A stretch of 64,000 nt of DNA from Acidobacteriota bacterium (GTDB lineage: Bacteria; Acidobacteriota; Terriglobia; UBA7540). How positions within the stretch are numbered: the first letter of the stretch is position 1; the number at the start of each line of letters is the position of its first letter. Below are positions 1 to 64,000 of the stretch, piece by piece. The position numbers were made by a program, and so were the translations under genes. The notes below the pieces were generated by a model. That model was not told the DNA's origin, did not search any database, and saw only the letters and a list, made by a program, of their open reading frames with translations. The stretch spans positions 1-64,000 of the forward strand of contig CADDZE010000005.1 of the NCBI GenBank assembly GCA_902812465.1, read 5' to 3'.

Positions 1-250
1 GTGCGACCGAAAAGGCGCCACCCCAGGCGGGCGGCTCGGAAGGGCCGCGTTGCCGCTAACCTCAGTCGCCCTACGGGCTCCTTCGGCTAGCGGCAAAGAA
101 AAACCGAACAGATCATGGGCTATAAAACCGGACATCTTCCCGTGCTAAGAACAGCCGCGGAGCGTTGGCGGATCGGCTGGCTACCACGGCGAGAGCCTCT
201 TCGTTCAGAGCCGCATCCACGCCGAAGAATCCAGCCGGTTGCTAGAGTAT

Positions 251-327
251 TGGCGCGCCTGGAGGGATTCGAACCCCCGACCTTCAGCTTCGAAGGCTGC
301 TGCTCTATCCAGCTGAGCTACAGGCGC
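251..327 (-). tRNA. tRNA-Arg (anticodon TCG)
   Basis: Read on the minus strand this folds as a complete 77-nt cloverleaf with a 7-bp acceptor stem (GCGCCTG/CAGGCGC), D-stem GCTC/GAGC, a 7-nt anticodon loop CTTCGAA with anticodon TCG, a 5-nt variable loop, T-stem with loop TTCGAAT, discriminator G and an encoded CCA end. TCG decodes the arginine codon CGA. The outermost anticodon-stem pair is a G-A mismatch, which is tolerable. Flanking sequence on both sides carries no convincing gene. Confidence 0.95.
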
Positions 328-493
328 GGGAGTTGTTTCAACCCACGATACTACAATCCGCCGCTGCCGGGCGAGGGCAAAACTGAATGCGCCCTTCGCC
401 GGAGAATCCCGGCGTTCGCCAGTCCGCAGTCTGGCTCCCGGTCAGCAACCGTGCGGCCGGGAAGGAAGACTGTCTTAAACTAGTGGGTGCCAT

Positions 494-1740
494 GTGGGGA
501 CTGGAAAGGCTCTTGCTCGGATTCTTCCTACAAACCCCGGGCGAACGCCGCGGAACACCCTTGGAAGACTTGCTTTGGACGGCAGCGTACCCCATCTTGC
601 GGCTGAAACCGCGGTCATGCTGGCGTTGTTGCTCGGCGCGTGCGGTCACGCCGTCGCCCAGGCGGATGACGCGCGGCGCCTCTCCCAGGAGGCGTGGGCG
701 GCACAACAACGCGGGGACGCCGCGCTGGCGGCGCGTGAATACAGAGAGCTGCTCAAGCTTCACCCGGACATGACGGCGGCGCGCGCCCACCTGGGTGGAG
801 TGCTCGTTTCCCTGGGCCGGTTTGACGAGGCCATCGCCCAATACCGCGCCGCGCTGGCACAAAGTCCGGGCAACCGCGATCTGCGGCTGGACCTGGCTCG
901 CGCCTATTAAAGGGCGACGCGGCGAAAGCGGCCCGCGAACTCAAGTCGTTGCACGATGAAGCGCCTGCCGATGTGAAGGTGGCAACCCTTCTCGGAGACT
1001 GCGACCAGCGCCTAGGTCGCGACGACGAGGCCATTAGCCTGGTTCTGCCCCTCGAACGGGCCGAACCCGCCAGCCTCGACGTCGCGTGGGTGCTGGGATC
1101 GGCGTTAGTTCACGCCGGACGTACGCGCAAGGGGCTGGAGCGGATTGAGCGCGTGTTGGAGCAGCGGCCCAGCGCCGAAGCCTACGCCCTGGCGGCGCAC
1201 GCCTACATGAAACTGGCAGACTTCGGTCAGGCACGGCAGAAGGCAGACATGGCCATGCGGCTCGATCCACATTATCCAGGACTCCTTACCCTCCGAGGGG
1301 TGATTTTGGAGTACTCCGGCGATGCCGACGGGGCGATGCGTGCTTACCGGGAGGCGCTGAAGGCCAACCCTAATGACTTTGAGGCTCACTTGCGCCTGGG
1401 GCACCGCCCTTTATGGTCAAAGGCAACTGGACGAGGCGCGGCAGCACCTCCAACGGGCGATTACGCTGCAGCCCGCTTCTCCGATAGCGCGCTACGAGAT
1501 GGCGCGTGTCGACCGGGCCCAGGGGCAACTGTGGCGGCGGCCGTCGAGGCTCTGGAAAGCGTCGTCCACGACGATCCATGGTGGATCGCCCCGCACGTGG
1601 AGCTGGCGGCGCTCTACTAACGCCTGCACCGCGCGGAAGACGGGGCGCGGGAAAAAGCGATCGTCGACTGCCTCACCGCCGAACAGCAGCGGCGTGACAC
1701 GAAGGCGCATATCATGACCCCGCAGGTTCCTTTACGCTGA
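494..1740 (+). pseudogene. Decayed TPR-repeat protein gene
   Basis: Three reading frames joined end to end give one continuous tetratricopeptide-repeat protein of about 400 residues. A possible signal segment (LALLLGACGHAVAQ, around 620-665) precedes several TPR units with the usual W/L-G-Y-A-F-A-P pattern, such as FDEAIAQYRAALAQSPGN and ADGAMRAYREALKANPND. The frame breaks at about 908 (one base missing in TATTA-AAGGG, where YYKGD is expected), at about 1395 (one extra G in a GGGG run before TALYGQ) and at about 1530. A TAA at 1618-1620 replaces what should be a Tyr codon, after which the frame continues to TGA at 1738-1740. The tail overlaps the convergent CRTAC1-like gene by 29 bases. TPR and ASPIC/UnbV genes are often neighbours in Acidobacteriota, so this is probably the former partner. 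The true start is uncertain (ATG 494 or ATG 617). Confidence 0.75.
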
Positions 1741-3565
1741 GCACGCGGTTGGCGGGGACATCCCGAAGCGTTTGAACGATCCCCGAAGGCCAGCGAATCT
1801 CCACCTGTTCGGCCTTCGGTTCCCGACCCAGGCCAAAATGCACCGGCGTGTGGCTGGAGGAGGCGTAGCCCACACTCGTGGTCATGTGGTTAAACTGGAT
1901 GCCCGCTCTGGTCGTCACCTTGATCAGCGCGCCGATACCGTCGCGGTTGCTCTTGGTCCCCTCCAGTGCGATGTCCAGCCAATTCCCCGGTTCGGGGCTG
2001 CGGTTCATCCAAATTTCGGCGCGGCGTCCTATGGCAGTGGCTACCACGTCAATTCTGCCGTCGCCGTCCAGGTCAGCGAAGGCGCAGCCGCGATGCCGCG
2101 CGGGGGGTGCGGCGTGGAGTCCTGTCTCCTCCGTCAAGGCCTGCCATTTGCCGCTGGGGCCGAGGTTGTGGAAAACGGTGTTGTGCTGCTCGATGTCGGT
2201 GCCGGGCTTGGGCAGCGCCTCCACGTGCCCACGCGTGACGAACAGGTCCTTCCAGCCATCGTTGTCAAAGTCGTAGAGGCCGGCGCCGTAGCCCGCCATG
2301 CGGCGGCTTAACTCCCGCATCCCGCTGGGAAATGCCACCTCCTCGAAGGCGCGCCCGCTTTCGTTGCGAAAGACGGGAAAGGTCTGATGGTTGAAGGCTA
2401 CAAACACGATGTCCGGATAGCCATCGTTGTTGAAATCGCGGAAGTCCAGGCCCCTTCCGGAGACGAAGTCGCCATCCTCAGGAAGGGCCACGCTGGCCTG
2501 AAGCGCCACCTCGTCGAACTTCCGGCCGGTGTTATGGAAGAGAAAGTTGTAGTAGGTGTCGTTGGTCACGAAGAGATCGGGACGCCCATCCAGGTCGTAG
2601 TCGGCCATGCCCACGCCCATGCCTTTACCGACTTGGGAGCGAATGCCGCATTCGGCCGAGACGTCCTGGAATGTCCCGTTGCCGCGGTTGAGGAACAACT
2701 GGTTGGGTAGGCCTTTATAAAACCTGGGGCTGCAATAATCGAACGTATCGCCGAAGCCGCAGAGCGGCTTCTTCGCCAAGTCCCATCGCAGGTAGTTGAC
2801 GACAAAGAGGTCCAGCCGCCCGTCGTTATTGACGTCCACCCGCGCGGCGGTGATCGCCCAGAGCGGGCCGTACTCCGGATCGCGAAAGTTGGCGAGCCCA
2901 CCTTTGGCGGTAACGTCGGTGAAAGTACCATCACCGTTGTTATGGTAGAGGGTATTACGGCGGACGGCTGCCACAAAGAGATGGGGATAGCCGTCGTTGT
3001 CGTAATCGCCCACCGCCACTCCGATGTCGTAGCCCATGCCGGTCAGCCCGGCCTCCTCGGTGACGTCGGTGAAGATGCCGTGACCCTCGTTGCGGAATAG
3101 CCGGTTGGAGAATTTGGGCGAGTCCTTCTTCAGCGTAGTGACGTTGGCGCCGTTGGTGAAGAAAATGTCCGGAAGGCCGTCCTTGTTGTAGTCGAAGACG
3201 GCCACGCCGCCACCCATGGTGGCTGGAGCGTGAGGCGCTTTCAGCGTTTCGTCAACCTCCAGGCGGAAGGGCAGGGATTGCAAGGAAAACCGGATGCGGG
3301 GTTGGCTCGAGCCGGGTGAGGATACGCGCCCGAGCGCGCCCGGCAGAAGCCCAAGAAGCGCCAATAATTCACGTCTGGTGAGGGCTGGCGGCGTTGCCTG
3401 ATACCTCCCAGTCTTTGGGATGCACAAGGCATGCGGTGCCATGGCAAAACCAAAAAAACAAGCGCACCGCGATGCTGCCCCTTCTTGCCGCCGGGAGAGA
3501 GCCTCGAGGCGCAGGGGCAAACCCTTCGGCGTCCGTACCCAGTATCGCAAATTCGTCTTGAACAT
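1712..3565 (-). CDS. CRTAC1-like FG-GAP/VCBS repeat protein with ASPIC/UnbV C-terminal domain
   Basis: This is a secreted protein of up to 617 residues, probably a beta-propeller. Its FG-GAP/VCBS units carry calcium-loop motifs DYNKDGLPD, DYDNDGYP, DVNNDGRLD, DYDLDGRPD, DFNNDGYPD, DFDNDGWKD and DLDGDGRID. The last 80 residues (GNWLDIALEGTKSNRDGIGA ... VHFGLGREPKAEQVEIRWPSG) match the ASPIC_UnbV domain. The N-terminus contains a Tat-like segment (TRRELLALLGLLPGALG, residues about 62-78), unusually far from the first Met. An internal ATG at 3442 (MAPHALC) would give a 576-residue protein with a more normal export signal, but neither start has a strong ribosome site. The family is abundant in Acidobacteriota and Planctomycetota; its biochemical role is unknown, with extracellular binding or adhesion often presumed. 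A decayed TPR gene lies convergent downstream. Confidence 0.88.
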   Translation of the reverse strand: MFKTNLRYWVRTPKGLPLRLEALSRRQEGAASRCACFFGFAMAPHALCIPKTGRYQATPPALTRRELLALLGLLPGALGRVSSPGSSQPRIRFSLQSLPFRLEVDETLKAPHAPATMGGGVAVFDYNKDGLPDIFFTNGANVTTLKKDSPKFSNRLFRNEGHGIFTDVTEEAGLTGMGYDIGVAVGDYDNDGYPHLFVAAVRRNTLYHNNGDGTFTDVTAKGGLANFRDPEYGPLWAITAARVDVNNDGRLDLFVVNYLRWDLAKKPLCGFGDTFDYCSPRFYKGLPNQLFLNRGNGTFQDVSAECGIRSQVGKGMGVGMADYDLDGRPDLFVTNDTYYNFLFHNTGRKFDEVALQASVALPEDGDFVSGRGLDFRDFNNDGYPDIVFVAFNHQTFPVFRNESGRAFEEVAFPSGMRELSRRMAGYGAGLYDFDNDGWKDLFVTRGHVEALPKPGTDIEQHNTVFHNLGPSGKWQALTEETGLHAAPPARHRGCAFADLDGDGRIDVVATAIGRRAEIWMNRSPEPGNWLDIALEGTKSNRDGIGALIKVTTRAGIQFNHMTTSVGYASSSHTPVHFGLGREPKAEQVEIRWPSGIVQTLRDVPANRVLSVKEPAGS

Positions 3566-3590
3566 GGAATCTCACCCTGGAGCCTTGTCT

Positions 3591-4075
3591 TCATGGCCGC
3601 AGGCTGGCAGGTTGCCGGGAAGCGCTGAAGCCTGCTGCTTTTCGGGTTCCAGCGAGGCAGGACTGCGCGGCCGTGGTGGCGGACATGCCGCCTCCGGCAG
3701 GCACAAAACTCAAGGTGACGTCATTGATGAGAGCGAACGGAGGATGGGGATGGTTCAGGAAATTGAACGCCGTAAAACGGAACTGCGGGCCTTGGCGTTC
3801 GGTGATCTTGAATTCTCTTGCAGCCCCAAGTCGCTGTCAAAGAATCCCGGTCCATAGATGTTGGGCCACACAACCGGGCCGTTGACCCCGAGCGTCGTGG
3901 GAAGGGCGAAACAATTGAGGTTGAAGTACTGGCCCGGAAGCAGTTCCTTCCCAGCTGCCAGCCATTGGCCAATCCTCGCAGGAGCCGGTTGCCATGCACG
4001 CGGCTGGGAAGGCTGATGACCTAGGAGGCGTTAAAGATGTGCAGGCGGTTGGAGGCTGCCCAGATGGGTGAACAA
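3591..4075 (-). pseudogene. Remnant of TonB-dependent receptor C-terminus
   Basis: Minus-strand translation pieced from several frames reads as the end of a large carboxypeptidase-regulatory-type TonB-dependent receptor. In order it shows SNRLHIFNAS, then TAG in place of Tyr, VISLPSRVHGNRLLRGLANG and WQL, then after a frameshift GQYFNLNCFALPTTLG and NIYGPGFFDSDLGL, then after another frameshift EFKITERQGPQFRFTAFN followed by FLNHP, ending at TGA 3591-3593. The order HIFNAS, GWQL, GPGFFDSDL, RFTAFNFLNHP is the conserved barrel end of this family, which is heavily expanded in Acidobacteriota. About 600-900 N-terminal residues are absent and the sequence between WQL and the final strands is shortened. 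This is a dead fragment, and it fills most of the space between the CRTAC1-like gene and the deiodinase-like gene. Confidence 0.7.
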
Positions 4076-4120
4076 GCGCAAGCCAGCCCTTGCCTATTGT
4101 ACAATGATGGACGTACGTCC

Positions 4121-4819
4121 ATGCGGAAGAGGCTTATCCAGGTGGCTGTGTCAGCAGGCGTTCTATACGGCCTGCTGGTGGCTGGCCTATTCTGGGCGAT
4201 GTACCAGCCTCCGGCGGTGTTTGGCCGTATCATGTCGAAAACGCCGCCGGTCGCCTACTGGGTGCTCCCTTTCCGGCGGCTGTGGTTCGTGGCGCGGCGC
4301 GGGCAGCTCCACAGCGGCGATCTGGCGCCTGACTTCTCCCTGTCGACGCCGGACGGAAGCACCCAGGTCCGGCTCTCTTCCTTCCGCGGGCACAAGCCGG
4401 TGGTACTCATCTTCGGCAGCCACACTTGACCTCCTTTTCGCCGGGAGGTTCCCGAGCTCAACCGCATCTATCGCCGTTACAAGGATCGCGCCGCGTTCTT
4501 TGTGGTCTACATTCAGGAGGCCCATCCAGCCGACGGATGGCAGATGCCCGAGAACCTGAAAGAGGGGATTTTGATTACTAGCCCGCGCAGCCTTCTGCAG
4601 CGCGAGAAGGTGGCCGGCGCTTGCGTGCGAAAGCTCGGGCTGGAGATCCCGGCGCTGGTGGACGATTTTGCCGACTCAACCGAGATCGCGTACACGGCTT
4701 GGCCTGACCGCCTCTACGTCATCGATCGTGACGGCCACGTTGCCTTTAAGAGTGATCCCGGCCCCTTCGGGTTTAAGCCCGCCCTGATGGAGAAAGCACT
4801 GGCACGCGTGACGATGTAA
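4121..4819 (+). CDS. Deiodinase-like membrane-anchored selenoprotein (TGA at 4427-4429 read as Sec)
   Basis: Reading TGA 4427-4429 as selenocysteine gives one 232-residue protein. Residues 4-27 (RLIQVAVSAGVLYGLLVAGL and following) form one membrane anchor, then a linker, then from about residue 66 a thioredoxin fold. The active site reads GSHTUPPFR (99-107, Sec103), the same layout as animal iodothyronine deiodinases (GSCTUPPF). Further hallmarks follow in the same frame: VYIQEAHPADGW (129-140, with the conserved Glu and His), VDDFADSTEIAYTAWPDRLY and DGHVAFKSDPGPFGF. Conservation on both sides of the TGA without any frame change argues against a simple nonsense mutation. Bacterial deiodinase-like proteins are known mainly from sequence; the substrate is not predictable, and a thiol/selenol redox or dehalogenation role is inferred. 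ATG 4121 is preferred because the membrane anchor follows at once. An extended -10-like TGTACAAT lies at 4097-4104. The gene stands alone, downstream of a TonB-receptor remnant. Confidence 0.82.
4430..4454 (+). promoter_or_regulatory. Candidate bacterial SECIS element of the deiodinase-like gene
   Basis: Directly after the in-frame TGA the mRNA can form a hairpin with stem CGGGA (4442-4446) and UCCCG (4450-4454) enclosing the loop GGU (4447-4449). The stem starts 12 nt after the UGA. In the well-studied E. coli fdhF element the SelB-binding mini-hairpin starts 11 nt after UGA and carries GGU in its loop, so position and loop content both agree. An alternative helix CCUCC/GGAGG (4430-4434 with 4444-4448) competes with it. 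The match was read by eye; no folding energy was computed. Confidence 0.7.
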
Positions 4820-4906
4820 GGCGGGGAATGGCTGGCCTTCCCAAAACCAGCTTGGCCGATTCTCGGCCGCCGGCTCGGAAGCGGGCTGTTCTCTAACCCG
4901 TCTGAT

Positions 4907-6034
4907 CTAACCTGCCAGAACCTTCCTGGCGGGCTCGCCGAACGTCTCCCGCGATTCGCGTCCCAGCTCGCGCACGGCGAGAAACTGGGTGAGCCGGGGA
5001 ACCGCAGGTGCGACGAAGCGGATGCCAAAAGCCTGCAATAGGACCTGGGCTGGCATGCTCACCACACTCAGCAGGATCAGGATGACTCCCGTCAGCACCA
5101 TCAGGGCCAGCAACGCCACAACCATCGTTAACGGATTCCACGTCCACCCGACGCCCAGCAGGCGCAACCCGAGGACGACCACCACACCGGTAATGACTGC
5201 GCCGGAGAAGAGGAAGACCAGGATCGGGAAGAGCACGAGCAGCACCAGGGCACCTGCTACCACCGAGACGACAAGGCGCAATAGCACATAGAGCAGGAAA
5301 GCTCCCGCCCGCTCGCGCGCCAAGGCGGCCAGCTGGCGCCAGGCTTTGGACAAGGGCAACTGTTCGGCATACATCAGGGGTACCGCCAAATCGTCGGTGA
5401 GCGCAACCAGGATGGCAAGCGCAGCGCCGGCGCCGACGTCAGCGACAAGGATGGCCACCAGCTCGGCCCAGAAGGTGACAGACCGGACTCCACCAGCGGC
5501 CAGCGCGCGGAGGTGGGGAAATGCTGTGACAGCGCCGGCCGTAAGCGCCAAGCCTACTCCCATCAGCGCGGCCAGAAGCCACCTAAAATACGAACGGCCC
5601 ATGGGCCGAACCTCTTTCCACGCACGGGCCAAGGTGACCTTCCCGTGAAGGATGGAATCGACCAAGACGAAGCGGAGCATGGCGCGCATGTAGAGCAAGC
5701 CCACCGCGGCTCCCAGGAATGCCGTTCCCCCCACGACGATTAGCCAAAGATGATCCGATAGATACTGCCTCCAGCGGGCCATTGCTTCCTGGAAGCCGAG
5801 GTCGCCAGGAAGTGAGCCGAGGCTCCAGTTAAAGGCCGCCGACGAAGTGCCACCCCCCAGAAAGAGGCAGATGAAGCTGAGCCCCAGCCAAAGCCTCACG
5901 TCAAGAGGTCGGAAAAGTAGGATCAGAGTGTCGTTCAGCGCCTTCGAGAGAGCGCGGACGGGAGCAAAGTCAGGGTAGCCGCCGGTGGTGGGCGGGTGCA
6001 CATCCCTGGCGGGACTCGCCTCCGCGTTCAGCAT
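4907..6034 (-). CDS. Polytopic membrane protein of unknown function
   Basis: A 375-residue protein with a soluble N-terminus of about 50 residues (TLILLFRPLDVRLWLGLSFI near the first membrane segment) and roughly six to seven hydrophobic segments, including WLIVVGGTAFLGAAVGLLYM, FLLYVLLRLVVSVVAGALVL and MVVALLALMVLTGVILILLS. It resembles the DUF4013/DUF7544-type membrane proteins of unknown function; no catalytic motif is visible. Its start overlaps the end of the histidine kinase gene by 7 bases, so the two are translationally coupled and it is the third gene of the NtrC/kinase operon. It may be an accessory or output of that signalling system, but this is only inferred from position. Confidence 0.75.
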   Translation of the reverse strand: MLNAEASPARDVHPPTTGGYPDFAPVRALSKALNDTLILLFRPLDVRLWLGLSFICLFLGGGTSSAAFNWSLGSLPGDLGFQEAMARWRQYLSDHLWLIVVGGTAFLGAAVGLLYMRAMLRFVLVDSILHGKVTLARAWKEVRPMGRSYFRWLLAALMGVGLALTAGAVTAFPHLRALAAGGVRSVTFWAELVAILVADVGAGAALAILVALTDDLAVPLMYAEQLPLSKAWRQLAALARERAGAFLLYVLLRLVVSVVAGALVLLVLFPILVFLFSGAVITGVVVVLGLRLLGVGWTWNPLTMVVALLALMVLTGVILILLSVVSMPAQVLLQAFGIRFVAPAVPRLTQFLAVRELGRESRETFGEPARKVLAG

Positions 6035-7860
6035 GGCAGGACCACGCGGAAGGTAGTGCCGCGATTGACTTCGCTGGAGAAATCGATGGAGCCATTGTGG
6101 AGCTGGATAATGCGGTAGGCCATGGCCAGGCCGACCCCGGTTCCATTGGGTTTGGTGGTGTAAAACAGCGAGAAGATTTTGTCACGTGCTTCGGGAGGGA
6201 TGCCCACGCCTTGGTCCGCGATCTCCAGTTGCAGGCCGTGCGGAACTAAGTGAGGCCGCACCGTCAGTTTGCCTCCTGCCGGCATCGCCTGGCACCCATT
6301 CAACACCAGGTTGAGCAGGGCCTGTTTGATGAGGTCCCGGTCCACCCGGAGAGGGGGAAGCGTGCCGTTGCGCTCGAAGACCAGGCGAACGTTTCGCTGC
6401 CGGGCGTGAGGTTCCGCCAGCGTGAAGACCTCGGAAATCAGCGACTCGACGTCCGTCTCCGTCGGACGCACTTCGACCGGCCGGGTGAAGTCCAGGAAGG
6501 TTCTCACGACGCGGTCGAGGCGCCGGATCTCGCTGGAAAGGACATCGAGCTGAGGTTTCACGGCTTCGGCTTGCGCTCCGAGCTTGGCCTTGATGATTTC
6601 GACCTGCAGCACCATGGCATTCAGCGGATTCTTCACTTCGTGGGCGACGCCCGAGGTGAGCCGGCCCAGGGCGGTCAGCCGGGCGGCGAGGTCCAGCTGG
6701 CTCTCTAGCTGGGCGCGCGTGCTGGCATCCCGCAGCGTCACCAGCGCCGCTACAGTTTGCTCACCTTCCAGCACGAACTGGACGCTTACCGACACGCGGG
6801 GCGTGGCAGAACGGGGCAGATTGACTACCCGATCCGCGATGGAGCGCCGCGTCTGAAAGGCCTGGCGTAGCAGTGACTGCAACTCGTCATCGCCCGTAAA
6901 CAGTTCTGCCGCCGGGCGGTAGACGATCTCCTCGGGCGAGCGACCGAGGAAGTGAGACACGGCTGGGGTGGCGAGCACGAGGCGTTCCTGGCTGTCGAAC
7001 AAGAGCAGGCCGTCGGCCAGTTTGGAGAAGAGCTGGTCCAAATTCTCCTTCAAGGCATCGAAAGCCGCCTTCTCGCCCCGAATACGCTCGCCGAGCAAGC
7101 TTAGCCGCGAAGAGAGAACCCCCCATTCGTCGCTGCGGTCGAGGCCCGGCGACCGCGCGTACTCGCCGCGGCTCAGCCGTTCCACTTCGAGCGAGATTGT
7201 TTCCAGAGGGCGAAGCAAGCGGAAGGAGAGCAAGCCTGCGCTCAGCGTGGCCAGCAGAATAACTACCACGCTCACCAGGATCGGACGGGCGACGACATGG
7301 CGGACCTCTTCGGCCAGGAACACGGTTGAGACACCCACCCGGATCTCGCCCAGCGGCTGATCCAGCACGCGCAGGGGGATGGCGAATTCGTATTTGCGCG
7401 GCGGGCCAAAGATGACCTGCAGTTGCCGGAAAAGGCTGGCCGATTGCAGGCTGGAGAAGTCGGGCACAGCTTCCATGAGCTCACCGATGCGGCTCGGGTC
7501 ATCGTGCACGACAATATGGGCTTGGGTGTCAGTGATGGTTACGTAGTTGACGTCGCGGGAGTAGCCGACAATGGATTCGAGCAGAAAGGCCAGACTCTGG
7601 TCGCTGGCCATCTTACCCTTCACAAAGCTCGAAACACTGTTGAAGTCCCGCGGATCGGTTCCCGGGGGCAGATGGGCCCCCATCAGCACACTGCGCGCCT
7701 GGTTGTACACCTCGTTGGCGAAGTACTCGCCGCGACTTTGTACTCCCGAGAGCACCTGCCGGATCAAGCTGGAGATATACAGCACCGAGGTGGCCAGCAC
7801 CACCAGCAGCACGAGGAGGGAGATCAGCGCCGTAAGCTTAGTTTTGAGGCTGACTCTCAT
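6028..7860 (-). CDS. Membrane sensor histidine kinase (NtrB/AtoS type) with HAMP and PAS domains
   Basis: A 610-residue sensor kinase with, in order, TM1 (about 8-32), a periplasmic Cache-like sensor region (about 35-180), TM2 (about 185-210), a HAMP linker, a PAS domain (about 265-375), HisKA with phospho-accepting His in HEVKNPLNAM, and HATPase_c with N-box NLVLNGCQAMPAGGKL, G1 box ADQGVGIPP and G2 box GTGVGLAM. The HExKNPL form of the H-box is typical of kinases that pair with sigma-54 activators. Its first 23 bases overlap the end of the NtrC-type regulator gene on the same strand, so the pair is a cognate two-component system. The stimulus is unknown; the sensor region faces the periplasm. 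Confidence 0.93.
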   Translation of the reverse strand: MRVSLKTKLTALISLLVLLVVLATSVLYISSLIRQVLSGVQSRGEYFANEVYNQARSVLMGAHLPPGTDPRDFNSVSSFVKGKMASDQSLAFLLESIVGYSRDVNYVTITDTQAHIVVHDDPSRIGELMEAVPDFSSLQSASLFRQLQVIFGPPRKYEFAIPLRVLDQPLGEIRVGVSTVFLAEEVRHVVARPILVSVVVILLATLSAGLLSFRLLRPLETISLEVERLSRGEYARSPGLDRSDEWGVLSSRLSLLGERIRGEKAAFDALKENLDQLFSKLADGLLLFDSQERLVLATPAVSHFLGRSPEEIVYRPAAELFTGDDELQSLLRQAFQTRRSIADRVVNLPRSATPRVSVSVQFVLEGEQTVAALVTLRDASTRAQLESQLDLAARLTALGRLTSGVAHEVKNPLNAMVLQVEIIKAKLGAQAEAVKPQLDVLSSEIRRLDRVVRTFLDFTRPVEVRPTETDVESLISEVFTLAEPHARQRNVRLVFERNGTLPPLRVDRDLIKQALLNLVLNGCQAMPAGGKLTVRPHLVPHGLQLEIADQGVGIPPEARDKIFSLFYTTKPNGTGVGLAMAYRIIQLHNGSIDFSSEVNRGTTFRVVLPC

Positions 7861-9205
7861 ATTCCTTGAGCTTGTTGTGCAGGGTCTTCAAGCTGATCCC
7901 CAGCATCTCAGCGGCCCGCGTCTTGTTGTTCCTGGTGAAGTTCAGCGTCTCAAGGATGAGCCGGCGTTCGGCCTCCGCCACGGTGAGGCCGGGGCGGAGG
8001 GTCAAACCGTTGTCCACACTGGGCGGGGGCAGGCCGAAGGTTTTAGGGATATTCTCCCGCCTCAGCACGTCGCCAGGCTGAACCAGGATGGCGCGTTCCA
8101 GCACATTACGCAGCTCGCGGACGTTGCCCGGCCAAGAATAGTTCCGGAACATGTCCAGGACTTCGTCCTCCACCCACTTGACGCGGCGGCCGTGCTTGCG
8201 GTTCAGGTCCTCGAGCAGTGCGGCGATCAGGTCCGGCAAATCCTCCAGGTGCTCGCGCAAAGGCGGCATAAAGATCTGCACGACGTTGAGGCGATAGTAG
8301 AGGTCGCTGCGCAATTGTCCCTTGGCCAGCGCCTCCTCGGGAATCTTGTTGGTGGCGGCCAAGACCCGCACGTCTACGGAAATCTCGGTCTTACTGCCCA
8401 AACGGCGGACCTTCGAGTCCTCGAGCACGCGCAAAAGTTTGGCTTGGGTGGCGATGGGCATTTCGCCGATCTCATCCAGCAGCAACGTGCCTCCGTCCGC
8501 CAGCTCGAAACAACCGGCCCGTCGCTCCATAGCGCCAGTGAACGCCCCCTTCTCGTGGCCCAGAATTTCGCTCTCCATCAGCGTTTCCGGAATGGCCGCG
8601 CAGTTAACCGCGACAAAGGGCTTGGAAGCGCGAGGACTCAATTCGTGGATGGTGCGCGCCGCCAGTTCCTTTCCCGTGCCGCTCTCCCCGGTAATCAGCA
8701 CCGAGGCGCTCGACGGGGCCACCTGGGCAATCAGTGAGAGCACCTCCTGCATGCGCTTGGACTGCCCCACCAGATTTCCCAGGATGCCCGCATCCCGCAG
8801 GCGGCGGTGGGCGATCTCCAGGCGGCGCTCGCTATCCTGCTGCTTCAAGCAATTTTCCAGTTCGACGCGGAGCCGGTTGGGATCGAGGGGCTTCTCGAGG
8901 AACGTGTACGCTCCCAACTTGGTAGCTGCTACCGCTTCGTCGATGGTACCTTGACCGGTCAACATGATGAAGGCGACGGCACTGTGCTCCTGGCGAACCT
9001 GTTTGAGCAGCTCCATGCCGTCCAGATGCGGCATGCGGAGGTCTGAGATGACTACTCGAGGATTGCCCGTCTGGATTCGCTCCAAGGCCTCCCGTCCGTC
9101 GGCAGCCACGCTGGTATCGTAGCCCCAGCTGTCGAGTAGGGTTGCCAGGCCCTCCCGCTCCGCGGCCTCATCATCCACCACCAGCACTCGCACACCTCTT
9201 GGCAT
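7838..9205 (-). CDS. NtrC-family sigma-54-dependent response regulator
   Basis: A 455-residue protein with three domains. The receiver (about 6-120) has acidic pair Asp11-Asp12, phospho-acceptor Asp55 (VVISDLRMP) and Lys in FLEKPLDP. The AAA+ sigma-54 interaction domain (about 145-375) has Walker A GESGTGKE, the sigma-54 contact loop GAFTGA and Walker B GGTLLLDEIGE. The Fis-type helix-turn-helix is near the C-terminus (NNKTRAAEMLGISLKTLHNK). The start at 9205 is chosen because GAGG lies a few bases upstream and MPRGVRVLVVDDE begins the receiver; an in-frame start at 9280 would add an unlikely 25-residue tail. It is the first gene of an operon with the kinase and a membrane protein. A canonical -24/-12 promoter stands about 190 bp away, facing the other way. 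Confidence 0.94.
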   Translation of the reverse strand: MPRGVRVLVVDDEAAEREGLATLLDSWGYDTSVAADGREALERIQTGNPRVVISDLRMPHLDGMELLKQVRQEHSAVAFIMLTGQGTIDEAVAATKLGAYTFLEKPLDPNRLRVELENCLKQQDSERRLEIAHRRLRDAGILGNLVGQSKRMQEVLSLIAQVAPSSASVLITGESGTGKELAARTIHELSPRASKPFVAVNCAAIPETLMESEILGHEKGAFTGAMERRAGCFELADGGTLLLDEIGEMPIATQAKLLRVLEDSKVRRLGSKTEISVDVRVLAATNKIPEEALAKGQLRSDLYYRLNVVQIFMPPLREHLEDLPDLIAALLEDLNRKHGRRVKWVEDEVLDMFRNYSWPGNVRELRNVLERAILVQPGDVLRRENIPKTFGLPPPSVDNGLTLRPGLTVAEAERRLILETLNFTRNNKTRAAEMLGISLKTLHNKLKEYESQPQN

Positions 9206-9302
9206 GCTAGCCTCTACTGCAGTGTCAATTGTGTGCCTCGCCTTCGCGGGAATTGGGCTTCCCCCTGTCAGCTTGGCCACTCCGTCCGATTTACGGCGTC
9301 AC

Positions 9303-9351
9303 TGTAATTCTTACACGAAAGCGAATAAAGAAACTAGCCAGGCGATGGCTA
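9303..9351. promoter_or_regulatory. Two inverted repeats, candidate activator sites for the NtrC-type regulator
   Basis: TGTAA-N3-TTACA (9303-9315) and TAGCC-N7-GGCTA (9335-9351) are perfect dyads. They lie about 40-90 bp upstream of the -24 box at 9393, where enhancer sites of sigma-54 activators are usually found, and about 100-150 bp upstream of the regulator gene itself. Assignment to this regulator is inference; the two sequences differ from each other, so at most one need be its site. Confidence 0.4.
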
Positions 9352-9392
9352 TCTCGCGCCGTTGCAGTTAGATGGGGGTCGGGTTGGGGCGT

Positions 9393-9408
9393 TGGCACCC
9401 GAGTTGCT
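9393..9408 (+). promoter_or_regulatory. Sigma-54 (-24/-12) promoter
   Basis: TGGCACCCGAGTTGCT matches the sigma-54 consensus TGGCAC-N5-TTGCW fully. The invariant GG (9394-9395) and GC (9406-9407) are exactly 10 bases apart. Transcription would begin near 9419, just ahead of the AAGGAG ribosome site (9424-9429) and the ATG at 9436, giving a leader of under 20 nt. Confidence 0.88.
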
Positions 9409-9435
9409 CGGACTCAAGTCGCGAAGGAGTCGGCG

Positions 9436-9915
9436 ATGCGACTCGAGGATCGATGGCAGGGCTCGTTGCTAGCAGTGGCCATGGCCGTGGGCCTAGCACT
9501 ACTGTTATTTGCTCTGAAGCCCTCGAGGGGCGGAAGCGCGATCCCCGCGCCCTCACTCCCGGCCGGAACCGAGGTGACCGTGCGTCTGCTCCGTCCGGTT
9601 TCCTCCAGGACCATCCATCTTGGTGACCGGTTCGCTGGCCAGCTGACCAGCGTCGATCCGCCGTACGGCACGCTTCTGCCTGGCGGCGCGGAGGTGGAGG
9701 GACGATGCGTGGCAGCGCGCAGCGCCACGCCCAGCCGCTCCGGGTATCTTCGCCTCGTGCTGTACGCGATTCGCATCCCCACTGGGCGCCTGGTGTCTTT
9801 GCATTCTACCACCCTAATCGAACGCGGCTCCGCCCCGCTCGTCGACGCACAACTGGATACCTCGGTTCCTCTGCGTTTCACGTTGCTGGAGCCGGTCCTG
9901 ATTCCGCCGCGGTAG
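9436..9915 (+). CDS. Secreted or membrane-anchored protein of unknown function, sigma-54 controlled
   Basis: A 159-residue protein. Residues about 10-28 (SLLAVAMAVGLALLLFALKP) are a signal peptide or anchor. The rest is beta-rich, with LPAGTEVTVRLLRPVSS, HLGDRFAGQL, LLPGGAEVEGRCVAA and VPLRFTLLEPVLIPP, resembling small acidobacterial envelope proteins with a 'GDRF ... LPxGAxVxG' pattern whose role is unknown. ATG 9436 is chosen because AAGGAG lies 6 bases ahead and a perfect sigma-54 promoter sits just upstream; longer in-frame starts would cross that promoter. It diverges from the NtrC-type regulator and is its best candidate target. Its 3' end overlaps the convergent dehydrogenase gene by 38 bases. 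Confidence 0.78.
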   Translation: MRLEDRWQGSLLAVAMAVGLALLLFALKPSRGGSAIPAPSLPAGTEVTVRLLRPVSSRTIHLGDRFAGQLTSVDPPYGTLLPGGAEVEGRCVAARSATPSRSGYLRLVLYAIRIPTGRLVSLHSTTLIERGSAPLVDAQLDTSVPLRFTLLEPVLIPPR

Positions 9916-10813
9916 CCATCCCGCGAGCCCGCGAGGAATCGAGCCCGGCGCGGTCACTGGCGAGCTTAACCAGCGCACACCAGTCTTTTTCGCCCCAGCC
10001 CCGCGCCAGCCCACTCAAGAGCTGATCATAGACCAGGCTGGCCACCGGCATGGGCACGGCCGCCTCCTCAGCCGCGGCCAGAACCAGACGCGCGTCCTTC
10101 AAACCCAGGCGCAAGGTGAAGCCGGCTGGCTCAAATCGCTGTTCGAGCATCAGGCGCCCGTAATTCTCGTAGACGGGCGACCGGAACAGGCTGCCGTTGA
10201 CGATCTCCAGCAGTCGCGCCGGATCGATGCCGGACTTGCGGAGCAAGGCGAACGCTTCGGCCAGTGCCTCCAGCACAGAAGCGATCAAGAAATTGCCTGC
10301 CAGCTTCAGCGTGTTGGCTAAGGCGGGTTCGGGACCCAGCACGAAGAGCTGCTGGCCGATCGCCTCGAGCAGCGGACGGCACCTGGCAATCGCCTCGTCG
10401 GCTCCAGCTGCCACCACGACCAGGCGTCCGGCCTCGGCCGCGTCTGGCCTTCCGAACACGGGGGAGGAGATCAGCCACTGGTTCCGCGTCCGATGCTCCG
10501 CGGCTAGCCTTTTGGCCAAGCCAACGCTCACCGTGCTCAGTGAGAGATGTACGCCTCCGGCGGGCAGACTGTCGAGAATGCCCCTGGGAGCGAAGGCGTA
10601 CGCCTCCAGCGCCTGGTCATCGGCGAGCATCGTCAGAACCGTGCCGGTAGCGCAAGGCTCCGCCACCGAGGCGGCCACCGTGGCGCCTGGCCCGGCCAGA
10701 GCCCGCGCCCGGCTGCGCGTGCGGTTGAAGACAATCAGTTGGTGGCCGGCGGCGATCAGCCGTCGCGCGATAGGTGCGCCCATCTTACCCAGTCCAATGA
10801 ATCCTGCCTGCAT
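9878..10813 (-). CDS. NAD(P)-dependent beta-hydroxyacid dehydrogenase (HIBADH/GLYR family)
   Basis: A 311-residue protein with the N-terminal Rossmann motif GFIGLGKMGAPIARRL (4-19), the substrate-binding stretch in the position of the family DxPVSGG motif (here SPVFGRPDAAEAGRL) and the catalytic-lysine helix LKLAGNFLIAS. The family oxidises 3-hydroxyisobutyrate, tartronate semialdehyde or related beta-hydroxyacids; the canonical PVSGG is altered to PVFGR, so the substrate is not predictable. GGAGG lies just upstream of ATG 10813. It is a single gene. Confidence 0.85.
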   Translation of the reverse strand: MQAGFIGLGKMGAPIARRLIAAGHQLIVFNRTRSRARALAGPGATVAASVAEPCATGTVLTMLADDQALEAYAFAPRGILDSLPAGGVHLSLSTVSVGLAKRLAAEHRTRNQWLISSPVFGRPDAAEAGRLVVVAAGADEAIARCRPLLEAIGQQLFVLGPEPALANTLKLAGNFLIASVLEALAEAFALLRKSGIDPARLLEIVNGSLFRSPVYENYGRLMLEQRFEPAGFTLRLGLKDARLVLAAAEEAAVPMPVASLVYDQLLSGLARGWGEKDWCALVKLASDRAGLDSSRARGMATAAESGPAPAT

Positions 10814-10919
10814 ACTTGCCTCCGGCGCTGAGAGTCAGCCATAGTGTAGACTTTCGCGCCACAGAGTGCGAGCCGTTCGAGGAAGGAGGTCCGGGAGCCT
10901 CCAAACTACAAGGTGGACT

Positions 10920-11180
10920 ATGCCCCTCTACTTTGCCGCCCACACCACTGCCTGCCTCACCAAGCAGGCCCTGCGCCAACTCATGCTGGAGCTGCTCGGC
11001 TCAGGCACCCCTAAAGTGCGCCGCTGCGTGGCCAGCCAGCTGGGCGGGCGCATGCTCACCGAAGTGGAAGCCAGGGATCAGGCTAGCGTCGAGCGCTTCT
11101 TCGAACAAAAGCGCGTCAACTGGGAGTGGATCATGCGGATCGACCTCGATGGTCGCGAAGGGGTGGTGACCGAGGAGTGA
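10920..11180 (+). CDS. Small conserved-looking hypothetical protein
   Basis: An 86-residue soluble protein, MPLYFAAHTTACLTK..., ending in an acidic tail VVTEE. The predicted order of strands and helices (MPLYFAAHT, a helix with KQALRQLMLELL, a strand with RMLTEVEA, a helix with VERFFEQKRV, a strand with WIMRIDL) could form a ferredoxin-like fold, as in DUF4242-type proteins, but no signature residue confirms this. AAGGTGG just ahead of ATG 10920 supports this start over an in-frame ATG at 10866. It diverges from the dehydrogenase gene. Confidence 0.6.
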   Translation: MPLYFAAHTTACLTKQALRQLMLELLGSGTPKVRRCVASQLGGRMLTEVEARDQASVERFFEQKRVNWEWIMRIDLDGREGVVTEE

Positions 11181-11195
11181 GGCCATTTCTGAAGG

Positions 11196-11843
11196 CTACA
11201 TCCAGTGTCGCTGGTCGGGATAAAAGTCGACCGGAGCCTTCGGAAACTTCTCGCGAAAGAGGCGATATTGTTCTAGCATCGCGCGGTAACGGCGGTCGGA
11301 GGTGCGGAGCTTCACGTGGGGCATGCGGATCAGCGCCCGTTCCACTTCCCACACGTTGCGGCGCGAGAGCCTCCAGTCGCACTTGACGAGGGTTCGGAGG
11401 TCGGCGACACCGTACCCCACGATGCGCCCCGTGTAATCGACGTACGGGTCGACGTAGCTCATCACCAGTTGGCGGATGGTGGCGTAAGCGGGCTGGCGGC
11501 CATGCAAGCCGAAATCGCGCGAACGCGCCACCGTGCCCCACTTTCCCCGCTCTCGGAAGAGGAACAATACGTGGTCGAGATGGTCCTGCGATTCTAGGTC
11601 GAGCAGCAGGGGAGGATAGCCGTGTTGTTCGAGGATGGCCGCCGCCGTCAAAGCGGCTTCGAGGCAGTGCGCGCGCCCGTGCTCGACGACGCCCCGGAAG
11701 GTCCGCAGAGTCTCGCCGCGCCTCTCCCAGTTGTAGGGTAGCCTGCGGAGGAATTGCTGCACCTGGAATGGGGTGCGATGTGCCTGGATGATCTGCCACT
11801 CCTTGGGACGAAAGGCACTAGGCTCAGGCTTGATGTTAGGCAT
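11196..11843 (-). CDS. Transglutaminase-like cysteine protein
   Basis: A 215-residue soluble protein. A Cys-His-Asp arrangement typical of transglutaminase-like folds is visible: Cys in GRAHCLEAALTAAAILEQHG, His in DHLDHVLFLF and Asp in SRDFGLHGRQP. The start at 11843 overlaps the end of the asparagine-synthetase-like gene (ATG CCT AA shared with GCC TAA), indicating translational coupling as the last gene of the GT2-GT39-AsnB cluster. No signal peptide is seen. Its substrate is unknown; hydrolysis or transfer on a peptide or amide made by the neighbouring amidotransferase is a guess from context. Confidence 0.72.
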   Translation of the reverse strand: MPNIKPEPSAFRPKEWQIIQAHRTPFQVQQFLRRLPYNWERRGETLRTFRGVVEHGRAHCLEAALTAAAILEQHGYPPLLLDLESQDHLDHVLFLFRERGKWGTVARSRDFGLHGRQPAYATIRQLVMSYVDPYVDYTGRIVGYGVADLRTLVKCDWRLSRRNVWEVERALIRMPHVKLRTSDRRYRAMLEQYRLFREKFPKAPVDFYPDQRHWM

Positions 11844-13770
11844 GAGTTGTGCTGCAGACGCCGCGCACCCAGCGGTCGTACCACAACTGGAAGCATAGCA
11901 GTGGCCACAGGGCGCGGCGATGGTCGGCTTTGCCCTCGCGATGCTCGCGCCACAGCCGCCACACAAAAGTGGCATTCAAGATGCCATCCTGATGGAGCTG
12001 GGTTGGGGAAAGGGTCTCTTCCAGCAGCGGGCGCAGGGAGCCCCGCATCCAGCGCGCGATGGGAACGCTAAAGCCGCGCTTCTGCCGGTAGACAATCGGG
12101 CGGGGAAGCCACGGCTTGACCGCCTTCTTGAACCCGTACTTCATGCGCCCCCACCGCACCTTCAGGCGGCTGGGCAAGCCGCTCGCGAATTCAATCAGCC
12201 GGTGGTCGAGGTACGGCGTGCGCAGCTCGAGCGAACAGGCCATGCTAGCGCGATCGACCTTCACCAGCAGATTGTCCTGAAGGTACATCCCGAAATCGAT
12301 ATAGAGCGCCTCGGCTAGCTCGTCTTCGAACCGGGCGCCGCCCAGCCAGTGCTCGAGCGGAGCAAACACCTGCTGGCCGGGCGCCGTGCACGGGCGGAAG
12401 CCCGGATTGAGCGCGTCATCCACCTGGGCGGGCGCCAGCATTCCGAACCAATTTGCGTGCCGCCGCGCCGGGTCTTCGTCCACGTGATCGAAAAACCGGC
12501 GCAGGTACAGGTTGAGAGGGACAGCACCGGATGAAGTCGGTAACAAGCTCGCGAGCGGCGCTAACACGCGCCTTCGCAGCCAGCCGGGCAGGCGCCTGTA
12601 CAGCTGAGCCAGTCGAAGGCCCAGGTAGGTAGGGTATCCGCCAAAGAGTTCATCGCTGCCCTCGCCACTCAGCGCGACGGTAATCTCAGCGCGGGCGAAG
12701 CGGCAAAGGAGAAAAGTGGGAATCACTGCCGGGTCTGCCAGCGGTTCATCCAGGTGATGAGCCATCCAGTCCAGGCCTTGGCGAAGAAGCTGCTCATCCA
12801 CCCGCAGGACGTGATGCTTGGTGTGGAAGTGGCGGGCAACCAGGTTGGCGTAGCGCGCCTCGTCGAAATCCCTTTCGGCAAAAGCCACGGAGAAGGTCTT
12901 CACCTTGCCCGGAGATAGCTCACTCATCAGGGCCACGAGCGTGGAGGAATCCACTCCGCCGCTCAGAAAGACTCCGAGCGGGACATCACTCACCAGCCGC
13001 GAAATGGCGGCCTGGCGAAGCCGTTGGCGCAACCCGTCCAGCAGCGAGGTTTGCTCGCCGCGGCCCACCCGGCTTCGCCTGGGGGGACAGAGGTAGTCGC
13101 GCAGCCGCCAGAAAGGCTCCAAGGTGATCCGCCCCCGTTCGACCACCATCCGATGGGCGGCGGGCAGCTTGCGGATCTCGCGGAAGGGGGTCCGGGGCGC
13201 AGGAAAGTATCCATAGAAGAGGTATTCGCTGATGGCTTGGGGATCGAGGGTCCGCCCGACCTCCGGGTACTCGAAAAGCGCCTTGATCTCCGAGGCGAAC
13301 ACCAGCGTCTGCCCCTGCTGCCAGTAGTACAGAGGTTTCTCACCGGCCCGATCGCGCGCCAACATCAGCCGCCGGGCCGGCTCATCCCACAGGGCGATGG
13401 CAAACATCCCGTTCAGTTCCCCGAGGCAGTCCACGCCACGGTCCTCGTAGAGGTGGAGGATCACCTCACCGTCCGACTGCGTCCTGAACTGATGGCCACG
13501 CTGCTCGAGATTCTCGCGAAGCTCGCGGTGATTGTAGATTTCGCCGTTGTAGACTAGGGTGACGTCTCCCGTCTCGTTGGACAGGGGCTGATCGCCGGTG
13601 GTCAGGTCAATGATCTTCAGGCGGCGGACGCCGAAGGCCAGCCAGGGACGCTCAAATCGGCCGTGGCTGTCCGGCCCGCGATGGACGAGGCGGGCCGACA
13701 TGGCCGCGACGCGGTCGCGGTGCGCCACAGGCTCGAAGTTCAGGTTGAGAATCCCGCAGATGCCGCACAT
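11836..13770 (-). CDS. asnB: Asparagine synthase (glutamine-hydrolysing) family amidotransferase
   Basis: A 644-residue protein with an N-terminal class II glutaminase domain (nucleophile Cys2 in MCGICGIL; RGPDSHG; YNGEIYNHRELR) and a C-terminal synthetase domain with PPi-loop SGGVDSS and GEGSDELFGGYPTYL. It transfers glutamine-derived ammonia to a carboxylate activated by ATP, classically aspartate. The start at 13770 is fixed by the need for Cys2; a longer frame from 13857 would bury it. It starts 13 bp after the end of the GT39 gene and overlaps the transglutaminase-like gene. In a glycan or exported-polymer cluster such proteins often amidate a sugar or peptide rather than make asparagine, so the exact substrate is open. 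Confidence 0.9.
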   Translation of the reverse strand: MCGICGILNLNFEPVAHRDRVAAMSARLVHRGPDSHGRFERPWLAFGVRRLKIIDLTTGDQPLSNETGDVTLVYNGEIYNHRELRENLEQRGHQFRTQSDGEVILHLYEDRGVDCLGELNGMFAIALWDEPARRLMLARDRAGEKPLYYWQQGQTLVFASEIKALFEYPEVGRTLDPQAISEYLFYGYFPAPRTPFREIRKLPAAHRMVVERGRITLEPFWRLRDYLCPPRRSRVGRGEQTSLLDGLRQRLRQAAISRLVSDVPLGVFLSGGVDSSTLVALMSELSPGKVKTFSVAFAERDFDEARYANLVARHFHTKHHVLRVDEQLLRQGLDWMAHHLDEPLADPAVIPTFLLCRFARAEITVALSGEGSDELFGGYPTYLGLRLAQLYRRLPGWLRRRVLAPLASLLPTSSGAVPLNLYLRRFFDHVDEDPARRHANWFGMLAPAQVDDALNPGFRPCTAPGQQVFAPLEHWLGGARFEDELAEALYIDFGMYLQDNLLVKVDRASMACSLELRTPYLDHRLIEFASGLPSRLKVRWGRMKYGFKKAVKPWLPRPIVYRQKRGFSVPIARWMRGSLRPLLEETLSPTQLHQDGILNATFVWRLWREHREGKADHRRALWPLLCFQLWYDRWVRGVCSTTHA

Positions 13771-13783
13771 TCGAAAGCTGGGT

Positions 13784-15628
13784 CTAGTGGCGCATGGCCA
13801 ATGGCGGACGATCGGCGCCGAGACGACGATCATGCGGTTTCGCCGCCTCCGCTTCATACTCCCACACGGAGTACTGCCACGCCGTCCAGAGCGGTTGCAG
13901 ATTTCCGGCCTCCTGCATCAGGGCTTGCACGTGATCGTTCCTCACCAGCAGCAGCAGACGGGCGGCGGGCTGATGGAGGATGCCGACAAATTCCTGGTCG
14001 TTAATGAGCACGGGCAGGGGCAAGGTTTCCCCGGCACCTCCCCCGACTGGAGGGTTCAGCCGGCTCGCGTGCAAACGCGTGAATTGTGAAACCACATAGT
14101 TGCTGGTCGTCTCGACCCCTGCCGAGGTCACCAGCCCGACGTTGCGCCGCAGGTAGAACGGCAACCCGGTCCGGAAATAATAATACCCGTAAACGGGGAA
14201 GCTGCTCGGAGGACTGTGAAGAATGGTGATTGCCAGCTGGCGGCTGGAAAAAGTCTCGGCGTAGATGGCAAGCGGCTTCATCCACCGCAGGGCGAGCAGC
14301 GGTGTCGGGGCGGCGGCCAGCACGAAGGCCAGCGGCGCCGTGCGACGGCCGGGACCAAGCAGTGTCCGCCCCAGAAGGCCAAGACCAGCGAGGATGAGCC
14401 CAGTATAGACCAGATGGGGCGTCAAGTAGGCAACCAGTTGGTCGGGCAACTTGCTCGAAACGAGCTGCTGGGCGCTGCGAAAGCGGAACGCTTGTCCCGC
14501 TGCGGCCACGAGCAGACCGAGGCCTGCCAAGGCCGCGAATCCGGCGGTCACCCAGTCCGGTCGCCGGGCGCCCGTGCCCCCCTGGCTCGTTTCTGACCAC
14601 ACCCGCGCCAGCATGACGCTGAGGGGAACCGTACACGGCAGAAAGTAGCCCGGCAGCTTGGACCGCGAGATCGAAAAGAAGAGAAAGATGACCCCGCTCC
14701 AGGAGGCCAGCAGCGCCAGGCGCGGATTGCCACGCAAGGCCCGCCAGTACTCCAGCCTGCGCCAGGCAGCAAAGGCGAGAAAGAAACTCCAGGGCAAGAA
14801 GCCCGTTAGGTAGACAGGGACATAGTAGAGCGGCCCGGCCCGGCGCCGCAGCTGGCCGCCGGTGGCAAAGCGCACCAAGCTTTCGTTCCAAAAGGCGTAG
14901 CGGGGAAAATCGGGGTGGCGAATCGAGACAGCGATGAACCACGGCAAGGTGGCGATGAAAAACACCAGGGCACCCACCCCCCAATGCAGCCGCTTCAGTC
15001 GATGGAGTTCGCCACGCAGCGCGAGGTAAGCAGCGATCGAGAGCAAGGGAAGCAGAAAACCGACCGGGCCCTTGGTCATCGTCGCCAAACCCATGAAGAG
15101 AAACATGAGCGCCTGGAGCCCCGGCCGCCGATAGCCGCTCGCTTCAACCAGGACGAAGCAGACTATCGCCAGGGTCACCAGGAGAGTCAGCATCATGTCC
15201 AGGCCGGCGATTCGTGCCAGGGCAAAGGCGAGCGGTGATGTCGACCAGATGATGCCGGCCCGCAAGGCGGTACCGTGGTCGAATAATCGCCGGGCCAGCA
15301 GCCAGACCAGGCAGCAGGTGCCGACGCCGCACAGCACGGCGGGAAGGCGCGCGGCCCATTCCGAGAGCCCGAACAATCGGAAGGAGCCGGCGACCGCCCA
15401 GAAGAAGGCGGCGGGTTTATCGAGGTAAGGCAGGCCGTCGAAGTGTGGCACGAGCCAATCCTGGGTGGCGAGCATCTCCCGGGCCACTTCCGCGTTGCGC
15501 CCCTCGTCTGGCTCGATCAACGGCAGTCGGCCAAGCCCTGGGAAAAACAAACAGGCCGCGAGGGCGATCACGATGGCAAGGTCGAATCCGGGCGAACGGC
15601 GAAAGAGGCGGGGGCTCGGTGCAGTCAT
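13784..15628 (-). CDS. GT39-family membrane glycosyltransferase (ArnT/PMT-like)
   Basis: A 614-residue multi-spanning protein with about 11-13 hydrophobic segments. The first periplasmic loop carries the family signature with acidic pair (EPDEGRNAEVAREM, then DWLVPHFDGLPYLDKPAAFF), as in lipid-A aminoarabinose and protein O-mannosyl transferases, which use polyprenyl-phosphate sugars. The C-terminal 150 residues are soluble. Its ATG overlaps the stop of the GT2 gene by 4 bases (ATGA). The pairing with a dolichol-phosphate-mannose-synthase-like GT2 fits a two-step system: GT2 loads sugar on a polyprenyl phosphate and GT39 transfers it outside the membrane. The acceptor is unknown. Confidence 0.9.
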   Translation of the reverse strand: MTAPSPRLFRRSPGFDLAIVIALAACLFFPGLGRLPLIEPDEGRNAEVAREMLATQDWLVPHFDGLPYLDKPAAFFWAVAGSFRLFGLSEWAARLPAVLCGVGTCCLVWLLARRLFDHGTALRAGIIWSTSPLAFALARIAGLDMMLTLLVTLAIVCFVLVEASGYRRPGLQALMFLFMGLATMTKGPVGFLLPLLSIAAYLALRGELHRLKRLHWGVGALVFFIATLPWFIAVSIRHPDFPRYAFWNESLVRFATGGQLRRRAGPLYYVPVYLTGFLPWSFFLAFAAWRRLEYWRALRGNPRLALLASWSGVIFLFFSISRSKLPGYFLPCTVPLSVMLARVWSETSQGGTGARRPDWVTAGFAALAGLGLLVAAAGQAFRFRSAQQLVSSKLPDQLVAYLTPHLVYTGLILAGLGLLGRTLLGPGRRTAPLAFVLAAAPTPLLALRWMKPLAIYAETFSSRQLAITILHSPPSSFPVYGYYYFRTGLPFYLRRNVGLVTSAGVETTSNYVVSQFTRLHASRLNPPVGGGAGETLPLPVLINDQEFVGILHQPAARLLLLVRNDHVQALMQEAGNLQPLWTAWQYSVWEYEAEAAKPHDRRLGADRPPLAMRH

Positions 15629-16377
15629 GAAGTCGTCCGCCTCAGCTCAGCGGGGCTCTCAATGAGCTCCAGGGTGGCGCGGGTGTCGATGTGGTTCTTC
15701 TTCATCCAGCGCACCGCCCAGACGTCGGCCAAGCCTTTCCAGAGACGGTCCCACGTGCCGTACTTCGTTCTGCCATGCAGGCGCGGGCGATGGCTGACCG
15801 GAACCTGGATCACGCGGGCGCCACGCATCTTCAGCAGCGTGGGAAGGAAGCGGTGCATGCCGCGATACAGTTCGAGGCCCTCGAGGTACTCCCGGCGGTA
15901 GGCCTTGAGGGTGCACCCGGTGTCGATGATGTTGTCCCCGGTGGCCCAGTTGCGGAAGGCATTGGCGATGCGGGAACTCACCCGCTTCCACCAGCTGTCC
16001 TGCCGCCGGAGCCGCACGCCACAAACCACGTCACAGCCATCCAGCAATTCCACCAGCCGTGGAATTTCCGCCGGGTCGTTCTGCAGATCGCCGTCCAGGG
16101 TGACCACGACGCTTCCCCGTGCCAGCCGGAATCCTACTGCCAGGGCGGCGGTCTGGCCCTGGTTAGTTCCAAAGCGCGCGATGCGGATCCGAGGCTCGCA
16201 CTCCTGGGCACGTTTCAGAGCTTCAAGGGTGCCGTCCGTGCTGCCATCGTCCACGAAGATGATCTCCAGGAAGCCGTGCCAGCCCTCCAGGGCGCGCTTC
16301 AGGCCTTCGACCAGCGGCGCGACATTCTCCGCCTCGTTGTACATAGGGATTATGACGCTGAGAGAAGCCTTGTCCAT
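15625..16377 (-). CDS. GT2 glycosyltransferase, polyprenyl-phosphate hexose synthase type
   Basis: A 250-residue GT-A enzyme without membrane segments. It has SVIIPMYNEAENV at the N-terminus, nucleotide-sugar motifs FVDDGSTDGT and the metal-binding VTLDGDLQND, and a C-terminal basic region with YGTWDRLWKG typical of DPM1/ArnC-like proteins. It likely makes a polyprenyl-phosphate sugar for the GT39 enzyme encoded directly downstream with a 4-base overlap. It is the first gene of this four-gene minus-strand operon. Confidence 0.9.
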   Translation of the reverse strand: MDKASLSVIIPMYNEAENVAPLVEGLKRALEGWHGFLEIIFVDDGSTDGTLEALKRAQECEPRIRIARFGTNQGQTAALAVGFRLARGSVVVTLDGDLQNDPAEIPRLVELLDGCDVVCGVRLRRQDSWWKRVSSRIANAFRNWATGDNIIDTGCTLKAYRREYLEGLELYRGMHRFLPTLLKMRGARVIQVPVSHRPRLHGRTKYGTWDRLWKGLADVWAVRWMKKNHIDTRATLELIESPAELRRTTS

Positions 16378-16682
16378 TGCTTAAAACCCGCGCCGGCGGC
16401 GGCTCCGAAATCACTCTAGACCGTGCGGTAAACCGATGTCAAAACCAAGCACGGCCTTCAAAGCCACTGCGTGAAAAGTCCTCCGGCGCCCCGGGCCGAA
16501 CGGACAGCGCCCTACTATCCGGCAGCCGGACTTGGGTGATGGGTGGTTGTGCGCGCAGGATGCGGTCGATCCCGCGCCGAGACAATCTCGGGCCTGGGCA
16601 TTCAAGCAGGTGCTGGCGTTCCCCAGCTTTGCTATCATCCCATCTGGCCAATGCCGCACCTCTTTGAATGCCAGGACCAGCC
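16378..16682. other. Intergenic region without recognised gene
   Basis: A 305-bp gap between the divergent GT2 and radical SAM genes that should hold both promoters. No coding frame with family similarity and no clear -35/-10 pair was found by eye. Confidence 0.5.
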
Positions 16683-18083
16683 ATGCATGTCCTGCTCATC
16701 TCCACCTATGAACTGGGGCGCCAGCCCTTTGGGTTAGCGTCGCCCGCAGCATGGCTGCGCCGGGCGGGCGCCTCGGTCGCCTGCGTGGACCTTTCCCGGC
16801 AGCCTTTGGACGAGGAGGCTGTCCGCCGCGCACACTTGGTCGCCTTCTACCTGCCCATGCATACGGCCACGCGCCTGGCTGCCCAGGTAGTGCCCCAGGT
16901 GCGCCGGCTGAATCCGCACGCCTGCCTTTGCTTTTACGGGCTCTACGCTCCGGTTAACGAGGGCTTCCTGCGGAAGCTGGGCGCGCATGCCCTCCTCGGT
17001 GGTGAATTCGAGGAAGGGTTGGTGGAGCTGGTGGAACGATTAAAGGCGCGAGGCAACCTGAGCAAGCAAGCGGAGCCAGTTATTTCTCTGGCGCGCCAGA
17101 GGTTTCTGACGCCTGACCGTCAAGGTCTGCCACCACTCTCCAGCTATGCCCATCTGAACCAAGCCGGCCAGAGGCCGCGCGTCGTGGGCTACACGGAAGC
17201 GACGCGCGGCTGCAAGCACCTTTGCCGGCACTGTCCGGTGGTGCCCATCTACCAGGGGCGCTTCCGCATCGTTCAGCCGGAGGTGGTGCTGGCGGACATC
17301 CGGCAGCAGGTCGAGGCGGGAGCCGAACACATCACTTTTGGCGATCCCGACTTCTTCAATGGGATAGGGCACGCCTTACGAATCGTGGCTCAACTGCACC
17401 GTGAATATCCCCGCCTGACTTACGACGTGACCATCAAAATCGAACACCTGCTGCGGTACGCCGGGCACCTGGCGACACTGCGCGACACGGGATGCCTCTT
17501 CGTCACCAGCGCGGTCGAGTCCGTGGACGATACGATCCTTGCACGACTCGAGAAGGGCCACACCTTCGCCGATTTCCTGCGCGTCGTTCGTCTCTTCCGG
17601 GAAACCGGGCTGTGCCTGGCGCCCACCTTCGTCCCCTTCACGCCTTGGACCACGCTCGCCGGGTACTGCCAGCTGCTCAGGTCCCTGGCTGAGATGGACT
17701 TGGTCGAGAACGTGGCGCCCATTCAGCTTGCCATACGCTTGCTGATTCCTGCCGGCTCACACCTGCTCGAACTCGACGAGGTACGCGCCCTCGCCGGACC
17801 GTTCTGCGAGGCGGAGCTGGTCTATCCGTGGAAAAGCCCCAACCCGGCCGTCGACGAACTCTCGCGCCGCGTCCAGTTCCGAGTGGCGCGAGGTCTGAGG
17901 GATGGCGAGACGCGCTGGGCGATCTTCGAGAGCGTCTGGCGCCTAGCGCACGAGCTGGCCGGGCTCGCCGGCCGCGAAATTCCCCAGGAAGACGTCGGAC
18001 CGGCTCGCGCGGCGGTGCCCTATCTAACTGAGCCCTGGTATTGTTGAGCCGAACCAAGCGGGGACCAGTTGGCCCCTGTCTGA
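16683..18083 (+). CDS. B12-binding radical SAM selenoprotein with CUAEP tail (TGA at 18045-18047 read as Sec)
   Basis: Conventional calling stops at TGA 18045. Reading it as Sec gives 466 residues ending CUAEPSGDQLAPV, with Cys454-Sec455-Ala-Glu-Pro, before TGA 18081-18083. I recall a named family of CUAEP/CCAEP-tail radical SAM (seleno)proteins, which this fits exactly. The N-terminus (MHVLLISTYELGRQPFGLAS) is a cobalamin-binding-like Rossmann region (about 1-125). The radical SAM core carries CKHLCRHC (Cys177, 181, 184; CX3CX2C), then HITFGDPDFFNG and a TIM-barrel region to about 400. The reaction is unknown; the redox-active Cys-Sec pair at the end may donate or accept electrons or bind metal. 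ATG 16683 is preferred to 16668 because AGGA lies 6 bases ahead. It is a single gene divergent from the glycosyltransferase operon. Confidence 0.85.
18060..18076 (+). promoter_or_regulatory. Candidate bacterial SECIS element of the CUAEP radical SAM gene
   Basis: Downstream of UGA 18045-18047 the RNA can fold as GGGG-(A)-CC, loop AGUU (18067-18070), GG-CCCC: six G-C pairs with one bulged A. The apical loop starts 19 nt after the UGA and has G as its second base, in line with the usual bacterial SECIS pattern of a short GC-rich stem with a G early in the loop. It lacks the GGU loop of E. coli fdhF, as many non-enteric elements do. Folding was judged by eye. Confidence 0.6.
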
Positions 18084-18375
18084 GATGAGTAGTGGGTGCG
18101 TATCAAGGAGATATGTGGAAACTATCCCGCAGCGGACCCAGGAGCAACTTCACCCGGGGCCTAATCGCGAATAGTCCCCGGCGAGGGAGCGCACTCCGTC
18201 GCTGCTGGCTTGCAACAATTCGCGCTCCCAGACCACTCACAAGTCATTGAATCGCTGCCAGGTCGCTGAAACCGTTCGCATCGCAGCGTTTCCGATACGT
18301 TTCAGGACGGCGAAGCAGGCCGAGCTGCCGTGTTCGCGGCAACGTCAGCTTCCGAGGAGGGGCAAAAATGTGGTG

Positions 18376-20473
18376 ATGCGTCGCCGACCGAAGCAGCAGA
18401 GGCTCGAAGCCATTCGCGCAGTAACTTTTCGGACGCGATCCCTGCTCACCCTATTAGTGACGCTTGGAACCGTGCTGCTGCCCATCTCCGCAACGCGGGC
18501 TGCCAGCTACTACGTTAGCCCCACCGGCAGCGACGCGAACCCCGGCACCCGTTCCCGTCCTTGGCGCACCCTGTTAAGGGTTAACTCCAACAAGTTTTCC
18601 GCCGGGGACCGAATCCTGTTGGAGGGTGGAGAGACGTTTGAAGGAAATCTTATTCTGGACGATCGCTCCACTGCCAGCCCTCGGCGGCCCGTAATCATCG
18701 GGTCATATGGCCAGGGGCGAGCCCGGATTCATGCCGGGAAAGGCACGGGAGTCCTGATAAGGAACCTGGGCGGCGTGGTAATTCGCGACCTTGTGTTGAA
18801 GGGAGAGAACGCTGGTACGAACCGCGGTTTTGGTGTCGCCGTGGTGAATGAACGGGGCACCGCACAACTTGAATCTGTTTGGATCGACCATGTTGAGGCC
18901 AGCGGCTTCCACTGGGCGGGAATCTACGTGGGTGGCGCCCCCGATCTGCCCGGAATCAAGACGCCCGAGTCTGGTCGCTACGGCTTCCGGAACGTGAGAA
19001 TCTCCCGCTGCGCGGTGCACGGCAACATGTACTACGGCATCTGGGTGAGCGGGCCTTGGGTCCGCGTCCACAAAGAGTACGCCAACCGGGAGGTGACGAT
19101 CAGTGAGTGCGTCGCGTATCAGAATCCAGGCGACAGGACTTACAAAGAGAACCACAGTGGCGATGGAATTTTGCTCGACGACACCGACCACGGCGGAATC
19201 GAGCGTTGCACCGCCTACGAAAATGGGTATGCCAATGGAAGTAGCCAGGGCGGGCCTGTGGGTATCTGGGCGGATGAGTCCAACGACGTGACTATCCAGT
19301 TTTGCGAATCCTTCGGCAATCGAACCGGTGGGGCCGCCGACGGCGGCGGGTTCGACCTCGATGGCGGAGTGACGAAATTCAGTGATGTAGTATAACTACA
19401 GCCATGGCAACGACGGTGCCGGCTACCTGGTGTGGAACTACGGCGCTATCCATCCTCTGGCCCACAATGTCATTCGCTACAACATCAGCGAAAACGACGG
19501 CCGCAAGCACCATTATGCCGGGATCGGTGTCGGCACCTTGGGAACGCCCGTAGAAGATGTCGAGGTCTACAACAATAGCATCTTCACGGCACCCAGCAGC
19601 ACGGGAACGCCCGTGGTGGTATGGGTGGGAGGCAGAGCGGCGAATCGCGCCATTCGCTTTCGCAACAATCTGCTGATCTCGGAGGCCAGTGTGCCTTTGG
19701 TGGAAATAGAACCGAACCAGCAGGATGTGCGGTTCGAAGGCAACGCCTATTGGGCGCGCAGCGGAAACTTCCTGTTTCTTGACCGGGGCAAAACCTACCA
19801 CGGCCTGGATGAGTGGAGAAAAGCTACTGGACAGGAGCAGCTTGCCGGCCGGTCCACCGATATCGCGACGGCGCCCCGCCTGACGAGCCTAGGGGATGGC
19901 CAAACGATGGCGGCGAAGGCCTCCCTCTCCACCCTGCAGAGTTATCGTCTTCTGCCGGATTCCCCTCTGATCGATGCCGGATTGGATTTGCCCGCCGAGT
20001 TTGGTATCGACGTGGGTACCCGCGATTTCTGGGGTACACCTATTCCGCAAGGACAGCGTTTCGATATCGGCGCTTGTGAGGCTCCCACCGGCAACCCGCA
20101 ACCGTCCGACCGTTCAAACAAGTCGCAGTTCATGATGCAGCTCCTCCAGCTCTGCACCCTGGGGCGGGCGGCTCGGCGCCGCGTTCTGCCGCCACGGAAG
20201 CCGGTTTCGGCCGCCGTTTGCATAGCAGCAGCGCCCTGCCGCGGTGCAAGCCTGACCGCACCGTCCTCACGGCGCCACCCAGCACGGCTCGCCTCAGGCG
20301 CTCCAGGGATTGGCCCCGGGTCCGGTCCTCAAGCGGATCGGACGCCGAGGAGGCGGCGCCAAGCTCAAGCCGTGCGTGGTCGGCCACTTCGTCTTCCTGC
20401 CCGTTGCCGTTCGTTCGCATCGGCACCTAGGCGCCCTCCCGATCCAGGCACCGCAGAACGAACTTGCGGCTGA
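18376..20473 (+). pseudogene. Secreted right-handed parallel beta-helix protein, frameshifted
   Basis: The first part (18376 to about 19390) has a signal peptide (FRTRSLLTLLVTLGTVLL ... TRAAS), the DUF1565-like opening YYVSPTGSDANPGTRSRPW and beta-helix coils such as ISRCAVHGNMYYGIWVSG and DVTIQFCESFGNRTGG. At about 19390 one extra base (GTAGTATAAC where GTATATAAC would be in phase) ends the frame at TAA 19393-19395. The protein continues in the next frame as YNYSHGNDGAGYLVWNYGA through more coils to RFDIGACEAP at about 20085. The family includes polysaccharide lyases and other carbohydrate-active proteins. After 20085 the open frame runs to 20473 over the opposite-strand ECF-sigma remnant and is low-complexity, so the native stop is probably lost as well. 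AGGAGG at 18354-18361 supports a start at GTG 18370 or ATG 18376. Confidence 0.75.
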
Positions 20474-20745
20474 TCCCGTCAAGAAAGGCTGAGCGAGCCC
20501 TTTGCGGGCTCAAAGCCAGCTGTTTCCCGCATCAGGACCAGGAACACCTCGTGGCTTACCTCCTCTGCCAGTCTGGGGCTTCCGGGCATTGGCAGGGCGT
20601 CGCGATAGACGCGCCCTGAGTATCGCGGGTACAGGGCAGCGAACGACTGCTCATCGCCGGCTGCTGCCCGTCGCAACAGATCGTCGTCGCTGAAGTTTGC
20701 GCGGTCCGTCATCCGTCTCCTGTCATGGGGATCTGCCATGCCCAA
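20130..20745 (-). pseudogene. Decayed ECF RNA polymerase sigma factor gene
   Basis: Region 2 is recognisable at the start (DDDLLRRAAAGDEQSFAALY, then EEVSHEVFLVLMRETAGFEP). The frame is lost near 20487, after which AFLDGISRKFVLRCLDREGA follows in another frame. A TAG (20427-20429) interrupts, then the frame goes on with DEVADHARLELGAASSASDP and QSLERLRRAV and jumps straight to LGGAVRTVRSGLHRGRALLL. The ~25 residues of region 4 that normally precede AVGTVRSRLHRARALL are deleted. One frameshift, one nonsense codon and an internal deletion make this a clear pseudogene. It sits next to an intact ECF sigma gene on the other strand but belongs to a different subgroup. Confidence 0.7.
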
Positions 20746-21057
20746 CCGTTACCATTTCGGTGGTCAGCCATGAAAAGCTCCCGAAAGTGCGGTCGGTCCG
20801 GAAATATTTACGCTCTTTGACACGCGATGGTTGATCCGTGGGTGTCCGGTTCTCTTCGATCTCGCTCGCGTCAAGGAAGTTAAGATCGCTTCCGATTTTG
20901 GCCTACTGATTGCACAGCCTCTGATTGGCCTGGCCTCCGCGGGTATCCAGCCGGCCCAACCGGTCTCCGAGGCGCCCGCGAAGAATAGCGAAGTTCTGTC
21001 GGAGGGCAGGCGCGAACGTTATGTCATGAACTCATTTGTTTCATTGGCGAGGGAATC
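20746..21057. other. Intergenic region upstream of intact ECF sigma gene
   Basis: A 312-bp gap between the divergent sigma-factor remnant and the intact sigma gene. It must hold the promoter of the latter; no confident ECF-type -35/-10 pair was found. A short overlapping frame here shows no family similarity. Confidence 0.45.
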
Positions 21058-21702
21058 ATGGCGGTCCATCGAACGGATGAACGAAAACTTTTGCGTCGGG
21101 CGCGGGCGGGCAGCACTGAATCGCTGGACGTCCTGTTTCGGCAGTATTACCGCAATATTTATCACATTGCGTTTCGCATTACGGGTAACCCGGAGGACGC
21201 CGAGGACGTCACGCAGGACGCCCTACTCAAAGCTTACTGCAATTTTGCTCAGTTTCGCGGCAATTCCCGCTTCTACACTTGGCTCGTTCGCATTGCGGTG
21301 AACGAAGCGCTGATGAAACTCCGCCGGGCGCGCTGCCATCAGCAGGTCTCTCTAGAGGAGCATCGTGAGGCGGCCGAGACGCTGCATCCGGCTCCGCGCG
21401 AGGTGGAAGACCACAGCAGCAATCCCGAGCAGCTTTACAAGCAGTCGGAGCTCGGGCGGATTCTGCGCAAGAGCTTGCAAGGGCTGGGACCGCGCCTGAG
21501 TTCTGCCTTCGTGCTGAGAAATGTGGAGGGGCATTCGGCGATCGAGGTGGCGCAAATTCTGGGGTTGTCGTTGCCGGCGGTGAAGTCGCGCCTTCTGCGA
21601 GCGCGGCTGAAGCTGCAGCGCCGCCTGATGGTGGCTCTCCGTTGCGCTAGCCTTGCTGAGCACGATGCCGAGCGCATCGCCCTGCGGTTGCTGAGCACCT
21701 GA
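21058..21702 (+). CDS. ECF RNA polymerase sigma factor (RpoE-like)
   Basis: A 214-residue sigma factor. Region 2 (about 25-95) has LFRQYYRNIYHIAFRITGN, PEDAEDVTQDALLKAY and FRGNSRFYTWLVRIAVNEAL. Region 4 (about 140-195) has GLGPRLSSAFVLRNVEGHSA followed by a helix-turn-helix with GLSLPAVKSRLLRARLKLQRR. The linker (LEEHREAAETLHPAPREVED) is typical for RpoE-like members. GAGGGAATC directly precedes ATG 21058. No anti-sigma gene is adjacent; the next gene is convergent ligD, so its control is not evident here. Confidence 0.9.
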   Translation: MAVHRTDERKLLRRARAGSTESLDVLFRQYYRNIYHIAFRITGNPEDAEDVTQDALLKAYCNFAQFRGNSRFYTWLVRIAVNEALMKLRRARCHQQVSLEEHREAAETLHPAPREVEDHSSNPEQLYKQSELGRILRKSLQGLGPRLSSAFVLRNVEGHSAIEVAQILGLSLPAVKSRLLRARLKLQRRLMVALRCASLAEHDAERIALRLLST

Positions 21703-21740
21703 ACATCTAACGCCCTTCCAAAGGCAGGAAGCAGCTGCTT

Positions 21741-24398
21741 TCACCGCAGGTTGGTTTTGGCCCGCCAGGCCATCAGGCGCTCGAGGGCGTCTTCGAGCTG
21801 CTGGCGGCGGTCCCAAAATGGAGCCCAAAGGTCGCCGAGTCTTGCCAGCCGGCCGCGCACGGTTTGGATGTTAAATCGCTCCGGCCGCAAGGTGACCTTT
21901 AACTCGGCTGGCCGGATGGGAGTCGAGACGGGCGCCCCGGGAAACGCGCGCACGCTGTAAACGGAGGCGAGTGGCCGGCCCAGCGCGTTCTGGGCGACGT
22001 CGATCAAGACCGTCCCAGGCTTACGCTTGCTGACCGAGCGCTCCAGCGTCACCTTTTGGGGCTCCTCGTGCGCCACCGACCTGCCCACGATCTCGGCGAA
22101 GGTGCGCACCTGCTGGTAGCTGTAGCCGGGCGCGACGGGCACGTAGAAGTGCAAGCCCGTGGCTCCGGAAGTCTTGATGAAGACCTCGAGCCCCAGCGCC
22201 CGCAGCTGGCGCAGCACAGCTCGTCCGATCTGCACTACCACATCAAATTTGGTTCCCGCGCTGGGATCCAGATCGAAGAACAGGTAGTCGGGATGCTCGA
22301 GATCGGACGCGCGACTCGACCAAGGGTTATGGTCGATGCAGCCCAGATTGGTGAGATAGAGCAGATCGGTGCGATCGTTGGCCAGGAAATACCGGATGGT
22401 TCGCGGTGAACCCGACGCGCGTTTTTCTTCTGACTCGATTTCTACCGTGGGAATCCAAGGCGGAATCGACTCGGGCGCATCTTTTTGAAAGAAAGAAGGG
22501 CCATGGATTCCGTCCGGATAGCGCCTGAGGACTAGCGGCCGCTCACGGAGGAACGGCAGAATGTACTTTGCGTGAAGGTAATAAAAATTGAGAAGATCTC
22601 GCTTGGTGTATCCCGACTCGGGAAAGTACATCTTGTTCAGATTGGTCAGCTGCAACTGCTTGCCCTCTAATTCCAAGGTTAGGTTGTCCGTCCGGCCTTC
22701 CTTGAGCTCGCGCGCGATGTCGTTCTCCCGCCGGAGCACCCGGCTGGCCAGTACCGGGCCCGGGGGAGCCGGAGGCGGATCGGCATTCGCCTTGTGAGGT
22801 GACGGCGCCTGGGTGTCGAACCGGCAGTCCTTGGGATTCCGGTCAGGCCGAAGCCCCAAAAAGACGGGTGCGCGCAGATGCCTTTCGCGCGTCCAGTTGC
22901 TGTACTTCACCCGCACCACCAACTTGGGCTTCACCCAGAAAGCTTTCTCCCTGGTCGCGGGAACGGGGTCAAACGGGCAGCGTGGGGATGACAGGCGCTG
23001 CAGTTCATCGTGTAGCTGCTTTTGGCTCTGGCCGTTGAAGCCGGTTCCGACGCCACCGACCAAGCGGAGCCTTCCCTGATCGTCATAGAGTCCCACGAGC
23101 AGGGCGCCGAAGAACTCGCGTGAACCCCGGGGCGCCGTCCATCCCCCGACGACGGCATCAAGATCGTTTACCACTTTCAGCTTCAGCCAGGAATTCGTCC
23201 GCCCGCTCTTGTAAGGACTCCGCGCATGCTTGGCGATGATTCCTTCCAGACCTTGCTTGCGCGCCAGCTCAAAGAGCTCGCGCCCTTTCTCCTCGACATG
23301 ATCGGCGTAGCGGAAGGAACCTCCGGGTTCCAGCAGCGCCCGCAACAAGCGCTTACGCTCGATGAGGGAGGCCTGGCGAAGGTCGTAGCCGTCGCAATAA
23401 AGCAGATCAAACAGGTAGTAGACAACCGGGGCCTGGCGCTGCAAAGCCGCCGGCGGCCGGTCAACATTCATACGCTGCTGCAAGCGCTCGAAGTCGCTGC
23501 GGCCCTGTTCGTCCAGCACGACGATTTCACCATCCAGGATCGCTTTCGAAGCCAGCACGTGCTGTGGCAACTCGGCCAGCTCCGGATAGTAACTGGTGAT
23601 GCTGCGCCCGGTGCGCGCCTGAAGCCGAAGCTTCCCCTCGTCGACCCAGGCCAGGGCGCGCACACCATCCCATTTGATCTCGAAGAGCCAGTCGGGGTGG
23701 GAGAACGGCTTATCGAAGGCCGTGGCCAACATGGGCTCGACTCGTTCGAGCATGGCCGCGCGGCGCGCACCCTGGAGGCCCGCGGGGCGCAGAGTGGCCG
23801 CGGGGGGAGCGTCGGAAGGCGACACCCCTTCCTCAATCTCCTTCATCCGGCGCCCGCTCAGCACCGAGCCGTCATGCTCCTCGATGTTCCAGTGTGGGTC
23901 CGCCGCGGCGTCCCGGTGCTTGATGAGCAGCCACGCGTTGCCCTTCCCCTTTTCCGCCGCCTGGCGCAGTTTCACCAAGGTCCAGCTTCCCCGCAGCTTG
24001 TGGCCGTGCAGCACAAACTTAATTTCCCCTCGCTCGAGCTGCTGGCGGGGCGCCAGGGTGCCTTCCGTCTCGAACGTGCCCGCATCCCACACCATGACGG
24101 GACCAGCGCCGTAATGCCCGTCGGGAATAACACCCTCGAAGGTGGCATACTCGAGCGGGTGATCCTCGGTTTGTATCGCCAGGCGCTTGTCAGCGGGATT
24201 CATGGATGGGCCTTTGGGGACGGCCCAGGATTTCAGTACGCCGTCGATTTCGAGGCGAAAGTCGTAGTGCAGGCGCGCGGCGTCGTGCTTCTGAACGACA
24301 AAGCGATGGCCGCCGAAAGGACGTGGTGCGGTGTCGCCAGCCGGCTCCGGCGTCTGATCCAAACGGCGCTTGCGGCGATATTCCTGAAGCGCATTCAT
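21741..24398 (-). CDS. ligD: Multifunctional DNA ligase D for NHEJ (phosphoesterase-ligase-polymerase)
   Basis: An 885-residue protein with three domains in the order PE-LIG-POL, as in Pseudomonas. The 3'-phosphoesterase domain (about 25-180) has FVVQKHDAARLHYDFRLEI and EDHPLEYATFEG. The ATP-dependent ligase (about 215-520) has catalytic Lys242 in FEIKWDGVRALAW, with DGEIVVLD and EGIIAKHARSPYKSGRTNSW. The primase-like polymerase domain (about 580-870) has NLNKMYFPESGYTKRDLLNF and metal-binding FFDLDPS. It repairs double-strand breaks together with Ku, which is not encoded in this window. ATG 24398 is chosen because homologues open with the LxxYRxKR motif; an in-frame ATG at 24425 adds nine residues and no ribosome site distinguishes them. 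Confidence 0.94.
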   Translation of the reverse strand: MNALQEYRRKRRLDQTPEPAGDTAPRPFGGHRFVVQKHDAARLHYDFRLEIDGVLKSWAVPKGPSMNPADKRLAIQTEDHPLEYATFEGVIPDGHYGAGPVMVWDAGTFETEGTLAPRQQLERGEIKFVLHGHKLRGSWTLVKLRQAAEKGKGNAWLLIKHRDAAADPHWNIEEHDGSVLSGRRMKEIEEGVSPSDAPPAATLRPAGLQGARRAAMLERVEPMLATAFDKPFSHPDWLFEIKWDGVRALAWVDEGKLRLQARTGRSITSYYPELAELPQHVLASKAILDGEIVVLDEQGRSDFERLQQRMNVDRPPAALQRQAPVVYYLFDLLYCDGYDLRQASLIERKRLLRALLEPGGSFRYADHVEEKGRELFELARKQGLEGIIAKHARSPYKSGRTNSWLKLKVVNDLDAVVGGWTAPRGSREFFGALLVGLYDDQGRLRLVGGVGTGFNGQSQKQLHDELQRLSSPRCPFDPVPATREKAFWVKPKLVVRVKYSNWTRERHLRAPVFLGLRPDRNPKDCRFDTQAPSPHKANADPPPAPPGPVLASRVLRRENDIARELKEGRTDNLTLELEGKQLQLTNLNKMYFPESGYTKRDLLNFYYLHAKYILPFLRERPLVLRRYPDGIHGPSFFQKDAPESIPPWIPTVEIESEEKRASGSPRTIRYFLANDRTDLLYLTNLGCIDHNPWSSRASDLEHPDYLFFDLDPSAGTKFDVVVQIGRAVLRQLRALGLEVFIKTSGATGLHFYVPVAPGYSYQQVRTFAEIVGRSVAHEEPQKVTLERSVSKRKPGTVLIDVAQNALGRPLASVYSVRAFPGAPVSTPIRPAELKVTLRPERFNIQTVRGRLARLGDLWAPFWDRRQQLEDALERLMAWRAKTNLR

Positions 24399-24596
24399 AA
24401 CGAAGGCTGCTACGAATGATCGCATGACGGCGGTTCCCGTGCCATCCTCCCCCTCTGGGCGGGCAAATTGCGACCAATCGCGCCTCCAGCCAGCGCCCGG
24501 CGGCCACAGGCGATCCTTGTTTTAAGCGGAGGGCGTCCTGTATGATGGGGACTAACGCAGCCGGCCGGTCGGTGTTCCGGCTGAGGGAGACTTCGC

Positions 24597-25718
24597 ATGG
24601 CCGAGGTGAAGGTAGGGCTCCAGGATGTGGTGGTCGCCACGTCCAGCATCTGCTCGATTGACGGGCAGCGAGGGATTCTCACCTACCGCGGCTATGATAT
24701 TCACGACCTCGCTGAGCATGCCACCTTCGAAGAGGTCGTTTACTTGCTTTGGTACGGCCGCCTGCCCCGCCAACACGAGTTAGATGAACTGATCCAGCAG
24801 TTGGCGGAGAACCGGCCCATCTTGCCGGAAATTATCGACCTGCTGAAGCGCTTGCCGCCGCCTCAGCATCCTATGGAAACCTTGCGAACCGCGGTGTCTG
24901 CGCTTTCGCTTTACGATGCGGAAGCGGAGGACATGTCCGAGGAGGCGAACCGCCGCAAGGCCTTGCGCCTGACAGGGCAAATGGGAACACTGGTGGCGGC
25001 ATTCGGACGCATCCGTGAAGGCAAGGAGCCGGTTCCCCCCGACCCCAAACTGGGCCACGCCGCCAATTTCCTTTACATGCTGAAGGGGGAACGTCCCGAC
25101 CCTGAGGACGCCCACTGGTTTGATGTAGCGCTGATCTTGCACGCCGACCACAGCTACAATGCCTCGACCTTCTGCGCCCGCGTGACCGCCTCCACCCTCT
25201 CGGACATGCATTCGTGTATCACCTCGGCCATTGGTGCGCTGAAGGGGCCTTTGCACGGCGGTGCCAACGAGCAGGTGATGCGGATGCTGCTCGAGATCCA
25301 GACCCCGGAAAACGTGGCGCCGTACATCCACAACCTGCTGGCGCAAAAGAAGAAAGTGATGGGCTTCGGCCACCGCGTTTACCACACCGAGGATCCGCGG
25401 GCCACCGTGCTGCGGCGGATGTCCGAAGCTTTGGGGAAGCGCACCGGGCAGACGAAGTGGTTTGAAATGTCCAAGCAGATTGAAGACCTAATGATCCGCG
25501 AGAAGAAGATCAATGCCAACGTGGATTTCTATTCGGCTTCGTCGTATTACGTGCTGGGCATTCCCGTCGATCTCTACCCGCTGGTTTTCGCAGTCAGCCG
25601 CATTTCCGGATGGACGGCGCACGTGCTCGAGCAGTATGCCAACAACAAATTAATTCGCCCCCTCGCCGAATACGTCGGACCCACTAACCAAAAGTACGTA
25701 CCCATCAGCCAACGGTAG
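24597..25718 (+). CDS. gltA: Citrate synthase (or 2-methylcitrate synthase)
   Basis: A 373-residue short-type citrate synthase condensing oxaloacetate with acetyl-CoA. Catalytic residues are visible: His in GPLHGGANEQV, His in VMGFGHRVYH, and Asp in NVDFYSASSYY. The N-terminus (MAEVKVGLQDVVVATSSICS) and RGYDIHDLAEHATFEEVVYL are typical of the Gram-positive/archaeal-type enzyme, which shares its sequence with 2-methylcitrate synthases. No prp genes adjoin, so the TCA-cycle role is favoured. GAGGGAGA lies just ahead of the ATG. Confidence 0.93.
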   Translation: MAEVKVGLQDVVVATSSICSIDGQRGILTYRGYDIHDLAEHATFEEVVYLLWYGRLPRQHELDELIQQLAENRPILPEIIDLLKRLPPPQHPMETLRTAVSALSLYDAEAEDMSEEANRRKALRLTGQMGTLVAAFGRIREGKEPVPPDPKLGHAANFLYMLKGERPDPEDAHWFDVALILHADHSYNASTFCARVTASTLSDMHSCITSAIGALKGPLHGGANEQVMRMLLEIQTPENVAPYIHNLLAQKKKVMGFGHRVYHTEDPRATVLRRMSEALGKRTGQTKWFEMSKQIEDLMIREKKINANVDFYSASSYYVLGIPVDLYPLVFAVSRISGWTAHVLEQYANNKLIRPLAEYVGPTNQKYVPISQR

Positions 25719-25789
25719 CAGTAAAGCGAGCTTCGAGTTTCGTCCGAAACGCTTGCTCCGCCTCCCCTCTTTTTGTTCCTGACCGCGGA

Positions 25790-26518
25790 TCAATCGTACT
25801 TCTCGTAGCTGAGCGCCGAGGCGGGATATCCCATGCCTTCGAGCTGCCGCCGCACGTCATCCACCATCTTCTTCAGGCCGCAGATATAAGCGTGGAATCC
25901 GCTCTTTTGGCCGAGGTGGTGGACGATCTGCTGCTGGACGTAGCCGGTGGCACCGCGCCAGCCCGGCCCGGGGCGGCTGAGCGTGGGAACGAAGCGGAAG
26001 TTGGCGTGCTCGCGCGCGAGCTGCTCGAACTCCTCGCGGTAAAGGATATCCGCCTCACTGCGTACGCCGAAGATCAGCCATACTTCGTGGCTGGCCGCGG
26101 CCGGTCCGCCTTCCCGGAAGGCGTATTGCAGCATGGCGCGGATCGGTGCGATCCCTGTTCCGGTAGCGATGAAGGCGGACACCGGGTCCATCGGCTCGCG
26201 CAGGATGAAAGACCCCCACGGGCCGGTGAACTCGATCTGGTCGCCCGGCTTCAGGTGGAAGAGCCAGGGCGACACGACGCCATCGGGCACAATGTTCAGG
26301 CACAAGTCGAAGCGGTGATCGTGGTGCGGGGAGGAAGCCAGGGAGTAGGAACGCAGAACCTCGCGGCCATCCACGATGACATCCATGGAGATAAACTGCC
26401 CGGGAAGATAGTCAAAGGGCTGGCCATCGCCAATCTCAAACTCGAAATGCTTGGTGCGATCGTTGGTGTACCATGCGCGCCGAAGCGTCGCCGTATAGAA
26501 GTGTTTTTTCACCGCCAC
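25790..26518 (-). CDS. Ferredoxin-NADP reductase-like FAD/NAD oxidoreductase
   Basis: A 242-residue protein of the FNR superfamily. The FAD-binding domain (about 1-100) has the RSYSLAS motif (RxYS) and the NAD(P)-binding domain (about 105-242) has TGTGIAPIRAML, CGLKKMVDDVRRQL and a C-terminal aromatic region SYEKYD. No iron-sulfur or globin domain is fused. It would move electrons between NAD(P)H and a ferredoxin or flavoprotein partner not found nearby. Translation starts at GTG 26518. It follows the ROK kinase gene by 24 bp on the same strand, so the two may be co-transcribed. Confidence 0.88.
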   Translation of the reverse strand: MAVKKHFYTATLRRAWYTNDRTKHFEFEIGDGQPFDYLPGQFISMDVIVDGREVLRSYSLASSPHHDHRFDLCLNIVPDGVVSPWLFHLKPGDQIEFTGPWGSFILREPMDPVSAFIATGTGIAPIRAMLQYAFREGGPAAASHEVWLIFGVRSEADILYREEFEQLAREHANFRFVPTLSRPGPGWRGATGYVQQQIVHHLGQKSGFHAYICGLKKMVDDVRRQLEGMGYPASALSYEKYD

Positions 26519-26542
26519 GCTGGGTTCTTTCCTCGCTTTGGT

Positions 26543-27625
26543 CTAGGCGCTGGTTCCTGAGTTCAGCGCTCGCAAGCCCCTGCGTCCCGTTAGGTGCGCG
26601 TCGCAGGGTTTGGGTTTTGGCAGCGGACCACCGGTCCACGATCCTTCGACCTCTTCGCCCGCCGGCAGCAAGAGAGCGGCGGCGCCGAACACGCCGACGT
26701 TCTCCTGCAGCTTCGCCGGCAGGATAGGCGTTTTGACGGCAAAATCGCGGTTGATGGTGTAGGCCGGAATCGTCTCGCGAATCTTGTCGAACAGAGGCTT
26801 GCCGATACGGGAAACGCCTCCTCCGATCACGATGGCCTCCGGGTCGAGCAGGGTGATCATGCCAGCCAGCCAGACGCCAAGGAAGAACCCGGTTTCATCC
26901 AAGATGATCCGGGCAACCTCGTCGCCCTGGCCGGCTGCCTCGGCAATCATCTCCGGCGTAATCCGCTCGGGATGGCCGCCGCTCATGGTGCGCAGCAGGC
27001 TGGGCTTGGTGTGCTCCTGCTCGAGCAGCACCCGGGCGCGACGGGCCATGGCCGGGCCAGCCGCCAGCGCCTCGATGCACCCCAGCGTCCCGCAACCACA
27101 ACGGTAGGGCGAGCGGTAGTCGATGGAAACGTGTCCGCCCTCCGCCGCCACTCCGTTTTTGCCGTGATAGACGCGCCGATTGATGATGATGCCCGTGCCG
27201 ATGCCGGTGCTGACCGTCACATAGAAGACGTGGCGATAGCCGCAAGCTGCCCCAAACAGGGCCTCTGCCAGGCCAGCCGCGTTGGCGTCATTCTCCACTT
27301 TGGCCGGGAGGCCGAAGCGTTCGGCGATCTTCCGCTCCAGCGGGAAGTCTTTCCAGCCTGGCAGATTGGGCGGATTGATCACCGTCCCGGTCTTGGGGTT
27401 CACCGGACCCGGAGCGCACAGCCCGATGCCAGCGAGGTTCTGCTTGCCGCCAGCAGCACGGATGAGGCGATCAATCACCTTAAGTATCTGGGAGTAGCTT
27501 GTGCGGACGCCTTCCTGGGCCCGGGTGGGAACAAAGACGTCCTTCAGCAGCCGGCCCGTTCCATCCACCAAGCCACCGGCCACCTTGGTACCTCCGATGT
27601 CGATGCCTGCAATCAATTGCCGCAT
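26543..27625 (-). CDS. ROK-family sugar kinase, probable glucokinase
   Basis: A 360-residue ROK protein. It has the N-terminal ATP-binding motif IAGIDIGGTKVAGG, the substrate region VENDANAAGLAEALFGAACG, the ROK signature EGGHVSIDYRSPYRCGCGTL followed by GCIE with its zinc-binding cysteines, and the C-terminal ATP site VIGGGVS. It most likely phosphorylates glucose or a related hexose in the cytoplasm and would feed the pentose-phosphate operon further along. The start at 27625 (MRQLIAGIDIGGTK) is preferred; the 30-residue upstream extension is not family-like. Confidence 0.88.
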   Translation of the reverse strand: MRQLIAGIDIGGTKVAGGLVDGTGRLLKDVFVPTRAQEGVRTSYSQILKVIDRLIRAAGGKQNLAGIGLCAPGPVNPKTGTVINPPNLPGWKDFPLERKIAERFGLPAKVENDANAAGLAEALFGAACGYRHVFYVTVSTGIGTGIIINRRVYHGKNGVAAEGGHVSIDYRSPYRCGCGTLGCIEALAAGPAMARRARVLLEQEHTKPSLLRTMSGGHPERITPEMIAEAAGQGDEVARIILDETGFFLGVWLAGMITLLDPEAIVIGGGVSRIGKPLFDKIRETIPAYTINRDFAVKTPILPAKLQENVGVFGAAALLLPAGEEVEGSWTGGPLPKPKPCDAHLTGRRGLRALNSGTSA

Positions 27626-27768
27626 GTGAAGCCGCTTCTCTGGCCCGGGCGCGATCGCTCGCCAAGCTCGCACACAGAGGGAGCGTACGCCTGAAGCCGA
27701 TTCAGTATAGCCCAACGATCAGCTGAGAGCCGCCGCAGGAAATGAAGCACCCACGGCGGGGAGGCGTT

Positions 27769-28236
27769 TCACGGACCCGGTGCAGCCGCAGACGTGTGGT
27801 CCTGGATAATGCGCCAGCCTTCGGGGAGCCGCCGCAGGATCAGGGTGAAGAAACCGTGCCGGTGATCCTGGGCGCGCTCGAGGTCGAAGCGTCCGATCGC
27901 CAGGGCGATGCGGGGGCAAAGAAGGCGAACCTCGAGGTCCGAAAAGCGGAGCTTTCCCATCGCCTGACGGTCAGGATAAGTCCGGCGGTAGCGCTCCAGC
28001 AAGGCTGACCATCCTCGGCGCATGCCGTCCTCGCTGACAAACGCCGTGTGCGGCGAATTCCAGTATCCGTGCATAAACCGCTCGAGGTCACCCCGGTTCC
28101 ATGCCTCCACCTGGGCGTTCAGCACGGCGCGGATCCCTGCCACGTTGCGAACCGGCGGCGTAGGAGTCTCTTGCGCGAAAGACCGGCAGAGGGCGGAAAA
28201 CAACAGGACGATGGCCGTCGCGGTTGGCAATCTCAC
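27769..28236 (-). CDS. Secreted SnoaL/DUF4440-like protein
   Basis: A 155-residue protein with a cleavable signal peptide (LPTATAIVLLFSALCRSFAQ) and a cone-shaped SnoaL-like (NTF2 fold) domain: IRAVLNAQVEAWNRGDLERF, FMHGYWNSPHTAFVSEDG and FFTLILRRLPEGWRIIQDHT. These domains bind small molecules or act as hydrolases or isomerases; no catalytic residue can be assigned. Its start overlaps the stop of the MFS transporter gene by 4 bases, so it is translationally coupled and may act on that transporter's substrate. Confidence 0.8.
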   Translation of the reverse strand: MRLPTATAIVLLFSALCRSFAQETPTPPVRNVAGIRAVLNAQVEAWNRGDLERFMHGYWNSPHTAFVSEDGMRRGWSALLERYRRTYPDRQAMGKLRFSDLEVRLLCPRIALAIGRFDLERAQDHRHGFFTLILRRLPEGWRIIQDHTSAAAPGP

Positions 28237-29465
28237 GCTTGCACCTCCTTCTGACTGAAAGCGACGCCCTTAGCCTCCGGGCCGGCGGCGATCACGGTGG
28301 CGCCAATCAAAAGCACACCGGCCGCCAGCACGCCCATGGACTGAGTGTAGCTGAGATGCTGGGCCAGCACCGCTTCCACGTAGGCGATCGAAGAAGCGAT
28401 GAGGACGCCTAATTGGTAGGCGAAACCGGGAAAGAAACCGCGCAGTTCGTTCGGGGAGAGCTCGTTGATATGCGCCGGGATGACTCCCCACGCACCCTGA
28501 ACCATGAATTGCATCAGGAAGGCTCCGGCAGTGATAAGGAACGCCGAAGGGGCCAGGAGCCATAGCGGAACGAGCGCCGCAGCGAGCAGCACGGCAGTCA
28601 CCATGGCTTTGCGGCGCCCCTGGCGGTCCGACCAGAGGCCGAATACCAAACCCCCGGCAATAGCGCCCACCATGGAGACCGCGGTGATGGCTGCTGTGGC
28701 ATGGGTGCTGAATCCGCGCTGCCGTTCCAGAAAGGTGGGATAGAGGTCCTGGGTGCCGTGGGAGATGAAGTTCATCATGGCCATGAGCGCCACAAGATAA
28801 GCAAACAGGCGCGCATGGCGGCGGATGCTGGCCGCGTATTCCTGCCAGGTCGTGCGCGACTGGCGCCAGACCTCGGTCTCCTTCACCCGCGCGCGAATGA
28901 AGAGCGTCAGCAGGGCGGGCAGTCCGCCGACAAAGAACAGCGGCCGCCATCCCCATCGGGGAAAGATCGCGTAGTAGGCCAGCGCGGCGAGCAGGTTGCC
29001 CAGGGCATATCCTTCCTGCAGCAAGCCCGAGAGGACGCCGCGCCATCGTGCCGGGACGGACTCCATCACCAACGACGCCCCGACGCCCCATTCCCCTCCC
29101 ATCCCGATACCGTAGAGCAGACGCAGCACGAAGAAGACGTGGTAGCTGCGGGCCAAGCCGGACAGGATCTCGATCCCGGAGTAGAACAGGACATCGACCA
29201 TCAGTGGCAGGCGGCGGCCGTAACGGTCCGCCAGGAGGCCGAACACCAGCGCACCCACCGGGCGCATCGCCAGGGTGGCCGTAAGGGTGAGGGCAATATC
29301 CGGCAGGGAGCGGTGAAACTCGGCCGCGACCGGAGCCAGAACGAAGGTCAGGACAAAGAAGTCGAAAGCATCCAGCGTCCAGCCGAGGAACCCGACGATG
29401 AGGGCATTGCGCTGATTGGCGCGTTCTTCCCGGGCCGCGGTGGGCAGTTCGCCGTGAAGGGTCAC
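28233..29465 (-). CDS. MFS transporter (sialate/carboxylate:H+ symporter type)
   Basis: A 410-residue 12-segment transporter. The first segment FLGWTLDAFDFFVLTFVLAP is characteristic of the metabolite:H+ symporter/NanT/JEN1 branch, as are the loop-2 motif GLLADRYGRRLPLMV and RLLYGIGMGGEWGVGASLVM. The second-half repeat of the loop motif is GLWSDRQGRRKAMV. Organic acids or sialate are the usual cargo; the true substrate is not predictable. It is followed with a 4-base overlap by a secreted SnoaL-like gene. Confidence 0.88.
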   Translation of the reverse strand: MTLHGELPTAAREERANQRNALIVGFLGWTLDAFDFFVLTFVLAPVAAEFHRSLPDIALTLTATLAMRPVGALVFGLLADRYGRRLPLMVDVLFYSGIEILSGLARSYHVFFVLRLLYGIGMGGEWGVGASLVMESVPARWRGVLSGLLQEGYALGNLLAALAYYAIFPRWGWRPLFFVGGLPALLTLFIRARVKETEVWRQSRTTWQEYAASIRRHARLFAYLVALMAMMNFISHGTQDLYPTFLERQRGFSTHATAAITAVSMVGAIAGGLVFGLWSDRQGRRKAMVTAVLLAAALVPLWLLAPSAFLITAGAFLMQFMVQGAWGVIPAHINELSPNELRGFFPGFAYQLGVLIASSIAYVEAVLAQHLSYTQSMGVLAAGVLLIGATVIAAGPEAKGVAFSQKEVQA

Positions 29466-29591
29466 GACTCCCTGCCGGGGGCCGGGCGTCGCACCCCAGA
29501 AGGATCAAGGGTTGAGGAGCCCGTTGGGCCAGGACTAGCTAGGATCATCTCGGTGTGGGCGGGCGCGGGCGAGGGCCCTTATCGCCGGCAT

Positions 29592-30050
29592 TTAGGAAGT
29601 GGCAGCCACGGATTCCGGCTGGGCGGCTGCCTCGCCGCAGAACCGTTCGAAGGCGTTGCGCAACTCTTCGGCGATGGCATAGGCGTCGCGGCTCTCGATA
29701 TCGCGGCGCTCCATCATAAACACCAGTTGACCATCCCGCAGCAGAGCAATCGAGGGCGATGAAGGGCCGTAGCCGGTGAAGTAACTGCGCGCGCGAGCGG
29801 TCGCCTCCGCGTCCTGTCCGGCAAAAACCGTGGCCAGCACTTCCGGGCGAACCCGGCCTGCCAGCGCCATCGCTACCGCCGGCCGGGCCTTGCCGGCCGC
29901 ACAGCCACAGATCGAGTTGACCACCACTAACGTGGTGCCCTTGGCGCGCCCGAGCACCCGGTCCACTTCCTCCGGCGTCCTCAGATCGAGAAAGCCCAGG
30001 CGCGTCAGCTCTTCGCGCATGGGTGTCACCATTTCTTCGGGATACATCAT
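29592..30050 (-). CDS. Bacilliredoxin BrxA/BrxB family protein
   Basis: A 152-residue thioredoxin-fold protein with the family's CGC active site (VVNSICGCAAGKARP) and conserved opening MYPEEMVTPMREELTRLGF. Bacilliredoxins remove bacillithiol from S-bacillithiolated proteins; the family also occurs in Acidobacteriota and Bacteroidota, some of which make bacillithiol. The gene is divergent from ftsY with a 96-bp spacer. No bshABC genes are in the window. Confidence 0.9.
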   Translation of the reverse strand: MMYPEEMVTPMREELTRLGFLDLRTPEEVDRVLGRAKGTTLVVVNSICGCAAGKARPAVAMALAGRVRPEVLATVFAGQDAEATARARSYFTGYGPSSPSIALLRDGQLVFMMERRDIESRDAYAIAEELRNAFERFCGEAAAQPESVAATS

Positions 30051-30146
30051 TCCTTGCCTCCGCCCATTCTCAGAATCCAGTGGCAGTATAACACGGGCCG
30101 TTTTGGGCGTGCGGGATGCAGCCGGTTCACGATAGAATCGAAGCGC

Positions 30147-31118
30147 ATGCCAATGACCTTATTGGGCGCGTCCGAGAAGGGCGAGAAAAAGGCAGGTCTG
30201 TTTGACCGGCTCAGGCAGGCGGTGGCGTCCACCAAGGCGCAGTTGGTGGAGCGCATCGAGCAGATCGTCGAAGGCCGCGAGGCCATCGACCGCCAGGTGC
30301 TGGATGACTTGGAAGCCGTGCTGATCGGGGCCGACCTGGGGGTGAAGACGACCACGGAGATCCTCGACCACCTCCGGAATCAGGTTGACCGCCGCCAGAT
30401 TCGCGACCCCCAGCAACTCCGCAGCGCCCTCGAGCGGGAGATCCTGGCTATTCTGGAAAAGCCCGCCGCCTCTGCGGCTGCCCGCCAGCAGCCGCCAGCG
30501 GGACAGCCGGAGGTGATTTTTGCCGTGGGCGTCAACGGTGTCGGCAAGACCACCAGCATCGCCAAGCTGGCCAACTTCTACCTGCAGCAGGGCCGGCGTC
30601 CGCTGCTGTGCGCGGCAGATACCTTTCGCGCTGCTGCCATCGAGCAGCTAGAAGTCTGGGCGCGCCGCCTGGGCGTAGAGATCGTGAAGCAGAAGGCGGG
30701 AGCCGATCCCTCCGCCGTTCTCTTTGACGGGCTGGCGGCCGCCCGACGCCATCACGCTGATCCGGTGATTGTCGATACGGCGGGCCGGCTGCACACGAAA
30801 TATAACTTGATGGCGGAGCTTGAGAAGATGTGCCGCATCGCCGGGCGCGAGGTCGCTGGCGCTCCCCATCAGGTCTTCTTGGTCATCGACGCCACCACCG
30901 GCCAGAATGGGTTGCAGCAGGCGCGCCAGTTCCTGGAGCACGCCGGCGCCACCGGGATCATCCTGGCTAAACTCGACGGTACCGCCAAGGGTGGCGTGGT
31001 CGTTGCCATCGCCCGCGAGCTCGGCCTGCCGATCCAGTTTGTGGGTGTGGGCGAAAAGCTCGACGATCTCCTGCCTTTCAATCCCCGCGAGTTTGTCGCT
31101 TCGCTGTTTGAGGCGTGA
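30147..31118 (+). CDS. ftsY: Signal recognition particle receptor FtsY
   Basis: A 323-residue SRP receptor GTPase without the long acidic A-domain of E. coli. The N domain (about 1-105) is helical. The G domain has G1 [15 protein letters not shown], the I-box region [18 protein letters not shown]3 [14 protein letters not shown]4 [10 protein letters not shown] (here [10 protein letters not shown]) and the closing [14 protein letters not shown]. It docks ribosome-SRP complexes at the membrane. ATG 30147 is chosen because the upstream extension from 30054 is unlike any FtsY. The next gene is convergent. Confidence 0.95.
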
Positions 31119-31245
31119 TGAAAGAGTGGGCCATTCCGCTCTGCCTGCCCGGCCCTTCGGCCGGACCCGCGTCCAAAGCCGGGGAACGAGAAAGGTGTGG
31201 CTCAACTCCAGAAAGGGGGCGAAGCGAGGCGCTGAGCCGCCCCGG

Positions 31246-32283
31246 TCATTCGGGAAAGGTGAACGTCAGCTCGCGCCCGATGCGGAAGGCCGGTTTTTTG
31301 CGCTGGCGGAGCAGCTGGACGTCCTCGGAGAGTGCGGTCACCAGGAGGGGCATGGCGATGGTAGAGTCGCAGTAGACATCGATCATCGCCGCGTCGTGGG
31401 CGATCTTGCCCCAGCTTTGGGACTCGGAAAACGTGCAGCCGGAGAGGCCGCCCCAGTGCGGCGGATCGGTACACACCTGGATGGCGTACTTGTGGCCCCG
31501 GTGGTCGTCGCGCGTGAACCGGGCCGTCACTTCTGTCTGGTTTACGAAGTTCTTGGGCGTTCCCCCGCCGAAGTAGATGACACCCGTGGCCGGCGACTCG
31601 GCGGCCAGCCTGGCTGTCTCCAGCACATCGCCAATCACGTCGAACATGAACCGGTTCTTGCCCACGAAACGGTTCTCGGCGATCCCAATGCCAATCGAAG
31701 AATCGCCGATGGCCGGACAATAGAGCGGGACGTGGGCTTTGGCGGCCGCCGTGACGATGCCGTCTTCCTTGGCGCGGGGGATGAGGTGCTGGCCCAACAG
31801 GTAGAGGAATTCCCGCGTGGTATAGGGGCGGGACTGGTCCAGCGAGGCGGCAAAGGCGCCGATCATCTCGTCGGCCTCGCGGAACTCCTCCTCGTCGGCC
31901 AGCACGTCATACATGCGGTCGATGAGGTTTTTCTGCAGGGCGACGTCGTCGACCTGGGGCGAGCACTGGAAGTGATAGCGGCCGAGGGTCTCGTGGATGT
32001 CGTGGAAGAAATTGGCGCCCGTCGAGACCAGGCAGTCAATAAGCCGGTTTTTAATCATGTAGACAACGAGACGCCGCATCCCGGCCGGCACCATGGCGCC
32101 GGCCATGCCCATCATGATCGTCACCCGATCCCCCAGCATGCGTCGCCAGATGTGATAGGCCGTGGCCAGACTGCGCCCCTGGAAGGAGATACCCTGCATC
32201 TTCTCCAGCAGAGCCGCGGCGTTCTTTCGGCGGTCAATCTGAAATGGGCGAGTAGGAGTGGAAAGGAGCTCTTTCTTCTTCAT
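31246..32283 (-). CDS. Deoxyhypusine synthase-like aminobutyltransferase (probable bacterial polyamine enzyme)
   Basis: A 345-residue NAD-dependent enzyme of the deoxyhypusine synthase family. Family motifs are visible: MMGMAGAMVPAGMRRLV, DCLVSTGANFFHDIHETLG, GVIYFGGGTPKNF and the catalytic-lysine loop SQSWGKIAHDAAMIDVYCDS (the Lys matches that of human DHS). Bacteria lack eIF5A, so bacterial members act on polyamines; several are homospermidine synthases. It sits directly behind a pyruvoyl arginine decarboxylase, which supports a polyamine role. ATG 32283 has GGAAGG 9 bases ahead and the usual opening MKKKELLSTPTRPF; a GTG at 32352 is possible. Confidence 0.87.
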   Translation of the reverse strand: MKKKELLSTPTRPFQIDRRKNAAALLEKMQGISFQGRSLATAYHIWRRMLGDRVTIMMGMAGAMVPAGMRRLVVYMIKNRLIDCLVSTGANFFHDIHETLGRYHFQCSPQVDDVALQKNLIDRMYDVLADEEEFREADEMIGAFAASLDQSRPYTTREFLYLLGQHLIPRAKEDGIVTAAAKAHVPLYCPAIGDSSIGIGIAENRFVGKNRFMFDVIGDVLETARLAAESPATGVIYFGGGTPKNFVNQTEVTARFTRDDHRGHKYAIQVCTDPPHWGGLSGCTFSESQSWGKIAHDAAMIDVYCDSTIAMPLLVTALSEDVQLLRQRKKPAFRIGRELTFTFPE

Positions 32284-32355
32284 CTCTCGAAGCCTTCCGC
32301 CGTCGACGTCTGGGCGGCTGTCGTCAAACGCACCGGCCGCCAGCCCCGGCACGCT

Positions 32356-32910
32356 TTACTCATCGACTCCCAGCAGGATGGAAGCGGCCAGCACCGTGGT
32401 CCACAGGCCGCGTTTATCGCCGACCGCCGACTGGGTTATGTTGAGCGTGCGCACAATCTTGTTCGAAATCCGGTAGATTTCCTTCTTTTCGTCCCAACTC
32501 TGATCGGGGTCGAACTCGACTCCTAAAGTGGTGGCCAGCATCTCCGCCGCCAGCTCTTCGGCGTATTCACCCGCCACTTCTTCGGTTTGCCCGAAGGAGT
32601 GGTGCTCGGAGAGGTAGCCAAAGGTGTTGCGGTCGGCCGGCATCGCCACACCCACGGAGGCCGCAATGAGGCGGTGCGGCTCGCGCGTGGAATTTTCGCT
32701 CAGCACCACGAACGTCACCTGGCCGGGTTTCAATTCCTTGATGCCTGCCGCCCGGGAGATCATTTTACAGCGAGGCGGGAAGATGCTCGACACACGCACC
32801 AGGTTGCAGGCCGCAATGCCGGCGGAGCGCAGCGCCAGCTCAAAACTGGTCAGCTTCTCACGGTGCTTGCCCACTCCCTTGGTCAGGAACATCCGTTTAG
32901 GTACGAACAT
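32356..32910 (-). CDS. pdaD: Pyruvoyl-dependent arginine decarboxylase
   Basis: A 184-residue proenzyme of the PvlArgDC family. It cleaves itself between Ser41 and Ser42 in [13 protein letters not shown], turning Ser42 into the pyruvoyl cofactor, and converts arginine to agmatine. Other family stretches are [34 protein letters not shown] and [14 protein letters not shown]. It is the first gene of a two-gene polyamine operon with the deoxyhypusine-synthase-like gene, which starts about 70 bp after its stop. Confidence 0.92.
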
Positions 32911-33555
32911 TTTGCCGTATCACCTGCAGTGGCTCGGGTGCGACCTGGTTCGGGGCTGGCTGGGACGCACGCACTGGGGCAGAGTCAGGCCCCCCTCCGC
33001 CGCGATGCGGCGAACCAAGAATCGCGACGTAACGTAGCAAAAACGCCGGAAGAGTGTCAACGAATTTCTGCCCGGCCCCGGGCTCGCCCCTTTCTTTACC
33101 TCCCGGGCTGGGCAGGAGGAGCAACCGGCGGTGGCGGATAGTCCCGAGCTGCGTCCTGAGGGCGGGGTGTCAGCGCAGGATCGGCAATCTTTGTCCGTGC
33201 GCTACGCGGCGCTCAAACGTCAAAATAGCGGCGGAGGTCCAGAAATCGGTGGCGAGGCGAGCAGCGCGGGGTCCGGCTTCGATTTTTCAACAACCTATCC
33301 GGTTCGTTTCGTCAAAAATATCGCTGCACGCGCCCAGGCGCGGGTGGACGACAGGCGTCGCTACGTTCCTTTCAACGTTTACGACGCTTACCGCGTGCAC
33401 AACGCTTACCTGCGGGTGGTTTGTCTTAACCACTCCCGCGGTGCGATAGGCACGCTGGAGGGTTTCGGCAGAATGGCGGACACCCCGGTCTGCCGCGGGT
33501 GGGCCATCGGACGGGCCCAGCCCCGCTTCGGCAGACCGGGAGGCTGGAGGGACCT
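32911..33555. other. 645-bp intergenic region, no gene recognised
   Basis: Lies between the divergent-facing start of the arginine decarboxylase gene and the end of galT. Open frames exist on both strands (for example 33131-33631 plus), but their composition is arginine-rich and unlike any family known to me, and the longest overlaps galT. The base composition around 33240-33440 is slightly less GC-rich than its surroundings. No RNA fold or repeat stood out. Confidence 0.45.
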
Positions 33556-34572
33556 TCACAGCGTGGCGGTCGCCACGGCGGCTTCCCGCAGGAAGCGGGC
33601 TGACTCTTCCGGCGGAGTGGGATTGATGTAAAAGCCGGTGCCCCATTCGAAGCCGGCCACCTTGGTCAGCTTAGGCATGATCTCCAGGTGCCAATGGTAG
33701 TAATCATTGGAGACGTCGGGGAAGGGTGAGGTGTGAATGATGAAGTTATAGGCGGGATACTCCAGCACCTTATCCAGCCGCATCAGCATGTCCTTGAGGA
33801 TGGGAGCCAGGTTGGCAAACTCGTGCCTTTGCGATTCCTCGAAGGCGGAGCGGTGAGCCTGGGGGAAGATTGCCATCTCGAAGGGAAAACGCGGCGCAAA
33901 CGGCGAAAGCACGATGAAGTCAGGGTTTTCGGCGATCACGCGGATGCCGGTTTCCTTTTCCTGCGCAATCATGTCGCAGAAAAGGCAGCGTTCCTTGTAG
34001 TGGTAGTAGTCCTGCGAGCCGGTGACTTCCTCGAGGACGCGCTTGGGAACGACGGGGAGGGCGATGAGCTGCGAGTGGGTGTGTTCGAGCGAGGCGCCCG
34101 CGGCCTCGCCATGGTTCTTGAAGATGAGGATGTACTTAAAGCGCCGGTCCTTTTTCAGGTCGAGAATGCGATCGCGATAGGCCCAGAGCACCGCTTCAAC
34201 CTTGTCGACGGGCATGGTGGCCAGAGTCAGGTTATGATCGGGCGTTTCGATGATGACCTCGTGGGCGCCGATGCCATTCATCTTGTCATACAGGCCCTCG
34301 CCTTGCCGATTGAGCGATCCCTCAATGCCCAGGGCGGGGAACTTGTTGGGAACCACGCGCAAGCTCCAGCCGGGCGTGTCGCGCGCTGAGCCGTCGCTCC
34401 GATAAGCCAGGATCTCCGGCGGCGTCTTGGACTCATTGCCATAGCAGAAGGGACAGAAACCCGATCCGCGGATTTGCACGTGCTCGCGGACAAAATCCGT
34501 AGGCCGCTTCGCGCGGTCGGTGGCGATGATCACCCAGCGGCCGGTGACGGGGTCTTTCCGCAGTTCAGGCAA
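33556..34572 (-). CDS. galT: Galactose-1-phosphate uridylyltransferase
   Basis: About 338 residues. It exchanges UMP between UDP-glucose and galactose-1-phosphate in the Leloir pathway, or acts on a related sugar-1-phosphate. Features: opening LRKDPVTGRWVIIATDRAKR, zinc site CPFCYGNE, catalytic HxH in GASLEHTHSQLIALP, a second zinc/Cys stretch RCLFCDMIAQE and the C-terminal YYHWHLEIMPKL. Two in-frame TTG codons compete as start: TTG 34572 has AAGGAGG at an ideal 7-base spacing, while TTG 34578 is only one base from it, so 34572 is chosen. The start is 22 bp beyond the stop of yraN, suggesting one transcript. Confidence 0.93.
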   Translation of the reverse strand: MPELRKDPVTGRWVIIATDRAKRPTDFVREHVQIRGSGFCPFCYGNESKTPPEILAYRSDGSARDTPGWSLRVVPNKFPALGIEGSLNRQGEGLYDKMNGIGAHEVIIETPDHNLTLATMPVDKVEAVLWAYRDRILDLKKDRRFKYILIFKNHGEAAGASLEHTHSQLIALPVVPKRVLEEVTGSQDYYHYKERCLFCDMIAQEKETGIRVIAENPDFIVLSPFAPRFPFEMAIFPQAHRSAFEESQRHEFANLAPILKDMLMRLDKVLEYPAYNFIIHTSPFPDVSNDYYHWHLEIMPKLTKVAGFEWGTGFYINPTPPEESARFLREAAVATATL

Positions 34573-34594
34573 GGCCAAACCTCCTTAGTGGAAT

Positions 34595-35068
34595 TCATCC
34601 CTTGAACGCATCCTTGATCAGCCGCACCTGATAGCCGGCCTCCTCGTCCCAGGAGACACTAGCGATGTCGAAGCGATAGGGCACCGCCTTTCTTCCCAGT
34701 TGCTGAAGGTATCGCTTCGCCGCCCGGGCGATGCGCTGGCGCTGCTGGCGGCTGACCGCTGCCTCCGGCGGGCCCGCCTGATCGGAGGCGCGCGTCTTCA
34801 CCTCGATGAAGGCCAGCACTGGGCCGTCCCAGCCCACCAGGTCTACCTCTCCCGCGCCGGCTCGGCCGGGCCGGTTACGTGCCACAATGGTATATCCCGC
34901 CTGCCGCAGGTACCAGTAGGCCAGCGTCTCGCCGCGCCGTCCCGTGTCCAGATGCGCCGCGGTGCTCCCTCTTGGATCCGAGGGCCCGGCGAGGCGGGAG
35001 GCTGCCCGGGCCCGCTGGCGTTCCTTCCACACCAGCGATCGGTACATCAGCCGCGCCAGGAGAGACAT
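34595..35068 (-). CDS. YraN family (UPF0102) nuclease-like protein
   Basis: A 157-residue protein of the restriction-endonuclease-like fold. The conserved core reads GRRGETLAYWYLRQAGYTIV, then GAGEVDLVGWDGPVLAFIEV with KTR, giving the D-ExK nuclease triad, and KRYLQQLG later. The family is widespread and linked to DNA recombination or Holliday-junction processing, but its precise activity is unsettled. It lies just upstream of galT on the same strand. Confidence 0.9.
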   Translation of the reverse strand: MSLLARLMYRSLVWKERQRARAASRLAGPSDPRGSTAAHLDTGRRGETLAYWYLRQAGYTIVARNRPGRAGAGEVDLVGWDGPVLAFIEVKTRASDQAGPPEAAVSRQQRQRIARAAKRYLQQLGRKAVPYRFDIASVSWDEEAGYQVRLIKDAFKG

Positions 35069-35122
35069 CTTTACACGACGGGGATTCGCCCCTCGTATCG
35101 GCCAAGAGCCGAACCCCAGCGC

Positions 35123-36457
35123 TCAGTTCTCGGCTTCGGCAATGCAGGCCTCGAGCACGTCGAGGGCAAAGTCGGCCTGTTCTGGCTCGACAATGAGGGG
35201 CGGCATCAAGCGGATGGTGCTCTCGCCGCAGCCCAGTATCAGCAAGCCGCGCTCGAAAGCGCTGCGGATCACCTGTTGCCGCGCTGCCTCATGCGGCTCC
35301 TTCGTCTGCTGATTCTGCACCAGCTCGATCCCGATCATCAGCCCCTTGCCGCGCACGTTGCCCACGATGCGATGTTTTTGGGGCCAGTCCTGCAGGCGGC
35401 TCAGCAGGTACTCGCCCATACGGGCGGCGTTCGCGATGTACTTCTCCTCCAGCAGGCGGATGGTGGTCAGCGCCGCGGCACAGCACAAGGGATTGCCCCC
35501 GAAAGTCGAAGCGTGGGCGCCGGGCTCCCATTTCATGATATCGGCGCGCGCGATGGTAACTCCCAGCGGCATGCCGGAAGCGATGCCCTTGGCGGTAATC
35601 AGAATGTCCGGGACAGCGTCGAAGTGTTCGCAGGCCCACATCCTGCCCGTCCGGCCCATGCCGCACTGAACTTCGTCGAAAATCAGCAGGATGCCGTAAC
35701 GATCGGCCAGCTCCCGCAGCCGCTTGAGGAAGGGAGCCGGGGGCACCACATAGCCGCCCTCACCCTGAATGGGCTCAATCACAATCGCCGCCACCTCTTC
35801 GGCCGGGGCCACGGTCTTGAACTGGCGCTCGAGATAGTCCAAGCAGGCACACGCGCAGTCGCAGGCTTCGGCGGGATAGCCAAGCGGGCAGCGGTACGGA
35901 TTGGGATAAGGGACGTGCGTGACGCCCGGCAGCAGCGGTCCAAATCCCCGGCGCTGCGCCGCCTTGCTGGCGGTGAGCGAGAGGGCGCCCAACGTGCGGC
36001 CGTGGAATCCGTTCTGAAAGGCAATGAACCGGTGGCGCCGGGTGTGATAGCGAGCTAGCTTGAGCGCCGCCTCCATGGCCTCGGCGCCCGAGTTGCCGAA
36101 CGCCACGCGCTTGGGCGAGTCGCCGGGAGCAAGGGCCGCCAGCTTTTCCGCCAGCTCGGCCAGCAGGGGATAGTAAAAGTCCGTGCCCGACATGTGGATG
36201 AGCTGGGCCGCCTGTTCCTGGATGGCGCGGACTACCTCCGGATGGCAGTGGCCGGTGGAGACGACGGCGATGCCAGCGCTGAAATCCAAGAAGCGGTTCC
36301 CATCCACGTCCTCCACAATCATCCCTTCACCGCGCCGCGCCACCAGCGGATAGTCGCGCGTGTAGGAAGGCGAAACGAACTGGTGATCCAGCGCCAGGAC
36401 CTTCTGCGCCTCCGGGCCGGGCAGCCGTGTTTGAATGTGCGGGAGCTTCTTCTCCAT
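35123..36457 (-). CDS. Class III PLP aminotransferase (acetylornithine/4-aminobutyrate type)
   Basis: A 444-residue fold-type I enzyme. Recognisable are the N-terminal glycine-rich DVDGNRFLDFSAGIAVVSTG, the PLP phosphate site FGNSGAEAMEAALKLAR, FQNGFHGRTLGALSLT, EPIQGEGGYVVPP, Asp in IFDEVQCGMGRTG and the Schiff-base Lys in DILITAKGIASGMPLG. The insertion YRCPLGYPAEACDCACACLD, rich in Cys, is typical of the 'acetyl ornithine aminotransferase family' found in archaea and thermophiles, some members of which are omega-aminotransferases or amino-acid racemases. The substrate is therefore uncertain. AAGGAG precedes ATG 36457; the longer frame from 36556 is not supported. Confidence 0.9.
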   Translation of the reverse strand: MEKKLPHIQTRLPGPEAQKVLALDHQFVSPSYTRDYPLVARRGEGMIVEDVDGNRFLDFSAGIAVVSTGHCHPEVVRAIQEQAAQLIHMSGTDFYYPLLAELAEKLAALAPGDSPKRVAFGNSGAEAMEAALKLARYHTRRHRFIAFQNGFHGRTLGALSLTASKAAQRRGFGPLLPGVTHVPYPNPYRCPLGYPAEACDCACACLDYLERQFKTVAPAEEVAAIVIEPIQGEGGYVVPPAPFLKRLRELADRYGILLIFDEVQCGMGRTGRMWACEHFDAVPDILITAKGIASGMPLGVTIARADIMKWEPGAHASTFGGNPLCCAAALTTIRLLEEKYIANAARMGEYLLSRLQDWPQKHRIVGNVRGKGLMIGIELVQNQQTKEPHEAARQQVIRSAFERGLLILGCGESTIRLMPPLIVEPEQADFALDVLEACIAEAEN

Positions 36458-36614
36458 GATGATTCTCCTTGGGCCTGGGTCGCAGGCAACTTGCGATGAG
36501 GATACCGGGGAAGGAGAATCTAGTCGCCACCAAACAGGCTGGGGCGGGCCACGCAAGGCAGTCGGAGACTTGGGGGGTCCGGGGTCCGGCGTCCGAAGTC
36601 AAAAGCTTGACAGC

Positions 36615-38123
36615 CTATTTTCGCTTCCATCGCGTCCCTGCCTTAGTATCTTCCAGGATCACGCCGGCCCGCAAGAGCTCCTGGCGGATCTGGTCAGCGC
36701 GGGCGAAGTCGCGGCGCTGGCGTGCGGCGTTGCGTTCTGCAATCCGCTGTTCGATCTCGGCGTCGGTCAGTACCTCCGCCAGGGCGGCGCCGGCGTCGTG
36801 ATCGCCGTCAAACGCCGCGGGGGCGCGCCCGGCAGCCGCCGCGTCCGGCTTGGCCTCGCGCAGCAAGCCAAACCGCCGCAGCCTTTCGTAATCCCGGTCT
36901 TCGAGGACGGCAAAGATGCGGTCCCAGCGCCGTAGAACATCCTGGAAACTAGCGCGCTGCGCCTCGCGGAAGTCACCGCCGTCCATGGCCGTATTGCCTT
37001 CGCGCACCAGCTCGAAGATAGCGGCCAGCGCCTCGGCCGTGTTAAGGTTGTCGTCCAGCGCCGCTTCAAATGCCTGGGCCGCCGCGGCGGCTCGCGCCTC
37101 GAGCGCCGCGTTACTGCCCGCCGCGAACGCTTCGTGCTCCAGGCGGTAACGGAAGTTGCGCAGGCGCTCGACCGACTGCTCCGCCTGGCGCAAGGCCTCG
37201 AAGGTGAAGTTCAGCGGCTTGCGGAAGTGTACCGATGCCAGCAGGTAGCGAATGGGCGTGGGCTTGTGTCCGCGGCCAATCAGGTCGCGCAAGGTGTAGA
37301 AGTTGCCCTTCGATTTCGACATCTTCTCGCCGTTCACCATAAGGTGTTCGGCGTGCAGCCAGTAGCGGACAAAGGGCTTGCCAGTGGCCGCTTCGCTCTG
37401 CGCAATCTCATTCTCGTGATGGGGGAAGATCAAGTCGCTGCCGCCCGAGTGAATGTCGAAGGTGGGGCCCAGGTACTTCATGGCCATGACGGAGCACTCG
37501 ATGTGCCAGCCCGGGCGCCCGCGGCCGAGGGGCGTCTCCCAGGCTTCCTCGCCCTCCTTGGCTGCCTTCCACAGGGCGAAGTCACGCACGTCGTCCTTTT
37601 CATACTCGTCCGAATCCACGCGGGCTCCCGGGCGGTTGCCGGCCAGCTTCATCCCGGAAAGCTTGCCGTAGTCCTTGAAAGCCTCGACGCGGAAATAGAT
37701 CGAGCCTTCGCTGCGGTAGGCATACCCTTTCTCCACGAGCGTCTGAATCAGCTGGACCATGTCCGGGATATGGTCCGTGGCCCGCACCACCACCTCGGGA
37801 GTCTCCAGGCTGAGCAGTTCGCGGTCGACTTCGAAGGCGCGGATGAACCGGGCGGCGTAGTCGCGAATCGAAAGGCCAGCGGCGCGCGCCTCGCGGATAA
37901 TCTTGTCATCCACGTCGGTGAGGTTCATCACCTGGCGAACGCGGTAGCCGCGATACTTCAGAAAGCGGCGCAGGACGTCCTGGAAGACAAAGGTGCGGTA
38001 ATTGCCAATGTGCGCGTAGTCGTAGACGGTCGGGCCGCACGTGTACATCCCCACCTGGCCCGGTTCGAGCGGAACAAACTCTTCCACCCGCCCCGAAAGC
38101 GTGTTGTAAAAGCGCAGCGCCAT
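36615..38123 (-). CDS. cysS: Cysteinyl-tRNA synthetase
   Basis: A 502-residue class I synthetase. It has zinc Cys in GMYTCGPTVYD, HIGH-like AHIGNYRTF, NLTDVDDKII, the zinc ligands in GWHIECSVMAMKYLG and HHENEIAQSEAATG, and the KMSKS loop GEKMSKSKGNF. The DALR anticodon-binding region and C-terminal helical domain follow. It charges tRNA-Cys. It is a single gene. Confidence 0.96.
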   Translation of the reverse strand: MALRFYNTLSGRVEEFVPLEPGQVGMYTCGPTVYDYAHIGNYRTFVFQDVLRRFLKYRGYRVRQVMNLTDVDDKIIREARAAGLSIRDYAARFIRAFEVDRELLSLETPEVVVRATDHIPDMVQLIQTLVEKGYAYRSEGSIYFRVEAFKDYGKLSGMKLAGNRPGARVDSDEYEKDDVRDFALWKAAKEGEEAWETPLGRGRPGWHIECSVMAMKYLGPTFDIHSGGSDLIFPHHENEIAQSEAATGKPFVRYWLHAEHLMVNGEKMSKSKGNFYTLRDLIGRGHKPTPIRYLLASVHFRKPLNFTFEALRQAEQSVERLRNFRYRLEHEAFAAGSNAALEARAAAAAQAFEAALDDNLNTAEALAAIFELVREGNTAMDGGDFREAQRASFQDVLRRWDRIFAVLEDRDYERLRRFGLLREAKPDAAAAGRAPAAFDGDHDAGAALAEVLTDAEIEQRIAERNAARQRRDFARADQIRQELLRAGVILEDTKAGTRWKRK

Positions 38124-38187
38124 AAGGCGTTCAAACCTTGGGAGATTTTAATGGCGGCCGTCGCGGCCCGTCAACGAACTGTAGTCG

Positions 38188-38438
38188 TTAAGGCTGCGGC
38201 GGAGCAGGCGTCCCTTTATTCGGATCGCTCTCGAAGCCGGGACATTGAAGCAGGGGTAGGCGCGGGTAGGGGGCCAAGCGCGGATCAGTGCGGGCGCGCT
38301 CGCATAGAAGAGGGAGCCCCGGTCGGAGCGCACGCGGCGCACATGGTGGCACACCGAACACAGGCCCACGTCCGGGTCCGGCGTCAGGCTCTGGCTTGAC
38401 GCACTCGTTCCCGCCAACTTATACTCCTTGCCATGCAC
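38188..38438 (-). pseudogene. Small CxxC protein gene with one frameshift
   Basis: The first frame reads LTPDPDVGLCSVCHHVRRVR followed by SDRGSLFY. The expected continuation lies in the next frame as CERARTDPRLAPYPRLPLLQ then CPGFESDP, ending at TAA 38188-38190. A single missing base in TTCTA-TGCGAG joins them. The combined pattern CxxCxHxRxxxSxRGSxFxxC ... DPR ... YPRLPxxxCxGFE is that of a small zinc-ribbon-like protein common in Acidobacteriota, of unknown function. It is divergent from the small Cys-rich gene and shares its promoter region. Confidence 0.6.
38396..38425 (+). promoter_or_regulatory. Sigma-70-type promoter
   Basis: TTGACG (38396-38401), an 18-base spacer and TATACT (38420-38425) match the housekeeping promoter consensus at 5/6 and 5/6. 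Transcription would start near 38432, ahead of ATG 38448, which favours that start over ATG 38433. Confidence 0.55.
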
Positions 38439-38447
38439 GGGCTATTC

Positions 38448-38840
38448 ATGAGGCACAGGGGGCAGAGCCTGGGCACGGGACGGGCAGCGGTACTCGTGCT
38501 GGTGCTCCTGGGCGTATCCGGTAGCTCCCTTCTTTGCCCGGAGCTGTGTACCTCGCGGTTTTGCTCCTCATCCAGTCCAGCCAGCGGCTGCCATCAACGT
38601 TCGACTTCCTCGCACCGGCTTCCGGCTCCTGCCCCGGCAGACTGTTGGACTCACCGGCAGGTGGCTGTTAGTTTCATGCGCGCGCCACAGAGCCTGTTCC
38701 CCCTGCAGGGCAGCCAGACGGTGAACCTGGCCGCGCCCGCGCTAGCGTCGGCATTTAAGGTGGCGCCGGTCCCGCAGCCTCCGCCAGGATTTACCAGCGG
38801 CCGGCGCATCTGTTCCAAGAACACCCTCCTCCGAGTGTAA
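38448..38840 (+). CDS. Small Cys-rich secreted protein, unknown function
   Basis: A 130-residue protein with a signal peptide (AAVLVLVLLGVSGSSLL) followed by a Cys- and Ser-rich stretch (LLCPELCTSRFCSSSSPASG, then CHQRSTSSH, DCWTHRQ). It recalls the small Cys/His-rich exported proteins that precede outer-membrane proteins in acidobacterial copper-resistance loci, but the match is loose. A sigma-70-type promoter lies just upstream and the beta-barrel gene follows 109 bp downstream. An alternative start is ATG 38433. Confidence 0.55.
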   Translation: MRHRGQSLGTGRAAVLVLVLLGVSGSSLLCPELCTSRFCSSSSPASGCHQRSTSSHRLPAPAPADCWTHRQVAVSFMRAPQSLFPLQGSQTVNLAAPALASAFKVAPVPQPPPGFTSGRRICSKNTLLRV

Positions 38841-38949
38841 GCCTCGTTCCTCCGCTTGCCTTGGCGTCCACAACGCTAACCGGTGAGCGCTGGCCCCTGG
38901 CCCCCAGCGCCAGACCGCTGCTGCGGGATTTGCCCGCCGGAGAGGCTTC

Positions 38950-40329
38950 ATGCGAATCCAGTCCGCTGGTCCGCCGATCCTGATGATCGTCCTGTCGTGG
39001 CCGGCAGGTGCCACTCCCCTTTTGCAGGCCCGAATCCTGCCGGAGGAACCGTTAGCCAAGCGGGCCACCTATGGCGCCCGGCCTGCTCCCACCAAAGGAG
39101 CCCTAAGCAACCGGCAGCACGAAATGCCGAATCATCCGATGCCCGTTCACGGCTCGACGTTCATCGAGGCGATCGTGCGCCACAATACATCCGGCACCAG
39201 CGCCGAGCCCGATTCGACACCGCACCCCATGCTGACGGGCATGAAAGGCGATTGGATGGTGATGTTTCACGGCGCGGGCTTCGTGGCGGATGTGCAGCAA
39301 AGCGGCCCGAGGGGTCGCGACAAGCTCTTTGGCCTGAGTTGGTGGATGCCGATGGCTCAGCGCCAGCTGGGCCCTGGCACCCTGACGCTGCGCACCATGA
39401 TCAGTCTGGACCCCACCGTCACCGGCCACCGCTATCCTGAGCTCTTTCAGCTGGGCGAAACCGCGCTCGGCCGGCCGATCGTGGATGGGCAGCATCCCCA
39501 CGACTTCTTCATGGAGTTGGCAATCCTCTACGATCTGCGGGTGGGGGACCGGGGGCTGATCTCCTTCTATGCCGCACCGGTGGGCGACCCTGCTCTCGGA
39601 CCGCCAGCGTTTCCGCATCGCGCCTCGGCCAATGAGAATCCGTTGGCGCCCTTGGGCCATCATCTGCAGGATTCGACTCATATTGCGAATGACGTGCTGA
39701 CCCTGGGTTTCGCTTACAAGACCATGCGATGGGAGTTTTCAGGCTTTCACGGCCGGGAGCCGGACGAATACCGCTGGGACATCGACTCCGGCCGCATCGA
39801 TTCCTGGTCCGCCCGCCTCACCCTGAATCCCCGCCCCAATTGGAGTGCGCAGTACTCGATAGGCCGGCTGAAGAGTCCGGAGCAGCAAAACCCTTCCGAG
39901 GATACACTGCGCATGACCGCCTCCCTTATGTACAATCGGCCCCTGGCGGGCGGCAACTGGGCATCCCTGCTGGTTTGGGGCCGCAACTTGAACCTGCCGG
40001 GAAGCGAAGTGTTCAATAGCTACCTGGCGGAGTCGACGCTGCGGTTTCGGGGCCACGGCGTTTGGGGACGAATCGAAAATGTCGACCGAACCAACGAGTT
40101 GTTGCTTGGCGGGAGGACGGAACCACCCGGGTTCCAGGAGCACTTTTTGGCGCGTGTTCAGGCTTACACGGCGGGCTATGATCGCGAGTTTCGCGCCATT
40201 GCCCGCCTCGCGACAGCTCTCGGTGGCCAGGTGACACTTTACGGTACGCCGGCCCTTTTGAAGCCGGTCTATGGATCGCACCCGGCCGGGGTGGCATTGT
40301 TCCTGCGTTTTAATCCATCGCCCCGGTAA
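38950..40329 (+). CDS. Predicted outer-membrane beta-barrel protein, possibly metal-related
   Basis: A 459-residue protein with an N-terminal export signal (PPILMIVLSWPAGA) and a His/Met-rich stretch (RQHEMPNHPMPVHGSTF). A long beta-rich region follows with highly conserved-looking blocks TPHPMLTGMKGDWMVMFHGA, GRPIVDGQHPHDFFMELAIL, FYAAPVGDPALGPPAFPHRA, LAPLGHHLQDSTHIANDVLT and FHGREPDEYRWDIDSGRIDS. I recognise this as a family frequent in Acidobacteriota next to copper or heavy-metal export genes; no function has been shown to my knowledge. GGAGAGG sits a few bases ahead of ATG 38950. The final residues FLRFNPSPR end with a phenylalanine-containing strand, as barrels often do. Confidence 0.75.
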   Translation: MRIQSAGPPILMIVLSWPAGATPLLQARILPEEPLAKRATYGARPAPTKGALSNRQHEMPNHPMPVHGSTFIEAIVRHNTSGTSAEPDSTPHPMLTGMKGDWMVMFHGAGFVADVQQSGPRGRDKLFGLSWWMPMAQRQLGPGTLTLRTMISLDPTVTGHRYPELFQLGETALGRPIVDGQHPHDFFMELAILYDLRVGDRGLISFYAAPVGDPALGPPAFPHRASANENPLAPLGHHLQDSTHIANDVLTLGFAYKTMRWEFSGFHGREPDEYRWDIDSGRIDSWSARLTLNPRPNWSAQYSIGRLKSPEQQNPSEDTLRMTASLMYNRPLAGGNWASLLVWGRNLNLPGSEVFNSYLAESTLRFRGHGVWGRIENVDRTNELLLGGRTEPPGFQEHFLARVQAYTAGYDREFRAIARLATALGGQVTLYGTPALLKPVYGSHPAGVALFLRFNPSPR

Positions 40330-40360
40330 GCTTGCGCTGCAACAGAATGGGAGGCTGGCT

Positions 40361-41113
40361 ATGTTCGAGGGACAGGTCGCTCTTATCACCGGCGCTTCGA
40401 GCGGCATTGGCGCCGCTACGGCGGAGGCCTTTGGCCGCCAGGGCGCGCGGGTGGCAGTGGGCTACCACCAGAACCGGTCCGGCGCCGAGAGCGTGGTCGA
40501 AGCCATTCGGCAGGCCGGCGCCGAAGCGATAGCGCTGCGCGCGGACGTCACCTCCAGCCATGACGTCGGTGCCATGGTGAAGTCGGTGCGCGATCTATGG
40601 GGCCGCATCGACATCTTGGTGAACAACGCCGGTGACCTCTTGGCAAGGCGTACGCTCGCCGATATGACAGAAGATTACTGGGACGCGGTGATGGCGCTGA
40701 ACCTCAAGAGCGCCTTTCTCGGCGTGAAGGCCGTCTGGGAACAAATGGCGGAGCGCCGATCGGGCTGTATTATCAACGTCAGTTCCATCGCCGGACGAAA
40801 TGGTGGCGGCCCGGGAGCCGCGGCTTATGCGGCGGCCAAGGGAGGGCTCATCACCTACACCAAGGCGCTGGCCAAGGAGCTGGCGCCGCAGGGCATCCGG
40901 GTGAACGCCGTGGCCCCGGGCGTCATCGCTACCCGGTACCATGAACGGTACAGTCCGCCCGATTTGCTTCAGCGAATGATCAGCACAATTCCCTTGGGAC
41001 GCGCAGGAACCGCAGCCGAAGTTGCTGAGGTGATCGTCTTTCTGGCCTCACCAGGGGCTCGCTATATTACGGGCGAGACGGTCGAAGTGAATGGCGGGAT
41101 GTGGATGGATTGA
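40361..41113 (+). CDS. Short-chain dehydrogenase/reductase (FabG-like)
   Basis: A 250-residue classical SDR with cofactor motif TGASSGIG (9-16), NNAG at about 88, the catalytic Ser in IINVSSIAGRN, and YxxxK in AAYAAAKGGLITYTKALAKE. The family reduces 3-oxoacyl groups, sugars or other ketones with NAD(P)H; the substrate is not predictable from context. GGGAGG at 6-base spacing decides the start at 40361 over a longer frame that overlaps the barrel gene. The next gene is convergent with a 2-bp gap. Confidence 0.9.
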   Translation: MFEGQVALITGASSGIGAATAEAFGRQGARVAVGYHQNRSGAESVVEAIRQAGAEAIALRADVTSSHDVGAMVKSVRDLWGRIDILVNNAGDLLARRTLADMTEDYWDAVMALNLKSAFLGVKAVWEQMAERRSGCIINVSSIAGRNGGGPGAAAYAAAKGGLITYTKALAKELAPQGIRVNAVAPGVIATRYHERYSPPDLLQRMISTIPLGRAGTAAEVAEVIVFLASPGARYITGETVEVNGGMWMD

Positions 41114-41115
41114 AG

Positions 41116-41607
41116 CTAGGCCGCGGCTCGATTCTGAAGCATCGCTCCAGGAAGCGGCGTGTGTTCCGGCCGGGGCGAAGCGACGGCGATCGGGCTGCCA
41201 AACGTCAGCCTGGTCGCCCGCTCCGCTGCCGGCCGAAAAAGGATCGGCCCTTCCTGAATGTGTCGCCAGTGTGCGGAAACACGAGCGCGAATGATCCCCA
41301 GCCACCTCGATAGCTTAACGCTCACGATTTCCAAGCAGTTAAACTTAGCTGCCTCCTCGCTCCTTAGCAGACGGCGGATAGCCTTGCGAACCGCCGCTTC
41401 TTCCTCTCGTGCGAAGGCGGCTGCGCCGCATTCAGCAGCCATGTAGAATAAAGTCCATCCCGCTGCTTGCAAGCGCCGGTCCAGTTCCGCAGGGGTCAAG
41501 TTCGCTACTCGGTCCCACCCCTCCGCGTAGCGGACGCTCTCGATGGTGACTCCTGAGGGTGTTTCGGTGCCTTCTTTCAGCAAGATCGTTTCGGTTTGGA
41601 TGGTCAT
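41116..41607 (-). CDS. Hypothetical protein
   Basis: A 163-residue soluble protein without a recognised domain. The centre carries DLTP-type helices (NLTPAELDRRLQAAGWTLFY, AAFAREEEAAVRKAIRRLLR) and a strand with FNCLEIVSVKLSRWLGI, which suggests a small alpha/beta fold. ATG 41607 is chosen because the preceding 34 codons are glycine/proline-rich and unlike the rest. The gene order suggests co-transcription with the zinc-ribbon and membrane genes upstream. Confidence 0.6.
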   Translation of the reverse strand: MTIQTETILLKEGTETPSGVTIESVRYAEGWDRVANLTPAELDRRLQAAGWTLFYMAAECGAAAFAREEEAAVRKAIRRLLRSEEAAKFNCLEIVSVKLSRWLGIIRARVSAHWRHIQEGPILFRPAAERATRLTFGSPIAVASPRPEHTPLPGAMLQNRAAA

Positions 41608-41632
41608 CTTACCCTCCGCGCTTGAGCCTCCG

Positions 41633-41893
41633 TCACTTACATCCGGACCGCCGTCCTGCCTTCCTCCGGGCGGCGGAGACCCCAGGCCGGGTTTCCTCGT
41701 CTTCCACAATCACGGTCATCGGGCGGGCTGCCACCCTTCCCAAGAAGGTCAGGTCGGCATCGGAGAAATAGCTGACCGGACCCTTGCACCTGGGACATTG
41801 GCTCAGCGTCTTGTCGAAAACGAGCTCACCGCATTTGATACAGGAAGTGTGCCGGCCAAGACGCGTTGTCCGTGCATGGTTAGAGTACCGCAT
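41633..41893 (-). CDS. Small zinc-ribbon protein
   Basis: An 86-residue protein with CIKCGELVFDKTLSQCPRCK, two CxxC knuckles 12 residues apart that would bind one zinc. The rest (LTFLGRVAARPMTVIVEDEE) is a short strand region and a basic tail. It overlaps the end of the membrane protein gene upstream by 14 bases. AGGGGA lies 10 bases before the ATG. No function can be named. Confidence 0.6.
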   Translation of the reverse strand: MRYSNHARTTRLGRHTSCIKCGELVFDKTLSQCPRCKGPVSYFSDADLTFLGRVAARPMTVIVEDEETRPGVSAARRKAGRRSGCK

Positions 41894-42233
41894 GAGTCGA
41901 TCGTCCCCTCGCTGTCGGGGAGCTGGTGGTCGGGCTGCGTGACGCCTTCGCCTCCGCCATGACAGGTGAGGGGTGCTGTGCGAGACGCGCCACCGGCTGC
42001 TTCAGGCTCGTACTTTGACCCCGAAACGCGCTCCAGACCTCTTGGATCTCGCCCTTGTGAAGCGCCCATCCCACGTTGAACAAAAGAAACGTTCCGACGG
42101 TGAAAGCAATCAGAGCCAGGGCTAACCCGTCCATGGTTAGCATTTGGCCGGTAACGGCCAGCCAAAGGGCTGCACCCCAGCTCCCCAAACCCAGGAGGAT
42201 GCATAACACCCAGAGAACCACCAGCTCCGTCAT
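41880..42233 (-). CDS. Small membrane protein, unknown function
   Basis: A 117-residue protein with two membrane segments (about 2-28, ELVVLWVLCILLGLGSWGAA; about 37-57, LALALIAFTVGTFLLFNVGW) and a soluble, Ser/Pro-rich tail. AGGAGA directly ahead of ATG 42233 decides the start. It is part of a run of small minus-strand genes downstream of the two Hsp20 genes. No family recognised. Confidence 0.6.
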   Translation of the reverse strand: MTELVVLWVLCILLGLGSWGAALWLAVTGQMLTMDGLALALIAFTVGTFLLFNVGWALHKGEIQEVWSAFRGQSTSLKQPVARLAQHPSPVMAEAKASRSPTTSSPTARGRSTHAVL

Positions 42234-42316
42234 ATCTCCTTCTCCTGCGCTCGTGACCTTACGGTCCTCAAGCAATTGGTTTCAGCTCGGCAGAAGGGCC
42301 CAGCCCCTCACTCGGC

Positions 42317-42541
42317 CTACTGGGTTGGTGACTGCTCTGCCGCTGTCGCCGGATACGCCTTGAAGCCGAAAGCGGACTGGGCCTGCGCCGAGAGAGCCCG
42401 CAAGCTCTGGCTGAGATGTGGGTAACACAGTTGTAGGCCTGCTCGCGCCAGAATGAAAGCCACACCGGCGGCGAAACAAACTAGCGCCATCAGACAGGCT
42501 AAACCGATGATTACCAGATATTCTTCGATCACGTATAACAC
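42317..42541 (-). CDS. Small membrane protein, unknown function
   Basis: A 74-residue protein, one or two membrane segments (EEYLVIIGLACLMALVCFAA, then GVAFILARAG), followed by a polar tail. It starts with GTG 42541, with AAGG about 10 bases ahead. It resembles the neighbouring 117-residue membrane protein in layout but not in sequence. No family recognised. Confidence 0.5.
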   Translation of the reverse strand: MLYVIEEYLVIIGLACLMALVCFAAGVAFILARAGLQLCYPHLSQSLRALSAQAQSAFGFKAYPATAAEQSPTQ

Positions 42542-42759
42542 TGGCTGTTACCTTCAAAGCTTCCTTTCTACGCCGTGTTTGGTTGGTGTGCCGCGGCGTC
42601 CGGCCTTTCAAAAACTCGTTGCTGAAGTGAAACTTCAAAGGTCTGCCTGAGGGCAGGCATACGGGTATGGCAAAAAGGTGGCAAGGACCTCGGCCCGGCT
42701 CGCCGCGACCCGTCGAACCGAGGCCCCTGCCCAAAAAACGACGGTAAAGTGGCCGCCGA

Positions 42760-43215
42760 TTAGTTCTTGCTGGCAAGGATCTTGATTGTCTTCGCCTTAG
42801 CCTCTTCCTTCTTGGCCATGGTCAGGGTAAGCACGCCGTGGTTGTACTCGGCGGTTACCTTATCAGGATCAACCGAGGCTGGAAGAGTGAAGGACCGAGA
42901 GAACGGCCCATAGATGCGCTCCAGGCGGTAGTACTGGTCCTCTTTGATGTTGCTGTCCAGCTTCCGCTCGCCCTTAAGGTAAAGCGTGTTCCCCTCGATG
43001 CGCACGTCCACATCCTTGGGGTCCACGCCTGGCAGCTCCGCGGTCAGGACCACGTTGTCATCGGTTTCATAAATGTCTACCGCTGGCACCCAGGCTTGGG
43101 TCGTGCTAAGGCCTTCGTCGGCGAAGAAGCTCGCAAACGCCTCATTAAACAGGCGATTAAACCGATCTTGAGCGGTAATCAGATCGCGGAAGGGCTCCCA
43201 GCGAACCATCGTCAT
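42760..43215 (-). CDS. Hsp20/alpha-crystallin small heat shock protein
   Basis: A 151-residue chaperone. The alpha-crystallin domain (about 43-140) opens with PAVDIYETDDNVVLTAELPG and closes with the family motif GVLTLTMAKKEEAKAK. It also has YYRLERIYGPFSRSFTLPAS. The C-terminal IxI-type anchor reads TIKIL. It binds unfolding proteins without ATP. The gene lies 87 bp behind a second Hsp20 on the same strand, with an AAGGAGGTGAGC ribosome site. Confidence 0.94.
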   Translation of the reverse strand: MTMVRWEPFRDLITAQDRFNRLFNEAFASFFADEGLSTTQAWVPAVDIYETDDNVVLTAELPGVDPKDVDVRIEGNTLYLKGERKLDSNIKEDQYYRLERIYGPFSRSFTLPASVDPDKVTAEYNHGVLTLTMAKKEEAKAKTIKILASKN

Positions 43216-43302
43216 AGCTGCTCACCTCCTTTGCATGAGAATGGTGCCCAGCTTTTTCCTTACCGGAAAACACTGGGCTCTGGCATCCCAGCAGCTAACG
43301 CC

Positions 43303-43848
43303 CTAGGCGTGGGCTGCTGCCGTCTGCGTGGGCTGCTCTTCAACTTGGATACGGATGGTCTTGGGCTTAGCAGCCTCACGCTTGGCCACCCTGAGCGTCA
43401 GCACGCCATGGCGGTACTCCGCCTGGACGTTGTCGGGATCCACCGAACTCGGTAGCGTGAAGGAGAGTGCAAAAGGACCGTAGGTGCGCTCAGCCAGGTA
43501 GTAGTCCTTCGCTTTCCCTTCGCGCTTGCGAGTGCCCTTAAGGAAGAGCGTCCGACCCTCGACCCGAGCGGTCACGTCCTGTGGATCCACCCCGGCCAGG
43601 TCGACGGCGATGACCACGTCGTTATCGGTTTGGTAGATGTCGGCAGGCGGGGACCATGTGGCCCGGCGAGCAAAGAAGCGCCCACCATCCCACAGGCTGG
43701 ACAACGCCCGGTCCAAAAGGCGGTCGAACCGCCGTTGGCTGCGGATCAACTCAGCCAGCGGCCGCCATTCCTGCAGCGTCCGGCGCTGCCGGCGTCCCCC
43801 TCGGCCCCGCGACCGCAGCTGCAGAGGATGCCACCGAGTGATTGCCAT
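43303..43848 (-). CDS. Hsp20/alpha-crystallin small heat shock protein, Arg-rich N-terminus
   Basis: A 181-residue paralogue of the adjacent Hsp20. The N-terminal 45 residues are unusually basic (LRSRGRGGRRQRRTLQEWRP). The alpha-crystallin domain has PADIYQTDNDVVIAVDLAGV, LAERTYGPFALSFTLPSSVD and GVLTLRVAKREAAKPK, then the IRI anchor in TIRIQVEE. The basic arm could bind nucleic acid or membranes; this is inference. The two genes are probably co-transcribed. Confidence 0.93.
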   Translation of the reverse strand: MAITRWHPLQLRSRGRGGRRQRRTLQEWRPLAELIRSQRRFDRLLDRALSSLWDGGRFFARRATWSPPADIYQTDNDVVIAVDLAGVDPQDVTARVEGRTLFLKGTRKREGKAKDYYLAERTYGPFALSFTLPSSVDPDNVQAEYRHGVLTLRVAKREAAKPKTIRIQVEEQPTQTAAAHA

Positions 43849-44051
43849 CCTCCCTCACCTCCTTCCAGGCGCCCCCGCTGCTTCCGGCACCCAGGGCCGG
43901 CCGCGGGGAGCGAAGGTTTCGATCCCACACGATTCCTGAGCCCCTCCTGTCCGAGGAAAGATGTCCAGAAACCAAGCTGTGAAGGAGGAGAGAACTTGGC
44001 CCCGTGCCTCGGCAGGAAAGGCTCAGGGACCCGACTCACCGGGGCAGGAGT

Positions 44052-44180
44052 CTAAGGCTTGCTGCCCTCCATGCTCCGGCCACAGCCGGGCGCTTGCCTC
44101 AGACGGAAGGTGCGCGCCCGGCAGCTGACTGGTTTCCACACGGTGCTGAGCATCGAGTGGATCTTGCGAAGCAGTGCCAT
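44052..44180 (-). CDS. Possible 42-residue small protein
   Basis: MALLRKIHSMLSTVWKPVSC begins right after AAAGGAGGTGACGTGCT, one of the strongest ribosome sites in the window. The product is basic with three Cys and ends at TAG 44052-44054. It lies upstream of the Hsp20 pair on the same strand and may be a leader or a regulatory short gene. No homology is claimed; the good ribosome site is the only support. Confidence 0.4.
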   Translation of the reverse strand: MALLRKIHSMLSTVWKPVSCRARTFRLRQAPGCGRSMEGSKP

Positions 44181-44346
44181 AGCACGTCACCTCCTTTCGT
44201 CGGCTTTTTGGTTTTTCCACCCCAACGGGATGCGGCTGATCAAATATGAGTTGCCTGCTGTCAATCTTCTCGTACTCACCGCATTCCCAAGGATTTGGAC
44301 GTTTGCTGGCCCTGACTACACGAACCGGAAGCCCTGGGGGAGGGCT

Positions 44347-45129
44347 TCAAAGGCTAGACCCGCGTAGGTACCGCTGGATGGCCTGCAGCACCTCCCGCAG
44401 CATTTCTGGGGTTAGCCTCCCGGTCTGAGTGTTTTGCTGGCTAGGGTGGTAGGAAGCAAACAGGCGCGGCAGGCCGTTTCCCAGGTCGTAACTGGCCCCG
44501 TGCGAGAATTTGAGTGCCGAGCGGGGAGGCAGGGGCAGGTTCACCTTTCGCCTTGCGGGCAGGGTTGCTGCCGTGAGCCGGGCGGCAGCTCTCGAAGCGT
44601 GGTTCGCACGCGGCTGATAGAGGGCACGGAGGTAGCTTTCAAAGGCGATCCGTCCCAGTGCCAGGACGGCGCGGACGTTCTTCAGCAGCTCCAGCTCCCT
44701 TTCCAGGTAACGCTGGCAGTTGCGCAACTCCCCGGGCAGTGGCTTGTTTTTGGGCGGCGCGCAGCGCAGCGCGGCGGTGATATAGCAGTTCTTCAACGCG
44801 AGCCCGTCGCCGCGGTGGCGTGACCATGGCTGGTTGGCAAAGCCGGCCTCGTACAACGCCCGGTAGAGGAAATCTCCTGAGCGGTCACCGGTGAACATGC
44901 GCCCGGTGCGGTTCCCGCCGTGCGCCGCGGGCGCCAGGCCCACGACGAGCAACTCGGCCTCAGGATCGCCGAAGCTGGGCACTGGCCGTCCCCAGTATTC
45001 TTCTCCGCGGTACATGCGGCGCTTCTCGCGCGCCACCTGCCGGCAGTAGCGGACCAGCCGCGGGCACAGCCGGCAGGCAATCACCCGCCGCTGCAGCTTC
45101 TCGATTTCGTCACTTCGTACCGTGCGCAC
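44347..45129 (-). CDS. Uracil-DNA glycosylase superfamily protein (family 5, UDGb-like)
   Basis: A 260-residue protein with the iron-sulfur cysteine set of family 4/5 enzymes (ACRLCPRLVRYC near the N-terminus, plus Cys in LKNCYITAALRCAPP and LRNCQRYLE). Motif 1 reads LLVVGLAPAAHGGNRTGRMF, lacking the Asp/Asn seen in family 1, as in UDGb, and motif 3 reads LFASYHPSQQNTQTGR. It removes uracil or deaminated bases from DNA. It is a single gene. Confidence 0.88.
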   Translation of the reverse strand: MRTVRSDEIEKLQRRVIACRLCPRLVRYCRQVAREKRRMYRGEEYWGRPVPSFGDPEAELLVVGLAPAAHGGNRTGRMFTGDRSGDFLYRALYEAGFANQPWSRHRGDGLALKNCYITAALRCAPPKNKPLPGELRNCQRYLERELELLKNVRAVLALGRIAFESYLRALYQPRANHASRAAARLTAATLPARRKVNLPLPPRSALKFSHGASYDLGNGLPRLFASYHPSQQNTQTGRLTPEMLREVLQAIQRYLRGSSL

Positions 45130-45411
45130 GCGTGTTCGATTACGGCGGTGGCCCAGCCACCCCAGGTTTTCTGCCGTCTTGGGCGAGCGTCGCCTGGCCG
45201 GCGACTGTAGGCCTTGTCACGCTTGTTTCCCTTGTCGCGAAACGTGCCGATTGTCGGGTAAAGCGCCCAGCGGCTCGCAGGGCCGCGCCTTGCCGCCGGG
45301 TGGTACCCAGAGGCCTGGGAGTGCAACACGCTTCTGCAGCGTTGTTACACGCTTCTACGGGCCATTCCAGAAGCGCGCCGAAGCGCGGACGTCCGCCAGG
45401 AGGCGAGCGCC

Positions 45412-47439
45412 TCAAGGCGTCAGGTAGTGGTCCAGCCATTCGAGCACCGTCTGGTACCACAGCTCGCTGTTCCGAGGCTTGAGCACCCAGTGGCCCTCGT
45501 CCGGGAAGTAGAGCAGCCGCGAAGGCACGCCGCGGCGCTGCAGGGCGGTAAACAACTGCAACCCCTGGCCGACGGGAACGCGGAAGTCTTGCTCGCCTTG
45601 CACAATCAGCATGGGGGTGCGGATGTTCTGAACGAAGTTCGAAGGCGACCACTTCTCGTAGAGGGAAGACTTCTCCCACGGCGTGCCGCGCAGCTCGAAC
45701 TCGGGGAACCACAGCTCCTCCGTGGTGCCGTACATACTGCGATTGTCATAGACGCCGTCATGCGAGACCAGCGCCTTAAAGCGATCGGTGTGCCCGGCCA
45801 TCCAGTTAATCATGTATCCGCCGAAGCTGGCGCCGGCCGCGCCGATGCGGCTGCGGTCGACGTAGGGCAGGGACGCCAGGTAATCCGCCGCCTTCATCAG
45901 GTCCTCGTAGGCTGCCCCGCCCCAGTCGCCGGAAATTTCCTCGACAAACTTCTGCCCGTAGCCTGTCGAGCCGTGGAAATTGGTCATCATCACCACGTAG
46001 CCGTGCGAAGCAAACAGTTGGGCATTCCAGCGGTAGCCCCAGGCGTTGTCCCAGGCGCCCTGGGGTCCGCCATGGATCAGCATCAGCCCGGGATACTTGC
46101 GGTCCGGCTGGAACCCCGGAGGCTTCACCAGCAGGCTTTGAATCTTCGCTCCCAGGGCGCCTTCGGTGGTCACCCGCTCGGCGGGCTGAAGGTCCAGTTC
46201 GGCCAGCCATGCATCGTTGACATGGGTGACGGCCGTGGGCTGGCCCCCGGTGACGCTGGCGCGGTAGATTTCCGCCGGCTGGGTAAGCGTTGTCCCCGTG
46301 AAGACCAGCGTTTTGCCCGTCACCTGAAGTTGGTCGAAGTGTCCTTCCAGGACTCTCGCAACGCCCGGATGGCTGACCGACGTTTTAAACACCGGATGCT
46401 CGGTGTGATCGGGCGCGACAAAGTAGATGGTGTCGCTGTCAGGAGCCCAGGCGAAGCCCTCGACCCATTGATCGAATCCGGTGGTCAGGTCCTTAATCGT
46501 GTGGGTCTGGCGGTCATAGACGCGCAACCGGAAGAGGTCGGACTCGTAGCCGTTCCGCGCCTGGGAGGTGTAGGCGATGTATCGCCCATCCGGGGAGTAC
46601 TGCGGTGCCGCGTCGGACCCAGGATTCTCCCGCGTGATGTTGAGCGCCTGGCCGCCCGAGGCGGGGACGAGATAGAGGTCGTTATTGGTGGTCCAGGCGA
46701 CGGCGCTCGGCGGCACAGCCCGGTTGGAGGTGTAGCAGACTTCGCTCCCGTCGGGCGAGATGGCGTATCCGTCAGGCGCCCCGAGGAAGAAGGTGGGGGC
46801 GTCGTAGGCGCCGGGCGTCAGGTCGCGCGGAGTGCCACCCTGGGCCGAGACGGCGAAGAGGTGGGTGTACCGGCCATCGCGCCACTGGAGCCAGTGGCGA
46901 AACAGGAGTTGGTCAATCAGCCGGGCTTTCACCGGGCTTTCGGCCGCGGCGTTCAGGCGCCGCTGGTTGCAGGCATCGTCCGGGCAATCGGGATAGATCT
47001 GGGACGTGAAGAGCAGGGTATCTCCCTTGCCCGCCCAGGTCACGCCCTCGGCCTCGGTCGAGATATTCGTCAGCGGGTGCGCTTCGCCGCCGTTCATCGG
47101 CAGAATCCAGATCTGGGACTTACCGCCGCGATTCGAGAGGAAGGCCAAGGATTGCCCGTCCGGCGACCAGCGCGGCCGCGTGTCGGAGGCGCCGCCCTGC
47201 GTCAACTGGCGGGGGGTCCCGCCTTCAACCGGCACCAGCCACAGGTGAGTGGTCTGTTTGTTGGCCGCCAGATCGACGCTCGTCTGCTGGTAAGCGATCC
47301 AGCGCCCGTCCGGCGACACTTGCGGATCAGCTATCCGCTGAATCTTCATCAGGTCTTGGAAGGTGATCGGCCTCTTCCCCGCGGCCGGCACACAGGCCAT
47401 GACGAGGGCCAGAAGCCCAGAGAGCCACATCTTTTGCAT
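45412..47439 (-). CDS. Secreted S9-family serine peptidase (acylaminoacyl/dipeptidyl peptidase-like)
   Basis: A 675-residue exported peptidase. It has a signal peptide (WLSGLLALVMACVPAAG), an N-terminal beta-propeller of WD40/TolB-like units (IADPQVSPDGRWIAYQQTSV, PRWSPDGQSLAFLSNRGG, PQYSPDGRYIAYTSQ; about 25-400), and a C-terminal alpha/beta-hydrolase. The catalytic triad is Ser in GAAGASFGGYMINW, Asp in LIVQGEQDFRVP and His in FPDEGHWVLKP. It cleaves small peptides or N-terminal residues in the periplasm. GGAGGGAGA before ATG 47439 decides the start; the 40-residue upstream extension is unlikely. Confidence 0.92.
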   Translation of the reverse strand: MQKMWLSGLLALVMACVPAAGKRPITFQDLMKIQRIADPQVSPDGRWIAYQQTSVDLAANKQTTHLWLVPVEGGTPRQLTQGGASDTRPRWSPDGQSLAFLSNRGGKSQIWILPMNGGEAHPLTNISTEAEGVTWAGKGDTLLFTSQIYPDCPDDACNQRRLNAAAESPVKARLIDQLLFRHWLQWRDGRYTHLFAVSAQGGTPRDLTPGAYDAPTFFLGAPDGYAISPDGSEVCYTSNRAVPPSAVAWTTNNDLYLVPASGGQALNITRENPGSDAAPQYSPDGRYIAYTSQARNGYESDLFRLRVYDRQTHTIKDLTTGFDQWVEGFAWAPDSDTIYFVAPDHTEHPVFKTSVSHPGVARVLEGHFDQLQVTGKTLVFTGTTLTQPAEIYRASVTGGQPTAVTHVNDAWLAELDLQPAERVTTEGALGAKIQSLLVKPPGFQPDRKYPGLMLIHGGPQGAWDNAWGYRWNAQLFASHGYVVMMTNFHGSTGYGQKFVEEISGDWGGAAYEDLMKAADYLASLPYVDRSRIGAAGASFGGYMINWMAGHTDRFKALVSHDGVYDNRSMYGTTEELWFPEFELRGTPWEKSSLYEKWSPSNFVQNIRTPMLIVQGEQDFRVPVGQGLQLFTALQRRGVPSRLLYFPDEGHWVLKPRNSELWYQTVLEWLDHYLTP

Positions 47440-47655
47440 GGACTGTCTCCCTCCCATTGCTGGGTTTCTTTCACGAAATGAGCTGACTGGCGCAGCCAAG
47501 GATTTATACCAGATTCGGCGGAGCCGGCGCGGTCTTCCCTGAGAGCACCGAGTCAGCAAGCATAGTAGACGGCTCTGCTGGAAGAGTGAGCGCCACCGCC
47601 GGGTGGAGCCCTCCGCTGATGCGGATTAAATTTCGCTTGCGCGCGCCGAAGAAAC

Positions 47656-49137
47656 TTGTATCCTGCAAATGGCGCAGGACCGCAAGGACCGAGGCCGCAC
47701 GGCCCAAGGAGGGTGAATAAGAGAGAATTGAGCACGCTGTGGCCACGCGCCCCTTTCTCATCTCGAGCCCCGTCCAAAACCCGCCGAAGCTTTGCCAAGC
47801 TGACCCTATGGCCGCTGATCGCTGCCACCTTTTTCATGGTATCGGGGGGAACTTACGGCACGGAAGACATTGTGCACGGCGCCGGCTACGGCCGGGCGAT
47901 CCTGATCCTGGTGCTGACCCCGCTCTTCTGGAGCTTACCCACGGCGCTGATGATCGGCGAACTGGCCAGCGCCCTTCCGGCCGAAGGCGGATACTACGCC
48001 TGGGTGCGGCGCGGCATGGGCGATTTCTGGGGTTTTCAGGAGGCATGGCTTTCGCTGGTAGCCAGCATCTTCGATATGGCGATCTACCCGACGCTGTTCG
48101 TCGCCTACCTGGTACGGCTGGTACCCTGGTTCGCCAGGGGGCACCGCGGGCTGGTCGCCGCGCTAGGGGTGGTGTTAACCTGTTCGGCACTGAACCTGGC
48201 AGGGATTCATACGGTTGGCATGACTTCCCTGTGGCTCTTCTTCCTGCTCTCCGCGCCTTTCGCTCTCATCGTCCTTCTGTCGCCTTTTAAGGCGGGAGCG
48301 CTGGCCCATTCTGCTACGGCGCCAGTCACCTCGACGGTCGGACTGCTGGGCGGCACACTGATCGCCATGTGGAACTACATGGGCTGGGATAACGCCTCCA
48401 CCATTGCGCTCGAGGTGGAGCGTCCGCAGCGGACCTATCCTCGAGCTATGATCACCGCCGTCATCCTGGTTTCTCTGAGCTATATCCTGCCCGTCCTGGC
48501 CATGCGCCTCACTGGTGTGCCAGCCGCGGCGTTTGAAACCGGGTCCTGGGTTGACCTGGCCGGATTGCTGGCGGGCCGGTGGCTTCGCATTGCCCTGGTT
48601 CTGGGCGGCATGGTGAGCGGCTTCGGCATGTTCAATGCGCTGGTGATGAGCTACTCTCGCCTTCCCCTCGCCATGGCTCAAGATGGCATGCTGCCGCGCG
48701 TCTTTACACGTTTGCACCCTAAGACGCGCGCGCCCTGGGTGGCCATCCTGGTTTGCGCAACGGGATGGGCGCTGTGTCTTGGCCTCGGATTCGAGCGGCT
48801 GGTCACGCTGGATATCATGCTGTACGGTGGGAGCCTTTGCCTCGAGTTTGTTACGCTCATCGCTTTGCGGCTGCGTGAGCCAGGCCTCCACCGCAGCTTT
48901 CGCGTGCCCGGGGGGTTGGCCGGCGCCGTCCTGGTGGGAGTGTGCCCGATGGTCCTTCTCAGCCTTTCCGTCATACACAGCCAACAGGAGGAGGTCTTGG
49001 GGATCAATGGGCTGTTTTTCGGACTTCTGCTGATCCTGGCGGGCTTCGGCATGTACTATGCGATGGCCCCGCTGCGCAAGCTGCAGCGGCAGACGGCGCC
49101 CCGGGCGGAAGAGGCCGCCATCTGCGCTCCCCAGTAG
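47656..49137 (+). CDS. APC-family amino acid permease
   Basis: A protein of up to 493 residues with 12-13 hydrophobic segments. APC landmarks are the unwound first segment (FFMVSGGTYGTEDIVHGAGY), SALPAEGGYYAWVRRGMGDF at segment 2-3, and WNYMGWDNASTIALEVERPQ in segment 6 region. The substrate is probably an amino acid or polyamine; the GTYGTED variant differs from GSGIF-type members. The start is uncertain: the first 20-50 residues are unlike the family, AAGGAGGG (47706-47713) is the only good ribosome site, and a TTG at 47728 may be the real start. Confidence 0.85.
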   Translation: MYPANGAGPQGPRPHGPRRVNKRELSTLWPRAPFSSRAPSKTRRSFAKLTLWPLIAATFFMVSGGTYGTEDIVHGAGYGRAILILVLTPLFWSLPTALMIGELASALPAEGGYYAWVRRGMGDFWGFQEAWLSLVASIFDMAIYPTLFVAYLVRLVPWFARGHRGLVAALGVVLTCSALNLAGIHTVGMTSLWLFFLLSAPFALIVLLSPFKAGALAHSATAPVTSTVGLLGGTLIAMWNYMGWDNASTIALEVERPQRTYPRAMITAVILVSLSYILPVLAMRLTGVPAAAFETGSWVDLAGLLAGRWLRIALVLGGMVSGFGMFNALVMSYSRLPLAMAQDGMLPRVFTRLHPKTRAPWVAILVCATGWALCLGLGFERLVTLDIMLYGGSLCLEFVTLIALRLREPGLHRSFRVPGGLAGAVLVGVCPMVLLSLSVIHSQQEEVLGINGLFFGLLLILAGFGMYYAMAPLRKLQRQTAPRAEEAAICAPQ

Positions 49138-49371
49138 AAGCGCCTTTAAGCCCGGCGAAAGGTTGGAGCAGTGCCGGGGTCGGTTGCGCGTTCGAGAACG
49201 GCAGGCCAGCCATCACGGGCGGGCGCTCGCTCCTGCTCCTCTCCCGTCTAGCGTGGAGAACCAGCCGCCGCGCCGGGCATCATAGACGTGTGGCGGGCGC
49301 CACACCGGTTTATCATAAGCGGGACGTCCAAAAAGGAAACTGACCGGAACGGTAACAAAAGGGGAACTGGC

Positions 49372-50400
49372 GTGCAAATCGGAATGATCGGCCTCGGAAG
49401 AATGGGCGGGAACATGGTCCGCCGCCTGATGCGGGGCGGGCACACCTGCGTGGTGTTTGACCACCAGACGCAGACGGTGCGCCAGTTTGCTGCCGAAGGA
49501 GCGACCGGTGCGTCGTCGCTGGCGGACCTGGCGACCAAGCTGGTGAAGCCTCGGGTCGCTTGGCTGATGGTCCCCGCCGCCGGGGTCGACCCGACCATTC
49601 AGGAGCTGGCGGGAAGCCTGGAGCCGGGAGACATCCTCATCGATGGTGGCAACTCCTACTACGTGGATGACATCCGGCGTGGCCGCGAACTGAAGTCGCG
49701 GGGGATCCACTATGTCGACGTGGGCACCAGCGGCGGCGTCTGGGGACTGGAGCGTGGCTACTGCCTGATGATTGGCGGCGAGCCCGAAGTCGTGAAGCAC
49801 CTCGACCCCATCTTTGCCACCCTCGCGCCCCCCATCGAGTCGGCGCCGCGCACGCCGGGACGCGAGAAGCGAGGCGGCACCGCGGAACATGGCTACCTGC
49901 ACTGCGGCCCGAGCGGGGCCGGCCATTTCGTCAAGATGGTGCACAACGGCATCGAGTACGGCATGATGGCGGCCTACGCCGAGGGGCTCAACATCCTGAG
50001 GCACGCCAACGTTGGCAAGCGGCCGCAGGCCGCGGACGCCGAAACCACTCCCCTGCGCGACCCGGAAGCCTATCAGTACGACCTCAACTTGGCCGACATT
50101 GCCGAGGTCTGGCGGCGCGGAAGCGTCATCGCCTCCTGGCTCCTGGACCTGACGGCGGCGGCGCTGGCCGACGACCCCGAAATGACCAAGTTTTCCGGCC
50201 GCGTTTCTGACTCCGGCGAGGGCCGCTGGACGATCAAGGCGGCTATCGACGAAGCCGTCCCGGCTCAGGTGCTCACCGCCGCCTTGTACGAGCGCTTCAG
50301 CTCGCGCGGCGAAGCGGATTTTGCCGATAAGCTCCTTTCCGCGATGCGCTTTCAGTTTGGCGGCCATCGCGAGCAGGCCGCGGAATCGTCCAGCCATTGA
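49372..50400 (+). CDS. gnd: 6-phosphogluconate dehydrogenase, decarboxylating (short NAD type)
   Basis: A 342-residue member of the shorter GntZ/YqeC branch. The Rossmann motif is [20 protein letters not shown]. The substrate loop reads [20 protein letters not shown] and the catalytic Lys-His lies in [17 protein letters not shown]. It oxidises 6-phosphogluconate to ribulose-5-phosphate, the step after Pgl. GTG 49372 is chosen with AGGGGA 7 bases ahead; the longer frame from 49288 is not family-like. It is the first gene of the pentose-phosphate operon, its TGA touching the ATG of zwf. Confidence 0.92.
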
Positions 50401-51954
50401 ATGATCGATCGGCTCATGACTGGCTCACCCGATCATAGGACGGGCTGGCAGGACGGCAGGCCCGCTGAACCCTGCACGATGGTGATCTTTGGTGCGGGCG
50501 GAGACCTGACCAAGCGTAAACTCATGCCCGCCCTCTACCACCTGGCGAAAGGCAAGCTGCTCTCCCCGAACTTTGCCGTGGTGGGCTTTGCCAAAGAGGA
50601 GTTCGACACCGAATCCTTCCGCGGCAGGATGACTGAAGCCGTCCAGCAGTTTGCCGGCGAGCCGGTGGAGGAAACCGCCTGGAAGGATCTTTGCCAGCGC
50701 CTCTATTACATGCAGGGTGACTTTCAGGACGCAAACGCCTTCCAAGCTTTGAAGCAGCTGCTAGCGAAGGTGGAGCAGGATCATGGCACACGCGGGAGCT
50801 GCCTCTATTACCTGGCCACGCTGCCGAAGTTCTTCGCTGAAGTGGTCCGGCAGCTGGGGTCGGCTGGGATGGTCTGTGAAGAAGCGGGCGGGCGCTGGTG
50901 TCGGGTGGTCTTTGAGAAGCCCTTCGGCCACGACCTGGATTCGGCGCGCGCCCTGGACAAAGAGATCGCCAAGATTCTTTCCGAACGGCAGATTTACCGC
51001 ATTGACCATTACCTCGGCAAAGAAACGGTCCAGAATATCCTCGCTTTCCGCTTCGCCAACGGCATCTTCGAGCCGGTCTGGAACCGCCGCTATATCGACC
51101 ACGTGCAGATCACCGTGGCGGAAACCGTGGGGGTCGAACGGCGCGGCGCTTACTACGACGAGGCGGGGGCGCTGCGCGACATGGTTCCCAACCACCTGTT
51201 CCAGCTCATGACCCTGACGGCCATGGAACCCCCTATCTCCTTCCAAGCGGATGCCGTGCGCGACGAGCAAGCCAAGATTCTTCGCGCCGTCCAGCCTCTG
51301 AGCCCGGAAGACGTACTGCACCGAACCGTGCGCGGCCAGTACGGCGCCGGCATGATCGACGGCCAGCACGTCCCCGCCTATCGGAGCGAGCCCTCGGTTT
51401 CACCCACGTCCAATACCGAAACCTTCGTCGCCCTCAAGCTGCTCATCGACAACTGGCGCTGGGCGGACATACCCTTCTACTTGCGCACGGGCAAGCGATT
51501 GAAGCAGCGAGTCACGGAGATTGCCATCCAATTCAAGCGCGCGCCTTATGTGCTGTTTCGCGAGACCCCGGTGCAGAGCCTCGCTCAGAACCTTCTGGTG
51601 CTGCACATCCAGCCCGATGAGGGCATCTCCCTCCGCTTCGAAGCGAAGGTACCCGGGCCGGTGCTGCGCCTCGGCGACGTCAAAATGGACTTTAAATACC
51701 AGGACTATTTTGGAACTTCGCCGACTACTGGCTACGAGACTCTGCTTTACGATGCCATGATCGGCGATGCCACCCTCTTCCAGCGGGCCGACATGGTCGA
51801 GACCGGATGGTTCGTGGTGATGCCCATCCTGGATGTGTGGAAGGCCCTGCCCCCGCGCAATTTTCCCAACTATGCTGCGGGAAGCTGGGGGCCTAAAGAG
51901 GCCCAGGAACTCATGGAGCGCGACGGCCGGTCCTGGCGTGAGTGCGGAACCTGA
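50401..51954 (+). CDS. zwf: Glucose-6-phosphate 1-dehydrogenase, copy 1
   Basis: A 517-residue enzyme oxidising glucose-6-phosphate to 6-phosphogluconolactone. The N-terminal cofactor motif is [20 protein letters not shown], the substrate and catalytic signature is [13 protein letters not shown], and the C-terminal domain includes [20 protein letters not shown]. It begins directly after the gnd stop (TGAATG). The second zwf three genes along shares these motifs but differs over most of its length, so the copies are old paralogues rather than a recent duplication. Confidence 0.94.
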
Positions 51955-52030
51955 CCGCGGGGAGCGAGAGACCGGGATTAGGAGTACAAGAGTCTTGAGT
52001 TCCAAATCTCAGCCTGGATGAGGAGTCGTC

Positions 52031-54085
52031 GTGACTGCAGAAACTGGAATTGTGCCGCAAAAGCTGCCCCTAGACCAGGCAGCTCTGGACGAGCTTTGCA
52101 TCAACACCATTCGCTGCCTGGCCATGGACGCCGTCGAGAAAGCCAAATCCGGCCATCCCGGGCTTCCCATGGGCGCGGCGGCAATGGCTTACGTTCTGTG
52201 GACGCGCTTCCTGCGTCACAACCCGCGAAACCCGCACTGGCCTAACCGCGACCGCTTCGTCCTCTCCGCCGGACACGGATGCATGCTGCTCTATGCCCTC
52301 TTGCACCTTACCGGATATGACCTCTCGCTGGAGGACATCAAGCAGTTTCGCCAGTGGGGCAGCAAAACGCCCGGCCATCCCGAATACCACCTGGCACCCG
52401 GCATTGAGACTACCACCGGACCGCTAGGGCAGGGCTTTGGCAACGGCGTGGGGATGGCGATCGCCCAGAAGTACCTCGCCTCCCGCTTCAACCGCCCAGG
52501 CCATCCGCTGGTGGATTACAAGATTTACGCCCTGTGCAGCGACGGCGACTTGATGGAAGGCGTCTCCTCGGAGGCCGCGTCGCTGGCCGGCTTCCTGCGC
52601 CTGGATAACCTGATCTACCTTTACGACAACAACCACATCACCATCGAAGGCCCCACGGAACTGACCTTCGCCGAGGATGTCGGCAAGCGATTTGAAGCCT
52701 ACGGCTGGTTTGTTCAGGACCTGCCTGATGGCAATGACCTGGCCGCGGTGGAGAACGCCCTCCGCCGGGCGCTGGAAGAGACGCACCGGCCTTCACTGAT
52801 CATCGCGCGCACCCATATCGCCTATGGCAGCCCCAACAAGCAGGACACCGCTGCCGCCCACGGCGCACCGCTGGGCGAAGAGGAAGTGAACCTCACCAAG
52901 CAGAAGTTCGGCTGGCCTCTCGAACCCAAGTTCTATATCCCGGAGGCAGCGCTGGCCCACTTTCGCCAGGCCATCGATCGCGGTGCCCGTTTGGAAGCGG
53001 ACTGGCAGAAGCTTTGGAGCGGCTACCAGGTGAATTTCCCCGAGCTAGCTGCCGAGTGGGAGCGCGACCGGCGGGACGAGTTGCCCGAAGGGTGGAAGTC
53101 GAAGCTGCCGCTCTTCAGCTCCGCCGAGAAGCCCATGGCGACGCGCCAGGCGTCCGGCAAGGTGCTGAACGCGATCGCCCCCGCGCTGCCCCGCCTGATC
53201 GGAGGTTCGGCGGATCTGGCCCCCTCCACCGATACCTACCTGAAAGGACTGGGCGAGTTCGGCCCGACCCACTACGGGGGGCGCAACCTGCACTTCGGCG
53301 TGCGTGAACACGCCATGGGTGCCATCCTGAACGGCATGGCGCTCAGCGGACTGATCCCCTACGGCGGCACCTTCCTGATCTTCTCGGACTATTGCCGCCC
53401 CACCATCCGGCTGGCAGCGCTCATGGGCGCTCATTCGATTTTCGTCTTCACCCATGACAGCATCTTTCTCGGCGAAGACGGCCCCACTCACCAGCCGATT
53501 GAGCACTTGGCGGCGCTGCGGGCCATCCCAAATTTGTGCCTCATCCGCCCCGCTGACGCCAATGAAACCGCGGTCGCCTGGCGCATCGCCCTCGAGCGGC
53601 GCGGCGGCCCAGTGGCCCTGATCCTGACGCGGCAGCCCCTGCCGGTGATCGATCGCACGAAGTATGCCTCTGCCGAGGGGGTCGAGCGGGGCGCCTACAT
53701 TCTCGCGGAGGCGCCCGAAGCCAAGCCCCGGCTCCTGTTGATCGCTTCCGGCTCGGAAGTATCCCTGGCGCTGGAGGCCTGGGAACAGCTCGCGCAACAG
53801 GGCGTGCCGGCGCGCGTCGTCAGCATGCCGAGCTGGGACCTGTTTGAAGGGCAGCCGCAGGCCTATCGCGACGAAGTACTGCCGCCCACTGTTACGGCAC
53901 GGCTGGCGATCGAAGCCGCCAACCCTCTTGGCTGGGAGCGCTACGTGGGCCAGGGAGGCGCCGTGATCGGCATCAGGCGCTTCGGTGCGTCGGCGCCTTA
54001 CAAGGTGCTGGCGGAAAAGTTCGGCTTCACGCCGGACAACGTGGTCCGCCGCGCGCAGGAGTTGCTAGCAGGCGGGCCGGTTTGA
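52031..54085 (+). CDS. tkt: Transketolase
   Basis: A 684-residue thiamine-diphosphate enzyme moving two-carbon units between pentose and triose/hexose phosphates. Visible motifs are [20 protein letters not shown], the ThDP/Mg motif [20 protein letters not shown] ending at YDNNH, the pyrimidine-domain [17 protein letters not shown] and [20 protein letters not shown]. It starts at GTG 52031 with GATGAGGAG a few bases ahead, between the two zwf genes. Confidence 0.95.
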
Positions 54086-54286
54086 GGTCCGCAAGTGGGG
54101 CACACTCACTTCAGCCGGGTGAAGTTGAATGGAGCCCGCAAATGTGGGAGCATCGAGGGCGGGCTCAAGCGGACTCCGGCGATGATCCGAAGCGTGCGCT
54201 GGCCAGAGACCGGCGCTAGGGGTGTTTCGGATGGCAGCGGCGCTCTCCGGCCGCCGCTACCCGTGGAGGCCTGAAGGCCGCTGTGT

Positions 54287-55843
54287 ATGAACAAAGTGGT
54301 TGAGATACCCCGTGCCGCGGAAACCCCGCCACCCACCCCCACGCGCCGCGTGCCGGATCCCTGCGCCATGGTCATTTTTGGCGCCTCCGGCGACCTGACC
54401 GAAAGAAAGCTGGTCCCGGCCCTTTACTATCTCTTCCGCCAGCACATGCTGCCGGAAGGGTTTTCGGTAGTCGGCTGCGCGCGAACCCCCTATACGCACG
54501 AGCGGTTCCGCGAAAAGATGCAGGCAGCCCTGAAGAAATACCTTAAGGTTCCAGCGGAAGATGGCAGTTTCCTCGAAAGCTTCCTCAACGGCCTCTTCTA
54601 TATCGCGGACGACTTCAGTGACCCTAAGGCCTACCAGGTGCTGAGCCAGCTCCTCGAGCCGCTCGACGCGGAACGCGGCACGGCGGGCCGTCGGCTCTTC
54701 TACATGGCCACACCGCCCAGCTTCTTTCCGGTAATCGTTGCGCATCTGGGAAGCGCCGGGCTGGCCAAGCCGAAAATTCCAGGGAAGAGTTGGACACGGC
54801 TGGTGGTCGAGAAGCCTTTCGGCCGCGACCGGGAAAGCGCGCGCGAGCTCAATCGCGTCATCACCAGCGTGTTCGATGAGAAGCAGGTCTACCGCATCGA
54901 CCACTACCTGGGAAAAGAGACGGTACAGAACCTCCTTGTGCTGCGCTTTGCCAACGGCATTTTTGAGCCCATCTGGAACCGGCGCTACATCGACCACGTC
55001 CAAATCGCCGTGGCCGAGGACCTGGGTATTGAGAACCGCGGTGCGTATTACGAGGAGGTTGGCCTGACGCGCGACATGATCCAGAACCACGTCCTGTCGG
55101 TGCTCAGCCTGGTGGCCATGGAACCGCCGGCTAATTTCGAGGCCACCGCGGTGCGCGACGAAAAGGCCAAAGTGATGCGGGCCATCCGCCCCTTTCCCCT
55201 CGACCGCCTCCACGAATACGCCGTCCGCGGCCAGTACGTCGAGGGCTGGGCGGGCGATCAGAGGTTGCCTGCGTATCGCGCCGAGCCCAAAGTCTCTCCG
55301 CAGTCCACCACCGAGACCTTCGCCGCCCTGAAGCTTAACATCGACAATTGGCGCTGGGCGGACGTCCCTTTTTACCTCCGCTCCGGCAAGCGGCTCCCCA
55401 AGCGCGTTTCCGAGGTCACCATCCAGTTCCGGCGGGCGCCTCACTTGCTCTTCCGGGGCACCGCCACCGAGGCCATTGAGCCCAACCTGCTGGCCGTGCG
55501 CATCCAGCCGGATGAGGGCATCTCCCTCAGCTTCAACGCCAAAATCCCCGACACGACGATGCAGATCCGGCCCGTGAAGATGGATTTCCGCTATGACGAA
55601 GTCTTCACCGCCTCGCCACCCACGGCTTATGAAACCCTCCTCCTCGACTGTATGCTAGGGGATCCGATGCTGTTCACGCGCGACGACTTCGTCGATTTGG
55701 CGTGGGAACTCCTCGACCCTGTCCTCAACCGCTGGAAGGAAGACGGACGCAAGGGGCTCTTCTTCTATGAAGCGGGGACCTGGGGACCGCCCGAGGCCGA
55801 CGCGTTCATTGAGCGCGACGGACGGAAGTGGCAGATTCTGTAA
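54287..55843 (+). CDS. zwf: Glucose-6-phosphate 1-dehydrogenase, copy 2
   Basis: A 518-residue paralogue with MVIFGASGDLTERKLVPALY, the catalytic signature [13 protein letters not shown] and [20 protein letters not shown]. Compared with copy 1 it has the classical GASGDL cofactor motif and a longer N-terminus rich in Pro/Thr (AAETPPPTPTRRVPDP). It is followed 12 bp later by pgl. Two zwf genes in one operon may provide isoenzymes with different NAD/NADP preference or redox control; this is inference. Confidence 0.94.
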   Translation: MNKVVEIPRAAETPPPTPTRRVPDPCAMVIFGASGDLTERKLVPALYYLFRQHMLPEGFSVVGCARTPYTHERFREKMQAALKKYLKVPAEDGSFLESFLNGLFYIADDFSDPKAYQVLSQLLEPLDAERGTAGRRLFYMATPPSFFPVIVAHLGSAGLAKPKIPGKSWTRLVVEKPFGRDRESARELNRVITSVFDEKQVYRIDHYLGKETVQNLLVLRFANGIFEPIWNRRYIDHVQIAVAEDLGIENRGAYYEEVGLTRDMIQNHVLSVLSLVAMEPPANFEATAVRDEKAKVMRAIRPFPLDRLHEYAVRGQYVEGWAGDQRLPAYRAEPKVSPQSTTETFAALKLNIDNWRWADVPFYLRSGKRLPKRVSEVTIQFRRAPHLLFRGTATEAIEPNLLAVRIQPDEGISLSFNAKIPDTTMQIRPVKMDFRYDEVFTASPPTAYETLLLDCMLGDPMLFTRDDFVDLAWELLDPVLNRWKEDGRKGLFFYEAGTWGPPEADAFIERDGRKWQIL

Positions 55844-55855
55844 GGCAGCGGCCGG

Positions 55856-56608
55856 ATGCCTTCTCCCACCGTCCAAACGTTCCCTGATCTCGAGGATCTC
55901 AGCCGGCGTGCGGCGGAGGCGGTGGCGCAACGGGCGATGCGCAAGGCGGCGCTCGGCGGCACCTTCACCCTGGCGCTTTCCGGCGGCTCGACTCCGAAGC
56001 GCTTGTGCGAATTGCTGGCAAGCCCGGAATTCTCGGCTAAGGTTCCGTGGGACGGGGTGGAAATTTTCCAGGTCGACGAGCGCTGTGTGCCGCCGGACCA
56101 TCCCGAAAGCAACTACCGCATGATTCGCCAGGCGCTGCTCGAACGGGTTCCCACCGCGCAGCAACACTTCCACCGTATGCCAGCCGAAAGGGCGGACCTC
56201 GATGAGGCGGCTCGGGAGTATGCGCGGGAGATCGCGGAGCACGTCGAAGTCACCTCGGACTGGCCGCGCTTTGACCTGATCCTGCTCGGCATGGGAACCG
56301 ATGGGCACACGGCCTCCCTCTTTCCTGGATCGCCCGCCTTGGCGGAACAGCGGCTGTGGGTGCGCCCGAATTACGTCGACAAGCTCAAGGCCCATCGTCT
56401 TACCCTCACCCTGCCGGTGCTTAACGCGGCGGCCGAAGTCATCTTTCTGGTAACGGGCGAGGACAAGGCGGGGACCCTGCAGCAGGTGCTGGAAGGCCCG
56501 CCGGGGAGGTTCCCGGCCCAGGACGTCAGGCCAAGGGATGGCCAGTTATGGTGGTACGTGGACCAAGCGGCAGCGAGCCGCCTCAGCCCCGCCACGCTCG
56601 ACGCGTAG
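55856..56608 (+). CDS. pgl: 6-phosphogluconolactonase (DevB/Pgl type)
   Basis: A 250-residue lactonase hydrolysing the product of zwf. It has LALSGGSTPKRLCELL, the signature VDERCVPPDHPESNYRMIRQ and the catalytic region ILLGMGTDGHTASLFPGSPA. It lies 12 bp after zwf copy 2, and completes the oxidative branch (zwf, pgl, gnd) in this operon. Confidence 0.94.
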   Translation: MPSPTVQTFPDLEDLSRRAAEAVAQRAMRKAALGGTFTLALSGGSTPKRLCELLASPEFSAKVPWDGVEIFQVDERCVPPDHPESNYRMIRQALLERVPTAQQHFHRMPAERADLDEAAREYAREIAEHVEVTSDWPRFDLILLGMGTDGHTASLFPGSPALAEQRLWVRPNYVDKLKAHRLTLTLPVLNAAAEVIFLVTGEDKAGTLQQVLEGPPGRFPAQDVRPRDGQLWWYVDQAAASRLSPATLDA

Positions 56609-56778
56609 GGGAGCTTGCGAACTGCCAGGAGTTGCTGCGGAAGACGCCACCGGGCGCACGAGCAGCGTTGCGGGGCCTGTCACCGGGCCTATGCATCCCG
56701 GTCGACCGGCGACTCTAAGCCCGCTCGACGGCCGCGCCCGTCTCTGGCTCGCACCCCAACCGGAGTGAGGTCCGACCC

Positions 56779-57456
56779 TTGATCAAGATTGCCCCTTCGA
56801 TTCTCTCCGCCGATTTCATGCACCTCGGCGGGCAAGTCAAGGCGGTCGAGGTACCCGGCGTCGACCGCATCCAGATCGATGTGATGGATGGAAGATTCGT
56901 GCCCAATATTACCTTCGGCCCAGCGGTGGTGCGAGCTCTGCGTCCGCTTACGGCGCTTGCGCTCGAAGTCCATTTAATGGTGGAGCCGCCCGAGGAATTT
57001 ATTGATCGGTTTGTCGAGGCCGGCGCTGACACCCTCATCGTGCATCAGGAATCGACGCCCCACTTGCACCGCGCCCTGCAGCACATTCACTCGCTGGGAA
57101 AGAAGGCAGGTGTGGCCATTAATCCTTCCACGCCGGTGAGTCAGCTCGGCGAGGTCCTGGACATGCTGCAACTCATTCTGGTCATGACCGTGAATCCTGG
57201 ATTTGGCGGACAAGAGTTCATCCCCCGGACACTCAACAAGCTGGAAGCGGTACGGGAGGAGTTGATACGCCGGCGCCTGGAGATCGACGTGGAAGTGGAC
57301 GGCGGCATCACGCCGGCCACCGCGCCGCGCGTGGTCGCCGCCGGCGCCAATGTCCTCGTGGCCGGCTCCTCGGTGTTCGATGTCGGCGTGAGTCCGGGTG
57401 AAGCGGTTCGCAGGCTGCTCGAGGCAGCCCTGTCCGCGGCGCCTCCTAGGGGCTGA
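56779..57456 (+). CDS. rpe: Ribulose-phosphate 3-epimerase
   Basis: A 225-residue TIM-barrel epimerase converting ribulose-5-phosphate to xylulose-5-phosphate for transketolase. It has IAPSILSADFMHLG, the metal and catalytic stretch IDVMDGRFVPNITFGP, EVHLMVEPPEEFID, LVMTVNPGFGGQEFI and EVDGGITPATAP. It starts at TTG 56779 with GGAGTGAGG about 8 bases ahead, 170 bp after pgl, and is the last gene of the operon. Two hairpins follow. Confidence 0.94.
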   Translation: MIKIAPSILSADFMHLGGQVKAVEVPGVDRIQIDVMDGRFVPNITFGPAVVRALRPLTALALEVHLMVEPPEEFIDRFVEAGADTLIVHQESTPHLHRALQHIHSLGKKAGVAINPSTPVSQLGEVLDMLQLILVMTVNPGFGGQEFIPRTLNKLEAVREELIRRRLEIDVEVDGGITPATAPRVVAAGANVLVAGSSVFDVGVSPGEAVRRLLEAALSAAPPRG

Positions 57457-57519
57457 GGCGCATCCCGGCTGGCACAGCTCGGCTGGATATCAGCGGGAAA
57501 AGCCAACCACAAGGAAGGG

Positions 57520-57590
57520 CCAACCCCGGCCGCGATTGCTCACGACCGGGGTTGGGGCTGAGTCGCTCGGAGGGGGTTGAACGACTCAGC
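57520..57590. terminator. Two tandem hairpins between convergent rpe and dps-like genes
   Basis: CCAACCCCGG (57520-57529) pairs with CCGGGGTTGG (57546-57555), and GCTGAGTCG (57557-57565) pairs with CGACTCAGC (57582-57590). Both stems are perfect and G/C-rich. They lie between two convergent stops, where terminators for both genes are expected. No clear T-run follows on either strand, so a role as terminator or 3'-end stabiliser is inferred. Confidence 0.55.
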
Positions 57591-57602
57591 AGGGGGGAGA
57601 AC

Positions 57603-58169
57603 TCAATGCGGCAAGAACTTCTGTAAGTAAGGCGAGTTCCGCTCCGAGCCCACTCCCGAACGCCGGTAGTGCCCTGAGGGACCCTCGCCGAGAAATTCCG
57701 AAAACCAGGCTTCGTGCTCGACCTCCTCGTGCAGGATAGCTAGAGCCAGATCATATGTACGATGATCCTTGCCCGCCGTATAGTTGCATATGGCGGAGTA
57801 ACCGCCGATGGCACAACGCTCCGCCGCTACCAGAACCTGCAGCATCGCATTGATATCGCGCGGATTCTCTGGCAGCCGGGCCGGAGGGCAGGCCGAAATG
57901 TCATGAAAAGCGTTCATATTATCGGGCAGCTTACCACCGAGCTCGTAAATACGCGGAACCAGCGCCTCAAAATGGTTGCGATCCTCGATCCGCGCGTCTT
58001 CCGTAATCTCTTTCAACCCTTCGCCGTCCAGGCCGATCAGGTTCACTCTCAGAATGGTATAGTAATAGTAAGTGGTCAACTCGGCCGAAGCATTGCGCAA
58101 CAACATATCCAGCAGCTTGTCGACGTCAATGCCAGCCTTTTGAATGACTTCTCGGGCAACGCGACCCAT
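57603..58169 (-). CDS. Dps-like ferritin (DPSL/thioferritin)
   Basis: A 188-residue four-helix ferritin-like protein. Iron ligands are suggested by Glu30 (NASAELTTYYYY), DARIEDRNHFEAL (about 58-70), AERC (115-119) and HEEVEHEAW (147-155). Cys94, Cys119 and Cys128 match the extra cysteines of the DPSL group, which stores iron with hydrogen peroxide and protects DNA. The strong AAAGGAGGATGAG ribosome site decides ATG 58169 over an upstream in-frame Met. It is divergent from oxyR and shares the intergenic region with a predicted OxyR box, so peroxide induction is likely. Confidence 0.9.
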   Translation of the reverse strand: MGRVAREVIQKAGIDVDKLLDMLLRNASAELTTYYYYTILRVNLIGLDGEGLKEITEDARIEDRNHFEALVPRIYELGGKLPDNMNAFHDISACPPARLPENPRDINAMLQVLVAAERCAIGGYSAICNYTAGKDHRTYDLALAILHEEVEHEAWFSEFLGEGPSGHYRRSGVGSERNSPYLQKFLPH

Positions 58170-58282
58170 CTCATCCTCCTTTGTAACAAAGATTTCATCG
58201 CTTGTCGAGTCCGAATAATTTCTGATGAAAAAAATTCGGGCTCGCAGCGAGCAAGTGTCTCTTGCGCGCTCTGATAGGTCCA

Positions 58283-58319
58283 ATATATAGTTCCTATTCG
58301 ACCCATAGGTATCAACGAT
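58283..58319. promoter_or_regulatory. OxyR-type operator
   Basis: ATAT-N7-CTAT-N7-ATAG-N7-CGAT follows the OxyR consensus ATAG-N7-CTAT-N7-ATAG-N7-CTAT, with 14 of 16 defined bases matching and exact spacing. Its last block overlaps the oxyR start codon (58318), a place suited to autorepression, and it lies about 115-150 bp upstream of the divergent Dps-like gene. A TATATAT stretch (58284-58290) could serve a promoter in either direction. Confidence 0.78.
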
Positions 58320-59247
58320 GGAAATCCACCAGCTTCGCTATTTTCTGGCCGTGGCGCGGCTGCGTTCCTTCACACGAGCCGCTGAGCGGGAGCACGTGGC
58401 CCAGCCTTCCCTCAGCCAGCAGATTCGCAAGCTCGAGGACGAATTGGGAGCGCGGCTGTTTAACCGGCTGGGAAGAAAGGTCACCCTCACCCCCTTCGGT
58501 GAGCGGTTCGAACAGCATGCATGCCGCGCCCTGGCGGAGTTAGAGGGGGCCAAGCAGGAGCTGGCAGCGCTCACCGGATTGCGGACCGGAAATGTGTCGG
58601 TGGGTGTCATTCCTTCGGTGGCGCCGTACGTTCTGCCCGGTGTTTTGACGGCCTTCGCCAGCCGGCACCCGGCCGTTAAGGTGAACGTCCGGGAGGACCT
58701 CACGAACTCGCTGGTGGCTCAGCTCGAGGAGGGAACGCTGGATTTGGCCATCCTCAGCCTTCCCGTCCGCCGCGCCGACCTGTTGAGCGAAACCTTGATC
58801 GAGGATCCCTTGCTGCTGGCCGTGCCCGCCACCCACCGCCTGGCGCGGCTCGGCGTCAAGCGCGTCTCTTTTGGCGACGTGGCTGCCGAGCCTTTTCTTC
58901 TGCTCAAAGACGGCCACTGCTTTCGCGATGATGTGCTGGGCCTTTGCCGCCGGGCCCGGCTCAAACCCAACGTGGTCTTCGAAGGAGGCCAGCTGGATAC
59001 GCTGGTCGCCATGGTGGTGGCTGAGACGGGCGTGACCCTGCTGCCACAAATGGCCCGTCAGCACTACCGCGATGCTAACCTGAAACTCTTAGAATTCTAT
59101 CCTCCGCCTCCCGCGCGCCAGGTGGGTGTAGTGCGACTGCGCGGGAGGTTTGTTACGCCAGCCGCTGCCGCATTCCTGGAGACGATGCGGAGTGTGATCA
59201 CCGGACACGATGGAGGAGCAGAAAGGATTTCGAGCTGGGACGCCTAG
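58318..59247 (+). CDS. oxyR: OxyR-like LysR-family peroxide sensor regulator
   Basis: A 309-residue LysR-type regulator. The helix-turn-helix (about 1-60) has FTRAAEREHVAQPSLSQQIR and KLEDELGARLF. The sensor domain (about 90-295) contains Cys201 and Cys210 in LLLKDGHCFRDDVLGLCRRA, with the same 9-residue separation and Gly-His-Cys context as E. coli OxyR Cys199/Cys208, which form the peroxide-sensing disulfide. The downstream QLDTLVAMVVAETGVTLLPQ is also OxyR-like. Divergent placement against a Dps-like ferritin and a matching operator support the assignment. Confidence 0.92.
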   Translation: MEIHQLRYFLAVARLRSFTRAAEREHVAQPSLSQQIRKLEDELGARLFNRLGRKVTLTPFGERFEQHACRALAELEGAKQELAALTGLRTGNVSVGVIPSVAPYVLPGVLTAFASRHPAVKVNVREDLTNSLVAQLEEGTLDLAILSLPVRRADLLSETLIEDPLLLAVPATHRLARLGVKRVSFGDVAAEPFLLLKDGHCFRDDVLGLCRRARLKPNVVFEGGQLDTLVAMVVAETGVTLLPQMARQHYRDANLKLLEFYPPPPARQVGVVRLRGRFVTPAAAAFLETMRSVITGHDGGAERISSWDA

Positions 59248-59403
59248 GATCGGCGGTAAGCATGGCCGCTGGCTGGGTTCAATCCCTCGGTTCGGCAGGG
59301 GCGCACCCGCCTGCAGGGAATGATTCTGCCGCGAAGGTCAGCGGGCTGGATTCCCGGGTAGGACCGTGCGTGCCGCAAGCCAGCCGTAGCCGGAGCACTT
59401 GTT

Positions 59404-60321
59404 TTGACCACCACTCACTCCATCTTGATCACGGGCGGCCGCGGCTTTATTGGCACCCACGTCATCGATGAGCTGCGCGCGCGCGGATACGCTAAGATAA
59501 CTGTTCTTGACGCGCACCCGCATGAAATCCCTCGCGACCAGAGCCAGGGGCAGTTGGAGCAGTGGCAATTGGACATCAATGATCCGAAGCTGGATAGAGC
59601 TTTTGCGGCAGGAAGATTCACGGCGGTCATTCATCTCGCAGCTCTTCACCACATCCCTTACTGCAACCGGCATCCTTGCGAAACCTGGCGTGTCAACGTG
59701 GGCGGCACGCAAGCCGTGCTCGGCGCCTGCGTCCGTTACAAGGTGCCGCACGTGTTCGTGGCATCCAGCGCAGTCGTTTATCGCAGCTCCAGCCAGCCGC
59801 ATCGCGAGAGCGACAGTCTCGAGGCGCGGGACATTTACAGCCTGACGAAACTCGTCAACGAGCATCAGGCTCGGGACTGCGCATCCGCGGGCGTGAGACG
59901 GTTGGTGGTTGGCCGTATCTTCAACGCCGTGGGGCGTCACGATAGGAATCCTCACTTGGTTCCGGAACTGGTTCGGCGCTTGCGCCAATCCGATTGCATC
60001 GAAGTGGGGGATGCCGACTCGCGGCGCGACTACGTTGACGCCCGGGACATCGCGCGGGCCATTGTGCAGTTGACCTTCAGCGGTCCGCCCGGGCTGCACA
60101 CGTTTAACATTGGGACCGGAAGAGCGTACAGCGTCAGAGAAGTGGCTGAGACGCTGGCGCGCCTGGCAGGTAGGCAGGTTAAACTGGTTGCTTCGGAGCG
60201 CCTGCGACGGCCTACCGATCGGCCCGCCCTGGTAGCAGATCGGGAGAGGGTGCGGCGCGAGTGCGGGTGGGAGCCAGTGTACAGCCTGGAGGACTCCTTA
60301 AGGGCAGCCCTTGAGGATTAG
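59404..60321 (+). CDS. NAD-dependent epimerase/dehydratase (nucleotide-sugar type)
   Basis: A 305-residue extended SDR. The cofactor motif is ILITGGRGFIGTHVIDEL, a catalytic-type Ser lies in FVASSAVVYRSS, and the YxxxK motif is DIYSLTKLVNEHQ. GRIFNAVGRHDRNPHLVPEL and DYVDARDIARAIVQ are typical of UDP-glucose 4-epimerase- or GDP-mannose-dehydratase-like enzymes. Likely role: making a sugar nucleotide for the adjacent surface-glycan genes. The start is TTG 59404, with GGAG about 9 bases ahead. Confidence 0.85.
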   Translation: MTTTHSILITGGRGFIGTHVIDELRARGYAKITVLDAHPHEIPRDQSQGQLEQWQLDINDPKLDRAFAAGRFTAVIHLAALHHIPYCNRHPCETWRVNVGGTQAVLGACVRYKVPHVFVASSAVVYRSSSQPHRESDSLEARDIYSLTKLVNEHQARDCASAGVRRLVVGRIFNAVGRHDRNPHLVPELVRRLRQSDCIEVGDADSRRDYVDARDIARAIVQLTFSGPPGLHTFNIGTGRAYSVREVAETLARLAGRQVKLVASERLRRPTDRPALVADRERVRRECGWEPVYSLEDSLRAALED

Positions 60322-60443
60322 CGCCCCATGCGGCTGCGGGCTTCACCACGGCCAGCGGCGAGGGAACCAGCGCTGCAAGGTCGAGGCTGAAGCGGTGGCA
60401 AGGCAGGATCGTCACTCGGCGCCAGTTGGAGATAAGGAGGCGG

Positions 60444-61082
60444 ATGAATTTCTTCCATCGTTACCTCAGGGAACTGCAGGAAATCCAGGCGCGGCTGCCG
60501 CTGGACCGCGTCGAAGAGATTTGTGGTGTGATCCACCGCGCGTATCAGAATGATCGGACGGTTTTTCTTTTTGGCAACGGCGGCAGCGCGGCCCTTGCTT
60601 CTCACCTGGCGTGCGATCTGGGAAAAGGGGTTCACTGGCCGGCGAAGTGTGGGGCTGACGGAGGGCCTGTGAAGCCTCTCAAGGTGCTCTCGGTTACGGA
60701 CAATGTTCCTATGATCACGGCGTGGGCTAACGACGCCACCTACGACGAGATCTTTGCGCGCCAGATCGAAAACTTCATTCAGCCCGGCGACGTGGCCTTT
60801 GCCATCAGCGGCAGCGGTAATTCGCCGAACGTGCTGAAGGCCCTGGCCCTGGCACGAGAAAAGGGGGCCGTCACCGTCGGCTTGACCGGGTTTCAGGGAG
60901 GCAAGATGCTCGCCCTCCTGGACCACGGCATCGTCGTCCCCAGCAACAGCATGCAGCAGATTGAAGATATGCATCTCGTCCTGGCGCACATGATTTTCCT
61001 GAGCGTCTGTCAGCGCATCGCGGCTGCCACAGACGCGGGGGTGGGTGAAGAGCGAAGCCGAGTATTCCAACGCGTTCCTTAA
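60444..61082 (+). CDS. SIS-domain phosphoheptose isomerase-like protein (GmhA-like)
   Basis: A 212-residue SIS protein. The N-terminal helix is followed by VFLFGNGGSAALASHLACDL (sugar-phosphate loop), SVTDNVPMITAWANDATYDE and AFAISGSGNSPNVLKALALA, and the C-terminal QQIEDMHLVLAHMIF carries the Glu/His pair used for isomerisation in GmhA. It probably converts sedoheptulose-7-phosphate to a heptose phosphate for surface-glycan synthesis, drawing on the pentose-phosphate pathway. AAGGAGG ahead of ATG 60444 decides the start. A GT4 gene follows after 3 bp. Confidence 0.88.
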   Translation: MNFFHRYLRELQEIQARLPLDRVEEICGVIHRAYQNDRTVFLFGNGGSAALASHLACDLGKGVHWPAKCGADGGPVKPLKVLSVTDNVPMITAWANDATYDEIFARQIENFIQPGDVAFAISGSGNSPNVLKALALAREKGAVTVGLTGFQGGKMLALLDHGIVVPSNSMQQIEDMHLVLAHMIFLSVCQRIAAATDAGVGEERSRVFQRVP

Positions 61083-61085
61083 GCC

Positions 61086-62198
61086 ATGGGTTCACAACCG
61101 CTTGTCACCCTGGATGCCCGCATGCTGGGTTCCTCGGGTATCGGGACCTACTTGTTCGGCCTCCTCGAGATGTATGCGCGGCTGGAGCATGGGCTCCGCT
61201 TTCGCGTGCTTTGCCGCGAGCCGGGTCGGGTAGGATTGCCATCCTCGGACCGGTTCGATTTGGTCCGAGCCACAGCACCCATCTACAGTCTTCGCGAACA
61301 TTGGGAAATTTACCATCTGGCGCAAGGGAGCCAGCTCCTTCACTGCCCACACTACAACGCCCCTTGCTTCTGGCGGGGACGGCTTGTCGTCACCATCCAC
61401 GACCTGACGCATTTGACCTGGCGAAACTTGTTTTCTAATCCCTTGGCCTATCCCTATGCACGCTGGATGCTTGCCTCTGTGACGGCCCGGGCAACCAGGA
61501 TCATCACCGGTTCGGCGTTCTCGAAGCTCGCGATCCAGACGGCCTTTGCCGTTCCGGACGGCAGAATTCGAGTCGTACCATACGGGTTGCGCTCGGACCT
61601 CTATCCGGCATCGCCCAAGGATTCCCCCAACCGTCTACCACCGGGTGTCACAAAGCCCTACGTGCTGTTCGTCGGTCGGCTAAAGGCCCACAAGAATGTG
61701 CAGGGGTTGATTCGGGCCTTCGCTCTCCTTTCGCCAGTCAGACGGCAGTCATGGCAACTGGTGATTGCGGGTCCGAAAGACAACTATGGTGGGCAGCTTC
61801 AGCGGCTGACCCGAGAGCTCGGGCTGGCGCACCGCGTTCTATTCTGCGGTGAGGTAAGTGCGGCGGACCTGCGATCGCTGTACGCCGAGGCTGAGCTCTT
61901 TGTGCTACCCTCGTTCAACGAGGGATTCGGGCTCCCCGCCCTGGAGGCGATGGCGCACGGAGTTCCGGTAATCGCGGCGAACAACTCCTCACTGCCGGAG
62001 GTCGTCGGTCCGGCAGGGCTGCTCGTCGACCCTCATGATGTCCAAGCGCTCTCTGCCGCTCTGGAGCAATTAATCGCTGACGAGAGCCTGCGGCATAGGT
62101 TGGGTGAGCTAGGACGCGAAAGGGCCCAAGCGTTTTCGCTGGAGGCATTCGCGCGGCGGCACTTAGACGTCTATCGCGAGGCATTAAAGTCATCGTAG
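61086..62198 (+). CDS. GT4-family glycosyltransferase
   Basis: A 370-residue GT-B enzyme. The N-terminal domain has [20 protein letters not shown]. The C-terminal domain has [40 protein letters not shown], and the nucleotide-binding EX7E motif region [20 protein letters not shown] followed by [17 protein letters not shown]. It adds mannose, glucose or a similar sugar in a lipopolysaccharide, capsule or exopolysaccharide. It starts 3 bp after the GmhA-like gene and is co-transcribed with it. Confidence 0.9.
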
Positions 62199-62219
62199 CT
62201 GATGGCAGCGAAATCCGGA

Positions 62220-63032
62220 GGTGGGCATTGAGGGCGAAGTGGCGCGAATCTAAACCCTCGGTTAAGGCTGGCGGACCGATACCTCGGCATTCCGCTGTTC
62301 GCTCATAGCGATTGGGGATACGGTTCTCTTGAGCGGTCTCATCGCCGACATGAAGAAACGATTCCCGGGAGCACGGATTATCCTTTGCGCAATCGACGCC
62401 AACTTCGAGGTCGCTCGCTTGGTTGAGAGCTTGGACGAAGTTGTCCGGCTGCCGGCGTCACCCCTACCCCGAGGCGCTCAGCCTCGCATTGCCCTGGTGC
62501 CGGGGGTTCGCGCAATATCCTCCGGGATGACCCGCTGCGCCGATGGCCGCTCGCTCATTACCGGGAGCGGGCGTCTGCGCTGCTGGACCAGGGATGGGAA
62601 GTCGTCCTGGCCGGTGGTCCTCAGGATCTCTGGACCCTGAAGGGTTTTGAAGGTCTGGCGGTGAAAAATCTGATTGGCCAGTTGAGCCTTGTGGAGTCCA
62701 TCGCGCTCTTCAACAGTTGCGATCTTTTGATTTTCCATGACACCTGCCCGTTTCACCTAGCCCTGCTGACCTCGGCGTCTGTGCTGGGCCTCTTCGGCCC
62801 GACTGATCCGCGTTCTCGTTTGCCGGACTTGCCCCGGGTGCGGGTCATCTGGGGGGGCGAGCATTTAGCGTGCAGGCCCTGCTACGACGGAAAGAATTAC
62901 GCCCCGTGCCCCGACAATCGTTGCCTGAAGGAGGTCTCGCCAGCCCAGGTTTTGGACGTGGCTGGAGAAATGGTTAGTGCGGCAAGGGCATCGCCAAATG
63001 GCGTAGTTCAGTTCAGTCAGACCAGCGGCTAA
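62220..63032 (+). pseudogene. Decayed GT9 heptosyltransferase-like gene
   Basis: Pieces from different frames assemble into an ADP-heptose:LPS heptosyltransferase-like protein. The order is DRYLGIPL (about 62270-62300), then AIGDTVLLSGLIADMKKRFP (about 62307-62366) after a deletion. After a one-base loss at about 62503 (CCGGGGG-TTCG, expected PGGSRNI), it continues LRRWPLAHYRERASALLDQG and WEVVLAGGPQD, then SLVESIALFNSCDLLIFHDT and SASVLGLFGPTDPRSR, ending at TAA 63030-63032. The donor-site features of the family (HDTCPFHLA, GLFGPTDP) remain. It would have used a heptose from the GmhA-like route; its loss would shorten the surface glycan. Confidence 0.7.
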
Positions 63033-63124
63033 GCGGAACCGTGCCCCTCGTCCGGAAAGAACGTGAGGGTGCGCGGCTGCCGCGGGCTAGTCCCCTAGCC
63101 CAACCCTCTTGCAAGGAAGCTGCG

Positions 63125-64000
63125 ATGCAAGAAAGCAATTCGCCGGCCGAAGTTCGATCTCAAGAACCAACCTATTGCCAGAGCAATCTTCGTGTTGCCA
63201 TCGTGCATTATTGGTTCACCAATTTCGGCGGCGGCGACCGCGTGGTTGAAGAGCTCGCCGAACTCTTCCCCCAAGCAGATTTGTTCACGCTATTTCTGGA
63301 CCCGGACCAACTACCCCCCAAACTCCGCTCGCGGCCCGTCCGCTGTTCATTCTTGCAAAAAGTTCCGGGCATCCTGCGCCACTACCCCAAGCTCCTTCCC
63401 ATCTTCCCGGTCATCCTCGAACAGTTTCAGCTAGATGACTACGATCTCATCATCAGCTCCGAATCGGGACCGGCCAAAGGTGTCCTGACGCGTGCCGGAT
63501 CGTACCATATCTGCTACTGCGAAACGCCGATGCGCTATCTCTGGGACATGTATCATCTTTACCGTAAGCCCGGCCAGAGGAATACGCTATCCGCTGTGTT
63601 GCTAGCTTTGGGAGCGCACTATCTCCGGCTGTGGGACCTTGCCACTGCGGCACGCGTGGACTGCTTTGTCGCCAACTCGTTCAACGTCGCGGCGCGCATT
63701 CAAAAGCACTACCGCCGCGATGCCACAGTCATCTACCCACCCGTTGCGGTTGCTTCGGGCTACATTGCCGATCAGGTTGAAGATTACTACCTGGTGGTCA
63801 GCAGGCTGGTGGACTACAAGCGAGTGGATCTCGCGATCGAAGCGTGTAACCGGCTAAAGCGGCCGCTTCGCGTGGTTGGCGACGGCGTGGAGTACAAGCG
63901 GCTCCGCCGCCTCGCCGGCCCGACGGTGAGCTTCCTAGGATTTCTGCCTGACGAGGAACTGCACCGGCAATACGCACACTGCCGCGCTCTGCTGTTCCCC
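63125..64000 (+). CDS. GT4-family glycosyltransferase, 3' end beyond the window
   Basis: An open frame of 292 codons running off the right edge. The N-terminal domain starts with RVAIVHYWFTNFGGGDRVVE (residues about 22-41), then ADLFTLFLDPDQLPP, LDDYDLIISSESGPAKGV and YHICYCETPMRYLWDMYHLY. The C-terminal domain begins with YYLVVSRLVDYKRVDLAIEA and RVVGDGVEYKRL. This is typical of mannosyl- or galactosyl-transferases of exopolysaccharide clusters. AAGGAAG lies 6 bases before ATG 63125. The stop and the EX7E motif are outside the window. Confidence 0.88.
   Translation, partial: MQESNSPAEVRSQEPTYCQSNLRVAIVHYWFTNFGGGDRVVEELAELFPQADLFTLFLDPDQLPPKLRSRPVRCSFLQKVPGILRHYPKLLPIFPVILEQFQLDDYDLIISSESGPAKGVLTRAGSYHICYCETPMRYLWDMYHLYRKPGQRNTLSAVLLALGAHYLRLWDLATAARVDCFVANSFNVAARIQKHYRRDATVIYPPVAVASGYIADQVEDYYLVVSRLVDYKRVDLAIEACNRLKRPLRVVGDGVEYKRLRRLAGPTVSFLGFLPDEELHRQYAHCRALLFP

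Follow-up and report, generated by a model that had tools for sequence, protein, structure and literature searches.

The gene and its predicted product

The window, i.e. the whole 64,000-nucleotide stretch of DNA that was analysed, comes from a soil-type acidobacterium and holds on its forward strand a gene for a deiodinase-like protein, related to the animal enzymes by which thyroid hormone is activated. The gene runs from an ATG at 4121 to a TAA at 4817-4819. As an earlier reading made from the DNA letters alone (below, the sequence-only reading) had claimed, the frame is broken only by a TGA at 4427-4429, which is its sole internal stop. When this TGA is read through, the product is 232 amino acids long with Sec at position 103. 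The expectation that gene callers would fragment the gene was correct as well, since mechanical ORF calling gives 130 amino acids up to the TGA and a 105-amino-acid fragment starting at a GTG. No obvious Shine-Dalgarno motif was found upstream of 4121. The following features were assigned:

4121..4819, + strand: deiodinase-like putative selenoprotein gene, 232 codons plus TAA, Sec at codon 103 (PF00837, 103.7 bits)
4133..4201, + strand: predicted N-terminal transmembrane anchor, residues about 5-27 (hydropathy and flanking charges)
4301..4801, + strand: catalytic thioredoxin/peroxiredoxin-like deiodinase domain (PF00837 profile positions 71-233 of 237)
4427..4429, + strand: in-frame TGA, putative Sec codon equivalent to Dio3 Sec170 (TGA or Cys in homologues; lines up with the Cys substituted for Sec170 in 4tr3)
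4440..4457, + strand: bacterial SECIS-type hairpin, in which 4440-4446 pair with 4450-4454 and 4456-4457 (compensatory changes, synonymous-codon null)

The joined 232-residue protein was searched against PF00837 (T4_deiodinase), a check proposed together with the sequence-only reading, and matched with 103.7 bits (E 1.3e-29; curated cut-off 27 bits). A six-frame search of the genome with this profile recovered the match as well, with a single TGA inside it. The best matches among solved structures were mouse Dio3 (PDB 4tr3, E 2.2e-24) and Dio2 (9h48, E 4.3e-18), and weaker profile matches, both above their cut-offs, were obtained for Redoxin (44.6 bits) and AhpC-TSA (43.0 bits). The active-site string GSHT-TGA-PPF is the family motif Ser-x-Thr-U-Pro-Pro-Phe, the TGA aligns with Sec170 of Dio3 and so occupies the place of Sec in animal deiodinases that had been claimed for it, and EAHPADGW, PDRLYVI and SDPGPFGF were all confirmed to lie in the read-through frame. 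Together with the invariant catalytic residues described below, the profile and structure matches uphold the deiodinase-like identity.

The protein has one hydrophobic helix with a hydropathy of up to 2.05. The proposed membrane anchoring is supported by this hydropathy and by relatives whose Pfam matches extend into the N-terminal region of the profile. The charge balance agrees with an N-in orientation in 38 of 44 family members, from which the catalytic domain is predicted to lie, probably, on the periplasmic side.

The downstream neighbour, at 4907-6034 on the minus strand, is a membrane protein (PF24400, DUF7544). At 494-1717 on the plus strand a TPR-repeat protein extends over three frames (494-910, 949-1620 and 1373-1717) and is frameshifted or decayed; in related genomes (L044, L048) TPR proteins end in a deiodinase domain of the Cys type.

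Reading of the internal TGA

A PF00837 match over the cut-off was found in 22 of 40 genomes of the same order, most with exactly one TGA, and TGA stands at the homologous codon in 20 loci of these order relatives, wherever readable always within GS[HY]T-TGA-PPFRREVP. Class-wide, a match over the cut-off was present in 134 of 399 genomes and a copy with an internal TGA in 115 of 399; the site itself was read in the top 30 of these 115, and elsewhere its position was taken from the stop reported within the match. A scan of GTDB genome contigs with the single protein as query returned no relatives; an alignment-based scan of GTDB genomes gave at least 565, and the best 80 of them were retained. 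Among these best 80 of at least 565 relatives at least nine phyla are represented: Acidobacteriota, Planctomycetota, Verrucomicrobiota, Armatimonadota, Chloroflexota, Myxococcota (titled Deltaproteobacteria), Gemmatimonadota, Binatota and Poribacteria. A link to phages was dropped, as no relatives were found in the IMG/VR viral contigs.

In every cross-phylum relative that was read, the site is a TGA or a Cys codon only. Cys forms are GNFTCGPFR in Planctomycetota, GSYTCPPFR in Opitutaceae and a GS[YF]-type TCPN in the TPR-fused paralogues. On a tree built from 96 domains, 77 with Sec and 19 with Cys, four changes of state are required, at least three by starred branches; its two animal rows sit on long branches and their placement is unreliable. 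The close homologues have TGA or Cys at the site and their frame continues beyond it; none was found to end there or to carry another residue, and the sequence-only reading thus withstood this comparison.

It could be argued that the gene is a pseudogene, a sequencing error, or two unrelated fragments separated by an ordinary stop, in view of its being split by gene callers and of the few decayed copies known (L039, L049). However, the same TGA is found across scores of separate genomes, the sequence beyond it is under purifying selection and the SECIS is under selection too, so that we consider this explanation refuted. For 483 pairs of relatives dN/dS was 0.171 before the TGA, 0.088 in frame after it and above 2 in shifted frames after it; with synonymous sites near saturation in these pairs the figures are rough, but the contrast between frames is firm. 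The copies L039 and L049 themselves have extra stops (TAG, TAA) or a frameshift and are apparently decaying selenoprotein genes.

The hairpin downstream of the TGA has the apical loop GGU (4447-4449) and a bulge at 4455. Two registers occur in the family, with the loop at +20 or at +24 after the UGA: the former in f1, most of f6 and most other phyla, the latter in part of f6. The stem shows compensatory changes (CGGGA-GGU-UCCCG versus CGCCA-GGU-UGGCG), and in the second register four pairs covary, with pairing in 100% of their cells. The covariation scores were reached by 0 of 500 shuffles, with the reservation that the registers were split after inspection of the sequences, so that these counts lean towards structure. 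As the stem is also protein-coding, an independent test was made in which synonymous codons were redrawn. Sec genes scored 15.7 versus 9.5 for the synonymous shuffles (z 17.8, 0 of 300), and Sec genes of GTDB-scan loci outside the family of the window gene gave z 15.0. In contrast, Cys genes scored 7.05 versus 7.10 (z -0.1), which shows that the hairpin tracks the UGA and not the protein. Folding of the window gene's own sequence alone gave weak z-scores, and ViennaRNA placed a competing hairpin at -11.7 kcal/mol versus -9.8 kcal/mol for the SECIS register; the comparison across genes is decisive.

If TGA stood for a standard amino acid, e.g. Trp, in this genome, the deiodinase frame would likewise be read through. 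This explanation is also regarded as refuted: more of the window's long frames end in TGA than in any other stop (23 of 44), which means that the code is not reassigned, relatives have Cys and never Trp at the site, and tRNA-Sec and the SECIS are present. On the comparative evidence, the TGA at 4427-4429 almost certainly encodes selenocysteine, and UGA codon 103 would be decoded by SelB and tRNA-Sec at the SECIS hairpin that starts 10 nt downstream.

Selenocysteine machinery and gene neighbourhoods

Absence of the Sec machinery would have spoken against this decoding, and the genome to which the window belongs (3.9 Mb, 190 contigs, 98.6% complete) was found to contain all of it: selA (576 bits), selB (370 bits), selD (383 bits) and a tRNA-Sec with a UCA anticodon, identified by covariance model and ARAGORN. 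A second tRNA-Sec match (47.7 bits) proved to be a tRNA-Ser. The sel genes lie on other contigs than the deiodinase gene. The selD gene (contig C42:3121-4047, L021) has an in-frame TGA of its own, and the selenophosphate synthetase would accordingly be a second selenoprotein of this genome.

Across the class a strong selA match was present in 110 of the 115 genomes with a TGA deiodinase gene (Fisher p 1.3e-12, ignoring relatedness). As for the five exceptions, selB exceeds the cut-off in G392 and G035, G335 (59% complete) has a selB fragment only, G356 is 55% complete, and G259 has no selA match in the genome and a truncated selB 0.9 kb before its TGA copy. At this last locus (L164) the N-terminally truncated selB occupies 7896-9530 and the TGA deiodinase gene about 10380-10950; possibly it is a decaying locus in a genome that is losing its Sec system.

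Gene neighbourhoods revealed no conserved operon within the window gene's own family, and apart from the sel genes no conserved neighbours pointing to a substrate; large frames resembling TonB/Oar-type receptors (by eye) lie downstream in some family members only. Across loci, selB alone recurs as a neighbour whose meaning is clear. In the Verrucomicrobiota loci L113 and L114, tRNA-Sec, selD, selA and selB are followed by the TGA deiodinase gene, and in L113 a transglutaminase-like gene (PF01841) separates selB from the deiodinase gene. The order is selA-selB-deiodinase in L107, and in L102 selB-selA is accompanied by a TusA-like gene, selD and the deiodinase gene pointing away from it. In the Planctomycetota locus L149, tRNA-Sec, selB and a transglutaminase-like gene lie about 2 kb upstream of the deiodinase gene. 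The PF01841 gene (L113 4750-5787, minus strand; L149 2851-3861, plus strand) is thus seen beside sel and deiodinase genes in two phyla. A planctomycete sel operon with a transglutaminase-core gene has been described in a paper that names no deiodinase in its main text (PMC4807772).

Catalytic site, possible substrates and known relatives

In 20 aligned relatives S100, T102, Sec103, Y130, E133, H135 and W140 are invariant, and so is the motif Ser-x-Thr-U-Pro-Pro-Phe as a whole. By structure-match alignment the seven residues correspond to Ser167, Thr169, Sec170, Tyr197, Glu200, His202 and Trp207 of Dio3, which include the core catalytic residues (PMC7506546, PMC11592359). Mutation of the Ser, Thr, Tyr or Glu lowers or abolishes the activity of Dio3, and Dio1 is dead without the His equivalent (PMC7506546).

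The positions of Dio3 His219 and Arg275, on the other hand, are Pro in the window protein and variable in the family. For Arg275 a role in holding the carboxylate of the substrate has been proposed (PMC11592359, PMC7506546); it is not conserved among Dio1-3 (PMC7506546). The intermediate is resolved by the proximal Cys, as was shown for Dio1 (PMC9141512) and has been proposed for Dio3 (PMC7506546), where this residue is Cys168; its position is His or Tyr here, and Phe in some relatives. At the position of the distal Cys239 of Dio3 a Cys is not conserved in the bacterial family. The alignments suggest that the site of the chemistry has been retained and the end that binds the hormone lost. As neither the substrate-clamping Arg nor the proximal resolving Cys is invariant, thyroid-hormone deiodination is an unlikely role, and since the Dio3 residues that hold the amino-acid end of an iodothyronine are missing, such a compound is probably not what the enzyme acts on in nature.

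No Cys was found at Sec-2 or Sec+3 in the 20 aligned relatives, and the resolving-Cys or CxxC feature of 2-Cys peroxiredoxins is thus missing. One Cys lies outside the active site, near residue 166, and is missing in f6 sequences. Judged by its sequence match to solved structures, the gene product appears to be a thioredoxin-fold selenol reductase. In the mechanism we propose, the single N-terminal helix would tether the catalytic domain on the periplasmic side, and a selenolate in the Ser-x-Thr-Sec/Tyr/Glu/His network would attack an electrophilic atom of a small substrate. In the absence of Cys at Sec-2 and Sec+3, the seleno-intermediate would then be reduced by an external thiol.

Among candidate substrates we rank a hydroperoxide or a comparable oxidised electrophile first, giving it an even chance. 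The specific role that we weakly favour, while holding it to be somewhat short of an even chance, is that of a peroxiredoxin- or glutathione-peroxidase-like peroxidase guarding the envelope from hydroperoxides. This role agrees with the Redoxin and AhpC-TSA matches, with the peroxiredoxin motif and module present in animal deiodinases (PMC11592359) and with the common exchange of Sec and Cys among peroxidases. However, the T4_deiodinase profile is ahead by about 60 bits, the invariant Glu/His/Trp set is of the deiodinase and not the peroxidase type, and the usual resolving Cys is missing. A halogenated aromatic compound is less likely than a hydroperoxide and, like a protein or small disulphide, an improbable substrate. 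The fuller proposal, i.e. a reductive dehalogenase of soil I-, Br- and Cl-aromatics that animals later narrowed to thyroid hormones, we find more doubtful still. The catalytic network and the Ser-x-Thr-Sec-Pro-Pro-Phe motif are those of animal deiodinases, and close relatives come from soil and groundwater bacteria according to record titles, but the positions of Arg275 and His219 are not kept, and no halogen-related gene recurs as a neighbour. Taken together, the window gene very probably encodes a membrane-anchored deiodinase-fold selenoenzyme with Sec at codon 103 and a substrate that is probably not an iodothyronine.

As a bacterial deiodinase-like selenoprotein the gene was correctly identified by the sequence-only reading, but the kind is not new. 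Bacterial deiodinase-like proteins, four with Sec and six with Cys, were reported from Sargasso Sea data in 2005 (PMC1088965), 22 Sec proteins followed from GOS data (PMC2398784), and the family is included in reviews from 2022 and 2026 (PMC9312934, PMC13188914), the latter stating that the functions of such proteins are largely unknown (PMC13188914). A deiodinase-like protein is also present in Dictyostelium, where thyroid hormones are not known (PMC2375036). Our literature search, outside which most subscription journals lay, found no papers on the abundance of the family in Acidobacteriota or on its position in sel clusters. The family was thus already known in bacteria, and its breadth and its linkage to sel operons are new.

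Gene callers halve these genes, and a family for which the literature searched gives only some dozens of marine sequences proves to be common. It offers many starting points for exploring the role of deiodinases before there were thyroid hormones, and the selC-selD-selA-selB linkage suggests that the deiodinase-like gene is an important selenium user in some bacteria. As a long shot, the family may be an old and large class of bacterial envelope selenoenzymes, with Sec as the usual state and possibly a sel-cluster gene, that was ancestral to the animal deiodinases and originally dehalogenated natural organohalides. If so, thyroid-hormone deiodination would be chemistry borrowed from soil or sea bacteria.

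Compared with known systems, the window protein resembles animal Dio1-3 in the position of the Sec codon, the Ser-x-Thr-Sec-Pro-Pro-Phe and EAHPxDGW motifs, the Tyr/Glu/His/Trp network, and the thioredoxin-like domain behind an N-terminal membrane helix. It differs in that its gene has an in-frame bacterial SECIS whereas the animal genes have a 3' UTR element, and in that no thyroid hormone is expected for the bacterial protein. With the Sargasso Sea and GOS proteins it shares the Pfam family, the occurrence of Sec and Cys forms and the G in the SECIS apical loop; compared by review descriptions, the marine set has UxxC, whereas the window protein has U-P-P-F with no Cys at Sec+3. The Acidobacteriota TPR-deiodinase fusions (L044, L048) share the domain, with Cys at the Sec position, but are about 550 amino acids long with TPR repeats in front and possibly, by eye, a signal sequence at the N-terminus instead of an anchor; the Cys genes, including these fusions, have no family-wide SECIS. 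Finally, ResA/DsbE/TlpA-type proteins resemble the window protein in their N-terminal anchor and thioredoxin-like domain, with weak PDB matches to ResA and DsbE, but they use a CxxC dithiol where the window protein has a single Sec and the deiodinase-specific EAHP loop.
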